This document shows positions 1-64,000 of a stretch of 64,000 bases of DNA, piece by piece. The position numbers and the translations under genes were made by a program. How positions within the stretch are numbered: the stretch's first letter is position 1; each line of letters opens with the position of its first letter. This DNA is from Niastella vici (lineage in GTDB: Bacteria; Bacteroidota; Bacteroidia; Chitinophagales; Chitinophagaceae): the NCBI RefSeq assembly GCF_002077945.1, contig NZ_LVYD01000057.1:62001-126000 (forward strand). Direction: 5' to 3'. Under the pieces are notes generated by a model that did not search any database, had not been told where the DNA came from, and was given only the letters and a program-made list of their open reading frames with translations.

Positions 1-240
1 CGCCGGTCACCCGGCAAAGCCGTGGGCTCTTACCCCACGTTTTCACCATCACTCTCCTCCCGGCTGAGCCGGGAAGACAAACCCCAACCGCAATGGCCGG
101 GATGAAAGCTGTAATTTTCTGTGGCACTGTCTGTTCCTCTCCCCTGCGGAAAAGGACCCGGCTATTCACCGGTACATTGCCCTATGCTGTCCGGACTTTC
201 CTCTTCCCGATAAATCGGGAGGCGATAGCCCGGTTTGTAG
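1..240 (-). ncRNA. rnpB: RNase P RNA (M1 RNA), 3' part cut off by window edge
   Basis: Catalytic RNA of RNase P, which matures tRNA 5' ends. Read on the minus strand from about 240 the sequence shows the bacterial class A landmarks in order: a P1/P2 start (ACAAACCGGGCTATCGCC), a P3-like hairpin with arms TCCCGAT/ATCGGGA, the universal GAGGAAAGTCCGGAC, ATAGGGCAATG, the CAGTGCCACAGAAA block, and GGTGAAAACGTGG followed by GGTAAGAGCCCACGG. About 240 nt of an RNA usually 350-400 nt long are present; the 3' end, including the second half of P1, lies beyond position 1. The 5' end is placed just downstream of a TACCTTTA promoter box, good to about 5 nt. Confidence 0.95.
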
Positions 241-247
241 TTAATTG

Positions 248-255
248 TAAAGGTA
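248..255 (-). promoter_or_regulatory. -7 promoter box of rnpB
   Basis: On the minus strand TACCTTTA matches the Bacteroidetes -7 consensus TAnnTTTG in all but the last base and ends 8 nt before the predicted RNase P RNA 5' end. No clear -33 TTG lies at the usual 17-20 nt distance, so the call rests on the -7 box and the position of the RNA. Confidence 0.45.
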
Positions 256-330
256 ATTAATTGTTACTGAGTTGCTTCGTAAACATGCAAGCGCAGCGTA
301 ACACGCTTACCCCCTTCAGGGAGCTGGGGC

Positions 331-1362
331 TTAATACCCAAAATAGATCTCCGTAGCCCCATACCCATACGCCGGATGATACCGGTTGGTGAAACTCTTA
401 ACCTCTTTACGTAACCTCAGCTCTTCATGGATCTCGTCGCGCAGCTTGCCACTTCCCACCCCATGAATAACAATAAGCCATGGAAGCCGGTGCGCTATGG
501 CCAGGTCGAAGTATTTTTCGAAGGTCTTTAACTGTAACGTCAGGATCTCGAGGTTGCTCATCGACTCCCAGTCGGGCGTAAGCTTTTCAATATGCAGATC
601 GACCTCCGATTTTGCCGCCTCCAGGTTCTGCCGCACTTTGCTGGCATCATAGATCTTAAACCCGGCCTTTGACAGGCTCGAGAGATCGAGCCCCGAGGGT
701 TTGTCTTCGTATGGCCGGCCCGGATATTCATCGAACAATTTATAGGAAAACGTAGCCTCCCCTTTCCTGCGCACCTCTTCAATGCGCGTAAAAACCTGTT
801 TGGGCTTTAATTTGAGGGAAGCTTCATAATAGTCAGCCTTGTGCTTGTTGGGTGTAAGCAGGGAGAATTCAAAGTTAAAAACCGGGCTGTCGTTCAGGTT
901 TTCAAAAGGTACATCGTGCAGATAAATATCTTCAAAAGGATGTATCTGCAGGTTCATCAGCTCAAAATTGGTTTCGCCGGCATAGTTCAATTTATAAGTG
1001 AACAGGTAGCCATGTTCGGTACGGTTCGCCAGGTGAACCTTTAACTCGGTTACAATGTCGTCCCCAAATTCATCATTGACCATCACCGGAATATATGTGA
1101 GCCATACCCCGTCAACCACCCGCTGGGTGATCTTTTTCTTTTCCCGGGGCACGTCATCAATAAATTGCTTTTCCTTTTTTGGCGGAAATAGCTTCTTCTC
1201 GGTAAATCGCTTGAAATATGGAAAATCAAGCTGATCTACGTAGGCGGGGAACTTCACACCCCGCACTTCCACCATCACCATTTTTTCGTTAATGATGTCT
1301 ATTACTTCCCCTTCTTCGTTCGTTTGGTTCACCACAACCTTATCGCCAACCTCAAATTTCAT
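331..1362 (-). CDS. DUF2027 / Smr-domain protein
   Basis: A 343-residue protein of a Bacteroidetes-specific family. The N-terminal ~70 residues look like a small beta-rich domain (MKFEVGDKVVV...), a central region (about 85-240) matches the DUF2027 layout, and the C-terminal ~80 residues form an Smr domain with the HGVGSGKLR motif at residue 300. Smr domains occur in MutS2 and act as nucleases on DNA or RNA; whether this one is active is not known. There is no signal peptide, so it is cytoplasmic. It lies 90 nt upstream of rnpB on the same strand but is probably transcribed separately, because rnpB has its own -7 box. The ATG directly precedes a basic, well-conserved-looking N-terminus. Confidence 0.88.
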   Translation of the reverse strand: MKFEVGDKVVVNQTNEEGEVIDIINEKMVMVEVRGVKFPAYVDQLDFPYFKRFTEKKLFPPKKEKQFIDDVPREKKKITQRVVDGVWLTYIPVMVNDEFGDDIVTELKVHLANRTEHGYLFTYKLNYAGETNFELMNLQIHPFEDIYLHDVPFENLNDSPVFNFEFSLLTPNKHKADYYEASLKLKPKQVFTRIEEVRRKGEATFSYKLFDEYPGRPYEDKPSGLDLSSLSKAGFKIYDASKVRQNLEAAKSEVDLHIEKLTPDWESMSNLEILTLQLKTFEKYFDLAIAHRLPWLIVIHGVGSGKLRDEIHEELRLRKEVKSFTNRYHPAYGYGATEIYFGY

Positions 1363-1421
1363 CGGTAATTGTTTGATTGCTAAATCGCAGCCTATCGGTG
1401 CTTTCTTTAATTAATAAGCTG

Positions 1422-1429
1422 CAAAGTTA
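1422..1429 (-). promoter_or_regulatory. -7 promoter box of the DUF2027-Smr gene
   Basis: TAACTTTG on the minus strand is a perfect TAnnTTTG -7 box, followed by GCAGC, like the GC-extended boxes at other promoters in this window. It would start transcription near 1415 and leave a leader of about 50 nt. The -33 region is weak and overlaps a degenerate TTCCAACTTCG stretch resembling the heptamer repeats described below. Confidence 0.5.
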
Positions 1430-1613
1430 AGGTGGAGCGGTCGAAGTTGGAAGGAAGCTGTAAGAAGGGAGAAAAAACAGGGTTTAGTATCAAACAAACA
1501 AAGCTTAATTACATAGGAGGCCTTATTATCATCTCTGCCTTCTTATCACTAATTTTTTCGATTAAATCATTGTATTTCAACATAATAATATTCTTTTTAC
1601 ATCACATTATTAC

Positions 1614-2252
1614 TTAAAATAATTCTCTTGCTTCCCTTTTAATATTCTCCCTGGCCCTTCCTGCATACAATTCCCTGAAAATTTCTGTTTGAAAAATAGA
1701 TTCCGATTGTAAACAATGTTCCAGGAATTGCAGGCGGCCGAAATAATACAACTTGTCGGGGTAAATGCGGTATTCGCGGCGCACCTGCTGCGTATAGGCT
1801 TCATACTTTGCCCATTCAGCGCCAAGGATCGACATATCAAAATCGAGGAATAATTGCAGGTCAGCAATATGTTTTACGGCATCAGTAACTTTATGCGTTT
1901 GGGTAGCCTCAATGTATAGTCTTACCTGTTCCGTTTTTTCGGGTGGAACCGATAAGGCCCGTAACCGTTTTACCGCTACCTGCGCACTCCGCGGCTCGTT
2001 GTCTTTTCGAAGTACATTGTAAATGAGATCATGATAAAAGACCGAAAACTCCACCACATCCCGGTCGTGCAACTGCGTAGAATACACTTCGCATAAATGC
2101 AATAATGCCTCTAAATGCTGCAGGTTATGATAGTGCCGGCGCGAAGTGGTATACTTCCTTTCTATCTCCTGGTAAAACCGGTCAATCAATGCAGCGTCAT
2201 GGCAATACTTCGCGGCCAGTTGTTCCCATACGGTTCTAACCCTGTTCTGCAT
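1614..2252 (-). CDS. HD-superfamily predicted metal-dependent phosphohydrolase
   Basis: A 212-residue soluble protein resembling the COG4339 family of predicted HD hydrolases. The metal-binding pattern is visible: H40, H42 and H46 in RHYHNLQHLE, then H74-D75 in SVFYHDLIYN, with a later aspartate-rich helix (FLDFDMSIL) typical of this family. Substrate and pathway are unknown. The start overlaps the end of the upstream permease gene by 17 nt on the same strand, so the two are almost certainly co-transcribed and translationally coupled. About 250 bp of AT-rich DNA follow before the DUF2027-Smr gene. Confidence 0.85.
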   Translation of the reverse strand: MQNRVRTVWEQLAAKYCHDAALIDRFYQEIERKYTTSRRHYHNLQHLEALLHLCEVYSTQLHDRDVVEFSVFYHDLIYNVLRKDNEPRSAQVAVKRLRALSVPPEKTEQVRLYIEATQTHKVTDAVKHIADLQLFLDFDMSILGAEWAKYEAYTQQVRREYRIYPDKLYYFGRLQFLEHCLQSESIFQTEIFRELYAGRARENIKREARELF

Positions 2253-4014
2253 TGGCCAGCCTGCTTTTTTTATAGCCGTAGAAAAAATAGATCACAAGGC
2301 CCAACAACAACCAGCCCAGGAACCAGGCCCAGTTGCTTTTTGTCATACCCGTTAAAAGATATAAACAGGTAGCCACACCCATCAGGGGTATCAGCGAATA
2401 TTTTTTAACAAGGGCAAATATGCTTAGGATAATGCAGGACAACCAGAAAATGATCAGCGAAATTTTCGGTGTGGCCAGGTCCATAAAGCTCACTTTATTG
2501 GCTGCATAATCTGCATTCGCCGAAAAATTAAAATTGAGTATGTCTGAAAAATAACCGGGCGCCCACACAGCCAGAATAATAATAGCTGCCAGTATCAACA
2601 ACGGAAAAATAAACTGTGCATTGATATAGGGCATATTGAACCGACCTGCTTCTTTTTCTTTCCGCGGTATCAGCAATACGCCACCACAAACCAGTACAAA
2701 CGCAAACAGCGTGGCAATACTGGTAAAATCCAGTACAAAAGTTTTATCGGTGAACAGGATCGGTAAACCAACCACCACGCCGGTAAGTATGGTTGCAAAG
2801 GAGGGCGTTTTATATTTCTTATGAATGCGCTGAAATACGGGTGGTAACAATCCGTCGCGGCTCATGCTCATCCAAATACGGGGCTGCCCCATTTGAAAAA
2901 CCAGTAACACACTTGTCATGGCGATCACTGCACAAACCGAAACCAGTAATTGCATCCAGCCTACATTCTTTACTTCAAAGATCTTTGCCAGCGGATCGCC
3001 TACGTTTTCAAATTGCTTATAGTTCACCACACCGGTTAATACCAATGCCAGCAGAATGTATACAACCGTACAGATCACCAGCGAATAGGTCATGCCCCGG
3101 GGAAGATCGCGCTGGGGATTTTTACTTTCTTCGGCCAGCACGCTCACCGCATCAAAACCAATGTACGCAAAGAAAACGCCTGACACGGCTGCCATCACCC
3201 CGCCAAAACCATTGGGCATAAAGTTTTTTACACCCGCATCATTTACCGGAAACCAATTGTCGGGATTAATGTAATAAGCACCCACAATAATTACCAGCGC
3301 CACCACGGCCAGCTTCAGTATCACCATGGCATTACTGAAATTGCGCGATTCTTTTATTCCTATATACACCAGGGTGGTGATAAGCACATTGATGACCAGC
3401 GCCGGCAGATCGAAGATCATTTTCAGCGAACCCGCTACCGGACAATTATTCCAGGCATTTATTAATTCTGCATTGGCCTGGTTCTTCAAAAACTCCAATT
3501 GTTCAGGGGAAGTAAGTTCTCTATAATTCAGAAATGCCTTTTTTGCTTCCTGGTAACTACAGGTTAGGTAATCGGGCATATGCACATTCACTTTGTGCAG
3601 AAAGGAGGTGAAATAATCGCTCCATGAAAAAGCCACGTAAATATTTCCAATGGAATATTCCATGATAAGCGCCCAGCCAATGATCCAGGCAAACAGTTCG
3701 CCGAAGGAAGCATAAGCGTAGGTATAAGCGCTGCCGGCAACCGGAATACGGCTCGCAAATTCTGAATAACAAAATGCAGTGAAAGCACAGGCAATACCGC
3801 AGATAATAAATAATACCACTACGCCCGGACCGCCTTTAAAACAGGCATCGCCCAAACTGCTGAAGCTGCCCGCCCCAATGATCGCTGCAATTCCGAAAAA
3901 GGTAAGATCGCGTACATTCAACACCCGCTTTAACCCGGTAGCTCCATGCCCGTCGTCGCTTCCTTCCTTTAAAATAGATTCAATTTTTTTGGTGCGAAAC
4001 AAAGAGTTTGGCAT
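2236..4014 (-). CDS. APC-superfamily amino acid permease
   Basis: A 592-residue inner-membrane transporter of the amino acid-polyamine-organocation superfamily, closest in layout to cationic amino acid transporter (CAT)-like permeases. A short cytoplasmic N-terminus (MPNSLFRTKK) leads into the first helix with the superfamily hallmark GIAAIIGAGSF, and the consensus FFAYIGFDAVSVLAEE is seen near residue 300. About 14 hydrophobic segments can be counted, with an extra periplasmic loop of about 60 residues after helix 3 (positions 140-200). The substrate cannot be told from sequence. The downstream HD hydrolase overlaps it, suggesting an operon. A TATTTTGCCCGC stretch 30 nt upstream may be its -7 box. 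Confidence 0.9.
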   Translation of the reverse strand: MPNSLFRTKKIESILKEGSDDGHGATGLKRVLNVRDLTFFGIAAIIGAGSFSSLGDACFKGGPGVVVLFIICGIACAFTAFCYSEFASRIPVAGSAYTYAYASFGELFAWIIGWALIMEYSIGNIYVAFSWSDYFTSFLHKVNVHMPDYLTCSYQEAKKAFLNYRELTSPEQLEFLKNQANAELINAWNNCPVAGSLKMIFDLPALVINVLITTLVYIGIKESRNFSNAMVILKLAVVALVIIVGAYYINPDNWFPVNDAGVKNFMPNGFGGVMAAVSGVFFAYIGFDAVSVLAEESKNPQRDLPRGMTYSLVICTVVYILLALVLTGVVNYKQFENVGDPLAKIFEVKNVGWMQLLVSVCAVIAMTSVLLVFQMGQPRIWMSMSRDGLLPPVFQRIHKKYKTPSFATILTGVVVGLPILFTDKTFVLDFTSIATLFAFVLVCGGVLLIPRKEKEAGRFNMPYINAQFIFPLLILAAIIILAVWAPGYFSDILNFNFSANADYAANKVSFMDLATPKISLIIFWLSCIILSIFALVKKYSLIPLMGVATCLYLLTGMTKSNWAWFLGWLLLGLVIYFFYGYKKSRLANAEQG

Positions 4015-4103
4015 GTTGGCAGTAAGTTTTAAGCGGGCAAAATACTAAAAAATACGAATGAATGTTAGTATAATGATTGATTATAATGGAAGGCCCAACG
4101 TGC

Positions 4104-4195
4104 AATTTCTGATTTTGAGATGTAGGGATTTTTAGATTTCAACTAGGTTTAGCCTTCTGATAAATCTCAAAATCCAGAAATCCCAAAATCGCTCA
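4104..4195. repeat. Inverted octamer-repeat element, GATTTNGA type (copy 1)
   Basis: Left arm 4104-4142 reads as 8-nt units of the form GATTTTGA; right arm 4159-4195 is the same unit family in inverted orientation (AAATCTCAAAATCC...). The loop is about 16 nt. It lies between the permease start and the polyprenyl synthase stop. The same architecture recurs at 40904-40990 and 41445-41523. Confidence 0.8.
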
Positions 4196-4204
4196 TTTTT
4201 GAAC

Positions 4205-5170
4205 CTAATGCTCTCTTTGCACCAGGAAGTGTGCTAACTCACGTAGTGGTTCCTTCCGTACCGAAACCACGGCCATTTCTTCGAGGTGTTCAAATGCTTC
4301 GGCAATATATTTTTCCTTGAGGTTGGCGGCCCATTTATTAACCCCACAATCATCAAAAACCGATAATACGCGGGCAACTTTGTCTTCGGGATTTTCCTGC
4401 ATCAGCCGTTTTAATTCTTTCAACTGGGCCGCGTTGGCCGACTCCAGGGCCTTGATCATTAAAAAGGTTTTCTTATTGGCCATGATATCGCCACCGGGCT
4501 GTTTTCCAAACTTTGCAGGATCGCCATAAGCGTCGAGGTAATCATCCTGTATCTGGAATGCGATACCCAGGTTGCGGCCAAAATCGTAAATATGTTCCTG
4601 GTTGGCTTGTCCGGCCCCGCCTAAAACGGCCCCCAGCTGCAAACTGGCGGCCAGCAAAACCGAGGTTTTCAGTTCTATCATCCTGATGTATTCATCCAGC
4701 TGAACCGTTTCCTGTTTCTCGAAATCCATATCCAGTTGCTGGCCTTCGCACACTTCCTTGGCGGTTCTGTTAAACAGCCTGATCACCTGATGCAGGTAAC
4801 CGGTGCTTACTTTATTAAGGTAATCATACGCAACAATGAGCATCACATCGCCCGAAAGCAAGGCTGTGCTCTCGCCGTATTTTGCATGTACGGTAGGCTG
4901 GTTGCGGCGCAATGGCGCCTTATCCATTATGTCGTCGTGAATGAGGGTAAAATTGTGAAACAGCTCTATCGCTGCAGCCACAGGCCAGGCATCGGGATTT
5001 ATATCATCGAACAGTTCATTGCCCATCAGGCACATGACTGGTCGCACCCGCTTGCCACCCAGGTTTAAAAAATATTCATCGGCATCGTATAAGCTGGCTG
5101 GTTCTGTAGGAAAATGTCGAACGTTGAAATATTTAGAAAATTGATTTGATAAATCTTCGAAGCTATTCAT
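4205..5170 (-). CDS. Polyprenyl diphosphate synthase (short-chain trans-type)
   Basis: A 321-residue isoprenyl diphosphate synthase, condensing isopentenyl diphosphate with allylic diphosphates to make C15/C20 precursors. The first aspartate-rich motif is DDIMD at 79-83 followed by RRNQP, the second is DDYLD at 209-213 (FQIQDDYLDAYGD), and the early GGKRVRP substrate loop is at 38-44. Phe74, five residues before the first motif, is the position that limits chain length in short-chain enzymes, so FPP or GGPP is the likely product; this is inference. It would be the last gene of the bioD-fthC-lpxK-rnr run if transcription reads through the inserted four-helix-bundle element. Confidence 0.93.
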   Translation of the reverse strand: MNSFEDLSNQFSKYFNVRHFPTEPASLYDADEYFLNLGGKRVRPVMCLMGNELFDDINPDAWPVAAAIELFHNFTLIHDDIMDKAPLRRNQPTVHAKYGESTALLSGDVMLIVAYDYLNKVSTGYLHQVIRLFNRTAKEVCEGQQLDMDFEKQETVQLDEYIRMIELKTSVLLAASLQLGAVLGGAGQANQEHIYDFGRNLGIAFQIQDDYLDAYGDPAKFGKQPGGDIMANKKTFLMIKALESANAAQLKELKRLMQENPEDKVARVLSVFDDCGVNKWAANLKEKYIAEAFEHLEEMAVVSVRKEPLRELAHFLVQREH

Positions 5171-5196
5171 ATTTATTGTTAGAATACGGGTTTAAC

Positions 5197-5719
5197 TTAA
5201 AGAAGTAAGAAGTATGAGGTACGATTACTAGGTATTGAAATCTTTCCAGTTATCGTATAACCGACGAAGTTTTGAACCTAATACTTCAGCTTCAGCAAAT
5301 AACTGATTGTATATATCAATGGCTATATAATTACAGTCTTTGGCAAAAAGCAACCACGATTTCGATTCTTCTAATGAGCCCATCCCATCTACCAAATGAC
5401 GTTTAAAATTACCAACATATAGCCGTTTTCCCCATCCTTCCGCTGTATTAACCGCAATTGACCGGGAAGAACGCCTGATCTGATCTGTCAATGAATATTT
5501 CTCTTCAGGAGGAAAACGATGCGTTATCTCAAATATCTTCATCGCAAATTTATGCGCCAACTGGTATACTTCTAAATCCAAGAAAGTATTTATTGACATA
5601 GATAGCATTTTATAATGTAATAAATATGCTATTTAATCAGAGTCTTCTTACTTCTTACCTCTTACTTCTTATTTCCTACTTCCTACTTCCTACTTCTTAC
5701 TTCTTACTTCCTGCCTCCT
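5197..5719. repeat. Inverted heptamer-repeat element enclosing a four-helix-bundle gene (TTCYTAC type, copy 1)
   Basis: Right arm 5643-5719 is about eleven 7-nt units of consensus TTCYTAC; left arm 5197-5227 is about four units of the complementary GTAAGAA form. Together they would close a long stem around the 381-bp gene at 5228-5608. The right arm ends on the rnr stop codon (5718-5720) and the left arm begins directly at the stop of the enclosed gene, so the element lies precisely between rnr and the polyprenyl synthase gene. Related elements without an ORF occur at 10061-10200 and 22354-22539. Confidence 0.82.
5228..5608 (-). CDS. Four-helix-bundle protein (S23 / 23S rRNA intervening-sequence protein family)
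   Basis: A 126-residue, mostly helical protein. It shows the family pattern: FLDLEVYQLAHKFA near the N-terminus, then DQIRRSSRSIAVNTAEGWGKR, and later GSLEESKSWLLFA. Members were first described as ORFs in the intervening sequences of Leptospira 23S rRNA, and the fold is shared with the Avd protein of diversity-generating retroelements; the biochemical role is unknown. The gene sits inside the arms of an inverted heptamer repeat and separates rnr from the polyprenyl synthase gene, so it looks like an insertion into an older operon. Met4 (MSINTFLDL) is an equally good start. Confidence 0.88.
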   Translation of the reverse strand: MLSMSINTFLDLEVYQLAHKFAMKIFEITHRFPPEEKYSLTDQIRRSSRSIAVNTAEGWGKRLYVGNFKRHLVDGMGSLEESKSWLLFAKDCNYIAIDIYNQLFAEAEVLGSKLRRLYDNWKDFNT

Positions 5720-7778
5720 ATTTCTTCTTCCTCGGATTTCTGCTTTTGGGATCGGGATGCGGCTTCGGATGCTGTTTCGGTTTTGGCGTTTTCTTCGCGT
5801 CGCCATGCTCATCCTTCATACTTGCCGCAATCACCCACTCATAATCGAGCTGGCGCTTGGTTAAATTGGCTGCCACCACTTTTATGCGCACTTTATCGCC
5901 CATGCCGAATTTACGGCCACTGCGCAACCCTACCAGGCTGTAATCACTTTCCACATGCCGGAAATCGTCGTAGTCGAGCAGACTGTTTATGCTCACCAGG
6001 CCTTCGCATTTGTGTTCAATGGTCTCAACCCAAAAACCAAATGCGGCCACCCCGCTGATGACGCCTTCAAATTCTTCGCCGAGGAATTCTTTCATGTATT
6101 CCACCTGCTTGTATTTATTGGCAGCCCGCTCTGATTCCATAGCGCTGCGCTCTTTTTCACTGCAGTGTTTACATTTCGCTTCCAGTTTTTTTTCGGGTTC
6201 CACACTTCCTTTCAGCACATCGTGCAAAATGCGATGCACCAGCACATCGGGGTAACGGCGTATGGGTGAAGTAAAGTGGCAATAATGTTTAAAGCCCAAT
6301 CCATAGTGGCCAATGTTCTCCGTTGTATAAATGGCCTTGGCCATGGTGCGTATGCCCAGTTGTTCCAGTACATGCTGTTCGGGTTTGCCCTGCACATCCT
6401 GCAACATCTGGTTAAACGAGGCCGCAATGCCTTCGGGTGTTTTGGTATCGAATGTATGCCCGTACTTTTTGGCAAACTCTACAAAAGGCATCAGTTTCAT
6501 TTCATCGGGCGTATCATGCACGCGGTATGGGAACGGCAGGTCTTTTTTATTGACCTTTACCCGGCCTACATTTTCGGCCACAATGCGGTTGGCCAGCAGC
6601 ATAAACTCTTCAATAAGCTGATGCGCTTCCTTGCTCTCCTTAACAATAATGCCTATTGGCTTACCGGTTTCGTCGAGTTTGAAGCGTACTTCCTGCGACG
6701 AAAAATTGATGGCGCCTTTACTGAAACGCTGGGCGCGGAATTTTTGGGCAAGCCGGTTCAATAACAAGATCTCATCCTGGTACAGTCCTTCGCCTTTCTC
6801 AATGATCTCCTGCACTTCTTCATAGGTGAAGCGGTGGTTTGAATGGATCACCGTTTTACCCAGCCAGTATTGTTTTATGTCACCTGTATCGGTCATCTGG
6901 AAAATGGCGGAGAAGGTGAGTTTGTCTTCACGCGGCCGCAATGAACACAGTTCATTCGAAATGCGTTCGGGCAGCATCGGCGCTACGCGATCGGGCAGGT
7001 ACACTGATGTGGCGCGGTCATACGCTTCTTTATCAAGCGCTGTATCGGGCTCCACATAATGACTTACGTCGGCAATGTGTACGCCTATTTCGTATTGACC
7101 ATTCTTAAGCAGCCTGATGCTTAAGGCATCGTCAAAGTCCCGGGCATCAACCGGGTCAATGGTGAACGTAAGTATGTCGCGGCAATCTTTTCTAAGATTG
7201 ATCTCATCGGGCGAAATGGTATCGGGTATTCTTTCTGCTTCTTCAAGCACATTTTCGGGGAAGAACAGGGGAAATCCGTTTTCCATCAGGATCTCCTTCA
7301 TGGCCATATCGCCTTCGTTACCCGGTTCCATTACCTGTATTACGGCGCCCACGGGCTTTTTCTGTTTTTCCCATTCTGTAATACGCACAATGACGCGATC
7401 GCCATCTTTTGCACCATTCAATGCCTCGCCGGGAACCAGAATATCGGGCATTGGTTTTTCGGTATCTGCGATAAAAAAGGCGGCGCTTTTGCCAATCTCT
7501 ATTTTGCCCAGGAACTCGGTTTGTTTTCGCTGCAATACGTCAACGATGGCCCCCTGCTGACGGCCGCTTTTTTTAGCGGCGCCACCAAATACTGTTACGC
7601 GAACCGTATCGCCATGCAGGGCGGTATTGAAATCGTTGGGCCGTACGAGTATATCATTGGGAAGATTCTCCACTATTACATAACCGATGCCTGACCGGGT
7701 AATATCCAGAACGCCTTTAAGCGCGTGTTGCGAAGCAGCTCCTTTTTTCTTTTTCTTCTTTGCTTGTTTTCTGCTCAT
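5718..7778 (-). CDS. rnr: Ribonuclease R (RNB-family 3'-5' exoribonuclease)
   Basis: A 686-residue processive exoribonuclease degrading structured RNA. A very basic start (SRKQAKKKKKKG) leads to cold-shock-like RNA-binding domains (about 20-160), then the RNB catalytic domain with DPVDARDFDDALS, where D208, D214, D216 and D217 would bind the catalytic metals, the GLGFKHYCHFTSPIRRYPD block, a C-terminal S1 domain (about 570-650) and a Lys/Pro/His-rich tail of about 30 residues. Length and layout are normal for RNase R. It begins 9 nt after the lpxK stop and is part of the bioD-fthC-lpxK-rnr run. Its stop codon lies in the last unit of the heptamer repeat arm. Confidence 0.96.
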   Translation of the reverse strand: MSRKQAKKKKKKGAASQHALKGVLDITRSGIGYVIVENLPNDILVRPNDFNTALHGDTVRVTVFGGAAKKSGRQQGAIVDVLQRKQTEFLGKIEIGKSAAFFIADTEKPMPDILVPGEALNGAKDGDRVIVRITEWEKQKKPVGAVIQVMEPGNEGDMAMKEILMENGFPLFFPENVLEEAERIPDTISPDEINLRKDCRDILTFTIDPVDARDFDDALSIRLLKNGQYEIGVHIADVSHYVEPDTALDKEAYDRATSVYLPDRVAPMLPERISNELCSLRPREDKLTFSAIFQMTDTGDIKQYWLGKTVIHSNHRFTYEEVQEIIEKGEGLYQDEILLLNRLAQKFRAQRFSKGAINFSSQEVRFKLDETGKPIGIIVKESKEAHQLIEEFMLLANRIVAENVGRVKVNKKDLPFPYRVHDTPDEMKLMPFVEFAKKYGHTFDTKTPEGIAASFNQMLQDVQGKPEQHVLEQLGIRTMAKAIYTTENIGHYGLGFKHYCHFTSPIRRYPDVLVHRILHDVLKGSVEPEKKLEAKCKHCSEKERSAMESERAANKYKQVEYMKEFLGEEFEGVISGVAAFGFWVETIEHKCEGLVSINSLLDYDDFRHVESDYSLVGLRSGRKFGMGDKVRIKVVAANLTKRQLDYEWVIAASMKDEHGDAKKTPKPKQHPKPHPDPKSRNPRKKK

Positions 7779-7787
7779 TCAATCATT

Positions 7788-8864
7788 TTAATTCGTGATA
7801 CTGAATTCAGTAATGAATTTACTGATAATATCAGTAAACTGATGCCCCTCATTGAAAAGGAATTGAATTTCAATGGGTATTACAAAAACGGGGTAATCCT
7901 GGAGGGTTTGTCCAAATTTGATCAGCCGAACGGCATCTTTTTCAGTAGTAAGTATAATTTTATTTTGGGTGGGGATGTTCTTGAAGCGGTTCACCATATC
8001 CTTCCAGTCGTCAATGGAGAAAATGTGGTGGTCGCTGTACAGTATTTCATAGTAGGTTTTTGCCGCTTCCTGCAAATATTTCTTCAACGGCAGGGGATTG
8101 GCAATACCGCTTACCAGCAATACTTCGGTTGACGTATTCAGCGTCATTTCTTTTTTGCTGATAATGTGGTAAGGCAATCCGTAGCGAATGGTGGTAAAGA
8201 ACACCTGCTGATGCGGCAGTGGCTTTATTTCCTGCTTTATCGCCAGCTTTTCTTCAACCGGTAACATGGCCGGGCATTTGGTCACCACCATCACATTGGC
8301 CCGTTTGTACGACCGCCGTTCATCGCGCAGATCGCCTGAAGGCAGCACCCAGTCGCGGGTGAACAGGTTATCATAATTGGTAAGTACGATATTCAATCCG
8401 GCTTTTATGGCCCGGTGTTGAAAAGCATCGTCGAGAACGATCACTTTTGTTTGGGGCCGGTCGTGCAACAATTGCGGTATGGCCACAATCCTTTCCTCGC
8501 CTACTGCTATGCTAACATCGGGAAATTTGTTATGGAATTGCATTGGTTCATCCCCAATATCCAATGCAGTGGTTTTTTCGCCGGCGAGCGCATATCCTTT
8601 GGTGCGGCGTTTATAGCCCCGGCTCAACACAGCCACCTTCATATCGTTGTGCAGGTATTTTACCAGAAATTCTACCATGGGCGATTTTCCGGTTCCGCCC
8701 ACCGACAAATTGCCGACACAGATAATTGGCAGGTTAAACCCGGTTGACCTAAATATTCCTTTGTCGTACAATCGGTTACGTATCCATATCGCTGCGCCAT
8801 ATAACAGGGAAAAAGGGAACAACAATATGCGGAAGGGCCGCAGCAACGGAGCATTAAAATTCAT
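7788..8864 (-). CDS. lpxK: Tetraacyldisaccharide 4'-kinase
   Basis: A 358-residue inner-membrane-associated kinase that phosphorylates the 4' position of the lipid A disaccharide, giving lipid IVA. A membrane-associating N-terminal hydrophobic stretch (FRILLFPFSLLYGAAIW) precedes the P-loop GNLSVGGTGKSP at 51-62, followed by SRGYKRRTKGY and VLDDAFQHR, all family hallmarks. It implies an LPS or lipooligosaccharide outer membrane. The start overlaps the 5-formyl-THF cyclo-ligase gene by 11 nt and the stop is 9 nt from rnr, so translational coupling is likely. Confidence 0.96.
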   Translation of the reverse strand: MNFNAPLLRPFRILLFPFSLLYGAAIWIRNRLYDKGIFRSTGFNLPIICVGNLSVGGTGKSPMVEFLVKYLHNDMKVAVLSRGYKRRTKGYALAGEKTTALDIGDEPMQFHNKFPDVSIAVGEERIVAIPQLLHDRPQTKVIVLDDAFQHRAIKAGLNIVLTNYDNLFTRDWVLPSGDLRDERRSYKRANVMVVTKCPAMLPVEEKLAIKQEIKPLPHQQVFFTTIRYGLPYHIISKKEMTLNTSTEVLLVSGIANPLPLKKYLQEAAKTYYEILYSDHHIFSIDDWKDMVNRFKNIPTQNKIILTTEKDAVRLIKFGQTLQDYPVFVIPIEIQFLFNEGHQFTDIISKFITEFSITN

Positions 8865-9423
8865 ATTTACGATGCGGTGTAATGCAAAAGTTTAAAGGTA
8901 CATCAAATTCGTCGATGTCCTCAATGTATTCTACCGCATCGAAAAACGAGAAACCTACCTTGATGGTATCGGGCCGGCATTGGGCCAGGTACCGGTCGTA
9001 ATAACCTTTTCCATAGCCAACCCGGTAGCCGCGCTGGTCAAATGCGATCAGGGGAACAAAGATGATATCAAGGCTTGCGGGCGGCACAATGGCGCCGCCA
9101 ATAGGCTCCAGTATGTTGAATTTGTTCTTGATAAAAAGTCCGTCTTTTTCAACCTGCACGGCTTCCATATCGCGCAGGTCAAGGTGTATGCGGGGCCATG
9201 CCACCCGCATTACGAAGTTCTGTTCTTTCAAAATGTCTTCACAGATGGAAACGTCAAACTCGTGCCGGCTTGCCAGCGGGTTATACGATAACAGGTAATT
9301 TACGGGGGGAAGTTGCAGGTTCCGGAAGTTGGCCGCTATCAATGCGGTTTGTTGTTGCAGATCTTCTTCCTGAATGCTCATCCTGCGTTGCAAAAACTCT
9401 TTTCGAACGGTATTTTTTATCAT
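8854..9423 (-). CDS. 5-formyltetrahydrofolate cyclo-ligase
   Basis: A 189-residue enzyme (MTHFS family) that converts 5-formyl-THF to 5,10-methenyl-THF using ATP. The diagnostic C-terminal motif GYGKGYYDRYLA is present, along with the N-terminal basic KEFLQRRMS region and VPLIAFDQRGYRVG. The length is typical. It overlaps bioD by 4 nt (ATGA) upstream and lpxK by 11 nt downstream, so it is part of a tightly packed operon joining folate, biotin and lipid A genes. Confidence 0.94.
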   Translation of the reverse strand: MIKNTVRKEFLQRRMSIQEEDLQQQTALIAANFRNLQLPPVNYLLSYNPLASRHEFDVSICEDILKEQNFVMRVAWPRIHLDLRDMEAVQVEKDGLFIKNKFNILEPIGGAIVPPASLDIIFVPLIAFDQRGYRVGYGKGYYDRYLAQCRPDTIKVGFSFFDAVEYIEDIDEFDVPLNFCITPHRKYEF

Positions 9424-10049
9424 AAGAATTCTTTCAGTTGCTTTCTGATAGCAGCTGCCTGTGCATTGATAAATGTCCCGTTTATATTTTCAGAATAGGG
9501 TATGGATGCTATTCTGGGAAAGTTGCTCCATTGAACTATCTCCTCCTCATAATCGAGATACTGGTCATTAAATATCCAGCCGATGACCGGAAGTTGCATG
9601 TCGCGGCAAACCCGCGCCGTTAATAAAGAATGATTTATGCTTCCCAGGTAGTTGCGGCTAACCAATATTACTTTTGCGCCTAATTCTTTGATGAGGTCAG
9701 CCACAAATGCTGAATTATTCAAAGGCACCAATAATCCCCCTGCACCTTCTATTAGTAAGGTACGATTTATATCCGGAATTTGTTGGCAAATCTTTTTTAC
9801 ATCGATGGTTACGCCCTCCTCGCGGGCAGCAATATGTGGGGAAGCAGGTTTTACCAGCCGGTATACTTCGGGATGCACAACCGAACCGGTATCTTTTAGC
9901 CAGTTGCCCACCCATTCGCTGTCGGTTCCATCCTCAAACCCGGCCTGTACCGGTTTCCAGTAATCTGCCTCCAGGGCTTTGGCGAGAATGGCCGAGATGA
10001 ATGTTTTTCCGATTCCTGTTCCTATACCGGTGATGAAGATTCTTTCCAT
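9420..10049 (-). CDS. bioD: Dethiobiotin synthetase
   Basis: A 209-residue ATP-dependent carboxylase that closes the ureido ring of biotin's precursor. The P-loop GIGTGIGKTF is at 8-17, the substrate lysine motif YWKPVQAG at about 31-38 and LIEGAGGLLVPL in the middle, as in known BioD proteins. It is the first gene of the run bioD-fthC-lpxK-rnr. No other biotin gene is nearby. An inverted heptamer-repeat element lies immediately upstream (10061-10200), where the promoter would be expected. Confidence 0.94.
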   Translation of the reverse strand: MERIFITGIGTGIGKTFISAILAKALEADYWKPVQAGFEDGTDSEWVGNWLKDTGSVVHPEVYRLVKPASPHIAAREEGVTIDVKKICQQIPDINRTLLIEGAGGLLVPLNNSAFVADLIKELGAKVILVSRNYLGSINHSLLTARVCRDMQLPVIGWIFNDQYLDYEEEIVQWSNFPRIASIPYSENINGTFINAQAAAIRKQLKEFL

Positions 10050-10060
10050 TTTTTTTAGTT

Positions 10061-10200
10061 TCCGAAGTAGGAAGTATGAAGTATGATCATACCCTTATTT
10101 CTTAGCTCAAAATTATCCTCGGATACAAGTTCAAAGAAAAATTACGAGGCAAAATTTCGGACTCTTCTTACTTCTTACATCCTACTTCTTACTTCAGCTT
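10061..10200. repeat. Inverted heptamer-repeat element, TTCYTAC type (copy 2, no ORF)
   Basis: Left arm 10063-10086 (GAAGTAGGAAGTATG...) and right arm 10163-10198 (CTTCTTACTTCTTACATCC...) are inverted runs of the same 7-nt unit as copy 1, around a loop of about 75 nt that has no ORF. The inner edge of the right arm reads GGACTCTTCTTAC, matching the CAGAGTCTTCTTAC edge of copy 1. It fills the bioD-rsmD intergenic space. Confidence 0.78.
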
Positions 10201-10223
10201 CTTCTTTCTTCGAAGTCCCACTT

Positions 10224-10778
10224 TTAACTTTCACTCTCTTCTTTATTAACAAAGATGCTAAAAATAGTGGTGCCATAATTACGGCTGGTAACAAACAAAG
10301 GATACTTTTCATAATTGTTCCGGGGCGTATGTTCCAGCACAAACCAGCCGCCGGGTTGCAGCAATTGTTTTTCGGCGATCAGCTTCGGCAGGTCATCAAT
10401 GGTTCCCAGCGCGTATGGCGGCCCGGCAAAAATAAAATTGAATTTGCTGGTGCACTGGTTTATAAATTTGAACACATCCATTTTCACTACTGTGAAATTT
10501 TCGAGTTGCAGGGCGGTAGATGTTTTTTTGATGAACTCATACATCGCAGTATCCTTCTCCACAATAGTACAGGCTGCGGCTCCCCGTGAGGAAAGCTCAT
10601 AACTGATGCTGCCCGTGCCACCAAACAGATCGAGAGTATGTAAGGCAGTTATATCCAGATTATTCTCAATGATATTGAAAAGTCCTTCCTTGGCAATATC
10701 GGTGGTTGGCCGGGTATGCGGCATTTTACCGGGCGGGTTTATCTTTCTTCCCCCTAACTCCCCTCCTATTATACGCAT
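10224..10778 (-). CDS. rsmD: 16S rRNA (guanine966-N2)-methyltransferase-like protein, motif IV changed
   Basis: A 184-residue Rossmann methyltransferase of the RsmD family, which methylates G966 of 16S rRNA. Visible are the N-terminal MRIIGGELGGRKI, the TRPTTDIAKEGLFNII block, the SAM loop DLFGGTGSISYE at 50-61 and the acidic E74. The catalytic motif, normally DPPY, reads GPPY: residue 119 is Gly, codon GGG at 10424-10422. The family use of this Asp is to hold the target guanine amino group, so activity is uncertain unless another group replaces it. It overlaps the upstream DUF3822 gene by 10 nt. Confidence 0.9.
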   Translation of the reverse strand: MRIIGGELGGRKINPPGKMPHTRPTTDIAKEGLFNIIENNLDITALHTLDLFGGTGSISYELSSRGAAACTIVEKDTAMYEFIKKTSTALQLENFTVVKMDVFKFINQCTSKFNFIFAGPPYALGTIDDLPKLIAEKQLLQPGGWFVLEHTPRNNYEKYPLFVTSRNYGTTIFSIFVNKEESES

Positions 10779-11620
10779 AATGCCATTTTCAAAAGCGGTG
10801 AAAAGTAATGAACCGGAAATTCACGGAAGGCCGCATCCAGCTTAACGGTATCTGGCAGGCGGTCCCATTGTACATTCAGGAAATATTTCAGCAGCTCCTG
10901 GTACAGTCTCGATTGCTCATCGAGCAAACCGGAAACGATCAGGTTCACTTTATCCTGGCTTATATTAAAGCGGGTACAAATAGCCAGCAGGTAGTACGAC
11001 ACATCATCGGGTGTTTGATACGTGTACGACTGCACCAGCTGAATTTTTTCGCCATTGAAAACTGCCACCAGGAACTGATCGGCCCGCATAACCATTTTGA
11101 TCACCTGCTCATTTGCCGCGGGCTGCGTTTGGCTGTCGTTCAGCAACAGCGTGTAATAATGCCAGTAGTTGCCCGAGGCAAACTTCCGCTGTAACAGGGC
11201 GTGTATTTCGCGGGGAACGCGGTAAATATTATACATTTTAAAGCCGATCACCTTCTCACTTAACAGCAAACCCTTTTTGGCATTTCCGTAAATGATCTCG
11301 GTAGCAGGCTGGTTCAGCTCAATATGAAAAACCTTTTCGGGCAAAAAGTTACTGTCGGTATAATTGTAAATAACAAATGCTTCTTTGAAGGGAACCTGCA
11401 ACAGCTCGTCGTTCGTGATAATTTCAAGCAGGTTCTCGAGCATGGTTTTGCCAGGCGTAAAATCGAGATTGTACTGCCGCAACCCCAAAAAACGGCGTTG
11501 CTCTTTGTGATAGATCACATAGCTGAACATTTTTTCACCTACCTCGATCAGTAACTGACTGTTTCGAAGTTCTTCTGAATCCCTCGTTTCAGGAACAATA
11601 TCAAAGTTGGCCTTAAGCAT
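10769..11620 (-). CDS. DUF3822 family protein
   Basis: A conserved Bacteroidetes protein of unknown function, about 283 residues from the start MLKANFDIVPE; an ATG 18 nt upstream (11638) is also possible. It has no signal peptide or membrane helix. The pattern of alternating strands with short acidic turns and the mid-protein RADQFLVAVFNGEKIQLVQSY suggest an actin-like ATPase (FtsA/PilM-type) half-fold, but this is weak. It overlaps rsmD by 10 nt, so it may act in the same process or simply share a transcript. Confidence 0.8.
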   Translation of the reverse strand: MLKANFDIVPETRDSEELRNSQLLIEVGEKMFSYVIYHKEQRRFLGLRQYNLDFTPGKTMLENLLEIITNDELLQVPFKEAFVIYNYTDSNFLPEKVFHIELNQPATEIIYGNAKKGLLLSEKVIGFKMYNIYRVPREIHALLQRKFASGNYWHYYTLLLNDSQTQPAANEQVIKMVMRADQFLVAVFNGEKIQLVQSYTYQTPDDVSYYLLAICTRFNISQDKVNLIVSGLLDEQSRLYQELLKYFLNVQWDRLPDTVKLDAAFREFPVHYFSPLLKMALCV

Positions 11621-11651
11621 AGTTATCAAAAGCTGCAATGTTACGGAAAAA

Positions 11652-11768
11652 GTTTCAGGTTACAGGTTTCAGGTTGCAGGTTTCAGGGTCCGCAAATCGG
11701 GAACTCCGCAGTTATTTTAACTGCTCGCTATTTGAGCCCTGCAACTTGTAACATGGAACCTGTAACCT
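11652..11768. repeat. Inverted heptamer-repeat element, CAGGTTN type (copy 1)
   Basis: Left arm 11652-11690 is a run of CAGGTTT/CAGGTTG units; right arm 11735-11768 carries the inverted CTGCAACTTGTAACATGG and AACCTGTAACC. The loop is about 44 nt. The right arm runs into the MATE gene promoter box and creates a spurious in-frame extension upstream of the true MATE start. Confidence 0.75.
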
Positions 11769-11775
11769 ACCTTTG
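11746..11775 (+). promoter_or_regulatory. Promoter of the MATE transporter gene
   Basis: TTG at 11746-11748, a 19-nt spacer, and TACCTTTG at 11768-11775 fit the Bacteroidetes -33/-7 consensus, followed by CCACCC. The ATG at 11786 is only about 10 nt further on, so the leader would be very short. The -33 half lies within a heptamer-repeat arm. Confidence 0.55.
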
Positions 11776-11785
11776 CCACCCTTTT

Positions 11786-13144
11786 ATGAGCGCCTTATCT
11801 AAAAATACAGCATTCCAGGTACAACTTTCAACCCGGCAGATCATTAAAATGGCAGCTCCCATAAGCCTTGCCATTTTAATACCACAAATCAATTTTGTTA
11901 CCAATAATATTTTTTTGGGGCATTACAGCAAACAGGCGCTGGCAGTGGCGGGGCTTACGGGCGTGTATTACCTCATATTTTCAGCTGTAGGCTATGGGTT
12001 AAACAATGGTTTGCAGGCATTGATCGCCCGCCGGGCGGGCGAAAACCGGCCCGAAGAGATCGGCAAGCTGTTCAGCCAGTCGGTATTTATCGGTCTTTCC
12101 ATCTCTTTGCTGGGCATCCTGCTCACCTATACGGTCACCCCTCACATGTTCGGGTATTTTATTACCGATACCGAACGCTTAAAACAGGCCATCACTTTTT
12201 GCCAGATCCGGATTTGGGGATTACCCTTCCTGTACGTTTATCAAATGCGCAATGCATTACTGGTTGGAACCAATCAAAGCCGGTACCTGGCCGGCGGCGC
12301 ACTGGCCGAGGCTGCCACCAATATTTTGCTCGATTACCTGCTGATCTTCGGCCATGGCGGGTTTCCGCAAATGGGGTTGAACGGCGCCGCGGTTTCTTCC
12401 ATCATTGCCGAGGTCACCGGACTGCTGGTGGTTTACCTCATCATCTGGCAAAAAGGCATCAGCCGGCAATTGCACCTGTTCAAAAATTTCAAATGGGACG
12501 GTTATAATGCCCGGCTCATCTTTACCCTCAGCGCCCCGCTTATATTTCAGCATGGCATGAGCCTGCTGAGCTGGGAATATTTTTTTCTGCTCATTGATGC
12601 ACATGGCGAAATTGCCCTTGCCGTTTCCAATACCATGCGCAACATACTTGGTTTGGCGGGTATTGTTATTTGGGCCTTTGGTTCAACCACCAATGCCATG
12701 GTAAGTAATCTCATAGGCCAGGGAAAGCAGAACCGGGTGTGGTTGCTGATCAGGAAGATAATGGGTTTAAGCTTTGGCTCGGCAGTGGTGATAGCTATTT
12801 TACTGAACCTGTTCCCGCAATGGTTACTCGCAGCGTACGGCCAGTCGGGCGAATTTGTAGCCCAGGCTATTCCCTGTTTGCGGGTGCTTTCCGTCGCCAT
12901 TCTCACCATGTCGATCTCGGTAGTATTCCTCAATTCCGTTGTAGGTTCGGGCAACAGCCGGGTTTCAATGCTCATCGAAATGCTTGCGCTGGTTTTGTAC
13001 TGTGTGTATATTTATCTCACATTAGATAAATTCTATTTATCTATAACCTATGGCTGGATGAGCGAATGGTTATACTGGCTGGGGCTGTTCGTGCCTTCGT
13101 TTTTGTATATGCGGAGCGGTAAATGGAAGAATAAAGTAATTTAA
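11786..13144 (+). CDS. MATE-family efflux transporter
   Basis: About 452 residues from the ATG at 11786, with 12 hydrophobic segments in two similar halves, the layout of multidrug and toxic compound extrusion antiporters. Early residues TRQIIKMAAPISLAILIPQ and NIFLGHYSKQALAVAGL match helices 1-2 of the family. The reading frame is open back to 11732, but the extra 18 residues would be encoded by a heptamer repeat and lie upstream of the predicted promoter, so the later start is preferred. It ends with no gap against the convergent TPR gene. The exported substrate is unknown. Confidence 0.9.
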   Translation: MSALSKNTAFQVQLSTRQIIKMAAPISLAILIPQINFVTNNIFLGHYSKQALAVAGLTGVYYLIFSAVGYGLNNGLQALIARRAGENRPEEIGKLFSQSVFIGLSISLLGILLTYTVTPHMFGYFITDTERLKQAITFCQIRIWGLPFLYVYQMRNALLVGTNQSRYLAGGALAEAATNILLDYLLIFGHGGFPQMGLNGAAVSSIIAEVTGLLVVYLIIWQKGISRQLHLFKNFKWDGYNARLIFTLSAPLIFQHGMSLLSWEYFFLLIDAHGEIALAVSNTMRNILGLAGIVIWAFGSTTNAMVSNLIGQGKQNRVWLLIRKIMGLSFGSAVVIAILLNLFPQWLLAAYGQSGEFVAQAIPCLRVLSVAILTMSISVVFLNSVVGSGNSRVSMLIEMLALVLYCVYIYLTLDKFYLSITYGWMSEWLYWLGLFVPSFLYMRSGKWKNKVI

Positions 13145-13912
13145 TTATTTGTACTCGTCTAACAACTTCTTCCCCTTGGCTTTGATGTTAGCGTCCTCGC
13201 CCATTTTATTAGGCATTTTGAGCATGGTATCAAGCAGCTCGCGGGCTTTTTTATCGTTCTCCTTCCGGTGCCAGGCTTTGGCCAGTTCGAGGTAGTTGAG
13301 TAAGAAAGAAGGATTGAGCTGACGGCTTTTTTCAAAATATTTTATGGCGTCATCGAGGCTGGCCTTGGGCAACGCTTCATAGGCCACTTTCACCAGCCAT
13401 TTCTCCACCGAGTTCAGGTCGCTTACTTCATAGTGCCATTTGGCCAGTACATGATAGCCTTTAAAATTATTGGGATCGAGCTGTACGCTTTTTTCTGAAT
13501 AGGTTTTTACATCTTTGATCGCTTTGATCTTTTCATCGCCCGAAGAAATGAGCGCCATACGGCCCATGGCCAGGGCCATGGCCACATTGGCATCGGAACT
13601 ATTGGCATTCACCTGCAGCGCCTTTTGAGCATATGCCCGGGCGTTACGGTAGTAATCTTTCTGTTTATCTTTTGTACCCTGGTGTTTGCCTAAAATGCTG
13701 TATAACTCGCTTACTTTAATGAGGGCGGTGAGGTTAGTGGGTTGAACCTTTAATACATCGAGGTATTTCTGCAGCGCTTCGGGTTCTTTAAATGCACTTT
13801 CGAGCTGTTGCGCATCCTTCAACAGCGGGTTGATATCCTGTGCATTGTTTTCGAATGGCAGGATTAACAAAAAAAGCATAAGCCCTATTGTACTTCCTAT
13901 TTTACCCATCAA
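13145..13912 (-). CDS. Secreted TPR-repeat protein
   Basis: A 255-residue protein with a signal peptide (GLMLFLLILPFENNAQ, cleavage near 24) and helical repeats in tetratricopeptide spacing, for example ALQKYLDVLKVQPTN, AYAQKALQVNANSSD, YSEKSVQLDPNNFKGY and AIKYFEKSRQLNPSF. The layout resembles the RMD1-like TPR proteins found in Bacteroidetes. It is probably a periplasmic scaffold; the partner is unknown. The start overlaps folB by 11 nt on the same strand, and the stop abuts the MATE stop with no intervening bases. Confidence 0.85.
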   Translation of the reverse strand: MMGKIGSTIGLMLFLLILPFENNAQDINPLLKDAQQLESAFKEPEALQKYLDVLKVQPTNLTALIKVSELYSILGKHQGTKDKQKDYYRNARAYAQKALQVNANSSDANVAMALAMGRMALISSGDEKIKAIKDVKTYSEKSVQLDPNNFKGYHVLAKWHYEVSDLNSVEKWLVKVAYEALPKASLDDAIKYFEKSRQLNPSFLLNYLELAKAWHRKENDKKARELLDTMLKMPNKMGEDANIKAKGKKLLDEYK

Positions 13913-14261
13913 ACTTCTTATGCAATGTAACGCCTATTTTCCCCTCAAAATTTTCTACAGGCGCATCTAATTTATAAATTGTAAGACTGACCTCATTGGT
14001 GAACGGATACTGTCGCCTGATCTCCTTTATAATTCCATCTGCCACCTTTTCAAGAAGACCTGTTGAATTGCGCATTCGTTGCTTTACTATTTCCAGTATT
14101 TCAACGTAATTGATCGTATTTTTTAAATCGTCAAATGTGGTATCGCCCTCTTCATAAGCTACCCGTACATTTATCTCATAGGTGCTGCCGGTGTATTTTT
14201 CCCCTTCATATACGCCGTGAAAAGCATGCAGCTTAACCTGGTTTAGTTCAATAACAACCAT
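13902..14261 (-). CDS. folB: Dihydroneopterin aldolase
   Basis: A 119-residue enzyme of folate synthesis that releases glycolaldehyde from 7,8-dihydroneopterin. The characteristic start VIELNQVKLHAFHGVYEGE contains the HGVYxxE motif; NTINYVEILEIVKQRM and LLEKVADGIIKEI follow as in known FolB proteins. An open frame extends upstream to 14456 inside trxB, but those residues are unrelated to the family, so the start at 14261 is chosen. It overlaps the downstream TPR gene by 11 nt. Confidence 0.92.
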   Translation of the reverse strand: MVVIELNQVKLHAFHGVYEGEKYTGSTYEINVRVAYEEGDTTFDDLKNTINYVEILEIVKQRMRNSTGLLEKVADGIIKEIRRQYPFTNEVSLTIYKLDAPVENFEGKIGVTLHKKFDG

Positions 14262-14401
14262 ACATACAATTTGTTTTGCTAAAACAGTGCCATAAAACCG
14301 GAAAAATGCTAAACGCTGAACACCTAACGCATTAGCTCCCATACGGAAAGCATACGGCATTAAATATTCAGCGTTCTGCAATTCAATATAAAAAAAGCGC
14401 C

Positions 14402-15340
14402 TTAAACAAGCCCTTTGGCCGATAAATAACGCTCTGCATCCAAAGCTGCCATACAACCGCTGCCGGCTGCAGTAACCGCCTGGCGGTATATTTTATCCTG
14501 CACATCACCGGCGGCAAAAACCCCTTCAATATTGGTTTTTGAGGTACCGGGAATTGTTTTCAGGTAACCGGCTTCATCCATATCGAGCCAGCCTTTGAAA
14601 ATATCTGAATTGGGCTGGTGACCAATGGCTACAAAAAAGCCGCTGATGGGAATGGTTTGCAGCTCACCGGTTTTGGTGTTCTTGAGGCGAACCGATTCTA
14701 CCTTGTTTTCACCCACTATTTCATCGGTAGTGGTATTCCAGTACACCTTTATGTTGGGCGTACGCTGTACCCTTTCCTGCATCACTTTGGAAGCCCGCAT
14801 TTCGCCACGGCGAATGATCATATGTACTGTCGTACATAATTTAGATAAATAAAGGGCTTCTTCGGCAGCAGTATCACCTGCCCCTACGATGGCCACTTCT
14901 TTCTGGCGGAAAAAGAAACCGTCGCACACGGCACAGGCGCTAACACCAAAACCGTTCAGGCGTTGCTCGCTTTCGAGCCCCAGCCATTTGGCCGATGCAC
15001 CGGTAGCAATGATCACTGAATCGGCTTCCACCAGTTTTTCTTCATCGATCCAAACCTTGAAAGGCGGTGCTGAAAAATCAACCTTTGTAGCCAGGCCAAA
15101 ACGAATATCGGCACCCATGCGAGCGGCCTGTTTTTCAAAATGTACCATCATTTCGGGCCCCTGTACGCCATCGGGGTAACCGGGATAGTTCTCCACCTCG
15201 GTGGTAATGGTTAACTGACCACCAGGTTGAATACCCTGGTACAATACCGGTTTCATATTTGCTCTCGCTGCATACACAGCGGCGGTATATCCTGCAGGCC
15301 CGCTTCCAATGATCAGGCAATGTATTTTTTCGATTTCCAT
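14402..15340 (-). CDS. trxB: Thioredoxin reductase (NADPH)
   Basis: A 312-residue FAD flavoenzyme that reduces thioredoxin. The FAD-binding GSGPAGYTAAVYAAR follows the short start MEIEKIHCLII; the redox-active pair is CAVC at 136-139, then the NADPH-binding VGAGDTAAEEA and a C-terminal FAAGDVQDKIYRQA FAD block. The frame is open 24 residues further upstream, but MEIEKIHC is the family-like start and lies about 20 nt after a good -7 box. Length is normal. Confidence 0.96.
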   Translation of the reverse strand: MEIEKIHCLIIGSGPAGYTAAVYAARANMKPVLYQGIQPGGQLTITTEVENYPGYPDGVQGPEMMVHFEKQAARMGADIRFGLATKVDFSAPPFKVWIDEEKLVEADSVIIATGASAKWLGLESEQRLNGFGVSACAVCDGFFFRQKEVAIVGAGDTAAEEALYLSKLCTTVHMIIRRGEMRASKVMQERVQRTPNIKVYWNTTTDEIVGENKVESVRLKNTKTGELQTIPISGFFVAIGHQPNSDIFKGWLDMDEAGYLKTIPGTSKTNIEGVFAAGDVQDKIYRQAVTAAGSGCMAALDAERYLSAKGLV

Positions 15341-15366
15341 AATGCTTTGTTCTAAAGAAAAGTTGA

Positions 15367-15374
15367 CAAATTTA
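15367..15374 (-). promoter_or_regulatory. -7 promoter box of trxB
   Basis: TAAATTTG on the minus strand is a perfect TAnnTTTG box 27 nt before the trxB ATG at 15340. A TTTCG about 20 nt further upstream could serve as a weak -33 element. Confidence 0.55.
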
Positions 15375-15442
15375 GCTGAAATTGAGTTACGAAAATGGTA
15401 AAGGCGCAGCAACCTGAATTAGGTGTGAATAACGAGGGACGG

Positions 15443-15461
15443 GGCCGTAATTTTTACGGCC
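15443..15461 (-). terminator. Hairpin just after the DUF4249 gene
   Basis: GGCCGTAA / TTACGGCC form an 8-bp perfect stem with a 3-nt loop, 8 nt past the stop codon of the gene ending at 15469. No T-run follows on the minus strand, so it may protect the mRNA end rather than act as a classic terminator. Confidence 0.45.
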
Positions 15462-15468
15462 GCTTCGC

Positions 15469-16359
15469 TTATTTTGGAATGATGATCGAAATATATTGGG
15501 CTGCATAGCCGCCAAAATAGCCTAATCCACCGCCCTTTATATTACTGAGCACTTTATTGGGGGAAGCAAACGGATTGCCGATGTTGGTATAGCCGTATTC
15601 CATCGTTCGCCAGAAGTCGTACGTAGCTTTATCGATATTACAATATTTTACCACCACCGAATCGCCTCTATTGAAAAAAGGATATTCCTCGAGGTTAAAA
15701 CTGTTATTGCGGTCGACCCCTTTTTCGATCTGGAAATTATAGGTGGTGCCGTCTGTCAGCTGATCATCATACACCGAATTGAAGCCGGGGAAAAATTTCC
15801 AGCCATCTACCTGGGTGTAATACCGGGTATAGTTCCCAAGGCCGGGCGGGTCAACAAAACGGCCCATCAGGATCACTTTATCGGGATTGGGATTATTAGG
15901 CGCAGGTTGCCACCAAACAGAATCGATCTTTTTGGCCAGCAGGGGAATAGTTGTAGTGGCCGTGTATTCCCGTTCATTCACTTTTATGGAAATGGAATAT
16001 CCTTTGTTGAACTCGCCCACAATACCGGCGCTCAAATTGGCCGAATCGGTAGTATAATAATAAATGAAATACCCGCGGGCTATGCGCTGGCGGTACTCCT
16101 TTAACTTTTGGGTTTTGGTACCGTTCGAAATGGTGATATCGGCATTGCGGACGAAGGAACTGGCAAGTAGTTCGGGCGTGATCTCGCTGAAATAATTAAG
16201 GCTTTGCGACAAAATAACCACGGGGGCCTGGCCATTTTCAATAGAAGCTTCCACAACAACGACAGGCTCCGAATCGTTGGGCCTGAACGAAATTGTTTTC
16301 TCGCAGGAAGAATAAATCAACCCCATTATGACTACTACTAACCCTATGCGACTGATCAT
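15469..16359 (-). CDS. DUF4249 family lipoprotein
   Basis: A 296-residue outer-membrane-associated lipoprotein. The signal peptide ends in the lipobox YSSC with Cys19; the mature part begins EKTISFRPND and continues with the family pattern (VVVVEASIENGQAPVVILSQSLNYFSEI, an Ig-like or transthyretin-like strand set). DUF4249 genes usually sit next to SusC/RagA TonB receptors or peptidase genes; here it stands alone between trxB and rpoD. The function is not known. Confidence 0.87.
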   Translation of the reverse strand: MISRIGLVVVIMGLIYSSCEKTISFRPNDSEPVVVVEASIENGQAPVVILSQSLNYFSEITPELLASSFVRNADITISNGTKTQKLKEYRQRIARGYFIYYYTTDSANLSAGIVGEFNKGYSISIKVNEREYTATTTIPLLAKKIDSVWWQPAPNNPNPDKVILMGRFVDPPGLGNYTRYYTQVDGWKFFPGFNSVYDDQLTDGTTYNFQIEKGVDRNNSFNLEEYPFFNRGDSVVVKYCNIDKATYDFWRTMEYGYTNIGNPFASPNKVLSNIKGGGLGYFGGYAAQYISIIIPK

Positions 16360-16428
16360 TACTTACTAACAGCTTTCAAATAACGAACCAGATATATATA
16401 AAGTTTGCGTATTTCAATCACAAACTAA

Positions 16429-16466
16429 TAAAAAAACCCCGGAAGGTGTGGGAGCCGACCGGGGTT
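16429..16466 (-). terminator. Terminator of rpoD
   Basis: On the minus strand AACCCCGG ... CCGGGGTT form an 8-bp stem followed directly by TTTTTTATT. It starts 21 nt after the rpoD stop codon, a textbook intrinsic terminator. Confidence 0.85.
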
Positions 16467-16486
16467 ATTTCTTTATAGTACTTAAA

Positions 16487-17344
16487 CTAACCTAAATAAG
16501 CTTTTAAAGCATTGCTGTAGCGGGCTTTTTGCAAACGCTTGATCGCTCTTTCCTTGATCTGGCGAATACGCTCTTTGGTAAGATCGTACTTTTGGCCAAT
16601 TTGCTCAATGGTTACACCATTTTCGCCATCGAGGCCAAAATAAGCATTTACAATTTCAGCTTCACGTGGACTGAGAGATTTCAATACACGGCGGATCTCG
16701 TTGCGTAATGAATCTTTCATTACGTCGTCATCCGTATCGTCACCACCTTCCAACAGATCACCCATAGCTACGTCTTCGGCTTCGTGTACCGGAGCATCGA
16801 GCGAAGTATGACGGGTATTGCTCTGGAAAATGTTGTTGATCTCAGTTTCACTCATTTCAAGCAACTCGGCCAGTTCTTCGGTACTAGGCTCCCGCTCATG
16901 TTCCTGTTCAAAAGCCATGTACGCTTTATTAGCCTTGTTATAGGTGCCAATTTTGTTTTGAGGCAGGCGGACTAATCTACCCTGCTCTGCCAACGCCTGT
17001 AAAATAGACTGGCGGATCCACCATACGGCGTATGAAATGAATTTAAAACCCTTGGTTTCATCGAAACGCTGGGCCGCTTTTATCAAACCGAGGTTGCCCT
17101 CGTTGATCAGATCGCTAAGAGAAAGACCCTGGTGTTGGTACTGCTTAGCAACAGATACCACAAATCGCAAGTTTGCCTGCACTAACTTATCCAATGCCTT
17201 CTGATCACCCATCTTGATCCGCTGGGCCAGTACTGTCTCCTCTTCGGGAGTGATCATCGGAATCTTTGAAATTTCCTGAAGATACTTTTCTACTGCCTGC
17301 GAATCTCGATTCGTAATCTGGGTTGCAATTTTGAGCTGTCTCAT
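16487..17344 (-). CDS. rpoD: Primary sigma factor (sigma-70 family, region 1.1 absent)
   Basis: A 285-residue housekeeping sigma factor directing RNA polymerase to TTTG / TAnnTTTG promoters. Region 1.2 (SQAVEKYLQEISKIPMIT), region 2 (NLRFVVSVAKQYQ, the DLINEGNLGLIKAA core-binding block and the FISYAVWWIRQSI -10 recognition helix), region 3 and region 4 (VTIEQIGQKYDLTKERIRQIKERA) are all present. The short acidic stretch GGDDTDDD between regions 3 and 4 and the absence of region 1.1 are typical of Bacteroidetes. It is transcribed alone and ends at a strong terminator. Confidence 0.97.
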   Translation of the reverse strand: MRQLKIATQITNRDSQAVEKYLQEISKIPMITPEEETVLAQRIKMGDQKALDKLVQANLRFVVSVAKQYQHQGLSLSDLINEGNLGLIKAAQRFDETKGFKFISYAVWWIRQSILQALAEQGRLVRLPQNKIGTYNKANKAYMAFEQEHEREPSTEELAELLEMSETEINNIFQSNTRHTSLDAPVHEAEDVAMGDLLEGGDDTDDDVMKDSLRNEIRRVLKSLSPREAEIVNAYFGLDGENGVTIEQIGQKYDLTKERIRQIKERAIKRLQKARYSNALKAYLG

Positions 17345-17713
17345 ATCTACTTTATAAAAATGACTTTAATCGTCGATAATAAATCGCCTTTCTATTTGTT
17401 AAGGGTACTATACTAACAGTTGCAAGACTAACTATGTTCGGGGGAGGTTGCAATACAGGTGCTAATAACCTGTTAATCCATCCGGTACTGTCTGCAAAAA
17501 TAACACTCAATCTTCAAACCTCATAGCTTTTGTGGATAATTTCGAAGCTATAATAGACAATAATTGATTAAGAATTAGTCACAGATACATATTTATTCTT
17601 ATTGTTCTCCCCTGAAACGCCCGCCCACACTGCTCATTACCACATATTAGTGCCATTTTTAGGCCCGGCGTAACCCACTCCCAAAAAAAATTGTAAAAAA
17701 TCAAGTCAAATAT

Positions 17714-17743
17714 TTTGCAACTAAAGAATTAGTTATACATTTG
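17714..17743 (+). promoter_or_regulatory. Promoter of the BlaI/BlaR1-amidase operon
   Basis: TTTG at 17714-17717, an 18-nt spacer and TACATTTG at 17736-17743 match the Bacteroidetes -33/-7 consensus completely. Transcription should start near 17750, about 20 nt before the ATG at 17769. The spacer is filled by a dyad operator and a second one covers the start site. Confidence 0.8.
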
Positions 17744-17765
17744 ATCAACAACTAAAAGATTAGTT
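17719..17765 (+). promoter_or_regulatory. Two dyad operators for the BlaI-type repressor
   Basis: Two copies of AACTAA-N4-TTAGTT, at 17719-17734 and 17750-17765, with centres 31 bp apart (about three helical turns, same face). The first lies exactly between the -33 and -7 boxes and the second over the transcription start and leader. BlaI/MecI repressors bind dyads as dimers, so repression of their own operon is the expected role; the assignment is inference from position and symmetry. Confidence 0.78.
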
Positions 17766-17768
17766 ATA

Positions 17769-18140
17769 ATGAAATCCCTTACAAAAGCCGAAGAACAGGT
17801 AATGCAGATCCTGTGGCAATTAAAACATGGTTTTCTGAAAGATATCATGGATCTGATGCCCGAGCCCAAACCTCATTCAAATACCATCGCTACCATTCTT
17901 AAAATATTGATTGAGAAAGGATTTGTGAATTTTGAAGTACAGGGCAGGAATAATCTGTATAAACCCGCCGTAAGCAAGGCCGAATACGGGAAGAAAAGCA
18001 TCAACCAGCTGGTGAAAGGGTATTTTGAAGGTTCGGCCGCCAACCTGCTTTCGCATTTCGTGAACGAAAACAAACTCAGCCAGCAAGACCTGGAGGCTTT
18101 GTTAGAACAGATCAAAAACGCCAAAAACAATAACCAATGA
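17769..18140 (+). CDS. BlaI/MecI/CopY-family repressor
   Basis: A 123-residue winged-helix repressor. The N-terminal helix-turn-helix reads LTKAEEQVMQILWQLKHGFLKDIMDLMP, followed by the recognition helix region SNTIATILKILIEKGFV and the wing GRNNLYKP; the C-terminal helices (AANLLSHFVNENKLSQQDLEALLEQI) serve dimerisation. Repressors of this family are inactivated by proteolysis by a BlaR1-type membrane protease, and such a gene overlaps it by 4 nt (ATGA). The two dyads in its promoter point to self-regulation. Confidence 0.95.
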   Translation: MKSLTKAEEQVMQILWQLKHGFLKDIMDLMPEPKPHSNTIATILKILIEKGFVNFEVQGRNNLYKPAVSKAEYGKKSINQLVKGYFEGSAANLLSHFVNENKLSQQDLEALLEQIKNAKNNNQ

Positions 18141-20239
18141 CCTTTTTGCTGTACCTGGGAAAAGTAATGCTGTGCTCCGGCATTCTGCTGGGCTATTACT
18201 GGCTCTTTTTACGCAACCGGCGGTTTCACCATTATAACAGGTTCTACCTGCAGGCCACCCTGCTGCTGTCGGTGGTATTGCCTTTCGTAAGGATTCCGGT
18301 GCTGAATACGCCGCATAGCCGGATGAGCCATGCAGTTTATCAAACGTTGGAAGTGCTTACCGTAAATTATGGTGAAGAAGAGACCGGGAAGGCAGGCCCC
18401 GGCGCCCTGGAAAGGCTGCTCACGCTGGAAAATGCCCTGTATCTTTTCTATATTATAGGTATTGTGATCCTGCTGGGGCTGCTCATACGATCATTATTAT
18501 ATATTAAACGCATTTCGAAACAATACCCGTTTGAACGCATCGGGGGGTTGAAGTTCTTTTCCACCCGCGAACCGGGTACGCCTTTTTCGTTCTTCCGGTC
18601 AATTTTCTGGAATAACGACCTGGCCTTTAACAGCCGCGACGGGCAGCAGATCTTTCGCCACGAACTGTTTCATGTTGAACAAAAACACTCTACCGATATT
18701 ATACTCACCGAGATCGTAACTGCCTTTTTCTGGTTCAATCCGTTCTTTAATCTCCTTAAAAAGGAATTGAAGGCCATTCATGAATTCCTGGCCGATCAAT
18801 ATGCCATTTCAGACAATGACCGCTACGCTTATGCCGAACTGCTGGTTCTGCAAACGCTGAAAGCCAATCATATTTCCATTACCAATTATTTTTTCCAAAA
18901 CCATATCAAAAGACGTATAGCCATGATCACAAACAACCAAAGAACGCGGTACAGCTACCGCAGCCGTTTAATGGCCCTGCCCGTATTTGCATTGGTATTT
19001 TGCAGCATTGCATTGTATGCACAACGGTCAGCCAATTCTGTTACAAAGATCTTTCGTCCCGGTTACGCCGAAAAACCAATTACAGTGGTTATCGATGCAG
19101 GCCACGGCGGCATTGATCCCGGCGCTGCCAGCCTCGATGGAAAAGTGAAAGAAAAAGACCTTGCGCTGGACATATGCAAGAAAATTCAGCAGTTGGCCGC
19201 TTCTTACAATGTAAACGTTGTAATGACCCGCACCGACGATAATTTACCGGGTGGCACTACTGTTATACATGATGGATTAAGGGCCCGTACAGAAATTACA
19301 GAAAAGGCAAAAGCAGATCTGTTTATAGCTATTCACGTTTCCAGTACCGACCCTAAAAATCCAGACCCTACCAGAAGCGGTATTGAAGTTTATATTCCCA
19401 ATAAAGAAAGCGACCGCACCAATCAATCAAAACAACTGGGTTCTGTTCTTGTACAGGAGTTAAGCACATTGTACGCGACCGACCCAACCTTAAAACAACG
19501 GCCACAGAATATTTGGGTGCTGGAACAAACGCCCTGCCCCGCCCTGCTCATCGAATGCGGATTCATCACCAACGATAAAGACCTTGCCTTTATCAGCAAC
19601 AGCGGCAACCAGGAAGCCGTTGCCAAAAAGATACTGGAAGGCATTGTGAACTTTAAAAACAAACCGGCAGCAGCAGCTAATGCAATAACCACCGGCCAAC
19701 CTGTTGTTAAAACCACACCGGTTGAAAAACCAAAACCAGCCACTGTCACGGCCGCCCCTGCTGTTCAGGTAATACCTGCCAGTATGGAGTTACCGGTTGC
19801 TCAAACCCAACCGGCTGAACCCACAGCTTCACTAATAGAATCTGCCATTGCAATTGCCCAGATACCCGACCCGGTGATCGCAAAAATTTCAAGACATTTC
19901 AACCGCAATACACGGTATCCCCAAAAATTGATGGAAAGTAATGCAGAAGCTGTTGTATATTTTTCAGTAAGTGTCGATAAGAATGGGGACTTCAGCAATC
20001 TTCAATTCTATAATGAGGCACCAGCCAAGGCTTCTCCCTTAAGCAAATTGACAGTCGTTGGCTATGGACCAGCACCTACCGGGCAACTTTCAGCCGAAGA
20101 AAGTCAAAACCTGTTCCGGGAAGAAGTGAAAAGGGTTTTTGAAAGGAAAGCCGATCTGTCGAACAGCGTTCCTCAGGCTGAACAATACTTCTTCAGGGCA
20201 GCATGGGTACTGGAGAAAGATATACCGAAAACAGTTTAA
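18137..20239 (+). CDS. BlaR1-type M56 protease fused to N-acetylmuramoyl-L-alanine amidase and a TonB-like domain
   Basis: A 700-residue inner-membrane protein with an unusual architecture. Helices at about 4-25, 37-56 and 100-123 precede an M56 metalloprotease domain with HELFH at 175-179 and the third zinc ligand E216 in HEFLAD; a helix at about 279-296 then crosses to the periplasm. Residues 315-505 are an Amidase_3 domain: DAGHGG (H323), E339, AIHVSS (H400) and LIECGF (E473) are the expected zinc and catalytic residues. A Pro/Ala/Thr linker (508-565) leads to a TonB C-terminal-like domain (about 578-695, YPQKLMESNAEAVVYFSV ... FRAAWVLEKD). It is presumably the sensor-protease for the co-transcribed BlaI-type repressor, with a peptidoglycan-binding or cleaving domain in place of the beta-lactam sensor. 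Confidence 0.92.
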   Translation: MTFLLYLGKVMLCSGILLGYYWLFLRNRRFHHYNRFYLQATLLLSVVLPFVRIPVLNTPHSRMSHAVYQTLEVLTVNYGEEETGKAGPGALERLLTLENALYLFYIIGIVILLGLLIRSLLYIKRISKQYPFERIGGLKFFSTREPGTPFSFFRSIFWNNDLAFNSRDGQQIFRHELFHVEQKHSTDIILTEIVTAFFWFNPFFNLLKKELKAIHEFLADQYAISDNDRYAYAELLVLQTLKANHISITNYFFQNHIKRRIAMITNNQRTRYSYRSRLMALPVFALVFCSIALYAQRSANSVTKIFRPGYAEKPITVVIDAGHGGIDPGAASLDGKVKEKDLALDICKKIQQLAASYNVNVVMTRTDDNLPGGTTVIHDGLRARTEITEKAKADLFIAIHVSSTDPKNPDPTRSGIEVYIPNKESDRTNQSKQLGSVLVQELSTLYATDPTLKQRPQNIWVLEQTPCPALLIECGFITNDKDLAFISNSGNQEAVAKKILEGIVNFKNKPAAAANAITTGQPVVKTTPVEKPKPATVTAAPAVQVIPASMELPVAQTQPAEPTASLIESAIAIAQIPDPVIAKISRHFNRNTRYPQKLMESNAEAVVYFSVSVDKNGDFSNLQFYNEAPAKASPLSKLTVVGYGPAPTGQLSAEESQNLFREEVKRVFERKADLSNSVPQAEQYFFRAAWVLEKDIPKTV

Positions 20240-20263
20240 ATATAATATTCAGTAACAGATCTG

Positions 20264-20294
20264 GGCCATCCCGCTTTGCGGGATGGCCTTTTTT
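20264..20294 (+). terminator. Terminator of the BlaI/BlaR1-amidase operon
   Basis: GGCCATCCCGC and GCGGGATGGCC pair perfectly over 11 bp with a TTT loop and are followed by six T residues, 24 nt past the stop codon. Confidence 0.93.
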
Positions 20295-20408
20295 AATTCC
20301 ACTTCACCACGGTTGCCGGGCTGCTGAAAGTTTTCAGCCAAATTTTTACATTTTTTATACAGGATTTTCTATAGCTTTCACCCACAAAGCATTATACCCT
20401 CGATCATC

Positions 20409-21158
20409 ATGTTAAAAAAAGAACGACAAGCCTACATATTGCATCAGGTGAACCTGCATAACAAAGTGATGTCATCAAACCTCAGCAGGGATATGAATGT
20501 ATCGGAAGATACCATCCGGCGCGACCTGCAGGAACTGGCCGATGAGGGAAAGATCATAAAAGTGCATGGTGGTGCTTTGTCGCATTCCTTTAGCCAGGTG
20601 CATTACTCCAGCTCGCATGTATACTCGCAGGATCATAAAAAAACGATCGCCCGCAAGGCTGCATCGCTTATTCATGACGGCATGTTTGTACTTACCACGG
20701 GCGGTACAACCATCATTGAGCTGGCCAGGGCCTTACCTCCCCGGTTAAAAGCCACGTTCGTTTCGGGCAGCATACCGGCTATTCTTGAATATATGCAGCA
20801 CCCCTCGGTTGAGGTGATCGCCATTGGCGATAAAGTTTCTAAAAATTCCAAGATAACTACCGGCGGCGAAGCCATTACGCAAATAAAAAGAATACGGGCC
20901 GATCTGTGTTTTTTGGGTGTTAATGCCATCAGCCTGAAAGACGGTATTACCGATAGCGACTGGGATGTGGTGCAGCTAAAAAAAGCGATGATTGAATCAT
21001 CGCAAAAGGTGGTTTGCCTCAGCATCGCCGAAAAGATCAACAGCCTGCAACCGATACACATCTGCGACATCAGCAAAATACACATGCTGATCACCGAATT
21101 GCAGCCTGATGATCCTTTATTGAAACCCTACAGGGATGCAGGGATAGAAGTTATTTAA
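20409..21158 (+). CDS. DeoR/GlpR-family transcriptional regulator
   Basis: A 249-residue repressor. An N-terminal winged helix (KERQAYILHQVNLHNKVMSSNLSRDM, then VSEDTIRRDLQELADEGKIIKVHGGA) is followed by the DeoR C-terminal sugar-phosphate-binding domain with TTGGTTIIELARALP and KITTGGEAI, and FLGVNAISLKDGITDSDWDVVQLKKAM. Effectors of the family are phosphorylated sugars; no sugar gene is adjacent, so the target is unknown. The stop overlaps the convergent purM stop by 4 nt. Confidence 0.92.
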   Translation: MLKKERQAYILHQVNLHNKVMSSNLSRDMNVSEDTIRRDLQELADEGKIIKVHGGALSHSFSQVHYSSSHVYSQDHKKTIARKAASLIHDGMFVLTTGGTTIIELARALPPRLKATFVSGSIPAILEYMQHPSVEVIAIGDKVSKNSKITTGGEAITQIKRIRADLCFLGVNAISLKDGITDSDWDVVQLKKAMIESSQKVVCLSIAEKINSLQPIHICDISKIHMLITELQPDDPLLKPYRDAGIEVI

Positions 21159-22318
21159 AATATAATTTCCTCTCCTTCTACCTTTAATATCAGTTCCTTT
21201 TTGTCACTGGCCTCTACCCGGCCTACGATCTGCGCATCGATGCCGAGTTTTTTACCCGCCTCGATGAACAAACCGGCCGAAGCGGCATCGGTAAACAACT
21301 CAAGGCGATGGCCCATGTTGAACACCTGGTACATTTCGCGGTTGTTTGAACCGGAAGCTTTTTGAATGAGCTGGAAGATGATGGGCGGCTCAAGTAAATT
21401 ATCCTTTATAACTCTGAAATTGCCCGGCAGGTATTTCATGCATTTCGTTTGTCCGCCCCCGCTGCAGTGAATAAGGCCATGAATGGCTTCAAAATAATTT
21501 TCGAACAACACATTCAGCAACGGCGCATAAGTACGGGTGGGCGACAACAGCAGTTTGCCTACCTGGTGTTTTTCGGGACCAACCGTATCTGTCATGCGGT
21601 AAGGACCGATATACACTACTTCACTGGCCAAACTGTTCTCGTATGATTCTTTAAATTTTTCAGCGTAAAACTTGCTTAATACATCGTGGCGGGCGCTGGT
21701 TAATCCGTTGCTGCCAATACCACTGTTGTATTCCGTTTCATAAACGGTTTGCCCAAAACTGCTGAAACCGACAATTACGTCGCCAGCCTGTATTTTTTCA
21801 TTGGTGATAAGCCTGTTTTTTGGCCAGCGGGCGGTCATGGTGCCATTAACGGCAATGGTTCGTACCACATCGCCTACATCGGCGGTTTCGCCGCCCAGGT
21901 AATGGATGTTTACGTTGAACTGTTTCAGCGAATCGAATAATTCCTGGGTACCGTTGATCACGGTTTCAAGTACTTCGCCGGTAACCAGTTTTTTATTGCG
22001 GTCGATGGTTGAAGAAAACAACAGGTTATCAGTTATACCCACACACAGCAGGTCGTCGAGGTTCATTACCACGGCATCCTGGGCAATCCCCTTCCAAACC
22101 GAAATATCGCCGGTTTCCTGCCAGTACAGGTAAGCCAGGATGCTTTTGGTGCCGGCGCCATCGGCATGCATTACATTCACCCAATCGGCGTTGCCGGTAA
22201 GGTAATCGGGGTATATTTTGCAGAAGGCATGGGGATACAGGCCTTTATCCAGCTTTTCAGTAGCCTTGTGAACTTCTTCTTTCTGGGCCGAAACACCCCG
22301 TTGTGAATATAAACTCAT
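21155..22318 (-). CDS. purM: Phosphoribosylformylglycinamidine cyclo-ligase (AIR synthetase)
   Basis: A 387-residue PurM-type enzyme of purine synthesis that closes the imidazole ring using ATP. Visible family features are HADGAGTKSILAYLYWQET, the DDLLCVGITDNLLFSSTIDRN core, YLGGETADVGDV and GLIHCSGGGQTKCMKY. The protein is slightly longer and more divergent than the proteobacterial form, as in other Bacteroidetes. It is transcribed alone; a TACCTTTG promoter box lies 18 nt upstream of the ATG. It is convergent with, and overlaps by 4 nt, the DeoR-type gene. Confidence 0.92.
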   Translation of the reverse strand: MSLYSQRGVSAQKEEVHKATEKLDKGLYPHAFCKIYPDYLTGNADWVNVMHADGAGTKSILAYLYWQETGDISVWKGIAQDAVVMNLDDLLCVGITDNLLFSSTIDRNKKLVTGEVLETVINGTQELFDSLKQFNVNIHYLGGETADVGDVVRTIAVNGTMTARWPKNRLITNEKIQAGDVIVGFSSFGQTVYETEYNSGIGSNGLTSARHDVLSKFYAEKFKESYENSLASEVVYIGPYRMTDTVGPEKHQVGKLLLSPTRTYAPLLNVLFENYFEAIHGLIHCSGGGQTKCMKYLPGNFRVIKDNLLEPPIIFQLIQKASGSNNREMYQVFNMGHRLELFTDAASAGLFIEAGKKLGIDAQIVGRVEASDKKELILKVEGEEIIF

Positions 22319-22335
22319 TTTATTATTTGAAGCGG

Positions 22336-22343
22336 CAAAGGTA
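22336..22343 (-). promoter_or_regulatory. -7 promoter box of purM
   Basis: TACCTTTG followed by CCGCTTCAAA on the minus strand; the same 18 nt occur at the ABC-F gene (32496-32513). The -33 position falls next to an arm of the heptamer repeat and shows no TTG. Confidence 0.6.
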
Positions 22344-22353
22344 ATAAAAAGAG

Positions 22354-22539
22354 GCAGGAAGTAAGAAGTAGGAAGTAAGAAGTAAGAAGAGTCTTAATTT
22401 CGAAAAACCCGACTATAAGCAAGCCGCCACCCATTTGACCGGAACTTCGTACCTCCTACCTCCTACCTCTTACTTCAGATTTTTCTGGCCCCGGAGTCCG
22501 ACTTCAGACAACGAACTTCCTACTTCGAACTTCCTACCG
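22354..22539. repeat. Inverted heptamer-repeat element, TTCYTAC type (copy 3)
   Basis: Left arm 22354-22391 (GGAAGTAAGAAGTAGG...) and right arm 22441-22478 (ACCTCCTACCTCTTAC...) are inverted runs of the 7-nt unit around a loop of about 49 nt; a second right-hand run (CGAACTTCCTACTTCG) covers 22497-22539. The inner edge AAGAGTCTTAATTTCG matches the loop edge of copy 2. It occupies the purM-ribF divergent intergenic region. Confidence 0.78.
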
Positions 22540-22557
22540 TATTTTCGCACCGCATTT

Positions 22558-23505
22558 ATGAAAGTTTACTTTTCAACAGATACTATTCCGGCCTTTCAAA
22601 AGGCTGTTGTTACCATCGGCACGTTCGATGGGGTGCATACCGGCCACAAAAGCATTCTGGCGCAATTGAAACAGGAGGCTGCCCGTATTGGTGGCGAAAC
22701 CGTTATTATCACCTTTCACCCGCACCCGCGCAAAGTGATCGTTAGCGGCCAGCCCGGTATTCAACTGATCAATACGATCGACGAAAAAATTGAGCTGCTC
22801 CATAAAAATGGCATCGATCACCTGGTGGTGGTGCCCTTTACCGATGAATTTGCCAGTCAAAGCCCGGAAGCCTATATTGAACAATTCCTGGTTGAGAAAT
22901 TCCATCCACATACCGTTATCATCGGGTACGACCATCGCTTTGGTAAAAACCGCCAGGGTGATTATAAACTGCTGGAAGATTACAGCGCCCGGCTTGGTTT
23001 TAACCTGATGGAAATTCCTGCCCATGTTATCAACGACAACACCGTAAGTTCAACCCGCATTCGCGAAGCCGTTTTAATGGGCAACACCGATGCAGCCAAT
23101 ACTTTGCTGGGGTATGATTTCTTTTTTGAAGGTACCGTAGTCGATGGTAATAAGCTCGGCCGCACACTTGGGTATCCTACAGCCAACCTCCGCATTGAAA
23201 ATGAAGAAAAGCTGATACCCGGAAATGGGATCTATGCCGTTGAAGTGGAGGTCAGAAACAAAAAGAATGAAATTTCTACCCGCCTGAAAGGCATGATGAG
23301 TATTGGAATTCGTCCAACCATTGGTGGTACCGACCGCGTTATTGAAGTAAATATCTTTGATTTCAATGCAGATATTTATGGCACTACCCTGCGGGTATAC
23401 GTCAAAAAATACCTGCGGCCCGAGGTCAAGTTTAATGGATTGGAGGCATTGGTTGAACAACTGGCGAAAGACAAAGAGGATACCTTGAAGGTGTTGGGGG
23501 AATAA
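22558..23505 (+). CDS. ribF: Bifunctional riboflavin kinase / FAD synthetase
   Basis: A 315-residue enzyme making FMN and FAD. The N-terminal adenylyltransferase half shows VTIGTFDGVHTGHKSIL (nucleotide-binding HTGH) and PFTDEFASQSPEAYIEQFL; the C-terminal flavokinase half begins FFEGTVVDGNKLGRTLGYPTANL and contains GIYAVEV and YGTTLRVYVKKYLRPE. The frame stays open upstream to 22435, but those 41 residues are translated heptamer repeat (SYLLPPTSYF-like), so the ATG at 22558 is chosen. A TATTTTCG box 15 nt upstream may be its promoter -7 element. Confidence 0.95.
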   Translation: MKVYFSTDTIPAFQKAVVTIGTFDGVHTGHKSILAQLKQEAARIGGETVIITFHPHPRKVIVSGQPGIQLINTIDEKIELLHKNGIDHLVVVPFTDEFASQSPEAYIEQFLVEKFHPHTVIIGYDHRFGKNRQGDYKLLEDYSARLGFNLMEIPAHVINDNTVSSTRIREAVLMGNTDAANTLLGYDFFFEGTVVDGNKLGRTLGYPTANLRIENEEKLIPGNGIYAVEVEVRNKKNEISTRLKGMMSIGIRPTIGGTDRVIEVNIFDFNADIYGTTLRVYVKKYLRPEVKFNGLEALVEQLAKDKEDTLKVLGE

Positions 23506-23520
23506 AATGATAATAAAATA

Positions 23521-23640
23521 CAGTAACAGGTTACAAAAGAAATAGCTGCCTGGGCCTTCCTGAAACTTGTACCCTGAACCCTAACCGGCTCCCGGTAACT
23601 GGAAACCGGCAACTTTCACCATTGACCATTCACCATTCAC
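23521..23640. repeat. Heptamer-repeat element, mixed CAGGTTN / CACCATT units (copy 2)
   Basis: After a short left arm (CAGTAACAGGTTAC, 23521-23536) the right part 23560-23640 can be cut into twelve 7-nt blocks such as TGAAACT, TGAACCC, TAACTGG, AAACCGG and then CACCATT GACCATT CACCATT. It ends directly on the holA stop codon and fills the ribF-holA convergent gap. Confidence 0.68.
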
Positions 23641-24639
23641 CTAATTCACCATCTTCGCCACCATCTCCTTTAACAACGAAGCATCAGACGAGCCTGTATC
23701 ATTCACCCCTACGCTGCGCAGGTTGTAATGATGCAATAACAGCAAGGCTTTTTCAACACCGTTATAACCATAGTTGCGCGCAACCAGTAAATAGTCTTTA
23801 ACGAACCAGGCATTCACCCCAATATTGGCGGCAATGGTTTTATCATCTTTGCTGCTTTGCCCAAAGATCATATATGTTTTACTGAACAGATTGTATAGTG
23901 TTGGTAATACCAATTGAATGGGCGCCGCTTTGGGATTGGCTTCAAAATACTGAATAATGCGCATGGCTTTCGACAGGTCTTTCGCAGCCATGGCCGACTG
24001 CAGCTCGAAGGGATTATATTCCTTGCTTACCCCAACATATTTTTCTATATCGTCTTCGGTGATGTTTGTTCTGGTACCAAGGTTCACCAGCATTTTATCA
24101 ACTTCATTATCGATGCGGCTGAGATCATTCCCGATATGATCAACCAGTAACAATACCGCCTTCTGTGATATAGTGTAGCCTTTACCTTTTACCAATTCAT
24201 TAGTCCAGTCAGGCAGTGCGTTATCGTACATTTTCTTCGTAGTAAACACCTCGGCCTTCGTTTTAAGCAATTTGGCCAGCTGTGTACGGCCATCAACTTT
24301 CTTTTCTTTGTATGCTACAACAAAAATCGTTGACGATAACGGTTGCGAAATATACGATTCAAGCTTGTCAATATCCCGCATATGCTGGGCTTCCTTTAGT
24401 AAAACTACCTGCCGTTCGGCAAACATGGGGTATCTTTTGCAGGCATTGATCACCTGTGTCCAGTCGGCATCCCTGCCATAAAACACCGTCAAATTAAAAC
24501 CGGCCTCAGACTCCGTTAAAATGTTATGCTCGGCATAATGCACAATTTTGTCGATAAAATAATCTTCTTCCCCTTCGAGCCAGTAAACAGGTTTAAAGAG
24601 CTTTTTCTTCCAGTCGGATATAATTTTTTCTGCAGACAT
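23641..24639 (-). CDS. holA: DNA polymerase III subunit delta
   Basis: A 332-residue clamp-loader wrench subunit. The N-terminal AAA+-like region has LFKPVYWLEGEEDYFIDKIV and the central AQHMRDIDKLESYI; VLLLVDHIGNDLSRIDNEVDKML and the C-terminal collar helices (ALLLLHHYNLRSVGVNDTGSSDASLLKEMVAKM) match Bacteroidetes HolA. Delta lacks a P-loop, and none is present here. It is transcribed away from the coiled-coil gene at 24890, with a 250-bp divergent gap between them. Confidence 0.92.
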   Translation of the reverse strand: MSAEKIISDWKKKLFKPVYWLEGEEDYFIDKIVHYAEHNILTESEAGFNLTVFYGRDADWTQVINACKRYPMFAERQVVLLKEAQHMRDIDKLESYISQPLSSTIFVVAYKEKKVDGRTQLAKLLKTKAEVFTTKKMYDNALPDWTNELVKGKGYTISQKAVLLLVDHIGNDLSRIDNEVDKMLVNLGTRTNITEDDIEKYVGVSKEYNPFELQSAMAAKDLSKAMRIIQYFEANPKAAPIQLVLPTLYNLFSKTYMIFGQSSKDDKTIAANIGVNAWFVKDYLLVARNYGYNGVEKALLLLHHYNLRSVGVNDTGSSDASLLKEMVAKMVN

Positions 24640-24889
24640 GAATAAAAACGTGGTTTAAACTTTGCAATATTACCATAAAAAAAGCCATGACATATAATGA
24701 ATTATGAACAACTGTAACACAATACTAACCCACCTTTCAGCGTTTTTCCCCGGCCTGTGGAACGGATATTTGCCAAATTCTGGCATGGTTTTGGTCAAAC
24801 CCATATGCGAAACCCAATAAGTACGAACCCAATAATACTCGAATACTGAACCCGATTTCATAACCTTTCAAAATAAACATACACTTATT

Positions 24890-25867
24890 ATGAGTACAAC
24901 CAATTATCCATCCGCAAGTCCACAAGGTACGCCTCCAAAACGTGATTCAAAGAACCTGATCATCGGTTTATTAGCCGTTGGTATTTTGGGAACATGGGGA
25001 TACTTTTTATGGGACAAAAACAAGTCTGATCAAAAGATCACTCAACTGCAAACTCAATACGTGGCAGTAGATTCATCAAAGAATGAATTACAAAAAAGTT
25101 TTGACGCTGCTTTAACCCGTTTGGATTCTTTAACCGGTTATAACAATGAACTGGAAGGAAAAGTGAACGACAAAACCAGCGAGATCTCAAAACTGAAAGG
25201 ACAAATCGGTGGCATTCTGAAAAAACAACGTTTGTCTGAAGCTGAAAAGAAGAAAGCTCAGTCTTTGATCGGCGAACTGAACGACAAGATCGCTAACCTG
25301 GAAGCTGAAGTAGCTCGTTTGACTCAGGAGAACCAACAGCTGACTACTGAAAAAACACAGTTAACAGCTGACAAAGAAAAGCTCACTACTGACCTTACAA
25401 CTACTACTCAACAAAAAGAGGAGTTAGCTGCAAAAGTAGATGTAGCTTCTACTTTGAATGCCTCTAACATCTCAGTAACACCAGTTAATGAAAAGAAAAA
25501 TGGTAAAGAATCAGAAACAACCTCTGCAAAGAAAGTTGACAAACTGGTAATTGCCATGGATGTTAGCAACCGCATCGCTACAACCGGTTCTACCGATGTA
25601 TACGTTTGCATCACTGGTCCTGATGGCCAACCTGTAGCTGTTGAAGCTTTAGGTTCTGGTAAATTCACTACCCGTGAAGAAGGTGAAAAACTGTTCACTG
25701 CAAAAGTTCCTGTTGAGTTTGAACAAGGCAAACAAAAACACGTTGAATTTGCCTGGAAACAAAACAGCCCTTTCAAACAAGGTAACTACAAGATCGAAGT
25801 ATACCACAATGGTTTCAAGATTGGTGAAGCTACCCGTTCTTTGAAGAAAGGCGGCATCTTCGGATAA
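24890..25867 (+). CDS. Membrane-anchored coiled-coil protein
   Basis: A 325-residue protein with a short cytoplasmic N-terminus, one transmembrane helix (about 22-41, LIIGLLAVGILGTWGYFLW), a long coiled coil (about 45-190) rich in Leu, Glu, Lys and Gln heptads, a Ser/Lys/Glu linker and a C-terminal beta-rich, probably Ig-like domain (about 218-325). The orientation suggests that the coiled coil and beta domain face the periplasm. Its codons are much more uniform than those of its neighbours (CTG, AAC, GGT, GCT), a sign of high expression. A strong terminator follows at once. The function is unknown; a structural envelope role is plausible. Confidence 0.8.
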   Translation: MSTTNYPSASPQGTPPKRDSKNLIIGLLAVGILGTWGYFLWDKNKSDQKITQLQTQYVAVDSSKNELQKSFDAALTRLDSLTGYNNELEGKVNDKTSEISKLKGQIGGILKKQRLSEAEKKKAQSLIGELNDKIANLEAEVARLTQENQQLTTEKTQLTADKEKLTTDLTTTTQQKEELAAKVDVASTLNASNISVTPVNEKKNGKESETTSAKKVDKLVIAMDVSNRIATTGSTDVYVCITGPDGQPVAVEALGSGKFTTREEGEKLFTAKVPVEFEQGKQKHVEFAWKQNSPFKQGNYKIEVYHNGFKIGEATRSLKKGGIFG

Positions 25868-25901
25868 TCTTCCACTGTTGTGATTGCTTTCACAATATTA
25901 A

Positions 25902-25940
25902 AAACATCCCTCCCGGTTATACCGGGAGGGATGTTTTTTT
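25902..25940 (+). terminator. Strong terminator after the coiled-coil gene
   Basis: ACATCCCTCCCGGT and ACCGGGAGGGATGT form a 14-bp perfect stem, flanked by A-run and T-run, so it could work in both directions. Confidence 0.92.
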
Positions 25941-26039
25941 ATACGATACTTAAGAAATGATCATCATCAATTTCGCAATAGGTATACAGGCTTTTCATTC
26001 CCCCTCGTTGAAATTTACGAAGCCATCATTGCCGGTTAA

Positions 26040-29000
26040 TTAAAGTATTGCCCGTATCGAAGCTCTACCGATATGCACTATCCGTGAAGTCCCCGGTTTA
26101 CGTCCTTCATACTCCATACTAAATTCCAGGTTATTCGAAAGCCTTTTGGTAAAATCTAGCGTCCATAAATAGTTTTTACCAGGCTGCAGGCCCTCCAGTA
26201 TTATGTAGGAAGCGGAAGAGTTTACATTGGGCACCGCATCCAACGAAGTGAAACTTATATCTGCATAAGTGAATTTAGCCATTACAGAAGTGCTCTGCAA
26301 AATATTATACTTTATATCGGTATTCAAAGAATTCGATTTTGACCGCTCCTGGCTGCCCTGCTCATTGTTCTTATCACCGAATTTATAACCAACCCCCATC
26401 CTGAAATTGGAGCCTTTCGTAAGGGTTACCCGAGGTTCTGCCGAATATTGATTGACCTTGTAATTGCGGTTATCGAATTTGGCACTGGAGGTTATAAGCT
26501 GATTGATGCCAGTGTGGCCGGTAAACTCAATGGCAAATATTCTCGTAATATTCCAGCGGGTGCGCAACGACCAGTCATTGAGTTGATGGCTTTCATAACC
26601 GTATGTAAGCAATGATTTGGTATCGTTGCGGGAACTGGTTACATCAAAGCCCCATTTCGGACTAAACCGGTTAAACGAAAATGTATTTATAAAATTTTTA
26701 GTAAGGGTTATTAACGAAGTATCGTTCAACGGTGCTTTGAACGGGTTAAACTGTACAATATTATCGGCTATTTCTTTTTTACTGATCTGTAAAGAAGATT
26801 GCAGGTTGATCCTTGATACAAATTTGCGCAGCTTATTTGCCTTTGTTAAATTAATGGCTGCGCGCGGGTTTACATTAAGGCTATAGTTGAATGTATTGTA
26901 GTTGGCTTTTACATACACATTGGTGGGGGTAAATATACGAATGAACTTTGCCTGGTCCTGGAAAAGGGCTACTTCAAATTCATTCAATTGCTGAATGCCA
27001 TCATTGTTATAATCGATCCAGGTATACTGCCCCTGACCAGCAGGTACTTCCAGGTAAGAATAATCTCTTTTTTGTTCCTGGCCCGCTCCTACTTCATACA
27101 ACAGGTTTCCGTTCAGCAGGCCCTTCATTATATTTACCTGGTATTCGCCCCTGCCCAGCAGGCTTTCTTCGGGCAACTGGCTGTTGAGCGTTCCATTCAG
27201 GATCTGCAATTTGCGGTAGGTAGTGGTAAACCTGAACTGGTGACGGGGATCTTTTAATAATTCACTATTGAAGGTTACGTTCTGGCTTCTGTCGGCCTTT
27301 ACCAGATCAGTTCCCAATGGATAGGAATTGGTACGGGTAAACCAGTTTATGCCCCAGCGATTGAGCTTTGCCTGGTCCGATTTAAGAAATGCCGATACGG
27401 TGGTAAAAGAGAAGCTTTGGGTGGCCATGGTATCGGTAAACTTGTTACGGATAGCATTGTGTTCTACCGAATAAGCACCTCCAATAGTATAGTGCTTCAA
27501 TTTTGGGAACATCCGCGAAATATTTATGGTTGGCCGCCAGAAATAACCTTTGTTATCGGTGCCATCAATATTTGAAAGGGTGAACTGGTTATTCAGTATC
27601 CACCCATGAATGTTCTGCATTTGGGTTATACTGTGACGCAAACCGGTGAAAGTAGTGCCCCTGTTGTATTCTGTAAACTGGTAACGGAGCGAATTCATTT
27701 TATTGTCAGATAACTGCACACCGCCGGTTACAATGTTCTCATGCTCGGCAGTAGTTGTTACCAGGGGCAGCCCCCAATCGCGGGTAAACTCAATATTACG
27801 CAAACGCTCCAGTGGTTTGAACCGTGCATCCACATACTCGTACCCCAGATCGGTTGTTAGCCGTATTCCCCTTTTTGAATCTTTAAAGGGTAAGGTATTT
27901 TTAAAATCTATCTTGGTGGCATATCCCCGGTCGTTCTTCTTATCAATATCAGAGAAGGTATTTATATCATAATTGCTGGTGGCCACTTCGGTATTCAATA
28001 CGGTATTTTTCGAGATATTATATTCCACCCCCAAATTGGCCACCTGTTGCTTTTTGGGTGTTACCAAAAATACGGCCGGCTCATAATTGCCCTGCTTCAC
28101 GCCATTAACGGGTTGTACCCAACGGTAAACCTTTCCATTGGCCCCGTTGAGGTCGGGGATATAATTCCCGTTGTTGCTGCCTACTTCCAAAAACGACAGG
28201 ATATATCGCGAACTGTCGGCGTTGGTGGAGTATACAAAGATGGAATCGTGGGTTTGGCCATTATAAACCGTATCAATTTTTTTGTACATGATGCGGCCGG
28301 TTGAAAAAGTATCTACGGTTGAATACGGATAATAAGCCTGGTTAATGCTATCGCCCAGGTTCTTCAAAAATAATTTTTGATCGGCATCGAGAGTTTGGTT
28401 AATGGGTGAGCTTTTGGCGTCGGCATTACTGAAATAACCCAGCCGCACTTTTACTTTCTTGTTGAAATCGGTTTCGTTGGTGAGGTAAATATTCGAGTTC
28501 AGGTAATTGCGGTCGGCATATTCAAATTCAACAACAAGCCGTTTGTCTTTGGTGACCATTTGTTTTGGCGTGAAGGTTATTTCGGCCGTATTGTAATTGA
28601 TCACGTAATCCCTGTCTTCGCCACGTTGCATCAGTACCCCATCAATATACACCCGCTCGGTATTGGCCAGCACAACGAAGTAAAACTCGTTATTGGCGCC
28701 CTGTAGCCGGTAGGGTCCCTGGTTGCCTTCCTGCGGTTCAAGCACATTACGGGTAAACTTACCCTTGGCAATAGAACCGCTGATCATGCTTTTATTCGAT
28801 ATTTTATCGGTAATGGCAGTGGTTGTTTCAAAAGCTACCCCCTGCAGGCGTTTGTAAAAATTGAGGAAATATCCCTGCTGCTGGCGAATGTCAATATCGC
28901 CGAGGCTTAACTGCCAGGTCTTTTTCCGGAACTGTAAAAAAATACGGTCAAACTCGTTCAATTGCTGCGTGGTACCATCTGGTTGAATGGGAATATTGTT

Positions 29001-29549
29001 ATCGGTAATGGCGGCAACGATCTCGATACTATCGGCCAGGTAACCACTTAACTGCAGGTTCAGGTTACTGGTAAAAACGGCGTCCTGGCTGTTACCAAAG
29101 GAAATGCCGCGGCCAAAGCTACCGTTGTAGGTGATGTTCCCGAAGTTGAAGAAACCTTCGCCCGGGCCCACTCCCACATAATCGGGGATAAAAGGCTGCC
29201 CCGCAAAATTATTCATGATGCTGTCGTACTGCATGCGGTTGATGGCGGCATTCAGGCGGGTCCTGAAAACCCGGTATCGTACAACTATACTATCCAGTGG
29301 GGGTAATTGCTTCCAGGTAAGGCGGGCATTTACAAAATCAATATCGAACAAACTATCGGGTATTCCGAGAATGGAAACGGTGCCGGGAACAATGCTCATA
29401 CTATCGAGCACGATGGAATGTTGTTTGGCTGAAACCGTTTTTTTACGCAGGTTCGAACCCGGCGTAACCGGACGTGGGGTTTGGGCAGCGGCCAGCAGCC
29501 AGCCTACAGAAAAACAAAAGCACAGTATCAGGTTCTTCCCGATCAACAA
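26040..29549 (-). CDS. Very large outer-membrane protein with SprA-like features
   Basis: A 1169-residue secreted protein: signal peptide ending LLAAAQ (about 1-22), then a region with GSFGRGISFGNSQDAVFTSNLNLQLSG, SIEIVAAITDNNIPIQPDG and QLNEFDRIFLQF, motifs that I associate with SprA (Sov) and related giant outer-membrane barrels of Bacteroidetes. A plug-like part (TERVYIDGVLMQRGEDRDYVI ... YNTAEITFTP) is followed by several hundred residues of alternating amphipathic strands ending in GRASIRAIL, as expected of a beta-barrel. SprA forms the T9SS translocon; this protein is about half its size, so it is a paralogue or a distinct family, not SprA itself. It is transcribed alone. Confidence 0.8.
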   Translation of the reverse strand: MLIGKNLILCFCFSVGWLLAAAQTPRPVTPGSNLRKKTVSAKQHSIVLDSMSIVPGTVSILGIPDSLFDIDFVNARLTWKQLPPLDSIVVRYRVFRTRLNAAINRMQYDSIMNNFAGQPFIPDYVGVGPGEGFFNFGNITYNGSFGRGISFGNSQDAVFTSNLNLQLSGYLADSIEIVAAITDNNIPIQPDGTTQQLNEFDRIFLQFRKKTWQLSLGDIDIRQQQGYFLNFYKRLQGVAFETTTAITDKISNKSMISGSIAKGKFTRNVLEPQEGNQGPYRLQGANNEFYFVVLANTERVYIDGVLMQRGEDRDYVINYNTAEITFTPKQMVTKDKRLVVEFEYADRNYLNSNIYLTNETDFNKKVKVRLGYFSNADAKSSPINQTLDADQKLFLKNLGDSINQAYYPYSTVDTFSTGRIMYKKIDTVYNGQTHDSIFVYSTNADSSRYILSFLEVGSNNGNYIPDLNGANGKVYRWVQPVNGVKQGNYEPAVFLVTPKKQQVANLGVEYNISKNTVLNTEVATSNYDINTFSDIDKKNDRGYATKIDFKNTLPFKDSKRGIRLTTDLGYEYVDARFKPLERLRNIEFTRDWGLPLVTTTAEHENIVTGGVQLSDNKMNSLRYQFTEYNRGTTFTGLRHSITQMQNIHGWILNNQFTLSNIDGTDNKGYFWRPTINISRMFPKLKHYTIGGAYSVEHNAIRNKFTDTMATQSFSFTTVSAFLKSDQAKLNRWGINWFTRTNSYPLGTDLVKADRSQNVTFNSELLKDPRHQFRFTTTYRKLQILNGTLNSQLPEESLLGRGEYQVNIMKGLLNGNLLYEVGAGQEQKRDYSYLEVPAGQGQYTWIDYNNDGIQQLNEFEVALFQDQAKFIRIFTPTNVYVKANYNTFNYSLNVNPRAAINLTKANKLRKFVSRINLQSSLQISKKEIADNIVQFNPFKAPLNDTSLITLTKNFINTFSFNRFSPKWGFDVTSSRNDTKSLLTYGYESHQLNDWSLRTRWNITRIFAIEFTGHTGINQLITSSAKFDNRNYKVNQYSAEPRVTLTKGSNFRMGVGYKFGDKNNEQGSQERSKSNSLNTDIKYNILQSTSVMAKFTYADISFTSLDAVPNVNSSASYIILEGLQPGKNYLWTLDFTKRLSNNLEFSMEYEGRKPGTSRIVHIGRASIRAIL

Positions 29550-29805
29550 CCTTTAGTTTGATTTTAAGGCATCTTTTCAAAAGAGGGTATTCGGTATCTG
29601 TTGAAAAGACATTGGTTTTGAGGCTATTGTTTAATAGCGATTAAAGTTAGCATTTATTGCATGAAGATGGCTTTTTATCGACAGACGCCTGTTTTATCCC
29701 GGCTGCTGCAACGGGTTCACTACAATATCTGTCAATATTACAACGTTGACTGGCGGCTCATAACCCTGGCCGGTAGCACTATTACTATTTACCCACAACA
29801 ACCAA

Positions 29806-29946
29806 ATGAAAAAATGTACCTGTTCCTGGTGGCTGCCTGTTTGTATCGTATTGTTTAACCAGGTAACCGGCTTTTCGCAGATCAATTTTGGCACATACTC
29901 AATGAGCTTTCAATTAGGCCTCAACTACCGGTTGCATAGGCAATAA
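29806..29946 (+). CDS. Possible small secreted peptide (46 residues)
   Basis: A short ORF: MKKCTCSWWLPVCIVLFN... followed by QVTGFSQ, a good signal peptide with likely cleavage after TGFS, and a mature part of about 23 residues (QINFGTYSMSFQLGLNYRLHRQ without its last residue is barrel-strand-like). The end LGLNYRL resembles the terminal strand of an outer-membrane barrel, so it may be a remnant in which the start and end of a longer gene were joined by a deletion. No relative is recognised. Its stop lies 5 nt from the convergent methyltransferase stop. Confidence 0.4.
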   Translation: MKKCTCSWWLPVCIVLFNQVTGFSQINFGTYSMSFQLGLNYRLHRQ

Positions 29947-29951
29947 TAAGG

Positions 29952-30668
29952 TTATTGTTTGGGGCTCAACACATAATTGCAACGTGTTTTTTGAATGGTT
30001 AACCCGTTTACCTTTTCGTAGGTTAAACTATTATTGACAGCAATATCGCGGATAGCCTGTTCTGGTATCAGTAACAAAGGCATTTTACCCGATACTTTGC
30101 GGTAATTTGAAAACAGCAGGTACAACATGAACCGTACAAATGTGGGAACCCTTCCTATTTTTATATAATGAAACAGCAACGAAAGCGCGTCTTTCAAGGA
30201 AGAGGTGTTGCCATCAATAATATCGGCCAGCACCAGCTTTCCGCCTGCCTTTAAATAGGTCAGCAACATTTTCACCACTGCTTCCAGCTCGGCTGCATTC
30301 TTCATATACTGTGCTACACTCACTACGATAATATAATCGAAGCGTTTGTTATTTAACGCCGCCGACAGTATTTGTTCATTAGCGGTAACTTCGGTTGTAA
30401 TGTGAATGAACGACGCGGCGGGATGGTTCTTACGGCATTGTTCCAGGTAGAATTCGTTGATGTCGGCCCCGGTGATGGAGATATTATTTTTAGCCAGTGC
30501 GTCGGCCACAAAGCCCGGGCCACAGCCATAGTCAAAAATAGTATCGGTTTGTTTTATCTGAAACCGCTTTTGAAACTGCCCCGCAAAATAACCAGTGGCA
30601 ATTTGCATGGCATGCCAAAAGCTTTGCCGTTGATCTTTCCAGAAATTATCCCAGCCGGTTGAACTCAT
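29952..30668 (-). CDS. SAM-dependent methyltransferase, class I
   Basis: About 238 residues from MSSTGWDNFWKD; the frame is open 18 residues further upstream. Motif I reads DYGCGPGFVADALA, then ITGADINEFYLEQC (motif II, acidic residue for ribose), and FDYIIVVSVAQYM (motif IV). The Trp-rich start (WDNFWKDQRQSFWHAMQ) is seen in small-molecule methyltransferases. The C-terminal ~50 residues contain a hydrophobic stretch FVRFMLYLLFSNYRK that may touch the membrane. Substrate unknown. Confidence 0.85.
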   Translation of the reverse strand: MSSTGWDNFWKDQRQSFWHAMQIATGYFAGQFQKRFQIKQTDTIFDYGCGPGFVADALAKNNISITGADINEFYLEQCRKNHPAASFIHITTEVTANEQILSAALNNKRFDYIIVVSVAQYMKNAAELEAVVKMLLTYLKAGGKLVLADIIDGNTSSLKDALSLLFHYIKIGRVPTFVRFMLYLLFSNYRKVSGKMPLLLIPEQAIRDIAVNNSLTYEKVNGLTIQKTRCNYVLSPKQ

Positions 30669-30769
30669 AATGGAGCATTGGTTAGTAAAATGCCTGATCG
30701 TATCGCAGGTGATAGTTAGCAAGATAATTATAAATCATTACTGCTGATCCAAAATCATTTGGACCTTCG

Positions 30770-30831
30770 TCCCGATAGCTATCGGGATCTGGACAAAACC
30801 AAAGTGGCTCCCCGATGCATCGGGGAGCCAC
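30770..30831 (-). terminator. Two perfect palindromes after the ABC-F gene
   Basis: An 18-nt palindrome (TCCCGATAGCTATCGGGA, 30770-30787) and a 28-nt palindrome (30804-30831, arms GTGGCTCCCCGATG) lie in tandem. On the minus strand the larger one begins 28 nt past the ABC-F stop and is followed by TTTGGTTTTG, so it probably ends that transcript. Neither has a real loop, which is more typical of a repetitive palindrome than of a simple terminator. Confidence 0.7.
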
Positions 30832-30858
30832 ACTTAATAAATATTAACAATATCCTGA

Positions 30859-32553
<1,695 letters not shown>

Positions 32554-32589
32554 TTAGGCACGTTTCCCCCGTCGATCCGGCTCAGGACA

Positions 32590-34098
32590 TCAGGGCTTAA
32601 CCTGGTTTAGAATAGCCGGCACATCAACCAGTAAGGTATTGTTATTCAATGATTCCCCCGAGCTAAGGTAAGCGGCTTTGCCGGCCCACTGCTTTACCTG
32701 CACCCCTGCAGCCTGCTCCCGGTTGCCGGTGGCCTCATAAATGAACTGTTTGGTCAACGATTCCGGCACCCAGTCCCAACAACTCGACGATACCCCGAAT
32801 TCATCCATTGACCGGTTAACCCGGTATTTTTCGGCCATAAAATCTTCTGAGGGCCTTATAAAATGAACGGTGGTAATGCCCGGGTGGTAATGTTGTTTGA
32901 AATAATTTTTCAGTACGGCGGTTTCCTGTTGCACGGGCCGCAGAAATACATATTGAAAGTTGTAGCGGGCGCATACAACAAAGAACAGGGTCATGGCAAC
33001 ACCTGCTATTTGCAGCAACCGCCGGTCCTTTATGAAAAACAACACCATTTCCAGACAAACAATGAACACAAACAGGTCTAAAGCCATCAACGTTCGGTTA
33101 GAGGCAAAGCTTTCCTGGATCAACAGCGCGGGTAAATAAGACATTATGAAAATGCCACCCACCCCGGCCAGGTATTTTACCGCATTCCTCCACTTCGCTT
33201 TTCCAAACCTGATAAAGGTCAGCACCGAAAAACCCAGCAACATCAACGGATACAATACCTGGGAAATGGGACTGTCTTCATGGGTTAATAAAGTGAACCG
33301 GAAACTTCTTTCGAGCGGGCGGGCCAGAAAAAACTTCAGTTTCTCCCAGGGATGTATGTACAATGAATTGCGGGGATCGGGCGGAATATCGAGGAGGCTG
33401 AAACTTAATTTATACAAAACGAAGTAAACAGCATATACAAACAGGTAGAAGGCCAATCCCATTAGCAGCACTGTATCTTTCTTATATTTAAATGGGTTGA
33501 TAAAATTGAGCAGGAAGGGAAGCAGGAAACAGGCAAATGCCCCCTGGTAAAAAAACAACGATACAACCCCCAGGAACAGGGCCGGCAGGGCGGTCCGGGC
33601 CGAAAAACGCCACCAATTTGCTTTGAAATGTATTCCCTGTAAAACAAGCGCACCCGATAACAAAGCGGCAGTGTCGGCAATAAAGAATTGCATACAGGTT
33701 GCCCATTGTACTGATACGATAAAGGGCAAACTGGTTATCAGGTACAGGCACGAAAAAAATGGCAGGTATTTATACCCCGATACTTTGGCGACCAGCCGTT
33801 TGATCACCATATACCAAACCGGTAAGCAGGCGAGCCAGCCAAAGAGGGAAACCAATCGGATGTAAGTAACGTCATGAACCCTATCAGTCATTCTGAACAA
33901 CCAACCTTCCAGCACCTCTGTCAACCATCTTCCTTCATCAATAAGCATATAAAACCCCGGGATCGATTTGTATCCCCAGATCTGTAATGCCTCATCCATA
34001 AAAATATAATCGCTGTAAAAAAGCGGAAGAAAGATAAATAGCATTGCTCCCCACAAAATCCCCAGTAAGTAAAAATCTTTACGATGCATATATAGCAA
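32590..34098 (-). CDS. Polytopic membrane protein, GT-C glycosyltransferase-like (paralogue 1)
   Basis: A 502-residue inner-membrane protein with about 11-12 hydrophobic helices and a soluble C-terminal tail of about 100 residues. After the first helix the external loop reads FMDEALQIWGYKS, with D35-E36; an acidic pair in the first periplasmic loop is the hallmark of GT-C-fold enzymes that use lipid-linked sugars. No motif is diagnostic for a particular family. It is a clear paralogue of the next gene upstream (34254-35765): VTYIRxxSLxGWLxCLPVWY, KYLPFF and CLYLITSLPF are shared. A 155-nt spacer separates them. Confidence 0.75.
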   Translation of the reverse strand: MLYMHRKDFYLLGILWGAMLFIFLPLFYSDYIFMDEALQIWGYKSIPGFYMLIDEGRWLTEVLEGWLFRMTDRVHDVTYIRLVSLFGWLACLPVWYMVIKRLVAKVSGYKYLPFFSCLYLITSLPFIVSVQWATCMQFFIADTAALLSGALVLQGIHFKANWWRFSARTALPALFLGVVSLFFYQGAFACFLLPFLLNFINPFKYKKDTVLLMGLAFYLFVYAVYFVLYKLSFSLLDIPPDPRNSLYIHPWEKLKFFLARPLERSFRFTLLTHEDSPISQVLYPLMLLGFSVLTFIRFGKAKWRNAVKYLAGVGGIFIMSYLPALLIQESFASNRTLMALDLFVFIVCLEMVLFFIKDRRLLQIAGVAMTLFFVVCARYNFQYVFLRPVQQETAVLKNYFKQHYHPGITTVHFIRPSEDFMAEKYRVNRSMDEFGVSSSCWDWVPESLTKQFIYEATGNREQAAGVQVKQWAGKAAYLSSGESLNNNTLLVDVPAILNQVKP

Positions 34099-34253
34099 GC
34101 CTTATGTAGTACACGCTACCTGCAACTGATCACACGATCTGCCGTTGCCTTTCTGGTTAAAAATAATAGTTGCTTATATAAAACGCGCAAACGGTTGCCA
34201 CCCCTACTCTATTCAGGAATTTCTTGGAAATCTAATGTTGTTCTAATTTGTTT

Positions 34254-35765
34254 CTAACGAGCGGGTTTTGCAGCATTAATGATCTCAGGCATATTTACCA
34301 GCAAAACACTATCGGTTCTCGTTTCACCTGATTTGGAATACGTTTCCCAGTCATCCCATTGTTTTATTTCCAGTTGCTCTCCGGTTTGCCGGTTGCCGGT
34401 CATTTCAAACACCAATTGTTTGGGCAGAAAGTCCATTGTCCAGTAAGGGGCTGTTGATGGAACGCCATACTCATCCATACTCTGGCGAATGTTATACTTT
34501 TTTTCAAATGCATCTATAGGTGATTTAATAACATGCAGAGTTTTTACGCCGGGATGATAATGTTCTTTGAAAAATTTATTTAACGCTGCATATTCATCTG
34601 TAATGGGTCGTAAAAACTGGTACCGCAAATTATACCAGGCTGTTATTACCAGCGTACAGGCCACCGTTATGGCCCCTATTGTCAGCAGCATTTTTTTCTT
34701 TATGAAGTACAATAGCATTTCAATACAAACCAGCCAAACACAAAGGTCCAGTGCCATCATGGTTCTGTTGGAGGCATAGTTTTCTTTCACGATCAAACCT
34801 GGCAAATATGATAACAGGAAAACGCCCAGCATAACAACAATGTATTTGACCGCCTTCCAGTATTCCCTTCCATAGCGCACAAACGCAAACACCATCAGGC
34901 CTATCAGCATTATCTTGTAAAGCGCTCTTCCCACGCTGCTGAATTCATAAATATTGGCATTGAACCAGAAACTTCTTTTAAGCGGATGTGAAAAAAAGAA
35001 GGTGAGCTTATTTAAAAGATCAATGTGTATTTCTGTGCGGTCATTGTGCCCCACATTGCCAATCACCAGACTCAGCTTATACAAACCGAAATAAATAACA
35101 TACATCAAAAAATAACCGATAACCCCCAATACAATTACCTTGTCTTTATTGGCATCCTTACGGCTTATATAATGAAACAGGAAAGGGATCAGGAAACAAC
35201 CTGCAGAAGTTTGGTAGGTAAATAAGGAAATTATACCGAACGCAATGCCAATAATGGCCGGCACCCAGGCAATCCGGAATTTATTATCCGTAAAAAGGAT
35301 GGCCTTATAAAATGCAAAACCAGCTACCAGTCCACTTGTTCCTGCAAGGAATAGCTCAAGACAGGAAGCCCACTGTATGGAGATACCAAATGGTAAACTG
35401 GTAACCAAATATAAACAGGTAAAAAAAGGCAGGTATTGATAAGCCGGGTCTTTGGCCATTAAACTTTTCAAAACAGCATACCATACAGGTAAACAAACCA
35501 GCCAGCCAACCAGCGAGAATATTCTGATATAAGTGACCCCGGCAACGGTTTTAACGGCGCCAAACAGCCAGATGAACAACCATTCGGTCACCAGGCGTCC
35601 CTGATCAATAAACATTCTGAAACCAGAACCCGGTCTGTATGCCCACAACTGAATAGATTCATCAGTATACAGATAGCTGGCTGTAAAGATGGGATAAAAG
35701 ATCACCAGGGTTACCAGGAACAAAATGCTCAATAAATTAAGGTCTTTCCGTTGCAGGCCGGCCAT
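34254..35765 (-). CDS. Polytopic membrane protein, GT-C glycosyltransferase-like (paralogue 2)
   Basis: A 503-residue paralogue of the previous entry, nearly equal in length and co-linear throughout. The first external loop carries YTDESIQLWAY with D35-E36 at the same positions; the shared VTYIRIFSLVGWLVCLPVWY and CLYLVTSLPF sections, and the C-terminal KEHYHPGVKTLHVIKSP and SMDEYGVPS, are conserved between the two. About 11-12 helices, soluble C-terminal domain probably periplasmic. The pair comes from tandem duplication. A role in surface glycan or glycoprotein assembly is inferred only from the topology and acidic loop. Confidence 0.75.
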   Translation of the reverse strand: MAGLQRKDLNLLSILFLVTLVIFYPIFTASYLYTDESIQLWAYRPGSGFRMFIDQGRLVTEWLFIWLFGAVKTVAGVTYIRIFSLVGWLVCLPVWYAVLKSLMAKDPAYQYLPFFTCLYLVTSLPFGISIQWASCLELFLAGTSGLVAGFAFYKAILFTDNKFRIAWVPAIIGIAFGIISLFTYQTSAGCFLIPFLFHYISRKDANKDKVIVLGVIGYFLMYVIYFGLYKLSLVIGNVGHNDRTEIHIDLLNKLTFFFSHPLKRSFWFNANIYEFSSVGRALYKIMLIGLMVFAFVRYGREYWKAVKYIVVMLGVFLLSYLPGLIVKENYASNRTMMALDLCVWLVCIEMLLYFIKKKMLLTIGAITVACTLVITAWYNLRYQFLRPITDEYAALNKFFKEHYHPGVKTLHVIKSPIDAFEKKYNIRQSMDEYGVPSTAPYWTMDFLPKQLVFEMTGNRQTGEQLEIKQWDDWETYSKSGETRTDSVLLVNMPEIINAAKPAR

Positions 35766-35824
35766 AAGGTTAAATTATTTTTAAGAGCTGAATCAGTAGT
35801 AATGGTTAAAATTCAAATTAAGAT

Positions 35825-35878
35825 ACAAAAAATAAGGTTGATAAGTATCTGCGTCATAAACGCATCAACTTGTCAACC
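35825..35878 (-). terminator. Terminator of the sdhCAB operon
   Basis: On the minus strand GGTTGACAAGTTGATGCGT and ACGCAGATACTTATCAACC form a long imperfect stem with a TTATG-type loop and are followed by TTATTTTTTG. It lies 50 nt past the sdhB stop. Confidence 0.75.
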
Positions 35879-35927
35879 CTATCACGCCCGGTTTCATCGG
35901 GACTAACGCAATCAACTAAAAACTATA

Positions 35928-36695
35928 TTATCCTTTATCTTCCGTTAAACCGGCAACAAGATATTCCTTGTTGAGGCGGGAGATATTTGTTACAGAGATC
36001 TCTTTGGGGCAAACTGCTTCACAGGCTTCGGTGAAGGTACAGGCGCCAAATCCTTCCTTATCCATTTGCTGAACCATTTTCAACACGCGTGATTTGCGCT
36101 CAGGCTCACCCTGTGGCAGCAGGGCCAGGTGCGATACCTTGGCCGAAAGGAACAACATAGCCGAACTGTTCTTACAGGCGGCCACGCAGGCGCCGCAACC
36201 AATACAGGCAGCAGCAGCGAATGCAGCATCTGCTTTATCCTTTTCAATGGGCATGGCGTTGGCATCAACCGCGTTACCGGTATTTACCGAAATAAATCCA
36301 CCAGCCTGTACAATATTATCGAATGCCCGGCGGTCAACTACCAGGTCTTTGATAACCGGGAACGCATTGGCGCGCCAGGGCTCTACTACGATGGTATCGC
36401 CGTCTTTGTAAGCACGCATGTGCAGCTGGCAGGTTGTATTGGCTTGCCAGGGACCATGCGGGCGGCCGTTGATGTACATGGAGCACATACCGCAAATACC
36501 TTCGCGGCAATCGTGGTCAAACGCAATTGGTTCCTTTCCTTCTTTGATCAGTCGCTCATTAAGCACATCGAACATTTCCAAAAAAGACATTTCAGACGAA
36601 ATATCACTTACCTGGTAAGTCTCAAATTTACCTTTATCGCTGCTGTTCTTTTGTCTCCAGACCTTCAAGGTAAGATTCATTGTATAGTGCTCCAT
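35928..36695 (-). CDS. sdhB: Succinate dehydrogenase / fumarate reductase iron-sulfur subunit
   Basis: A 255-residue electron-transfer subunit of complex II. The [2Fe-2S] ligands are in [18 protein letters not shown] plus the later TTCQLHM; the [4Fe-4S] ligands in [11 protein letters not shown]; the third cluster in [15 protein letters not shown]. It passes electrons between the SdhA flavin and the haems of SdhC. It is the last gene of sdhC-sdhA-sdhB, 30 nt after sdhA, and is followed by a terminator. Met6 (MNLTLKVW) is an alternative start. Confidence 0.96.
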
Positions 36696-36725
36696 TATAT
36701 AACGTGTTAATTGAGATTAGAAAAA

Positions 36726-38732
36726 TTATTTATAGCTCCGCTGAGTTGGTTTTGCAACTTCGAAATTCAACTCTTCCTTGTGTAACTGCCAGTCGCTTTC
36801 GCCTTTGAATTCCCAGGCGCTTACGTACTGGAAATGCGCGTCATCGCGTTTTGCTTCGCCATCTTCATCCTGCGATTCTTCGCGGAAGTGGCCACCGCAA
36901 CTTTCGCTGCGGTTCAAAGCGTCTTTACACATCAGCTCGCCCAGCTCAATGAAATCGGCAACCCGGTTGGCCTTGTCGAGCTCAGGGTTCATTTCATTGA
37001 TACCGCCGGGAATGCGTACATCGCTCCAGAACTCTTTTTTCAGTTGTTGTATTTCTACAATTGCTTCCTTCAACCCTTTTTCATTACGGGCCATGCCGCA
37101 TTTTTCCCACATGATCTTGCCGAGGCGTTTATGCAAACTTTCAACAGATTGTGTTCCTTTAATGCTCATCAGCTTCTCAATACGGTCGCTTACTGCTTTT
37201 TCTGCTGCCACGAAAGCAGGATCATCTAACGAAATAGCTTTGGTGGCTATTTCATCGGCCAGGTAGTTACCAATAGTGTAAGGAATTACAAAGTATCCAT
37301 CGGCCAAACCCTGCATCAGGGCCGATGCGCCAAGGCGGTTGGCGCCGTGGTCGCTGAAGTTGGCTTCACCCAGGGCGTATAAACCGGGCACCGTGGTCAT
37401 CAGTTCATAATCAACCCACAAACCACCCATGGTATAGTGCACAGCGGGGTAAATACGCATGGGCACTTCGTATGGGTTTTCGCCGGTGATCTTTTCGTAC
37501 ATATCGAACAAGTTACCGTATTTCTCTTTCACCACATCAACACCATGTTTGCGGATCACTTCAGCTGAAGGGTTGTTGATACCCAGCTTGCCGCATTCAA
37601 TTTTACCATACCGCACAATGGCAGCTGCAAAATCGAGGTAAACGGCCTGTTTGCTGCTACCTACGCCATAACCTGCATCGCAACGCTCTTTGGCAGCCCG
37701 GCTGGCCACGTCGCGTGGTACCAGGTTACCGAAAGCGCGATATCTTCTTTCGAGATAATAATCTCTTTCTTCTTCAGGAATTTCGTTGGGCTTGCGGTTG
37801 TCATTCTGCTTTTGGGGAACCCAGATGCGGCCGTCGTTACGCAGCGACTCAGACATCAACGTCAGTTTCGACTGGTGGTCGCCGCTCACCGGAATACAGG
37901 TGGGGTGAATTTGGGTATAGCAGGGGTTGCCAAAATAGGCGCCTTTGCGGTGTGCTTTCCAGGCAGCGGTTACGTTGCTACCCATGGCATTCGTACTTAA
38001 ATAGAATACGTTGCCATAACCACCTGAACATAACAATACGGCATGTCCGAAGTGGCGTTCCAGTTCACCGGTGATGAGGTTGCGCACAATGATACCACGG
38101 CACTTGGGTTCACCGATCTCATTACCGTTCTTGTCTTTATCCCTGATCAACACCACGTCGAGCATTTCGTGACGGGTATACTGGGTCACATTACCGAGGG
38201 CAACCTGGCGTTCCAGGGCCTGGTAAGCGCCTATCAATAATTGCTGACCGGTTTGGCCGGCAGCATAGAATGTACGTTGTACCTGTGTACCACCAAATGA
38301 ACGGTTACTGAGCAAACCACCATATTCACGGGCAAAGGGAACACCCTGTGCCACGCACTGGTCAATAATACTGGCGCTCACTTCGGCCAGGCGGTGTACG
38401 TTGGCCTCACGTGCACGGTAGTCACCGCCTTTAATAGTATCATAGAACAAACGGAAAGTTGAGTCACCGTCGTTTTGATAATTCTTTGCAGCATTGATAC
38501 CACCCTGTGCAGCGATGGAGTGCGCACGGCGGGGAGAATCCTGAAAACAAAATGCTTTTACTTTATATCCCAGTTCGCCCAATGAAGCCGCAGCAGAAGC
38601 ACCGGCCAGTCCGGTTCCTATGATGATCACTTCCAGTTTGCGTTTATTGGCGGGGTTTACGAGTTTACAATGTCCCTTATAATCAGTCCACTTCAGATCT
38701 AACGGCCCTGCGGGTATTTTTGAATTAAGCAT
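36726..38732 (-). CDS. sdhA: Succinate dehydrogenase / fumarate reductase flavoprotein subunit
   Basis: A 668-residue FAD subunit that oxidises succinate or reduces fumarate. The dinucleotide fold [20 protein letters not shown] is followed by [19 protein letters not shown], whose His carries covalent FAD; later come [15 protein letters not shown] and [37 protein letters not shown]. The long form (about 640-670 residues) with the HPTCIP motif belongs to the Bacteroidetes/epsilonproteobacterial type-B complex. It sits 53 nt after sdhC and 30 nt before sdhB. Confidence 0.97.
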
Positions 38733-38785
38733 ATCCTAAGTTTCTTGTTTTAAATTTCATTAATGAGGTGATGATGAGTGGAGTA

Positions 38786-39514
38786 CTAGTTATTAGTGAC
38801 CCAACCAAAATAAATACTAACCGGCATCAATGCAAAAATCAGTGGCACAATGATCGAAAAAGCAACGCCAAGCCCTTTTACCACACCTACCCATTTTTTA
38901 TTGTGCACGCCCAGCGTTCTGAAAGAACTTTGGAAACCATGCAGCAGGTGCCATGCCAATGAGAAACAACCGAGGATGTATAATATTACCCATACAAGGC
39001 CCCAGGTAGGGCTTTTAAATACCTCTACCATCTTGCTGAACACATCGTGCATGGGCTTACCATTATAGTAAGATACCTCGCTTAAAGTTTCAGCATATGT
39101 TATACGTGAAGGGACCCAGAAGTGGGAAATGTGAATGATGAGGAAGAGTAAGATCAGGGTACCCAGCAAACCCATTGATTTTTTGTACCAGGCGCTTCCC
39201 TGGCTGCCCATGCTTACTGCATAGCCCTGTTTGCGGCGGGCGCGGTTTTGGAATTCCAGCATATACCCCTGAACAATGTGGGCGATGATGCCAACGAAGA
39301 GGCCGATTTCCATTATACGGATCAAATACGAGGATCCCATAAAATGAGCGGCTTTGTTAAACATTTCACCGTTGTCGGTGTCATCGACCAGGTCAGCGAA
39401 AATACAGGCATTGATCCCTACGTGTACGATCAAAAAGGAGATCAGGAACAATCCGGTAAATGCCATTACGAACTTTTTACCTACCGAAGACGTGAAGAAC
39501 TCAGACCATTTCAT
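38786..39514 (-). CDS. sdhC: Succinate dehydrogenase cytochrome b558 subunit
   Basis: A 242-residue membrane anchor with five transmembrane helices, the type-B diheme form that needs no separate SdhD. Candidate haem-ligand histidines lie in FLIVHVGIN, IIAHIVQGYML, FLIIHISHFWV and SLAWHLLHGFQS. Quinone is oxidised or reduced here. It is the first gene of sdhCAB; its promoter is placed about 260 nt upstream, leaving a long leader. Confidence 0.95.
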   Translation of the reverse strand: MKWSEFFTSSVGKKFVMAFTGLFLISFLIVHVGINACIFADLVDDTDNGEMFNKAAHFMGSSYLIRIMEIGLFVGIIAHIVQGYMLEFQNRARRKQGYAVSMGSQGSAWYKKSMGLLGTLILLFLIIHISHFWVPSRITYAETLSEVSYYNGKPMHDVFSKMVEVFKSPTWGLVWVILYILGCFSLAWHLLHGFQSSFRTLGVHNKKWVGVVKGLGVAFSIIVPLIFALMPVSIYFGWVTNN

Positions 39515-39981
39515 GCGAAAATGAATTAATTGCGCAAATAGAGATCACACTGTTGACCTGCCAGCAAACAGTGATCCAGTCCTTGGTAAAATTTCATTGC
39601 CCTTTCTCAATAATGAAATTTCTCTCCAGGGACATTCATCTGAAAAAATGTTTAGGGCACAGGTATTAATTATACTTTTTTGAATGGAGTATAACCGTAC
39701 ACCTGCATCAATAAGATAGGTTGTAGAACAAAGAACTTCCAAAATTCAACGGGGTAACCGCCATTAAATTTGGCGCAAATTTAGCGCAGCAAGGTTAAAA
39801 ATCAACATCCTGTTAAAATTTTCCTGCAAAAGCCCGGAAGTTAACCCGCCAATTGACCAGAATAATGATTTTCAAATCACATAAAATACTTAGCTACTTT
39901 GTACGTTCTGTGGTGTAATCAATTGAGTTTGGGACTCATTTTTGTTAAAATCCCTATCTTTAGCCCCTTTAAAACTACTTA
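39515..39981. other. Divergent intergenic region between sdhC and accD
   Basis: 467 bp without a credible gene. It holds the sdhC promoter (39776-39805, minus) with a leader of about 255 nt towards sdhC. A second TAnnTTTG box (39765-39772) faces accD but has no good -33 element. No riboswitch-like fold was recognised. Confidence 0.6.
39776..39805 (-). promoter_or_regulatory. Promoter of sdhCAB
   Basis: On the minus strand TTG (39805-39803), a 19-nt spacer and TAAATTTG (39783-39776) match the Bacteroidetes consensus. The start would be near 39769, about 255 nt before the sdhC ATG. Confidence 0.65.
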
Positions 39982-40893
39982 ATGAAACAGGAAGAGGATT
40001 TTGAAGCCAACTTAACAGGCGAAGATGGTCAGAGTGAAGAGGCCAAAAGAAGCTGGTTCAAACGCATTAAGAAAGGCATCCTTACCAGTACTGCTGAAAA
40101 AAAAGAAACACCGGAAGGATTATGGAGCAAATGCCCCGAGTGCGGTTATATATGTACTATGACCGAGCTTAGGGAAAATTTATTTGTTTGCCCCAAATGC
40201 ACGCACCATCACCGTATTGGCAGCGCCGAATACTTTGAAATTATTTTTGACGATAACAAATACGACGTATTGTTCGAGAACATACGCTCGAAAGATTTTC
40301 TGAAATTCACCGATCTGAAGTCGTACGGAAAACGGCTCGATGAGATCTGGTCAAAAACAGATATCACCGACTCTATCCGCATTGGGAAAGGCACGGTAAA
40401 AGGGCTGAACCTGATGGTGGGTTGTATGGATTTCGAATTCATCGGCGGTTCGCTGGGCAGTGTAATGGGCGAACGCATAGCCCGTGCCATTGATGTGTGC
40501 CTCGAAGAAAAAATTCCCCTGATGATCATTTGTAAATCAGGCGGAGCCCGTATGATGGAAAGCGCCTTTTCACTGATGCAGCTGGCCAAGGTAAGCGGCA
40601 AATTATCGCAGTTAACAGATGCAAAAATTCCTTATATCTCATTGCAAACCGATCCATCATTCGGTGGTATTTCGGCGTCGTTTGGTATGCTTGGCGATCT
40701 GAACATTGCCGAACCAGGCGCCCTCATCGGTTTTGCCGGTCCGCGTGTAATTAAGGAAACCATCAAAAAAGACCTGCCCGAAGGTTTTCAGCGCAGCGAA
40801 TTCCTGCTCGAACATGGATTTCTCGATTTCATTGTTCCGCGAAAGGAGCTGAAAGAAAAGCTGGCTACCGTATTGTCTTTGTTTAAAAACTAA
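39982..40893 (+). CDS. accD: Acetyl-CoA carboxylase carboxyltransferase subunit beta
   Basis: A 303-residue subunit that, with AccA, moves the carboxyl group from biotin to acetyl-CoA in fatty acid synthesis. A C4 zinc ribbon is seen at about 50-72 (CPECGYICTMTE ... CPKCTHHHRI); the carboxyltransferase fold has GGSLGSVMGERIARAID, KSGGARMMESAFSLMQLAK, and the DPSFGGISASF and EPGALIGFAGPRVI oxyanion motifs. An acidic N-terminal tail of about 25 residues precedes the ribbon. It stands next to smpB, with a repeat element between. Confidence 0.96.
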   Translation: MKQEEDFEANLTGEDGQSEEAKRSWFKRIKKGILTSTAEKKETPEGLWSKCPECGYICTMTELRENLFVCPKCTHHHRIGSAEYFEIIFDDNKYDVLFENIRSKDFLKFTDLKSYGKRLDEIWSKTDITDSIRIGKGTVKGLNLMVGCMDFEFIGGSLGSVMGERIARAIDVCLEEKIPLMIICKSGGARMMESAFSLMQLAKVSGKLSQLTDAKIPYISLQTDPSFGGISASFGMLGDLNIAEPGALIGFAGPRVIKETIKKDLPEGFQRSEFLLEHGFLDFIVPRKELKEKLATVLSLFKN

Positions 40894-40903
40894 TATACTC
40901 ATT

Positions 40904-40990
40904 GCTGATTTAGAGATTTCGAGATTTAGAGATTTTGGAATAATAATTCCCGGCAAATCGCAAAATCTCTAAATCCCTAAATCAGAAATT
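40904..40990. repeat. Inverted octamer-repeat element, GATTTNGA type (copy 2)
   Basis: Left arm 40906-40938 is four perfect 8-nt units (GATTTAGA, GATTTCGA, GATTTAGA, GATTTTGG); right arm 40954-40989 is inverted (AAATCTCTAAATCCC...). The loop is 15 nt. It lies between accD and smpB, ending 6 nt before the smpB ATG. Confidence 0.85.
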
Positions 40991-40996
40991 ACAATC

Positions 40997-41434
40997 ATGG
41001 CTGATATCAAGAACCGCTCGGCTTACCACGATTATTTCATCGATGATAAATACGATGCGGGCATGGTATTGACCGGAACCGAAGTAAAATCCCTGCGCGA
41101 CGGACGCGCCAGCTTCAACGACAGCTATTGCTTTTTTAACAAGGGCGAACTCTGGATCAAAAGCCTCCATATTGCAGAATATTCCCATGGTACAGTGAAT
41201 AACCACGACCCGGTGCGGGAACGAAAATTGCTGCTTAAAAAGAGGGAATTGCAAAAACTGGAAGCCAAGATCAAAGAAAAAGGATATTCCATTATTCCCT
41301 TGCGCATTTTCTTTAATGAGCGGGGATTTGTGAAAATGGAGATCGGTTTGGGAAAAGGTAAGAAGCAATACGACAAACGCGAAACAATAAAACAAAGGGA
41401 TACTGACCGGGAGCTGAAACGGTACCTGAAGTAA
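40997..41434 (+). CDS. smpB: SsrA-binding protein (trans-translation)
   Basis: A 145-residue RNA-binding protein that brings tmRNA to stalled ribosomes. Family landmarks are NRSAYHDYFIDDKYDAGMVLTGTEVKSLR, the NDSYCFFNKGELWIKSLHI strand set and the basic C-terminal helix KQYDKRETIKQRDTDRELKR. The length is normal and the start MADIKNRSAY is the usual one. No tmRNA gene was seen nearby. Copies of the octamer-repeat element flank it on both sides. Confidence 0.96.
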   Translation: MADIKNRSAYHDYFIDDKYDAGMVLTGTEVKSLRDGRASFNDSYCFFNKGELWIKSLHIAEYSHGTVNNHDPVRERKLLLKKRELQKLEAKIKEKGYSIIPLRIFFNERGFVKMEIGLGKGKKQYDKRETIKQRDTDRELKRYLK

Positions 41435-41444
41435 TGATATTGCC

Positions 41445-41523
41445 CGATTTCTGAATTTCGGGATTTTGAGATTTACTTATTATGCTAAACCCGAAGAAAT
41501 CTCAAAATCGCTAAATCAGAAAT
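41445..41523. repeat. Inverted octamer-repeat element, GATTTNGA type (copy 3)
   Basis: Left arm 41445-41475 (CGATTTCTGAATTTCGGG...) and right arm 41495-41523 (GAAATCTCAAAATCGC...) are inverted runs of the 8-nt unit with a loop of about 19 nt, 10 nt past the smpB stop. The right arm ends ATCAGAAAT, identical to copy 2. Confidence 0.8.
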
Positions 41524-41652
41524 GAAACCGTATAATTACGAACTGCGTACTGATTTTTACCAGTTTACCACGCCTCTTATCCAGCATAAAAATTTATTTT
41601 CCACAGAGCTATGCAATTACTCTGAGATATGAAAACTGCGATATATTTTTGT

Positions 41653-41737
41653 GCCGGCCCGTACCGCACGGTACGTTCGGGCGGGCATAAGCACCAGAAT
41701 GCTTGTTTTTCCCGCCTTCGCTAAAGCTACGGGCGGG
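41653..41737. repeat. Pair of GC-rich palindromes (REP-like)
   Basis: GTACCG-CA-CGGTAC (41661-41674) is set within GCCGGCCC ... TTCGGGCGGGC; a second unit CCCGCC-TTCGCTAAAGCTACG-GGCGGG (41711-41737) has an inner GCT/AGC stem. The TTCGCTAAAGCTACG core resembles dispersed palindromes I associate with Bacteroidetes genomes; that link is from memory. Confidence 0.6.
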
Positions 41738-41931
41738 CAGGTAGAACACCCTTAATCTGTATCCTCCCGGTAAATATCCGTTTGAAAAACACCCACCCAG
41801 GAACAAGCCATAGGCCGTACAGAAAATCGTTAAGTACTCAACTGCACCAGTTGTAAGTTTAACGGGATCAACTCGTATTTAGGAATTTTGCAATTTATTG
41901 CATGGCTTGATTTTTCTACTTAAATTAACAT

Positions 41932-42915
41932 ATGCTACGCATTATTTTAGTTCTCTCTTTTTTAATAACCGGAAGGTTTGTTTTCTCCCAATCTATATCG
42001 GGTTCCTGGTATGGCAAGGCCGACGTTGTAGTACAGGGCGTTTACAATAACTATCTTACCGAATTGGTCTTAAAACAAAGAGGCGGCGAAATAGAAGGCG
42101 TTTTTGGCTATTACTTTAAAGATGCCTACCAGAGCTTTTTTGTTCGCGGCACCTACAATAAGGAAACCAGGGCCGTAAGCATTAAGAATTTACCCATGCT
42201 GTTCTACCAGTCGAGAAGTACCCAAACCGGGGCCGAATGCCTGATGGATTTTGAAGGCACATTACGGGTAAGCCAGGTGAAAAGCTCCATGAACGGTTCA
42301 TTCTATACCATCGATAAATACAAATATACCTGTCCCGAAATGCGGGTAAGCTTTACCATGGACGTAGCCACCAAAAACCTCGACAGTATGCTCAGCGGCA
42401 GCATCGTTGGCAAAAGGTTCTGGATGCCGCAACGGGAAGATGTGGTGGTTAAGGCCAGCCAGCCTGTCGTGAACAGCAGCCCCGCTCCAACGAATATTGG
42501 TCCGAAAATAATTACCGATAGCGCTATCAATTACAATGAACGGAACCTGGTAGCGCAATTCTCACGCAGAACGATCATTTATACCAAAGACCTGGAGATC
42601 GGCAGCGACTCGGTGCGGGTTAGCCTGTACGATAACGGCGAAATAGACGGCGATACCGTAACCGTTTTCCTGAACGGTAAACCGGTGCTCACCCACCAGG
42701 AGCTTACAGCCCGCGCCATCAACATCTATTTAACGCTCGATAACAGTAAAGACGTGAATGAAGTGAGCCTGTTTGCAGAAAACCTGGGCCGTATTCCGCC
42801 CAATACGGCGTTGATGGTAGTCACCGACGGAATATCGAGGTTTGAGGTGTTCCTGAGCAGCAGCTACACGCAGAATGCGACGGTGCGAATCAAAAAACGA
42901 ATATCGCGACATTAG
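41932..42915 (+). CDS. Secreted protein of unknown function
   Basis: A 327-residue protein with a signal peptide (MLRIILVLSFLITGRFVFSQ, cleavage after FSQ or just before). Residues about 22-160 form a beta-rich domain starting SISGSWYGKADVVVQG, with the lipocalin-like phrase LTELVLKQRGGEIEGVFGYYF. A linker (170-200, Pro/Ser/Thr) leads to a C-terminal domain (about 220-327) with SVRVSLYDNGEIDGDTVTVFLNG and ENLGRIPPNTALMVVTDG, a pattern seen at the end of other Bacteroidetes secreted proteins. No T9SS sorting domain. It ends before a shared bidirectional terminator. Confidence 0.8.
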   Translation: MLRIILVLSFLITGRFVFSQSISGSWYGKADVVVQGVYNNYLTELVLKQRGGEIEGVFGYYFKDAYQSFFVRGTYNKETRAVSIKNLPMLFYQSRSTQTGAECLMDFEGTLRVSQVKSSMNGSFYTIDKYKYTCPEMRVSFTMDVATKNLDSMLSGSIVGKRFWMPQREDVVVKASQPVVNSSPAPTNIGPKIITDSAINYNERNLVAQFSRRTIIYTKDLEIGSDSVRVSLYDNGEIDGDTVTVFLNGKPVLTHQELTARAINIYLTLDNSKDVNEVSLFAENLGRIPPNTALMVVTDGISRFEVFLSSSYTQNATVRIKKRISRH

Positions 42916-42937
42916 CGATCACACTATATTTTATCAG

Positions 42938-42981
42938 AAACAACAAGGCCCCGATGATCGATCATCGGGGCCTTGTTGTTT
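42938..42981. terminator. 44-nt perfect palindrome, bidirectional terminator
   Basis: Arms AAACAACAAGGCCCCGATGA and its complement meet at position 42959/42960 with no mismatch over 22 bp. It lies between the convergent secreted-protein gene and parC and can end both transcripts. Confidence 0.88.
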
Positions 42982-42990
42982 ATATCAGTT

Positions 42991-45516
42991 CTAGAACAAT
43001 TCCGGCTGTTCCGGGTCTTCTTTCTGTTCTTTCATTACCCATTCAAATTCAGTGCTCTTGCTGAAATCGGCCAGCTTGGTTCCAACCGCTTTCCAACCCA
43101 TTACTTCTACCATGTCGGCGATCTTGATCTTCGAGGTGCGGGCCTGGGCACCACGGCCTGCCTTAATTTGAATGATTGGTTCGGGATGCGTGGTCACCGC
43201 TTCCAGGTAATTGCCATCACCCTCTTTTATCATCATGAACTTACTGCGCAAGGTAGTGGTCTCTATCTTGAACCGTTTTGCGTTGAACTGTTGTTTATCG
43301 TTATCCAGGTAAATAGCAGTCAGGATCTTTTCAGGATCAAACTTTTCAATTTCGATCACTTTTTCAATATCAAACTTTTGCGTTAATTCCTGGTCGGTGA
43401 TCATGTAATTGCCGTCGTTGTACACTACCAGTATCTTGTCGTCGGGCTGAAAACTACCGAGGTACTCCCCTTTCGATTCAGTGTTCAACCGGCCGAACTG
43501 ATCATCGAACCATAGCTTTACACCGCCGAGGGTCGATTTACCGGCTTCTTTGAATTTAACCGATTTAACCCTGAACTTGGTTACCTGGTTACCCAAACTT
43601 TGGCGGGCTTTGATCTCCAGCTCTTCAAAATAGAAATCAAACTCCTTTTTTCGGGCCGTGCTGTTGGGGTCTAAGCTAACCTTTACTACTTCCGCTTCCC
43701 CATTGGGGTTGGCGCTGAAGTAATGCACCTTGGCTTTCTCGGCGCCTTTATTGGTAAGATCGTACTCTTTATCACGGGTAATACCGGTTACATTAAAGCG
43801 TTTAGCGTAGGTAATGCCGGTTTTTGCATCCACATACATCATATTGTAGGTGGTACGTTCATCGTTCTTCTGGAAAACGGCAACGTGTATGATGTCTTTA
43901 CCTATGAAAGCCTTTTCAGATACTTTTACGATCTTCATTTTACCCGAACGGGTAAATGCAATGATATCGTCGAGCGAAGAACAATCAACCACAAACTCAT
44001 CCTTCTTGAGGCCGCTGCCAATAAAGCCGTCGGCCCGGTTCACATACAGTTTGGTGTTGGCGATGGCCACCGATTTGGCCTGAATGGCTTCAAACAGTTT
44101 GATCTCGGTTTTACGCTCGCGACCTTTTCCGTATTTCTGCAATAAATTTTCGTAATAAGCAACGGCAAAATCAACCAGGTTATTCAGATCATGTTTTACC
44201 TGTTTGATCTCTTTATCAAGCCCCTTGATCTGGTTATCAAGCTCTTCAATATCCAGCTTGTAAATACGGCGCACCGGTTTTTCGGTGAGCTTCACAATAT
44301 CTTCGCGGGTAATATCGCGGCGCAATTGTTTTCGGTATGGTTTGAAGGCTTCGCCAATGGCTTCCAGCACTTTCTCCCAGGTAGCATACCGTTTTTCCAG
44401 CTCTTTATAGATCTTTTCTTCGAAGAAGATCTTTTCGAGCGAGGTGTAATGCCATTTTTCCTGCAGTTCGGCCAGTTTGATCTCCAGCTCGCGTTTCAGC
44501 AGTTCCTTCGTTTTTTCAGCGGAAATGCGCAACAACTCATGTATGCTGATGAAGGTGGGCTTTTTATCAACGATCACGCAGGCATTGGGTGAAATGCTTA
44601 CTTCGCAATCGGTGAACGCATACAGTGCATCGATGGTGATATCGGGCGAAATACCAGGCGCCAGGTCAATCAACACTTCTACATCGGCCGCGGTATTATC
44701 GGTTACTTTTTTGATCTTGATCTTACCCTGCTCGTTGGCTTTTACAATGGAGTCCATGAGGGCTGTAGTGGTAACGCCATAAGGCACGTCGCGAATGGCC
44801 AGTGTTTTTTTGTCAACCTCTTCAATACGTGCGCGTACCCGCACTTTACCGCCGCGTTTACCTTCATTGTAATTGGTAACATCGATCATCCCGGCGGTCT
44901 GGAAGTCGGGATACAATTCGAACTTTTTACCCCGCAGGTATTTTATAGCAGCTTCTATGATCTCACAGAAGTTGTGTGGTAATATTTTGGTGGCCAATCC
45001 TACTGCAATACCTTCAGCGCCATGCGCCAGCAGTAACGGGAATTTCATGGGCAGCGTCACCGGCTCGTTCTTACGGCCATCATAGCTCACAGCCCATTCG
45101 GTGGTTTTGGCATTGAAAGCTACATCCAGCGCAAAACGGCTCAGCCGGGCTTCAATATAACGTGGGGCGGCCGCTTCGTCGCCCGTACGTACATCGCCCC
45201 AGTTACCCTGTGTTTCAATGAGCAGGTCTTTTTGCCCCATGTTCACCAGGGCATCGCCAATACTGGCGTCGCCATGCGGGTGGTATTGCATACTTTGCCC
45301 AATGATGTTGGCCACTTTGTTAAAACGGCCATCATCCATTTCCTTCATGGCGTAGAGGATACGGCGTTGCACGGGTTTTAAACCGTCTTCAACAGCTGGT
45401 ACCGCTCTTTCAAGGATCACATAAGAAGCATAATCGAGGAACCAGGTTTTATACTGGCCGGTAACACCTGTATCGTTGTGTTGCTGTAAAAAACTATTTT
45501 CTTTGCTTTTTGCCAT
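42991..45516 (-). CDS. parC: DNA topoisomerase IV subunit A (GyrA/ParC family)
   Basis: An 841-residue strand-passage subunit. The breakage-reunion domain contains DGLKPVQRRILYAM, the HPHGDASIGDAL helix and the active-site Tyr120 in APRYIEARLSR; the C-terminal half forms a degenerate beta-pinwheel without the GyrA box (QRRGGKG), which favours topoisomerase IV over gyrase. The acidic tail KEQKEDPEQPELF ends the protein. It is the last gene of parE-DUF1835-DUF4260-parC, the grouping of the two topoisomerase subunits supporting the ParC call. Confidence 0.93.
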   Translation of the reverse strand: MAKSKENSFLQQHNDTGVTGQYKTWFLDYASYVILERAVPAVEDGLKPVQRRILYAMKEMDDGRFNKVANIIGQSMQYHPHGDASIGDALVNMGQKDLLIETQGNWGDVRTGDEAAAPRYIEARLSRFALDVAFNAKTTEWAVSYDGRKNEPVTLPMKFPLLLAHGAEGIAVGLATKILPHNFCEIIEAAIKYLRGKKFELYPDFQTAGMIDVTNYNEGKRGGKVRVRARIEEVDKKTLAIRDVPYGVTTTALMDSIVKANEQGKIKIKKVTDNTAADVEVLIDLAPGISPDITIDALYAFTDCEVSISPNACVIVDKKPTFISIHELLRISAEKTKELLKRELEIKLAELQEKWHYTSLEKIFFEEKIYKELEKRYATWEKVLEAIGEAFKPYRKQLRRDITREDIVKLTEKPVRRIYKLDIEELDNQIKGLDKEIKQVKHDLNNLVDFAVAYYENLLQKYGKGRERKTEIKLFEAIQAKSVAIANTKLYVNRADGFIGSGLKKDEFVVDCSSLDDIIAFTRSGKMKIVKVSEKAFIGKDIIHVAVFQKNDERTTYNMMYVDAKTGITYAKRFNVTGITRDKEYDLTNKGAEKAKVHYFSANPNGEAEVVKVSLDPNSTARKKEFDFYFEELEIKARQSLGNQVTKFRVKSVKFKEAGKSTLGGVKLWFDDQFGRLNTESKGEYLGSFQPDDKILVVYNDGNYMITDQELTQKFDIEKVIEIEKFDPEKILTAIYLDNDKQQFNAKRFKIETTTLRSKFMMIKEGDGNYLEAVTTHPEPIIQIKAGRGAQARTSKIKIADMVEVMGWKAVGTKLADFSKSTEFEWVMKEQKEDPEQPELF

Positions 45517-45517
45517 C

Positions 45518-45898
45518 TTATAGTTTCTCGTTTCTTGTTTTTTGTTTTTGGTTGCCGATCAATCCCAGGTGGGTATTTTGAAAACTGTCAGGATATTTCA
45601 ATCCATAACCCAACATTCTATCCATACAGGAATGACCAAATAAAATAACCCCGGTCAATTGCACCACCTCATTATTCAAATAAAACCCGGCAATATAAAC
45701 TACGATCGCTACCGCTTTGTGATGAAAAAAATTGTACACGATAGCGCCGGTGCGTGTATTTGCCAGATACCCCAACATGCTCAAATCGGGTGTTAATATC
45801 AACAAAGCGTACCACCACCACGCAAAACTCAATTTACCAAAAAGGAAAATACTTAACCCAAACATCGCCATCTCTTCCAGTGCAATTGTTCTTTTCAT
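45518..45898 (-). CDS. DUF4260 membrane protein
   Basis: A 126-residue protein with three or four hydrophobic segments (EMAMFGLSIFLFGKLSFAWWWYALLILTPD, IVVYIAGFYL, GVILFGHSCMDRML) and the DUF4260 signature GHSCMDRMLGYGLKYPDSFQNTHLG. Function unknown. The C-terminal tail (NQKQKTRNEKL) is encoded by a run of TTTCTTG-like heptamers that extends to the stop codon, 1 nt from the parC ATG. It lies between DUF1835 and parC in the topoisomerase IV operon. Confidence 0.85.
   Translation of the reverse strand: MKRTIALEEMAMFGLSIFLFGKLSFAWWWYALLILTPDLSMLGYLANTRTGAIVYNFFHHKAVAIVVYIAGFYLNNEVVQLTGVILFGHSCMDRMLGYGLKYPDSFQNTHLGLIGNQKQKTRNEKL
45521..45552. repeat. Heptamer tract inside the DUF4260 3' end
   Basis: Units TTTCTCG, TTTCTTG, TTTTTTG and TTTTTGG follow each other and are translated on the minus strand as the Lys/Gln/Asn-rich tail of the DUF4260 protein. 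No inverted partner arm was found nearby. Confidence 0.6.
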
Positions 45899-45906
45899 AG
45901 TATTTC

Positions 45907-46752
45907 TTATTGCGGCGCCTCTTCGGTTACGGTGGCGGCCTGGGCCGATTTGGCCTTTACTTCAAAATCTTTTGGTCCCTTCAACTCGCCCTGCACATCG
46001 TAACCACCACTGGCCATCAATCCCTTCAAACGCCATAAGATGTACGCATCGCCGGTAGTTTGTTTACTCTTGTTCAGGAAATTATTAATGATCTTACTGG
46101 CTTTTTGCCAGTCGCTGGTAATGTATTTCTTCAGCTCATCATCATAAAAATCATAATCCTTTTGTCCCAGCTTTTTTCCACCTTCCAGCAGGCGAACGCC
46201 TTTGTCTTCGTTCTGCAGGCGCGTCCATTCATCGGGGTCCACTTCAAATTCACTCAGCGTAATGGGACGGGCCAGCTTTTTGGCCTTTAAGAATTCCCGG
46301 GGTGGTATCTGGCTCAACCATTCGGGATAAAAGATCAATCCTTTTTCGTTGATGAAGGGCAGGTTGTTCAAATAAAGAATGTACAGCCTTCCCTGAAAAT
46401 CCTTTAGCTGGCTCATGAGCCAGTAATATCCGCTTACATCATGTTTATTTTGGGCAGCCCAAATGTACACGAGCTCATCGGCGGTACGCGCCAGGCGTAC
46501 TATTAAATCAACCACGGTGGCCATATCATCCACCTCTGCGGTTTCTACCTTGCCTTCATTTTCGCTACCGGCCAGCACCTCGCGCCACCATTGTTTACGG
46601 GCCTCAATGCCTTCGTTGGTGTATATTTCTTTTATAGGACCAACCGCATAATCGTCTTTTATCAGGATCACATCGCCCTGTAATGTTTCATCGAGCTCAA
46701 TGGCCTTTTTTAAAACATCTACATCGGCTTCGTTAAAAACAATATGGATCAT
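45907..46752 (-). CDS. DUF1835 / DUF3658 protein
   Basis: A 281-residue cytoplasmic protein. The N-terminal DUF1835 part starts MIHIVFNEADVDVLKKAIEL and contains DDYAVGPI and LVYIWAAQNKHDVSGYYWLMSQL; the C-terminal DUF3658-like part has DEWTRLQNEDKGVRLLEGG and FYDDELKKYITSDWQKASKIINNFL. The function of either part is unknown. It sits between parE (30 nt) and DUF4260 (8 nt) in the topoisomerase IV operon. The last 20 residues are Ala/Thr/Glu-rich and look disordered. Confidence 0.88.
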   Translation of the reverse strand: MIHIVFNEADVDVLKKAIELDETLQGDVILIKDDYAVGPIKEIYTNEGIEARKQWWREVLAGSENEGKVETAEVDDMATVVDLIVRLARTADELVYIWAAQNKHDVSGYYWLMSQLKDFQGRLYILYLNNLPFINEKGLIFYPEWLSQIPPREFLKAKKLARPITLSEFEVDPDEWTRLQNEDKGVRLLEGGKKLGQKDYDFYDDELKKYITSDWQKASKIINNFLNKSKQTTGDAYILWRLKGLMASGGYDVQGELKGPKDFEVKAKSAQAATVTEEAPQ

Positions 46753-46781
46753 TTGTTATCTGTTACAAGTGTGTTCATTCC

Positions 46782-48689
46782 TTATTTCGCAGGCTCTTCC
46801 TGTTCATCAACCAGGTCAAGCTCTACGCGCAGGTTATCGATGATAAACTCCTGGCGCTCCTGGGTGTTCTTACCCATGTAATATTCCAGCAATTGCTGAA
46901 CGTGTTCACCCTGTTCAATGATAACCGGCTGCTTGCGCATTTCGGGTCCAATGAAGCGGGCAAACTCTTCGGGCGAAATTTCACCCAATCCTTTAAAACG
47001 GGTGATCTCGGGTTTACCGCCCAGCTTTTTAATGGCCGCCTGTTTTTCTGCTTCATCGTAGCAATAGAAAGTTTGCTTTTTATCGCGTACGCGGAACAAC
47101 GGCGTTTCCAGAATATATACGTGACCGTTCTTTACCAGGTCGGGGAAGAACTGTAAAAAGAAGGTCATCATCAACAAACGAATGTGCATGCCATCCACAT
47201 CGGCATCGGTAGCGATAACGATGTTGTTATAGCGCAGGCCTTCGTAACCTTCTTCAATATTCAACGCGTGTTGCAGCAGGTTGAACTCTTCATTTTCATA
47301 CACCACTTTTTTGGTGAGCGAAAAACAGTTCAACGGTTTACCACGCAAGCTGAATACCGCCTGGGTTTCCACGTTGCGCGATTTGGTAATGGAACCGCTC
47401 GCAGAATCACCCTCGGTAATGAAGATGGTGCTTTCCTTGCCTTTCTCCAGGATAGCATCCTTATCGCGGCCTGTTGGCTCATCATTATGGTGATAGCGGC
47501 AATCGCGCAATTTGCGGTTGTGCAGGTTTGCTTTTTTGGCCCGTTCGTTAGCCAGCTTTTTAATACCGGCCAGTTCCTTGCGTTCGCGCTCGCTTTGTTC
47601 AATCCGTTTCTTTAATGAATCGGCTACCGTGGGGTTCCGGTGCAGGTAATTATCCAGCTCTTTGCTAAGGAAATCGCCTACGAAGTTGCGCATGGAGGGG
47701 CCGCCTTCATACACTACCTGCGAACCCAGCTTGGTTTTTGTTTGCGATTCAAACACCGGTTCCTGTACGCGTACCGATACCGCTGCGCATATACTGGCGC
47801 GAATGTCGGCCGCATCATAATCTTTTTTATAGAAATCGCGCAGGGTTTTCACCACGCCCTCGCGGAAAGCCGCCAGGTGGGTACCGCCCTGTGTAGTATA
47901 CTGTCCGTTTACGAATGAGTAGTATTCTTCACCATACTGGTTTTCGTGTGTGAGGGCCACTTCAATATCCTCGCCCTTGAGGTGAATGATGGGATAGCGC
48001 AGCTCATCTTCGTTTGTTTTGCGCTGTAACAGATCGAGCAGGCCGTTCTTACTAACGTACTTCTTGCCATTGAAGTTCATGACCAGGCCGGCATTGAGGT
48101 AACAGTAGTTCCACAGCTGGCTGTCGAGGTACTCATGAATATAGTGGAAGTTCTTGAATACCGTATCGTCAGGAATGAAGGTAACGAGGGTACCGTTACT
48201 TTCTGCTGTTTTATTCTCTTTGTGCTCTTTGGTAAGCACGCCGCGTTCGAACTCGGCCGTTTTTTCCTTGCCTTCGCGAAAGGCGGTCACTTTAAAATAG
48301 GTGCTCAGGGCGTTCACCGCTTTGGTTCCTACCCCGTTCAATCCCACGCTTTTCTGGAATGCCTTGCTGTCGTATTTGGCGCCGGTATTGATCTTGCTCA
48401 CCACTTCAACCACCTTACCCAACGGAATACCACGGCCGTAGTCGCGTACGGTTACTGATTTTTCGTTTATGGTAATGTCTACCTGCTTACCATGACCCAT
48501 GGTATACTCGTCGATACAGTTATCGATCACTTCCTTGATCAACACGTAAATACCGTCGTCGGGACTGGAACCATCGCCCAGCTTACCGATATACATACCC
48601 GGACGCAGGCGAATGTGCTCGCGCCAATCGAGCGATCGTATCGAGTCTTCGGTATAATCAAACAAGTCGTTTTTTTCTGTCTTTGCCAT
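46782..48689 (-). CDS. parE: DNA topoisomerase IV subunit B (GyrB/ParE family)
   Basis: A 635-residue ATPase subunit. The GHKL motifs are visible: [20 protein letters not shown] and [15 protein letters not shown], then the transducer with [12 protein letters not shown]. The Toprim domain has [11 protein letters not shown] and [12 protein letters not shown]. There is no GyrB-type insertion, and the length is right for ParE. It is the first gene of the operon whose last gene is parC. The upstream region (48690-49373) is long and rich in repeats. Confidence 0.94.
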
Positions 48690-48710
48690 GTTTATACGGA
48701 TTCTTCTATG

Positions 48711-48746
48711 TTCTGAGTTTTGAGTCTTGCTGAGTTTTACAACTCA
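48711..48746. repeat. Short heptamer tract, TTYTGAG type
   Basis: TTCTGAG TTTTGAG TCTTGC TGAGTTTT followed by ACAACTCA, a partial inverted arm. It lies 22 nt upstream of the parE ATG. Confidence 0.5.
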
Positions 48747-48772
48747 AATGTCATTTTTCTATAATATTGCCA

Positions 48773-48821
48773 GCTAAAGTACTACTATCACGGCCTTTTG
48801 TGCCTGTCCCCGTACTTTAGC
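48773..48821. other. Hairpin upstream of parE
   Basis: GCTAAAGTAC (48773-48782) and GTACTTTAGC (48812-48821) pair perfectly over 10 bp; GGCC/GGCAC-type pairs inside could extend it. It could be a regulatory structure in the parE leader or a dispersed palindrome. Confidence 0.45.
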
Positions 48822-49060
48822 CGGGATCACTTACTTGTACGTTCAGTTCACTATTCGGCACATTTGCCCCGCCCAGGAGTCAGCTATACAATTCATTTAC
48901 AATCCATTACACTAAAATAAGCCGGAAATTTGAGGGCAGCCGCACCCTGTGTGCAAAACGTACACCAAAAACGCCTGAACGGGCAAATATAGCCAAATGA
49001 CGGCAACCGATTTTTTAGAGAGTTATTAACGTTATGTGGAAAATTTAAAAAGACGAGTAT

Positions 49061-49137
49061 TTCACGGTTCAAAATTCACGGTTCCCGGTTCACAATTCTT
49101 AGTTTAGAGTTTTCAGTTCCCAGTTCAAAGTTTACAG
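49061..49137. repeat. Heptamer tandem tract, TTCACGG type
   Basis: Eleven consecutive 7-nt blocks without a break: TTCACGG, TTCAAAA, TTCACGG, TTCCCGG, TTCACAA and so on to TTTACAG. A degenerate inverted arm (CTCACCGTTCAATTTC, GGTTCAAAAT) may lie at about 49168-49205. Confidence 0.65.
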
Positions 49138-49373
49138 GAAACGCAGGGCTCCCCACCCCCGGCCAGGCTCACCGTTCAATTTCAGCGGGCGCAAGGTTCA
49201 AAATATAAGGATTCAATTACAGTTGTCAAGGGCAAAAGCGTACAAAGTTTCATTAATAATTAGCACAAGGTCAGGAGATTACAGTTTTGGTTTATAAATA
49301 AACAGGAATTTTTCCAGAGATATTCCGGCTCTTATAAGAGGTAGCTTATCTGCAGAACATTTGCGGGATATAG

Positions 49374-50570
49374 GTGGGATATCACCGGGATATCTCTACT
49401 TTACCTATTATTTATAATTCATCCGATTCTGAAGACACCATCACCGTGCAGGAAGAGCTGGCGCCGCTGATGGCCGCCGCGCCAAACAGCAATTGGGTAG
49501 AGCAACTGCACCTGACCCATGTACTGGACGAACCCCTGATACAGCTCTCGAACGGGGAAAATAAACGCCTGCAACTGGCCAAAGCCCTGTTCCTTGACCC
49601 GGCCGTGCTCATTATGGATAATCCCTTTGTTGGGCTCGATGTGGAAGGCCGCCAAACCCTGCACCGCATCCTCGATTCCATTGTTGCCAGCGGTATTGCC
49701 ATCATCCTCATTACCCCGCCACAGGAATTACCCAATTGCATTACCCATGTGGCCCTGCTCGAAAACGGCAGCCTCGTGAAGGTCGGCAAAAAAGAGGAGA
49801 TCCGCGCAGCTGCTCCGGTTCCAACCAATGCCCTGCCTGCCGGCATCATCAGCCAGCTAAAAGCATCGGGGAATAACAACCATTTTACCACAGCAGTAAA
49901 AATGGTGAACGTGACCATTCAATACGGTGAAAAAGTAATTCTGAACAACATAAACTGGGAAGTAAAAAAAGGCGAATGCTGGAGCATTTCGGGGCCCAAT
50001 GGGGCTGGCAAAAGCACCCTGCTGAGCCTGGTAACGGCCGATAACCCGCAGGCCTATGCCAATGAACTGTACCTGTTCGATCAGCGGCGGGGCAGCGGCG
50101 AAAGCATTTGGGACATCAAACGCCGCATAGGTTTTGTTTCGCCCGAACTGCACCTGTACTTCGACCGCGGCACATCGTGTTTTGATGTGATTGCCTCGGG
50201 GTTGTTCGATACAATCGGCTTGTTCAGGCAAATATCAACCCAGCAACAGGAACAGGTACAGGCCTGGATAGAACTGTTGCAGTTACAGGCCCTGCAACGC
50301 CGGCCGCTTTTTCAATTGTCGCTGGGACAACAACGTATGGTGCTGCTGGCCCGGGCGCTGGTGAAAAATCCGCCCCTGCTTATTCTCGATGAACCCTGTC
50401 AGGGCCTGGATGAAGAACAGATCAGCTATTTTAAACTGCTTATTGACCAGTTGTGTGAAACGTTTAATACCACGCTGCTGTATGTAAGCCATTATAGTAA
50501 GGACCTGCCGGAATGTATTACACATGCGGCATCGATAGAAAATGGAAGCCTTACTGCTACTAAGTTATAA
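49374..50570 (+). CDS. ModF-like double ABC ATPase, first domain truncated
   Basis: A 398-residue open frame that starts inside an ABC ATPase domain. Domain 1 keeps the signature LSNGENKRLQLAKAL (58-72) and Walker B LIMDNPFVGLD but lacks the Walker A and about 100 residues expected before it; the phrase YNSSDSEDTITVQE matches the middle of domain 1 in full-length relatives. Domain 2 is complete, with GPNGAGKST (207-215), LSLGQQRM, LLILDEPCQGLD and a final switch His in YVSHYSKD. ModF-like proteins are cytoplasmic ATPases without a permease. The 5' truncation suggests decay, though the remaining frame is intact. Confidence 0.78.
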   Translation: MGYHRDISTLPIIYNSSDSEDTITVQEELAPLMAAAPNSNWVEQLHLTHVLDEPLIQLSNGENKRLQLAKALFLDPAVLIMDNPFVGLDVEGRQTLHRILDSIVASGIAIILITPPQELPNCITHVALLENGSLVKVGKKEEIRAAAPVPTNALPAGIISQLKASGNNNHFTTAVKMVNVTIQYGEKVILNNINWEVKKGECWSISGPNGAGKSTLLSLVTADNPQAYANELYLFDQRRGSGESIWDIKRRIGFVSPELHLYFDRGTSCFDVIASGLFDTIGLFRQISTQQQEQVQAWIELLQLQALQRRPLFQLSLGQQRMVLLARALVKNPPLLILDEPCQGLDEEQISYFKLLIDQLCETFNTTLLYVSHYSKDLPECITHAASIENGSLTATKL

Positions 50571-50575
50571 GGTGA

Positions 50576-50693
50576 ATGTTGCAGTTACCAGTTACCGGGT
50601 TCCGGTTACCAGGCAAAAATTCGGAGAACCCGATTACAGGCAGAATGCTCGCAATTCGAGACCTGGAAACTGGTAACTGGCAACTGGTAACTA
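50576..50693. repeat. Inverted heptamer-repeat element, CAGTTAC type
   Basis: Left arm 50578-50612 (CAGTTAC CAGTTAC CGGGTTC CGGTTAC CAGG) and right arm 50660-50693 (CTGGAAA CTGGTAA CTGGCAA CTGGTAA) are inverted runs around a loop of about 48 nt. The right arm ends on the stop codon of the M43 protease gene. Confidence 0.8.
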
Positions 50694-52832
50694 CCGCTTA
50701 ATCACTTTCTGCGTAATCACCTTATCGCCCAGCACTACCTGCACCACATATACGCCGCTGGCATAGGCGGAGAGGTCGAACCCATAATAGCTGCTGCCGG
50801 CCGCGTTTATAATGCGCGAAGCAACCCTTTCTCCTGTGCTGCTAAAGATGTTGATCCCTTTTACATAACCCGCATTGGGGTAGAACTGCACTGCAATTTT
50901 ACCATTTGTGGGGTTAGGCGTTATCATAAATCCTTTTGCCTTCAGGTTGGTATTTATGCTTACGCTGTATACATTAATATCGTCGAGATAAATATTGTTC
51001 TCGTGTTGATTGGTGTTCATAAATGCCACCAGTATTTGACCGGCGCCAATGTACGGCGTCAGGTTCACCGAATCTTTACGCCATTCAGTAGAAGCAGGCG
51101 TAAAGGAGGTAACGGTGGCAGCGCTGCGTGTAATGAGGTCGGCCCCACCCTTGTGGTACAAACTGGTAAATGTAGCTCCGCAATCCTTGCTTACCAATAC
51201 ATCGAGCGTATCGAACGCAGCACTTGTTTTAGGATCGGTAACTACCGCCGCTGCAACCTGGAAGGTCATGAATGCCGAATCGGCATTGGTGATATTCATC
51301 AACGGTAACCGCAGGTAATCTTTTTGACCATTGGCTGAATAATCATAATTGCGCAGTACAACCGATGCGTTACCGGTCTTTGCCGCTGTAGCCGTTCTTT
51401 CCCAGGTAACTCCCAGGTCAGGATTTACTATATCCCAGGCAATTGGCGGGTAGGTAGTGCTTTCAAAGCTTTCGGTAATTGGCGGTGAGTATGGCAGATA
51501 ATACAGGAATGTAATGTTGATGGCATCGTTGCTGGTATTATCATCGGTAGTACCATTGGCCGATGAAATATCCACATTCAGCACATGGATTCCTTCGACT
51601 GTAACGGTCATGCTATTCAATGTTACATTGGTTTCAGTCAATGAAGCCAGCGAGCCTGTCCAATTGGTGGTGATGGCAGTACCATTATCAATACTTGCCT
51701 TAATGGTAACCGCTGTCAATGTTTGTGCGCCGCGGTTCCGCAAGGTTATAACCGGCTGGAAGGTGGCGCTGCAAATGCGTTGCAACGGTGTATTGATGCT
51801 TTTGGCAGCTGCATCGAGGTTAAAGGATACAACAGGATCGGCGCCATTGGAAGTAATCAACGAAGCGCGGTACACATTTAAAGCACTCTCCATGCGGGCC
51901 TTTTGATCGAGGGTGAACATGACCATACAGGCATCGTCGGTATAATCCATATAGTTTTCATACATGATGCCCGGCGACGTTGTAGTACAGGCATCTGTGC
52001 GTGGTCCCCCGCTGGAAGTGGGGCAGCCGGAGGTATAGGTACCCTGGTTGGGGGTATCATCAATTTCATCGGTTCCCGAACAGCCGTTTTCATCGCCCCA
52101 GATATGGATCAGGGAAAAGAAATGGCCTGATTCATGCACCAGGGTGCGGCCTTTATTATAAGGCGCAGTGCCACCCGGTAATGAGGTGTATTTGATGACC
52201 ACTCCATCTTCGGCGGCCGGACCGCTGTTTGGGAAGGTAGCATAACCCAGATACCCTTGCGACAGATCGGTGATCCATACGTTAAAGTATTTGGTATGGT
52301 CCCAGGCATTGGCGCCACCTGATGAGGTGTACTTTACGCTGGGATCGGTAATAGCAAACGAACTTTTGGAGGTAGTAATACGTTCAATACCCGTTGACGG
52401 ATTATCATCGGGCGTGCGCTGCGCCAGTTTAAACTGGATACTTGTTTTGGCAAATAAGGGTTTGAACCATGACGGAATAAGGGTTGAATCTGGGTTCACC
52501 CCCCCATAGTCCCTGTTCAGCTGGTCAACCTGGGCCTGTACCATGGCATCGGTAACCAGGTTCGGATTGGTTAACACGATATGGAAAACAATGGGAATAT
52601 AATAGGTTGTACCTTCGATCCTGAGCTGTTGGCTCAGGGCTTTTCTTTGCAGGGCAGCAATCCGGATGTTCTGATTCTGCAATTCGTATTGCGATCTCAG
52701 GGTTGGATTCCGTTTAAAGTTATTCTCCAACACAGGCATCGATCCGCATCTGTCCTGGGCCTTTACGGCAACCATACTTCCCAACACACTTACAACACAG
52801 GCTACAAGACATTGTAAATTTTTTCTCATCAT
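50691..52832 (-). CDS. M43-family (pappalysin-like) secreted metalloprotease with T9SS sorting domain
   Basis: A 713-residue secreted zinc protease. Signal peptide to about residue 25; catalytic domain about 70-330 with HESGHFFSLIH at 233-243 followed by WGDENG, and a Met-turn in ENYMDYTDDACMVMF. The usual Gly of HExxHxxGxxH is Ser240, as is tolerated in this family. A CARDB-like domain (about 340-440), a jelly-roll adhesion domain (about 450-635, YDYSANGQKDYLRLPL ... FMNTNQHENNIYLDDI) and a C-terminal type A sorting domain (MITPNPTNGKIAVQFYP ... ASGVYVVQV ... KVIKR) follow. It should be exported by the T9SS and anchored or released at the surface. Confidence 0.92.
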   Translation of the reverse strand: MMRKNLQCLVACVVSVLGSMVAVKAQDRCGSMPVLENNFKRNPTLRSQYELQNQNIRIAALQRKALSQQLRIEGTTYYIPIVFHIVLTNPNLVTDAMVQAQVDQLNRDYGGVNPDSTLIPSWFKPLFAKTSIQFKLAQRTPDDNPSTGIERITTSKSSFAITDPSVKYTSSGGANAWDHTKYFNVWITDLSQGYLGYATFPNSGPAAEDGVVIKYTSLPGGTAPYNKGRTLVHESGHFFSLIHIWGDENGCSGTDEIDDTPNQGTYTSGCPTSSGGPRTDACTTTSPGIMYENYMDYTDDACMVMFTLDQKARMESALNVYRASLITSNGADPVVSFNLDAAAKSINTPLQRICSATFQPVITLRNRGAQTLTAVTIKASIDNGTAITTNWTGSLASLTETNVTLNSMTVTVEGIHVLNVDISSANGTTDDNTSNDAINITFLYYLPYSPPITESFESTTYPPIAWDIVNPDLGVTWERTATAAKTGNASVVLRNYDYSANGQKDYLRLPLMNITNADSAFMTFQVAAAVVTDPKTSAAFDTLDVLVSKDCGATFTSLYHKGGADLITRSAATVTSFTPASTEWRKDSVNLTPYIGAGQILVAFMNTNQHENNIYLDDINVYSVSINTNLKAKGFMITPNPTNGKIAVQFYPNAGYVKGINIFSSTGERVASRIINAAGSSYYGFDLSAYASGVYVVQVVLGDKVITQKVIKR

Positions 52833-53234
52833 ATTGGTTGATTCATACGTAATACCTACGTAATATCCTTAAAAAATGTTGGTTTTCATACTGAAAAATA
52901 GATGTGTGCCCAAGTTTTGTCGGTGAATGCCCAAATAGTTGCCATGGATAAAAATAAGCCATTTGTTAATTACGGGCTGCCAGCCTGCATAACGCCTGTT
53001 GAAGAAATTCTACAGGCATCAGAAAAAATAATATATGCCACCCCCACCCTAAAAAATGTTAAAATAATTTCTTATAACTACAGCCTTGTTCTGGCATAGT
53101 CCTTGTCAACCATACACTATCTTAGTTGATCAATATCAATTCTACCCTTAATATAACCATCGAGTTATAGGCCTGATGAGCGATGATAAATGATGTGTGT
53201 AACTATTTTGTTTAACCTATAATTTGTTTGAGTT
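52833..53234. other. Divergent intergenic region between the M43 protease and a small secreted protein
   Basis: 402 bp. Upstream of the M43 gene lies a direct repeat TACGTAATA-CC-TACGTAATA (52846-52865), 11-bp period, which could be a regulator site. A 65-residue frame at 52902-53099 has no family features. The right end (TATTTTGTTTAACCTATAATTTG) should contain the promoter of the gene at 53235. Confidence 0.55.
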
Positions 53235-53552
53235 ATGAAAAATGCCAAGATGAGCATGGCAGCTATAGCATTTGCGGCCGCCGGATTATTTGCTTTTAAC
53301 GCTGTAAAAAACGGTTCCGTAAAGGGAACAGTGAATCCGGCTGACGCTGCAGTTAGAGCATGGGCCTTATCGAGTACTGACACCTTAAAAGCCGAAATCA
53401 ATAAAGGAACATTCGAAATTACCGATGCCAAACCCGGCACCTATCGCGTAATTATTGAAGCAAAGCCTCCTTATAAGAATGCCGCGAAAGATGGTGTCAC
53501 AGTGACAGATGGCCAGTCAACGGATATCGGCGAAATTAAACTGGAGCAGTAA
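53235..53552 (+). CDS. Small secreted protein with carboxypeptidase-regulatory-like domain
   Basis: A 105-residue protein: signal peptide or anchor (AAIAFAAAGLFAFNAV, to about 25) and then one beta-sandwich domain, SVKGTVNPADAAVRAWALSS, KGTFEITDAKPGTYRVIIEA and DGQSTDIGEIKL, matching CarboxypepD_reg-like folds. Such single-domain proteins are common in Bacteroidetes periplasm, but no function is known. It is convergent with the hexosaminidase gene and shares its terminator. Confidence 0.8.
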   Translation: MKNAKMSMAAIAFAAAGLFAFNAVKNGSVKGTVNPADAAVRAWALSSTDTLKAEINKGTFEITDAKPGTYRVIIEAKPPYKNAAKDGVTVTDGQSTDIGEIKLEQ

Positions 53553-53582
53553 AGAGTTTCAGCATTTAGTTTAGATATTAGG

Positions 53583-53630
53583 AAAATAAAAGGTGGGTCG
53601 TCCCTGTTAGGATGGCCCACCTTTTATTTT
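53583..53630. terminator. Bidirectional terminator between the small secreted protein and GH20 genes
   Basis: AAAATAAAAGGTGGG and CCCACCTTTTATTTT pair over 15 bp with further G-U-containing pairs inside (TCGTCC/GGATGG); A-run and T-run on the flanks serve both directions. Confidence 0.92.
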
Positions 53631-55932
53631 AATGTTTGAAAAAGCTGTCGGGGACCGGTATCACCGCCCCATTGCCTTTACTGTATTTCAATTGTAAAGT
53701 AAAGCCGCCACCGCCCTCAATAAAATTAAGGTAGAAAAGATGCAATCCTTTTTTCAACGCAACCTGTCCTGATTTCTCCTGCGGCGCATGTTGCCCATCG
53801 TTATTTACCACTTCCTTATTGCCAATGGTTAAAGTACCGCCATCATCGCACAACAGGTAAAAACTGTAAATGCCTGTTTCGGGAATATCAATATAACCGC
53901 TGTATTGCAAACCGAAGGAAGGCGCCGAAACCGCCGCCGGCACTATTGCATTGGGTGCAATAAACTGGCTGTCGGGTTGCAGCGTTTGCATGCCGAGGGT
54001 GTTCAGCAAATATTTTTTATAGTATTTGCATTGCAGGCCCGGGGCCGGTTGCGTAAGGGCCACCGGTTGCTGGTACACTTCTTTTTGATAGTTGAGGGTG
54101 TAAATATCGCCACGCAATCCTTTTGTGGTAAATGCGGCCAGTTTAATGGTGACCGGTTGTTTTATGACCAGCGGTTTGCTCAACACCGGTGAAGTGGCCA
54201 CCGGCAGGCTGCCATTGGTTGTATAACGAAGGGTGAGACTGGGCAATGGCTTTTTAATATCAAGTACAGCCGAGTCGGTAAATACGTTGTGCTCTACAAA
54301 ACCAGTCAGGTCGGGCAGGCGGTAATGTACCTGTAAAGCTTCGAGCCTGTTGAATTGCGCCGGCAGGCGTTGTTGAAAAGAAGCATAATCAAGGTTTTTG
54401 CTCCAGGTTCTTTCGGCCAGGGCAAGCAGGCGGGGAAAATATAAATAATCGGCGCGGTTCTCAGAAGGAACGCGTTCCGTCCACAAGTTAGCCTGGGCGC
54501 CAATAATAGAGTTAGCCTCATCAGGCGTTAATTTTTCGGGCACCACTTTAAACTGGTAAATGTTCTCCAGCGAATGGGCATCGGGTGGGTTATCGAAATA
54601 CAAAGGGTTACCCGGGCTCATGATCACCCGGTTGCCATTACGGGCAGCCATAACCGGGGCATCTGGCACCCAGCTGCGCCAGTACATGACGTTGGCTGTT
54701 GAACTAATGCCACCTTCCAGTATTTCATCCCAACCGATCAGCTTCCGGCCTTTCGACTGAAAGAACTTTTCCATTCGTTTTACAAAATAGCTTTGCAGTT
54801 CAGCCGTGCTTTTCAACCCTTCTTTTTCCATCAACGTTTTGCACAAGGGGCTTTGCGCCCAGGTTTTACGGTCTACTTCGTCGGCGCCGAGATGAATGTA
54901 TTCGGAAGGAAAAATATCCATGATCTCGGTAAAGATGTTCTGGGCAAATTCAAAGGTACTTTCCTTGCAGGGACAAATGGGGGTAGAAAACAATTCGCCC
55001 CATTTGCTGCCGCCTTCGCACGACAGATCGGGAAAGGAATGAATGGCAGCCATCATGTGACCGGGCATATCAACTTCGGGAATGATGTCGATGTAGCGGT
55101 CGGCGGCATATTTCACCAGGGCTTTCATTTGCTGCTGCGTATAAAAACCGCCGTACAGGGTTTTGCCGTTGCGTTGCACAAGATGTTTGGGATCGATGGC
55201 CATATCAAGATTGTCTTTCTGCTGGTGCATACAGGCCGAATCATTTCTATCGAACGTGCGCCAGGCACCCTGGGCGGTGAGCTCTGGATATTTTTTGATC
55301 TCGATGCGCCAGCCCTGGTCATCGGTGAGGTGAAGATGCAGCTTGTTGAGCTTGTACAGGGCCATGCGATCGATGAGCTTTTCGAGATAGGAAATACTAA
55401 AAAAGTGACGGGCCACATCGAGGTGAATGCCACGCCAGGCGTAGGCTGGTTCGTCGGTGATGGTGAGGGCGGGCAATCGCAGGCTTTGGGCGCCACCTGA
55501 CCTCTTTTCAACAGATAGTGGCAGCAACTGCCTGATGGTTTCCACGGCACGGAACATACCGGCGGGGGTGCGGGCCGAGAGAAGTACCCGCTGCTCAGTG
55601 ATTGCAATATGATATCCCTCGGGTGAAGTAATGGCGGCATCTTTCTGCAGCTCGATCACTTTAGTTGATGGTTTCGGTAATGATGTACCAGATGGAATGA
55701 GGCGTGACATTTCGGCCAACGCCTGTTCAAACCCGTCCTTTGTGTCATAAACGATACCCGTGCCGGGTGTAATAATGAATTCACCTTTCCCGGAGGTAAG
55801 GGAAGCGGGGAACGGGACCAACGGGAAATCAGCAGAAGATTGTGCCCTTCCTTCTGCAACAAGCAGCACAATGATGCATGTTAAAACCAATCGGTAAGGA
55901 TGCTTTATTCTATTAATCTTTTTCATCATCAT
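53629..55932 (-). CDS. Beta-N-acetylhexosaminidase, GH20, with PA14 domain
   Basis: A 767-residue secreted glycosidase that removes terminal GlcNAc or GalNAc, for example from chitin oligomers. Signal peptide to about residue 30 (VLLVAEGRAQ), GH20b domain (about 35-160), then the GH20 barrel: AWRGIHLDVARHFF, LHLHLTDDQGWRIEI, IPEVDMPGHMMAA, and the catalytic Asp351-Glu352 in HLGADEVDRKTW. After a chitobiase-type C-terminal domain, a PA14-like carbohydrate-binding domain closes the protein (about 630-767, GLQYSGYIDIPETGIYSFYLLCDDGGTL). It has no T9SS sorting domain, so it is probably periplasmic. Confidence 0.95.
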   Translation of the reverse strand: MMMKKINRIKHPYRLVLTCIIVLLVAEGRAQSSADFPLVPFPASLTSGKGEFIITPGTGIVYDTKDGFEQALAEMSRLIPSGTSLPKPSTKVIELQKDAAITSPEGYHIAITEQRVLLSARTPAGMFRAVETIRQLLPLSVEKRSGGAQSLRLPALTITDEPAYAWRGIHLDVARHFFSISYLEKLIDRMALYKLNKLHLHLTDDQGWRIEIKKYPELTAQGAWRTFDRNDSACMHQQKDNLDMAIDPKHLVQRNGKTLYGGFYTQQQMKALVKYAADRYIDIIPEVDMPGHMMAAIHSFPDLSCEGGSKWGELFSTPICPCKESTFEFAQNIFTEIMDIFPSEYIHLGADEVDRKTWAQSPLCKTLMEKEGLKSTAELQSYFVKRMEKFFQSKGRKLIGWDEILEGGISSTANVMYWRSWVPDAPVMAARNGNRVIMSPGNPLYFDNPPDAHSLENIYQFKVVPEKLTPDEANSIIGAQANLWTERVPSENRADYLYFPRLLALAERTWSKNLDYASFQQRLPAQFNRLEALQVHYRLPDLTGFVEHNVFTDSAVLDIKKPLPSLTLRYTTNGSLPVATSPVLSKPLVIKQPVTIKLAAFTTKGLRGDIYTLNYQKEVYQQPVALTQPAPGLQCKYYKKYLLNTLGMQTLQPDSQFIAPNAIVPAAVSAPSFGLQYSGYIDIPETGIYSFYLLCDDGGTLTIGNKEVVNNDGQHAPQEKSGQVALKKGLHLFYLNFIEGGGGFTLQLKYSKGNGAVIPVPDSFFKH

Positions 55933-55999
55933 AGCATTAAATATTTCCAGTCAATCAGTGTATAAAAAGCACAGTTTGTAACTAACAGCATCCAGGCGC

Positions 56000-56473
56000 T
56001 TACCCTGGGTTCAAAAACGAACGAACATCAATATCAAATCGCCTGTTACGTTCATTAAACTCTTTTTCATCCAGGATCCATAAACCCGCTGCAATTCCGG
56101 GAGGAGCATGGGTCCTTTCTACCAGGTAATAACCATTTGACAATAGAATATAGCCCGAGCCCAGATCGTGAAAATCTCCATTGTTGTCATAACAAAAGAA
56201 AAAATCAGCAATGGTTTGCCCTTCCACTTTTGTTTTGGCTTCGTCTGATACCGGTTTTCCGCTATCAAATTTTTTCCGGTAATACGACAAATTTTCCGGG
56301 GTCTCCTTCCGAAATTCAACATCATCGAACATTGGTATATCGATAATAATATTTCCTGTTAGCCTGATAAAAGACTTATAATTTGATAGCCCCCACTCAT
56401 TTTCATACTTGTAATGATATCTTATTTCGAGCACTTCCTTTCCTATTAATGAGGATAGCATTAAAACTTCCAT
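56000..56473 (-). CDS. Hypothetical protein
   Basis: A 157-residue protein without signal peptide or membrane helix; no family recognised. It is acidic and aromatic-rich (FIRLTGNIIIDIPMFDDVEF, ADFFFCYDNNGDFHDLGSGYILLSNGYYLVERTHAPPG) with a mixed alpha/beta pattern, in the style of small immunity-like proteins, though no partner toxin is nearby. It is transcribed alone; the region upstream (56474-56923) is AT-rich. Base composition is lower in GC than its neighbours. Confidence 0.65.
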   Translation of the reverse strand: MEVLMLSSLIGKEVLEIRYHYKYENEWGLSNYKSFIRLTGNIIIDIPMFDDVEFRKETPENLSYYRKKFDSGKPVSDEAKTKVEGQTIADFFFCYDNNGDFHDLGSGYILLSNGYYLVERTHAPPGIAAGLWILDEKEFNERNRRFDIDVRSFLNPG

Positions 56474-56923
56474 AGTTTAGATTATTGAGCCCAAATTACA
56501 GGAAAAGCGCTGAATGCAGGTAAACCATGCCACTCATTGGTCATTTCCCTGGCTGCATCGGCTTTTAAAAATGGCAATTATATAACTTTCAATAAATTGC
56601 TCCTTAGTCATAAATACAGACAATCATTAATGGCATAATGATTGTTGCTACTAGACCCAATTATTCACCTTATTCCTACGTTTGAGATCAAAAGAAATCC
56701 GGGTACTCTACCAAGAAGACAGTACAACGAATAGTCCGGCTTATTTCTTTCCCGATCATTTGATGCTTAACCTGTTCCTTCCATTCACATTTGCAAAGGG
56801 TGCGGTGTGCCTTGTTGTACATCAGTTCCGTTACAAGTGCGATGCACGATATATCTGTGTAATTCAGTGTAATTGCACAGGAGCAAAGTATTTATGAAAA
56901 CCCACAATAAACTTTGAAAAACT
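56474..56923. other. Intergenic region upstream of the C1 peptidase gene
   Basis: 450 bp with no credible gene (a 71-residue frame at 56682-56897 has no features). It holds an AT-rich hairpin ACAATCATTA-N6-TAATGATTGT (56620-56645) and near 56858-56878 a repeated TGTGTAATT, either of which could be a regulatory site. Confidence 0.5.
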
Positions 56924-57907
56924 ATGTCAGTACAACTATGGAAGGTGTTGGTACCAGCACTGGGGCTCTCTATGCTATGGACAGCCTGTAGAAAAGAACA
57001 ATCCGCTACCCAAACTGAAACACAGCATTCGAATATCGCTATGTATTCGGGAACTGTTGAAGATGATGCTGCAATGGTAAATAAGACGCCATTGGTTTTA
57101 TCGGCTAATCTTTTAACTAAATTAAGTACGGCCCGTAAAAGTAAACCAGGTACCACTACACCTACCGACACTACCACCACTACGGTTCCTACTACACCTA
57201 CTGATACTACTACCACCACTACTCAACCTGTTGACACTACGGTCATTGCTCCTACTCCCTTACCTTCCAATTATTCGATCGTAATGCCATCTCCACGCTA
57301 CCAGGGCTCAGAGGGTTCGTGCGTGGCCTTTGCAGTTACTTATGCCAGAGCGGCTGAGCAATATTATAAAACAGGCGCTGTAGCCTATAGTGATGCGGTA
57401 AACGTGTTTAGTCCTGAATATGTTTTTAACCAGGTTACCATGCCGGGTTGTACCGGGTCGGCAGTCACCACTTCATTGGACCTGTTAAAGAACCAGGGCG
57501 TTTGCACCTGGCAATCGATGCCATACAGTACCAATAACGGATGTTCGGTGTTACCAACCACTGCTCAGTTTACTGAAGCCGCTAATTATAAGATCGCTTC
57601 CTATTCAAGGCTCATCGATTCGGATAAAGTGGCTATCAAAACAATGATCTCAAAGAATCATCCGGTGATTGCAACGTTTACCATTGACCAAAGCTTTTAT
57701 GATGCTTATCCCGGCTTTATCTGGAAGACATTGACGGGTAATTCCGGTTCACATACCATGGCAGTCTGTGGTTACGATGATGCCAAACATGCTTACAAGG
57801 CCATTAACTCATGGGGGCCCACCTGGGGCGATGCCGGTTATATCTGGATAGATTATGATTTCTTCCCGGTGGCTGCTTCGTATTATACATACGTAATAAA
57901 TTTATAG
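56924..57907 (+). CDS. Papain-like (C1 family) cysteine peptidase lipoprotein
   Basis: A 327-residue surface or periplasmic lipoprotein: the signal peptide ends LWTAC with Cys22. A region of about 50 residues is followed by a Thr/Pro/Asp linker (76-108) made of repeated TTPTDTTTTT units. The catalytic domain (about 115-327) shows Q127 and Cys133 in YQGSEGSCVAFA, His277 in GSHTMAVCGYDD and Asn295 in INSWGPTWGDAGY, a full papain set. There is no obvious propeptide. It is convergent with a T9SS protein and shares its terminator. Confidence 0.92.
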   Translation: MSVQLWKVLVPALGLSMLWTACRKEQSATQTETQHSNIAMYSGTVEDDAAMVNKTPLVLSANLLTKLSTARKSKPGTTTPTDTTTTTVPTTPTDTTTTTTQPVDTTVIAPTPLPSNYSIVMPSPRYQGSEGSCVAFAVTYARAAEQYYKTGAVAYSDAVNVFSPEYVFNQVTMPGCTGSAVTTSLDLLKNQGVCTWQSMPYSTNNGCSVLPTTAQFTEAANYKIASYSRLIDSDKVAIKTMISKNHPVIATFTIDQSFYDAYPGFIWKTLTGNSGSHTMAVCGYDDAKHAYKAINSWGPTWGDAGYIWIDYDFFPVAASYYTYVINL

Positions 57908-57923
57908 GTATATGGTCCTTATG

Positions 57924-57961
57924 CAAACCAGGGTTGCCTCTTGCGAAGCAACCCTGGTTTG
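57924..57961. terminator. Bidirectional terminator between the C1 peptidase and T9SS protein genes
   Basis: CAAACCAGGGTTGC and GCAACCCTGGTTTG pair perfectly over 14 bp around a 10-nt loop; it follows the C1 peptidase stop by 17 nt and faces the convergent gene as well. Confidence 0.85.
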
Positions 57962-57984
57962 ATTATCAAGATCCGAGGGGACGT

Positions 57985-60345
57985 TTATCTATTTAATTCC
58001 AATATTGTACCTCTTACTGTTTTTTCGCCTACTTTAAGCCTGTAGATAAGTGCCTGGTTATTTAAACGCGTACTGAATTGTACGAATTTAGTAATACCGG
58101 CATCTACCTTTCCATCAAAAGCAATTCCAACCCGTTGTCCCTGTGTGTTGAACACTTCAAGTATAGCCCGGCCGCTCACTGGTGATGTAAAGCGGAAGTT
58201 GACCGTATTACTGAAAGGATTCGGGAATGCCTGTACCTGCAGTTCCTTACTGGCTGTATTCAGTGAAGTGGCACTTGGCAGTGCAGGACCGTTGATCCTG
58301 TTTCGTACCGGACTGGAAACAGAAGGACTTGTAAATCCCTGTGTTGCCGGCGCCGGATCGCTGTTGGTGATCATCCTTGCCCCCGACGGAAGGGTATTGC
58401 TGGTTACACATGAATCGGTAACAGTGATAGTCTGTGTGCAGGTATCTCTGTGTCCACAGGCATCCTGTGCAATCCATGTTCTGGTGATCACATCTTTGTA
58501 ATAGATCTTAACTCCACAACCATTATCCGCTGCTGTTGCTGTTCCGGTATTCGATGGATCTTTAGAATCAGCACATGCCACGTTTTTATTAGCCGGACAA
58601 GTGATATCGAGGGTTGAACTTACATTTACACCCACCGTCTTTGTACAGCTATCCTTTATTAAACCTGATGTGGAAGCAACCACGAGCTTTAATGTAAAAT
58701 TGGTTCCACAAGTTGTACCTGCAGTTACAGATACAGTAGTATCGGTGGTGGACCCATTTATGGTAGCACCATTGGTATTGTTTATCAGGCTCCACTTTAA
58801 GGTGAAATTAGTCGGAATAGGATCAGCAACACCGTTATGATCCGGATCATACTTGTAGGTATTGGTAGAACCCGGACAAACTGGATCTGGGCCGCTGATA
58901 CCACATTGTGGGGCGGCCGAAGTTACTTTAACGACCACGGTGTCTTTGGCTGAGCAATTCGGCGCTGCCCGCTGAGTTTTTGTTACAACAAATGTGTAAG
59001 TTCCTGCTTCAGTGGCGGTAAATAATGGATTTGTTATTGTATCCTTATCTAATGAACCGCCCGAAGGGGGATCTTGTGTCCACTTGTAGCTGAAATCGGC
59101 AATGGTACCCGTAGCACTCAACTGTGAAGTATTTCTAACAGAGAGGTCAAAACTGTCGGGCACAGCGGTAGCCACTACCTGTACATTTTGTATGGTTCCC
59201 GCCGGTGCGAGCGTACAGGAGTCTTTGAGACCATTGGCAGTTACTACAATTTTCAGGCTAAAGGAACCACCCGGCGTAAATCCACCCGAACCGGGAACAA
59301 TAGTCACTGAAGAACCGGTATTGGAGCCGCTGATGGTTGCATTGGCTGTATTATTAAATATCGACCATACAAAGGTAGCGCCAGTTGTGCCGCCAGTGTA
59401 ATTAAACGTGAGCGATGCCGTTTCCGGACAAGCGAGTTGTGCCGTACTAAGTCCACAAACTGGTGGTGCTATTACGGCATTAGCGCTCAATGACCTGTCC
59501 TGGTTACCTACGCCGGAAATATTAACCAAACCCGGGAAGGTATTCATGGAGATCTGCCTCATGTGGTAAGGTGAACCACTGATACCACCAGCTGAACGGG
59601 GTATACCACCTGCTAAGAAACCCCACTCGTTCCGGTTGGCAATATGCCCGCCCCAGGCTAATAGTACAGAGTCTTTAAGGGCCGTAAACGTGATTATAAC
59701 CCGGGTCGAAGACTCTGTTGCACCATTTGTCAATGATTGTTGAAAAACGTACTGAATGTTAGTAATATCTGCATTATATGCTGTCAGTACGCGTTGACTG
59801 TCGGGCAAGGCCAAAAAACTGTTTGTGGGCAGGTTTGGAACAGGACTGCCAACACTCGACGGTACGGGGAAGCCAAAAGTATCTTTATTTACCGTTTTCA
59901 TTATATATTCACTGCTTCCGCTTACCATGATCAATGGATTTATCACTTCAGCAGGGTGGCCAAATTGCTGATGCGGTTCAAGCCGTTGATAATGGGTAAG
60001 GTAATCAATAGCCATTCTGTCGCTGTGCTTGGTATCGTATTCTATTACATATTGATACTGGTTATTAACAACAGCGCCCGTTATCAAACTCCTGTAGGCA
60101 ATGGAATGGCTTTCAACATAGTGCGCATTGGAAGCACCGGCATTACCGTTAACCCAGCTTGGGTTAGGAAACGTTTTGTAAAAATTTTTGGTGGGGTCGT
60201 TAGCGGGGCCATTTCTTATTTGGTCGAGATTGCCCGACTGACTGAACATCTTTATTGGTGAAAGAAACAGAATAGCGAGCAAAATTGCCGTTATGTTCAA
60301 ATGACTGGCTTTTGCACGCTGATAAAGTAGGGTTACTTTTCTCAT
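57985..60345 (-). CDS. T9SS-secreted surface protein with PKD-like and HYR-like domains
   Basis: About 786 residues from MRKVTLLYQ; a frame 45 nt longer is open but starts outside the signal. The signal peptide (ITAILLAILFLSPIKMFSQ) is followed by a large N-terminal domain typical of Bacteroidetes adhesin-like proteins (DQIRNGPANDP ... YVIEYDTKHSDRMAIDYLTHYQRLEP ... LLAWGGHIANRNEWG). Two similar PKD-like modules with a CG...CP start (CGLSTAQLACPETASL and CGISGPDPVCPGSTNTY) flank another domain; a HYR-like module (ITCPANKNVACADSKDP ... TWIAQDACGHRDTCTQTITV) precedes the C-terminal sorting domain (QAFPNPFSNTVNFRF ... YRLKVGEKTVRG). Predicted surface role is adhesion or structure. Confidence 0.88.
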   Translation of the reverse strand: MRKVTLLYQRAKASHLNITAILLAILFLSPIKMFSQSGNLDQIRNGPANDPTKNFYKTFPNPSWVNGNAGASNAHYVESHSIAYRSLITGAVVNNQYQYVIEYDTKHSDRMAIDYLTHYQRLEPHQQFGHPAEVINPLIMVSGSSEYIMKTVNKDTFGFPVPSSVGSPVPNLPTNSFLALPDSQRVLTAYNADITNIQYVFQQSLTNGATESSTRVIITFTALKDSVLLAWGGHIANRNEWGFLAGGIPRSAGGISGSPYHMRQISMNTFPGLVNISGVGNQDRSLSANAVIAPPVCGLSTAQLACPETASLTFNYTGGTTGATFVWSIFNNTANATISGSNTGSSVTIVPGSGGFTPGGSFSLKIVVTANGLKDSCTLAPAGTIQNVQVVATAVPDSFDLSVRNTSQLSATGTIADFSYKWTQDPPSGGSLDKDTITNPLFTATEAGTYTFVVTKTQRAAPNCSAKDTVVVKVTSAAPQCGISGPDPVCPGSTNTYKYDPDHNGVADPIPTNFTLKWSLINNTNGATINGSTTDTTVSVTAGTTCGTNFTLKLVVASTSGLIKDSCTKTVGVNVSSTLDITCPANKNVACADSKDPSNTGTATAADNGCGVKIYYKDVITRTWIAQDACGHRDTCTQTITVTDSCVTSNTLPSGARMITNSDPAPATQGFTSPSVSSPVRNRINGPALPSATSLNTASKELQVQAFPNPFSNTVNFRFTSPVSGRAILEVFNTQGQRVGIAFDGKVDAGITKFVQFSTRLNNQALIYRLKVGEKTVRGTILELNR

Positions 60346-61128
60346 AAAAATTAATTGAAGAGTAAAAAATTGCTTGCATAGTGGGGGCATTTTTTCACCG
60401 GGTGTTTTTTTCCGGATGCCTGGTTGTTAGAGAAGATGTACCATTAAGAGACGGTAGGCGACCGCGCCCGGTGGATATGCAGTGCAAACAATTGTAACCT
60501 TCTCCACGACCCATTTAGAAATGTAAAAAAATAAGGTGCATATAAATTGAATAGAAGATTGGATATGCAGTAGCGATAACACCTGAAATCAGTGATGCCT
60601 GCGTGAAGAAGTATGTTATTGTAATAAACATCGTGATTGCCACAAAAAGGATCGTTTGCCATACCTTCAGATTTATCGAACACACAAATAGCATCCCATT
60701 TGGCATTTTATGCACAAATGCGCATAACACGCCATCCCGGTTTCGGATAATAAAATTCCCAGGCGCCTTTATGGCACCACCTTTTACCGACACTGCTTAA
60801 TAATGCTTACTGCGGAAATTGGATAAATTCGAGTACGCTCTCTTCTGTAACTAAACTTTTACCCAATACGGATGAATCGATGGTTGATGGATAGAATATG
60901 AACGAATGGATTAACGAGGGGGCGAATTGAAGGGGCGTTGTGTAACACCTTATTTAAGGAAGATCTAATAAAATTCTAATCAGGCCCTAAGGTATAAACA
61001 ATATTTATATAACCACGCATTAGTAAAAAAATTAATCCTTTATTTTTTATTTTTTGACGGATGTCAAATAGAACTAAAAAAGCGTCCGTCAGCTGGCGGG
61101 CGCTTTTATTAAAGATGACTTACCGATA
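60346..61128. other. Long intergenic region between two T9SS protein genes
   Basis: 783 bp, AT-rich. A frame on the minus strand (60515-60793, 92 residues) encodes two hydrophobic stretches (TILFVAITMFITITYFFTQ, IYMHLIFLHF) and may be a small membrane protein, but it has no recognisable family and is listed only as a possibility. The right end holds the terminator of the next gene. Nothing else was seen. Confidence 0.5.
61076..61110 (-). terminator. Terminator of the large T9SS protein gene
   Basis: On the minus strand AAAAGCGCCCGCCAGC and its partner CTGACGGACGCTTTT form a 15-bp stem with three G-U pairs, followed by TTTTTAG. It lies 20 nt past the stop codon. Confidence 0.85.
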
Positions 61129-64000
61129 TTATTGCTTCAACACTTTCAATACATAATTTACTTTATTATTATCAGTATATATTTTCACCAGATAAATACC
61201 ATGCGATAAACCCGAAACATTCAACCTGTCACCGCTTCTGAGATATTTCCAGGCGCCAACGTTTCTTCCTTCGATATCAACCAACCCGATATTCAATGTA
61301 TTTACATTATTAATATTAAAGCTTATGGCAAGCCAGTTGACCGCAGGGTTTGGATTCAACTTTATGTATTGGGTATTATCAATCACGATAATTCCTGTAA
61401 TGGTAAAGCTATACTTTTCGGAGGCCACACCTGTACAACCATTCTCAGTTGCTGTTACTGTATAGTTGCCCGATTGCGTGGGTTTATAAACCTGGCTGGT
61501 AGCACCTGCGATGGCCACCCCTTCCAAGAACCATTGATTGCCCATGCCGGCACTTGAAACAAGGGTATTTCCGTTTACAGTTATAACCGGTTTGGCAGGT
61601 ACTGTGTTTTGCGTAACAGTCACGATGGAAGAGGTACCACTGCAGCCGTTTGTATTTACACTCACTGTATAATTGCCGCCCGCTTTTGCAAAATATTCAG
61701 CTGTTGTTGCCAGCGGAATGGTTGTTTCATTTACATTCCATTGATAACCTGATCCGGTTCCGGCATTGACGGTTAAGCGGGCACTATCGCCGGCACAAAA
61801 AGCAGCAGCAGCCGGTGTTACAGTTAAACCGGGCAATGCACTAAAATTAACAACAGCTCCATTCGATGGCAGTGAAACACAACCATTGCTGGTGGTAGTT
61901 ACTGTATATACAGCGCTTTTATCGGCCCGGAAAGTATTTCCGGTAATACCAGGCAGTACAACATTGTTGAAATACCATTGATTATTATCAGGCGAGTTGG
62001 CAATCAACAACACATTTTGTCCCTGACATAATGGGGTGCTGGTAATGCTGATCGCAGGTGCTGGCGGCCGGGGATTCACCGTAACAACCACACCGGCTGA
62101 AAGGGCCGTACTTACCCCTACTGTTTCCTGTACGGTATAAGTACCGGATGCAACAGCGGTATAGATTGAATCTATTGCACCATTTATAGCCGCTCCATTA
62201 TTGAACCATTGATAGCCTGCTCCGGCTGTTGCAGCTGTTTTTAAAACCACCTGATCGCCCTGGCAAAAAGAAGTAGCACCCGTTGCCCTGATGGATACCG
62301 AAGCCATGCCATCACCGGGAATATTATTCAGGAACAGGGAAATGTTGTTACTGTTCGGATTGGCGGTGACCAAATCGGGACGGCCATCGCCATTGATGTC
62401 GCCGGCAATAAGATCTCTCATTTCATAATTAAGCGCAACATTCCCATATAAAGTGAAATCGGAAAAAGACAGGCCACTGTTCGTACTGGTATTCTTAAAC
62501 AATCGCACCTGGTTATTATAAGTAGTGGTTACTGCCAGATCGGGTTTGCCATCGCCGTCCAGATCATTGATGGCAACATTATATGGATTAATACCTAACG
62601 GAAAATTAATATTCGGGGCAAAGGAGAACGAACCAGTGGTACTGGTATTTTGCAGTACAGATACATTGTTGTTACCGCCATGGCTAACTGCAATATCTAT
62701 TCTGCCATCATTATCCAGATCGCCCAGCGCCAGGCTTCCGGGAGAAAAACCTGATTGTAACACCGTGGCGGTTGAAAACAATATGGACCCGCCGTTTGAA
62801 ATATTCCTGTACAGCCGCAAACCATTATCGGCCACCGCCAGGTCAACTTTGCCATCGCCATCAAGGTCAGTAGCCGCGATGGCAGCTGCATAACCTAACG
62901 TATATACATTTATTTTCGGTGCAAAGGAAATATTTCCTGGTACGCTGGTGTTCCTGAACACCGCAACATAGCTGTAGGTAGCAATTGCAAGATCCGGTTT
63001 GCCATCCCCGTCAAAATCGGCAATAACGCCGCCTATCGGTTCAGCCTCATAGTCAAGATAAAAATCCTGCTTGTTATCGAATGAAATATCGGTTGTACTG
63101 GTATTTCGTAATACGGAAAAATAAGTGTTGTACTGGTTGTCCATTTTATTCAGCACAACGATCTCCGCTTTGCCGTCGCCATCCAGATCGCCTACACAGG
63201 TCCTTCCAATATAAGGATAGGTATTATAATCAGCTTTTGCAGCAAAAGATACATTTACATTATCGCTGGTGTTTTTCAGCACGGAAATACCGGTGGTAAA
63301 ATCAGAAGCGATCACATCGGGCCTGCCATCTACGTTCAGGTCCTGCAACAGCACTTGCAAGGGAAAATAACCAACAGTTGAATCGAGCGTTTTCACAAAG
63401 GAGGATGCGGTAAAAGCAGTATGGTCGCCCTTAAACGTTACAATAAAAGGCTGGCGTGAATAAGCCGTGAGGGCGCCGGTTGTAACCGATATGGGTTGCC
63501 AGGTGGCGCCAGCCGGTACGGTTACCTGTAATGTAGCGGTATCGGCACTGGTTACGGTTGCTTTTACCGCACCAAAATAAACGATGTTATCAGTTGCATT
63601 ATTACTGAAATGCCTGCCCGTAATGGCGATGGTTGAACCAACAGGTCCTGAACCGGGGGTAACCGAATAAATAACGGGACCTGCATAAAAACCGTTCATA
63701 GTAGCCCTGCCGCCCGGTGTAACAACCAATACCGGCATACTGCCTGCCTGAACGGTTGCTACCAAAGCAACTATCGTTGTGGGTGAAAGCACCTGGAATG
63801 AAACTGCCGGCGTTGCGCCAAAAGTTACGTCGGTGGCATTGGTAAAATTCGTTCCGGTAATGGTAACAACGGTTCCAGCCCCGCCCGTAACAGGTGTAAA
63901 GGAACTGATAGTGGGTTGTTTGCTGTATGTAAACCCGGTCTTTGTTGCCGTACCATGATTGGTAACCACTTTAACCGAACCGGTTGATCCCGTGTCAACA
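61129..64000 (-). CDS. Large T9SS-secreted protein with IPT/TIG, FG-GAP and Ig-like repeats (5' end outside window)
   Basis: At least 956 residues; the frame stays open to the window edge, so the start is missing. In order from the visible N-terminus: IPT/TIG domains (SSFTPVTGGAGTVVTITGTNF, YSVTPGSGPVGSTIAITGRHF), seven FG-GAP/VCBS blades with DxDGDGxxD loops (GDLDGDGKAEIVV, ADFDGDGKPDLAI, TDLDGDGKVDLAV, GDLDNDGRIDIAV, NDLDGDGKPDLAV, GDINGDGRPDLVT and one more), four Ig-like modules each with a QWF or QWN core, and a C-terminal T9SS sorting domain (KLNPNPAVNWLAISF ... KIYTDNNKVNYVLKVLKQ). The FG-GAP run could form a calcium-binding seven-bladed propeller. Probable surface adhesin or carbohydrate-binding protein. 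Confidence 0.92.
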   Translation of the reverse strand, partial: VDTGSTGSVKVVTNHGTATKTGFTYSKQPTISSFTPVTGGAGTVVTITGTNFTNATDVTFGATPAVSFQVLSPTTIVALVATVQAGSMPVLVVTPGGRATMNGFYAGPVIYSVTPGSGPVGSTIAITGRHFSNNATDNIVYFGAVKATVTSADTATLQVTVPAGATWQPISVTTGALTAYSRQPFIVTFKGDHTAFTASSFVKTLDSTVGYFPLQVLLQDLNVDGRPDVIASDFTTGISVLKNTSDNVNVSFAAKADYNTYPYIGRTCVGDLDGDGKAEIVVLNKMDNQYNTYFSVLRNTSTTDISFDNKQDFYLDYEAEPIGGVIADFDGDGKPDLAIATYSYVAVFRNTSVPGNISFAPKINVYTLGYAAAIAATDLDGDGKVDLAVADNGLRLYRNISNGGSILFSTATVLQSGFSPGSLALGDLDNDGRIDIAVSHGGNNNVSVLQNTSTTGSFSFAPNINFPLGINPYNVAINDLDGDGKPDLAVTTTYNNQVRLFKNTSTNSGLSFSDFTLYGNVALNYEMRDLIAGDINGDGRPDLVTANPNSNNISLFLNNIPGDGMASVSIRATGATSFCQGDQVVLKTAATAGAGYQWFNNGAAINGAIDSIYTAVASGTYTVQETVGVSTALSAGVVVTVNPRPPAPAISITSTPLCQGQNVLLIANSPDNNQWYFNNVVLPGITGNTFRADKSAVYTVTTTSNGCVSLPSNGAVVNFSALPGLTVTPAAAAFCAGDSARLTVNAGTGSGYQWNVNETTIPLATTAEYFAKAGGNYTVSVNTNGCSGTSSIVTVTQNTVPAKPVITVNGNTLVSSAGMGNQWFLEGVAIAGATSQVYKPTQSGNYTVTATENGCTGVASEKYSFTITGIIVIDNTQYIKLNPNPAVNWLAISFNINNVNTLNIGLVDIEGRNVGAWKYLRSGDRLNVSGLSHGIYLVKIYTDNNKVNYVLKVLKQ

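Follow-up and report, generated by a model that had tools for sequence, protein, structure and literature searches.

In Niastella vici, a two-gene operon joins a protease of the BlaR1 type to an intact-looking, predicted cell-wall amidase within a single polypeptide, directly behind a gene for a BlaI-type repressor and under operator-like palindromes that lie over its own promoter. We propose that blaI and the fusion gene adapt the BlaR1-BlaI chassis to a cell-wall amidase that is tethered to the membrane and controls its own expression, its periplasmic part feeding the M56-BlaI switch, and we give this reading a probability of about one half. The features are listed below; positions are those of the window, i.e. 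the whole stretch of 64,000 nucleotides that was analysed.

17714..17717, + strand: TTTG, possible −33 element, 18 nt 5′ of the −7 box (sequence read against the consensus)
17719..17734, + strand: BlaI-type operator 1, AACTAAAGAATTAGTT, between the −33 and −7 elements (palindrome search)
17736..17743, + strand: −7 promoter box, TACATTTG, of the form TAnnTTTG (consensus match)
17750..17765, + strand: BlaI-type operator 2, AACTAAAAGATTAGTT, directly 5′ of the start codon (palindrome search)
17769..18140, + strand: blaI, BlaI/MecI/CopY-type repressor, 123 aa (Penicillinase_R, 2e-29)
18137..20239, + strand: M56 - Amidase_3 - TonB-like fusion gene, 700 aa (ORF, Pfam, predicted fold)
18623..18928, + strand: Peptidase_M56 core, residues 163-264, with HELFH 175-179, HE 215-216 and AD 219-220 (Pfam)
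18956..19054, + strand: fourth membrane helix, residues 274-306, leading into the predicted periplasmic part (model)
19085..19648, + strand: Amidase_3, residues 317-504, with H323, E339, H400 and E473 (Pfam, alignment, fold)
19670..19843, + strand: disordered linker, residues 512-569 (pLDDT below 50)
19844..20227, + strand: TonB C-terminal-like domain, residues 570-697 (pLDDT about 94 over most of it; fold)
20263..20294, + strand: terminator-like hairpin of 12 pairs with a T run (consensus scan)

Domain architecture of the fusion protein

The initial annotation had assigned the span 17769-20239 to a sensor protease. The architecture it described is present, but the span holds two genes, blaI and then the fusion gene, and these overlap by the 4 nt (ATGA) that it had reported. 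The blaI product scored 102.7 bits against Penicillinase_R (Pfam cut-off 22.6) and matched MecI in the PDB (1sd6, 2.2e-8); the Pfam domain and the operator-like palindromes at its own promoter place it, on sequence only, in the BlaI/MecI/CopY family. Downstream, the hairpin 3′ of the fusion gene had the longest stem among the 10 sites returned by the terminator scan of the stretch (3.8 expected), and suggests that the transcription unit consists of blaI and the fusion only. The gene adjoining the fusion in Niastella vici is RpoD-like, and not ftsE.

Peptidase_M56 was recognised in the fusion at 50.4 bits (cut-off 31), and its active-site motif was invariant in 46 of 46 fusions. The predicted fold (mean pLDDT 81.6, about 95 in the amidase) contained four membrane helices, at residues 2-25, 31-50, 97-129 and 274-306, the last preceded by a positively charged stretch (6 K/R, 0 D/E). 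The best Foldseek matches of the membrane and protease part were Staphylococcus aureus BlaR1 entries, namely 8exp (E 3.2e-6, although the overall superposition was poor) and 8exr, which is limited to the membrane and protease domain (E 6.7e-3, TM 0.53 by target). The Pfam score, the invariant motif and this BlaR1 fold assign the protein to the M56 peptidase family (BlaR1 clan); its score against NCBIfam blaR1_generic was 24.8 bits, for a cut-off of 400. No penicillin-binding or class D beta-lactamase-like C-terminal sensor was found in the fusion by Pfam or Foldseek, Amidase_3 and the TonB-like domain being there instead. The order first read from the letters, an M56 protease followed by an amidase where BlaR1 has its penicillin sensor, is therefore borne out by the Pfam matches, the BlaR1-like helix order and Foldseek.

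The amidase covers positions 1-173 of the 174-position Amidase_3 profile (136.4 bits, cut-off 27) and adopts the fold of CwlD (7rag, E 1.7e-15). At 188 residues, it lacks the large insertion present in the neighbouring amidases that are encoded separately (256 residues). H323, E339 and H400, which we take to be the zinc ligands, and E473, presumably the catalytic Glu, are all in place, so that completeness, active-site residues and fold agree on membership in the family. All residues named in the initial annotation (these four, HELFH 175-179 and E216) were found at the positions given, and its description of a complete Amidase_3 domain holds. The operators, the promoter geometry, the distribution among genomes and the M23 parallels described below go beyond it. 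Across fusions, the zinc ligands were invariant (46/46), and the Glu was kept in 38 of the 42 fusions scored in a set of 44 rows. Given the conserved M56 motif, the zinc ligands and the mostly kept Glu, selection appears to act on the enzyme chemistry.

The four remaining scored fusions carry Gln or His in place of the Glu and retain the zinc ligands, a pattern easier to reconcile with binding than with an output enzyme. The sensor of BlaR1 is itself a penicillin-binding protein with hardly any turnover, and the amidase occupies the same position in the chain. It could thus be a receptor for peptidoglycan fragments, with catalysis serving signal turnover alone and the output consisting of additional receptor and of targets with degenerate operators. 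We consider this unlikely, as the Glu is kept in such a large share of the fusions.

For the C-terminal end, Pfam TonB_C scored 13.2 bits over residues 591-626, below its cut-off of 24.6. When the domain was modelled alone, its best PDB folds were TonB C-terminal domains, at E 0.05 or worse, and since TonB matches never fell below E 0.04, we use "TonB-like" as a fold-based name with weak statistics. The TonB-like end proposed at the outset is thus favoured by the fold, but not by the profile score or the E-values.

Operators and the proposed switch

Two perfect predicted BlaI-type operators flank the −7 box of blaI. The promoter elements follow the consensus given in PMC7366714 (TTTG near −33, TAnnTTTG at −7). 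Counting the window, 33 of 52 loci have a TAnnTTTG box in their operator region, against a mean of 3.4 and a maximum of 9 in mononucleotide shuffles. The operators contain ACTA-N6-TAGT, which resembles the staphylococcal operator. Of the 56 fusion loci in which blaI was called, 48 have two or more operator boxes at most 300 bp from the gene, against 0 in 200 mononucleotide shuffles, and the other 8 have fewer than two.

In the 10.06-Mb genome, the exact site ACTAAN4TTAGT occurs twice, both times at blaI (10 sites for the reversed-pattern control), and the relaxed tandem pair occurs at one place (control, 2). A separate operator-driven target, such as a beta-lactamase or PBP gene, was rejected as a candidate: genome-wide, no exact site or relaxed pair was found outside the blaI-fusion operon. 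Nine further sites with one mismatch exist, and additional targets may lie under such degenerate single boxes. As the exact operator is private to the blaI-fusion operon, the visible output is the operon itself, amidase included. Among the other fusion genomes searched, the pair was present in 24 of 24 and confined to a single place in 22, with control matches in 3 of the 24. The two genomes with a second pair are G028, where it lies between a redoxin-domain gene and a thiolase-like gene (contig C3; the latter named by eye), and G063, where it is directly 5′ of a DUF418 gene (contig C52). In many relatives the operators lie in a region common to the fusion operon and an FtsE-like gene.

The switch could work as follows. 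BlaI dimers would occupy both operators, one filling the gap between the −33 and −7 elements and the other sitting behind the −7 box, and keep the operon off. Anchored in the inner membrane, the fusion would expose its M56 zinc protease to the cytoplasm, and its amidase and TonB-like domain to the periplasm. This periplasmic part would register a change in the wall, most simply through occupancy of the amidase by substrate or product, or else through the TonB-like end. Activated M56 would then cleave BlaI, and derepression would yield more amidase, together with more repressor, which would reset the system. With no other exact operator in the genome, the amidase would be the main enzymatic output, and the circuit would act as a homeostat for the cleavage of amide bonds in peptidoglycan. 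The amidase may in this scheme be the sensor, with binding or cleavage of stem peptides as the signal, as the initial annotation suggested; as a regulated output, it fits the genomic evidence at least as well. In an alignment of 56 BlaI sequences, the residue aligned with the staphylococcal cut site was F, M, L or I in all 56 (16, 20, 18 and 2, respectively), in a loosely conserved region where the preceding residue was mostly F or H.

A different route to the repressor would have the amidase make the inducer: released stem peptides would be processed to D-Glu-mDAP, which would bind BlaI as in Bacillus licheniformis, M56 cleavage being secondary. In that species gamma-D-Glu-mDAP is reported to dissociate BlaI from its operator, and an amidase would supply the upstream peptide, but the affinity given in the same report is millimolar (PMC3305447). 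The blaI-fusion operon moreover contains no gene for peptide import or trimming, and we regard this route as very unlikely.

Spread and variants among relatives

A single protein match running from M56 into the amidase was found in at least 45 of 147 genomes of the same family, the window's own included. Matches were counted by hand when they began at query residue 15 or before and ended at 403 or beyond, with up to seven candidates scored per genome, which makes the count a lower bound. It includes three genomes whose matches reach only 403, 408 and 431 (G122, G079 and G089) and three with stop codons inside the match (G108, G042 and G097), and leaves out G107, where the two domains were matched as separate pieces of one 826-aa frame. 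Since the architecture is conserved across many genera, we rejected chance or an assembly error as its origin. An amidase between M56 and a TonB-like end had at first seemed unfamiliar; a search of open-licence papers indeed found none on the M56-Amidase_3 architecture, but within the family it is common.

The M56 part might have lost its signalling role and serve as a mere membrane anchor for the amidase. This is scarcely credible: besides the invariant M56 active site, 56 of 59 fusion loci have a called blaI no more than 6 kb upstream, mostly touching the fusion gene, and the operators are conserved.

Five loci (L051-L053, L055 and L056), from a Niastella MAG, two Paraflavitalea, a Chitinophagaceae isolate and a Pseudobacter MAG, have operators, BlaI and M56 without an amidase, so that the amidase is dispensable for the switch as such, which counts against our main reading. 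In G013, a separate CwlD-like amidase gene adjoins operators, blaI and an amidase-free M56, an arrangement that we also count in favour of the main reading. Both arrangements favour a reading that gives the amidase a purely effector role, tethered and co-regulated by the fusion, and in which M56 senses the state of the membrane, or signals through the TM2-TM3 loop or through the TonB-like or Plug domain with an outer-membrane partner. So do the mostly kept Glu and the C-terminal domains, as TonB_C (24/46 fusions) and Plug (15/46) also occur in amidase-free M56 proteins (21/63 and 8/63). Against it, the amidase stands in the BlaR1 sensor position, its match starting at most about 35 residues after the end of the M56 match among the fusions listed, and five short fusions (L057, L058, L133, L138 and L139) have no further domain behind it. 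We hold this reading to be a serious possibility, at odds clearly below even.

In three further loci (L060, L062 and L088), an amidase gene lies 3′ of M56, and we considered whether the effector had been transferred to it. Inspected by eye, the two genes are separated by a stretch that resembles a hairpin followed by a T run, and the amidase has its own signal-peptide-like start; it was therefore not counted in the M56 operon, and the candidate was rejected. A quick M56 tree with many long branches required the amidase label to change nine times, with six or more of these changes forced by starred branches; as it cannot separate gain from loss, we draw no conclusion from it on how often the fusion arose.

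Other Bacteroidia encode M56-M23 and M56-M23-Amidase_3 proteins, each adjoining BlaI. The class-wide search covered 395 genomes with up to three candidates scored in each, gives a lower bound and missed the M23-Amidase_3 triples; these come from a second search alone, also a lower bound, with up to four candidates per genome. In the ten parallel fusions tested, the M23 domains keep HxGxD and HLH, so that catalysis seems important in two unrelated folds, which further weakens the idea of a fragment receptor. Tentatively, and with somewhat less confidence than we give to an effector-only amidase, we suggest that M56 proteins with wall-hydrolase ectodomains (Amidase_3, M23 or both) are general homeostats of wall cleavage in Bacteroidota, turnover by the ectodomain being the input and the same enzyme the output, via BlaI with private operators. 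The operators of many relatives would then also govern the divergent ftsE-like gene, coupling amidase dosage to the division ABC transporter.

Relation to known systems

BlaR1 is the standard example of how a signal from outside crosses the membrane to destroy a repressor, and its known function is antibiotic sensing. Here, in environmental bacteria, a switch of this type is wired to a wall-cutting enzyme with a nearly self-contained operator set, which points to a possible role of the BlaR1 chassis beyond antibiotic resistance, in wall surveillance. In a unit of two genes, single point mutations could separate sensor, effector and output, which bears on the question of how bacteria monitor their wall hydrolases and keep them in check.

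The M56-Amidase_3 fusion is a variant of BlaR1/BlaI. It shares with BlaR1/MecR1 - BlaI/MecI of Staphylococcus aureus and Bacillus licheniformis the four-helix M56 order, an overlapping gene for a BlaI-family repressor and palindromic promoter operators, and differs in having Amidase_3 and a TonB-like domain as its predicted periplasmic part, rather than a penicillin-binding domain, and an exact operator at its own operon alone, with no separate target gene found. With Amidase_3 enzymes of the CwlD/CwlV type (7rag, 4rn7 and 1jwq) it has in common the compact fold and the active-site residues, whereas here the amidase is fused behind a signalling protease and adjoins its repressor. The M23-M56 architecture was already described in a review of M23 hydrolases from 2022 (PMC9662197). 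Those proteins likewise join a wall hydrolase to M56, but the hydrolase fold is unrelated; the passages of the review that we consulted give the architecture, without BlaI or operators, and note that M56 had yet to be linked to peptidoglycan cleavage by evidence. In Bacillus subtilis, the state of wall cleavage also sets hydrolase levels, through WalRK acting on CwlO and LytE (PMC7299342); that system is a two-component kinase with separate hydrolases, no protease and no fusion. Finally, FtsEX-EnvC-AmiA/B of E. coli is, like our proposed unit, a membrane device controlling amidases, but the control described in PMC13204101 is post-translational, via EnvC. A link to FtsEX lies in the operator region shared with the FtsE-like gene in many relatives, the neighbour in Niastella vici being the RpoD-like gene.

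The blaI-fusion unit and its promoter

The initial annotation placed at 17769-20239 a BlaR1-type protease with an amidase, its gene overlapping a BlaI-type repressor by 4 nt. The M56/amidase protein is indeed there, and every fusion residue named was right when checked on the protein. The span holds two genes, blaI and the fusion gene, overlapping by ATGA.

Features of the blaI-fusion locus and of the window end
17719-17734, + strand: operator 1, AACTAA-N4-TTAGTT, perfect palindrome
17736-17743, + strand: -7 box TACATTTG, match to Bacteroidota TAnnTTTG
17750-17765, + strand: operator 2, AACTAA-N4-TTAGTT, perfect palindrome
17769-18140, + strand: blaI, 123 aa, BlaI/MecI/CopY-type repressor (Penicillinase_R, 2e-29)
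18137-20239, + strand: fusion gene, 700 aa, M56, Amidase_3 and sub-threshold TonB_C
Fusion residues 163-264: Peptidase_M56, Pfam 50.4 bits
Fusion residues 317-504: Amidase_3, Pfam 136.4 bits, profile 1-173 of 174, complete
Fusion residues 2-25, 31-50, 97-129 and 274-306: helices predicted by AlphaFold2
Fusion residues 512-569: disordered linker in the AlphaFold2 model
1-241, - strand: bacterial RNase P class A RNA, incomplete at the window end

A terminator-like hairpin at 20263 follows the fusion gene, so the transcription unit probably consists of these two genes. TonB_C scored 13.2 bits on the fusion, below its cut-off of 24.6. Seven M56 matches, six of them above cut-off, and four Amidase_3 matches were counted in the genome.

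A TTTG lies 18 nt upstream of the -7 box; operator 1 occupies the -33/-7 spacer and operator 2 stands directly behind the -7 box. An excerpt of PMC7366714 gives TAnnTTTG as the Bacteroidota -7 consensus, with no -33 motif found in Flavobacterium. At 52 of 59 fusion loci, window included, boxes (ACTA-N6-TAGT) were present within 900 bp upstream of the fusion gene, and TAnnTTTG occurred in the same 900 bp at 33 of these 52, mostly immediately behind a box (mononucleotide-shuffle mean 3.4, largest 9). No blaI was called at 3 of the 59; among the other 56, two or more boxes were found within 300 bp of blaI at 48, one at 3 and none at 5, while 0 in 200 mononucleotide shuffles gave two or more. The exact 4-nt gene overlap recurs at 23 of the 59.

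Across the whole 10.06-Mb genome, ACTAAN4TTAGT occurs only at these two sites (10 for the reversed pattern), the 16-mer with one mismatch at 11, these two included (control 59), and a relaxed tandem pair at one place, this operon (control 2); the control is a different word and serves as a rough yardstick only. Degenerate single sites may exist elsewhere. Two blaI genes beside paralogous M56 genes carry other boxes, TACTATATTTATAGTA at L003 and AACTACAACTGTAGTT at L004, and none were found at the blaI genes of L002 and L005. L003 (contig C2 of the same genome, about 390550-391443) encodes a BlaI-partnered M56 protein with periplasmic GldM third and fourth domains, of gliding/type IX secretion.

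The operator pair was searched in 24 of the 44 other fusion genomes and was found in all, at one place in 22 and at two in G028 and G063; the control pattern matched in 3. Genome G035 has the pair before a blaI-M56 start at a contig end, its fusion being on another contig. At L215 (G070) and L216 (G141), the pair lies upstream of a MacB/FtsX-type permease gene (797 aa; this type in L215) that precedes blaI, apparently in one unit. The second BlaI-type pair of G063 (L218, contig C52, 2362-2399) stands directly ahead of a DUF418 membrane protein gene.

Spread, conservation and domain partners

The initial annotation had suggested a search for the M56 + Amidase_3 architecture and its spread. The fusion query gave some match (E 1e-10 or better) in 122 of 147 same-family genomes, the window's own included, and a single match running from M56 into the amidase in at least 45 of them, counted by hand, these 45 falling in 35 genus codes. 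Named relatives are Niastella, Longitalea, Ferruginibacter and Chitinophagaceae MAGs. At the Niastella/Longitalea loci L038-L045, matches extend to residue 693-700, the C-terminal domain of L043 being in a different frame. Class-wide (395 genomes, up to three candidates each), both-domain matches outside the family came only from G480 and G283, which belong to a single further family (f35).

In 44 distinct fusions (the window and 43 loci, four duplicates dropped), the M56 HExxH, HE and AD motifs and amidase residues H323, E339 and H400 were kept in all. E473 was kept in 38 of the 42 with a letter at that site; it is Q in L025 and L059, H in L057 and L058, and a gap in L028, a partial match, and L061. 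Zinc and M56 residues were likewise invariant in a set of 46 fusions that differed slightly. What the analysis shows directly is the order of the domains, the conservation of the active sites, the paired operator-like palindromes across the promoter and the uniqueness of the exact site in the genome.

Pfam found Amidase_3 and M56 in all 46 fusions, TonB_C in 24, Plug (TonB-dependent receptor) in 15 and Por_Secre_tail in 4. Among 63 amidase-free M56 relatives, selected from 100, M56 was found in 62, TonB_C in 21, Plug in 8, M23 in 1 and the GldM third and fourth domains in 1 each, both from L003. TonB and Plug, found with and without the amidase, are therefore optional M56 partners. The L060 chain has both Plug and a TonB C-terminal domain; the Por sorting domain is C-terminal in L018, which is odd for an inner-membrane protein.

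One M56 relative, L159, is an M56-M23 protein. Used as a query, it gave a single match spanning both domains at 11 places or more in at least 10 of 395 class genomes and at least 6 family codes, counted by hand, with a stop inside the match in G414 and in one of two in G467. Ten such loci, L160-L169, all have M56 and M23 Pfam domains, intact M23 motifs and a BlaI gene directly upstream; boxes, mostly single, precede seven and were not found before L163, L168 and L169. L168 (G353) and L169 (G507) encode BlaI-partnered M56-M23-Amidase_3 proteins of 646 aa. Unrelated wall hydrolases are joined to one M56-BlaI switch. 'M23/M56 family metallopeptidase' is a product name in use at NCBI.

Fold and neighbouring genes

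An AlphaFold2 model built from the 46 fusions had a mean pLDDT of 81.6, about 95 in the amidase, with a compact C-terminal domain behind the linker. Foldseek matched the amidase to C. difficile CwlD (7rag, E 1.7e-15) and the remainder best to S. aureus BlaR1 entries: 8exp (E 3.2e-6, but rmsd 19.9 across a multi-domain chain) and 8exr, which covers the membrane and protease domain, at E 6.7e-3 with rmsd 2.8 over 169 columns and TM 0.53 by target. Modelled separately (pLDDT 84.1), the C-terminal domain had TonB-type domains as leaders, at E 0.05 or worse, a modest statistical support for its being TonB-like. Ahead of the last helix are 6 K/R and 0 D/E, and the loop between helices 1 and 2 is positive. 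Since positive loops are cytoplasmic under the positive-inside rule, we infer from this charge pattern a cytoplasmic M56 and a periplasmic amidase, as in BlaR1.

The fusion Amidase_3 places 173 profile positions over 188 residues, against 256 residues in the separate amidases adjoining at L060 and L062, whose large insertion it lacks. A comparable insertion carries an autoinhibitory part in E. coli amidases.

Across 66 loci, the two genes upstream of blaI include an ABC ATPase gene at 24 loci and an RpoD-like gene at 17, and a PurM-like gene lies downstream at 32; the names RpoD, TrxB, DeoR and PurM were assigned by eye, without a family scan. Two ATPases scanned scored best against NCBIfam FtsE, at 239 and 236 bits, below its cut-off of 265. 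By a hand count, operator boxes lay within 300 bp of the start, as called, in 23 of 28 FtsE-like entries, 20 of these within 151 bp (one entry, L049, duplicates the locus of G019). In those relatives, the ftsE-like gene could be under BlaI control as well. Because FtsEX controls E. coli amidases via EnvC, according to an extract of PMC13204101, this neighbourhood is suggestive, by analogy, of a link to amidase control. No ftsE-like gene was found at the fusion locus of the window genome.

L221 (G013) has its amidase (271 aa, best family CwlD) as a gene of its own, placed after the FtsE-like gene and before the operators. Next come blaI and an M56-Plug protein that lacks an amidase; here the parts of the fused pair stand as neighbours. 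At L248 (G065) and L250 (G145), blaI is followed by two tandem M56 genes, the second carrying the amidase.

A putative wall-amidase sensor

The fusion is a real, widely conserved BlaR1-BlaI variant, in which an apparently active wall amidase replaces the beta-lactam sensor and the operators belong to this operon alone. A wall-amidase sensor function is plausible. By analogy with BlaR1, the cytoplasmic M56 would be activated from the periplasm and cleave BlaI; with the operon as the only strong operator target, induction would raise the levels of both amidase and repressor, and the natural input would be the amidase or its product. If it does lack the autoinhibitory insertion, the amidase would need dosage control, which the operon would supply.

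Two observations pull opposite ways, and neither is decisive. Five relatives' loci (L051-L053, L055 and L056) have operators, BlaI and M56 without an amidase, which is therefore not needed for the switch, whereas four fusions lack the catalytic Glu, as would suit binding better than an output enzyme.

We found no open-licence paper on an M56-amidase fusion. According to an extract of PMC9662197, under 1% of M23 proteins have a second catalytic domain, M56 and amidase domains being among those named, and M56 has not been shown to take part in cleaving peptidoglycan. A peptidoglycan dipeptide releases BlaI, according to a passage of PMC3305447, and BlaR1 is reviewed in PMC7593790 (seen as an extract).
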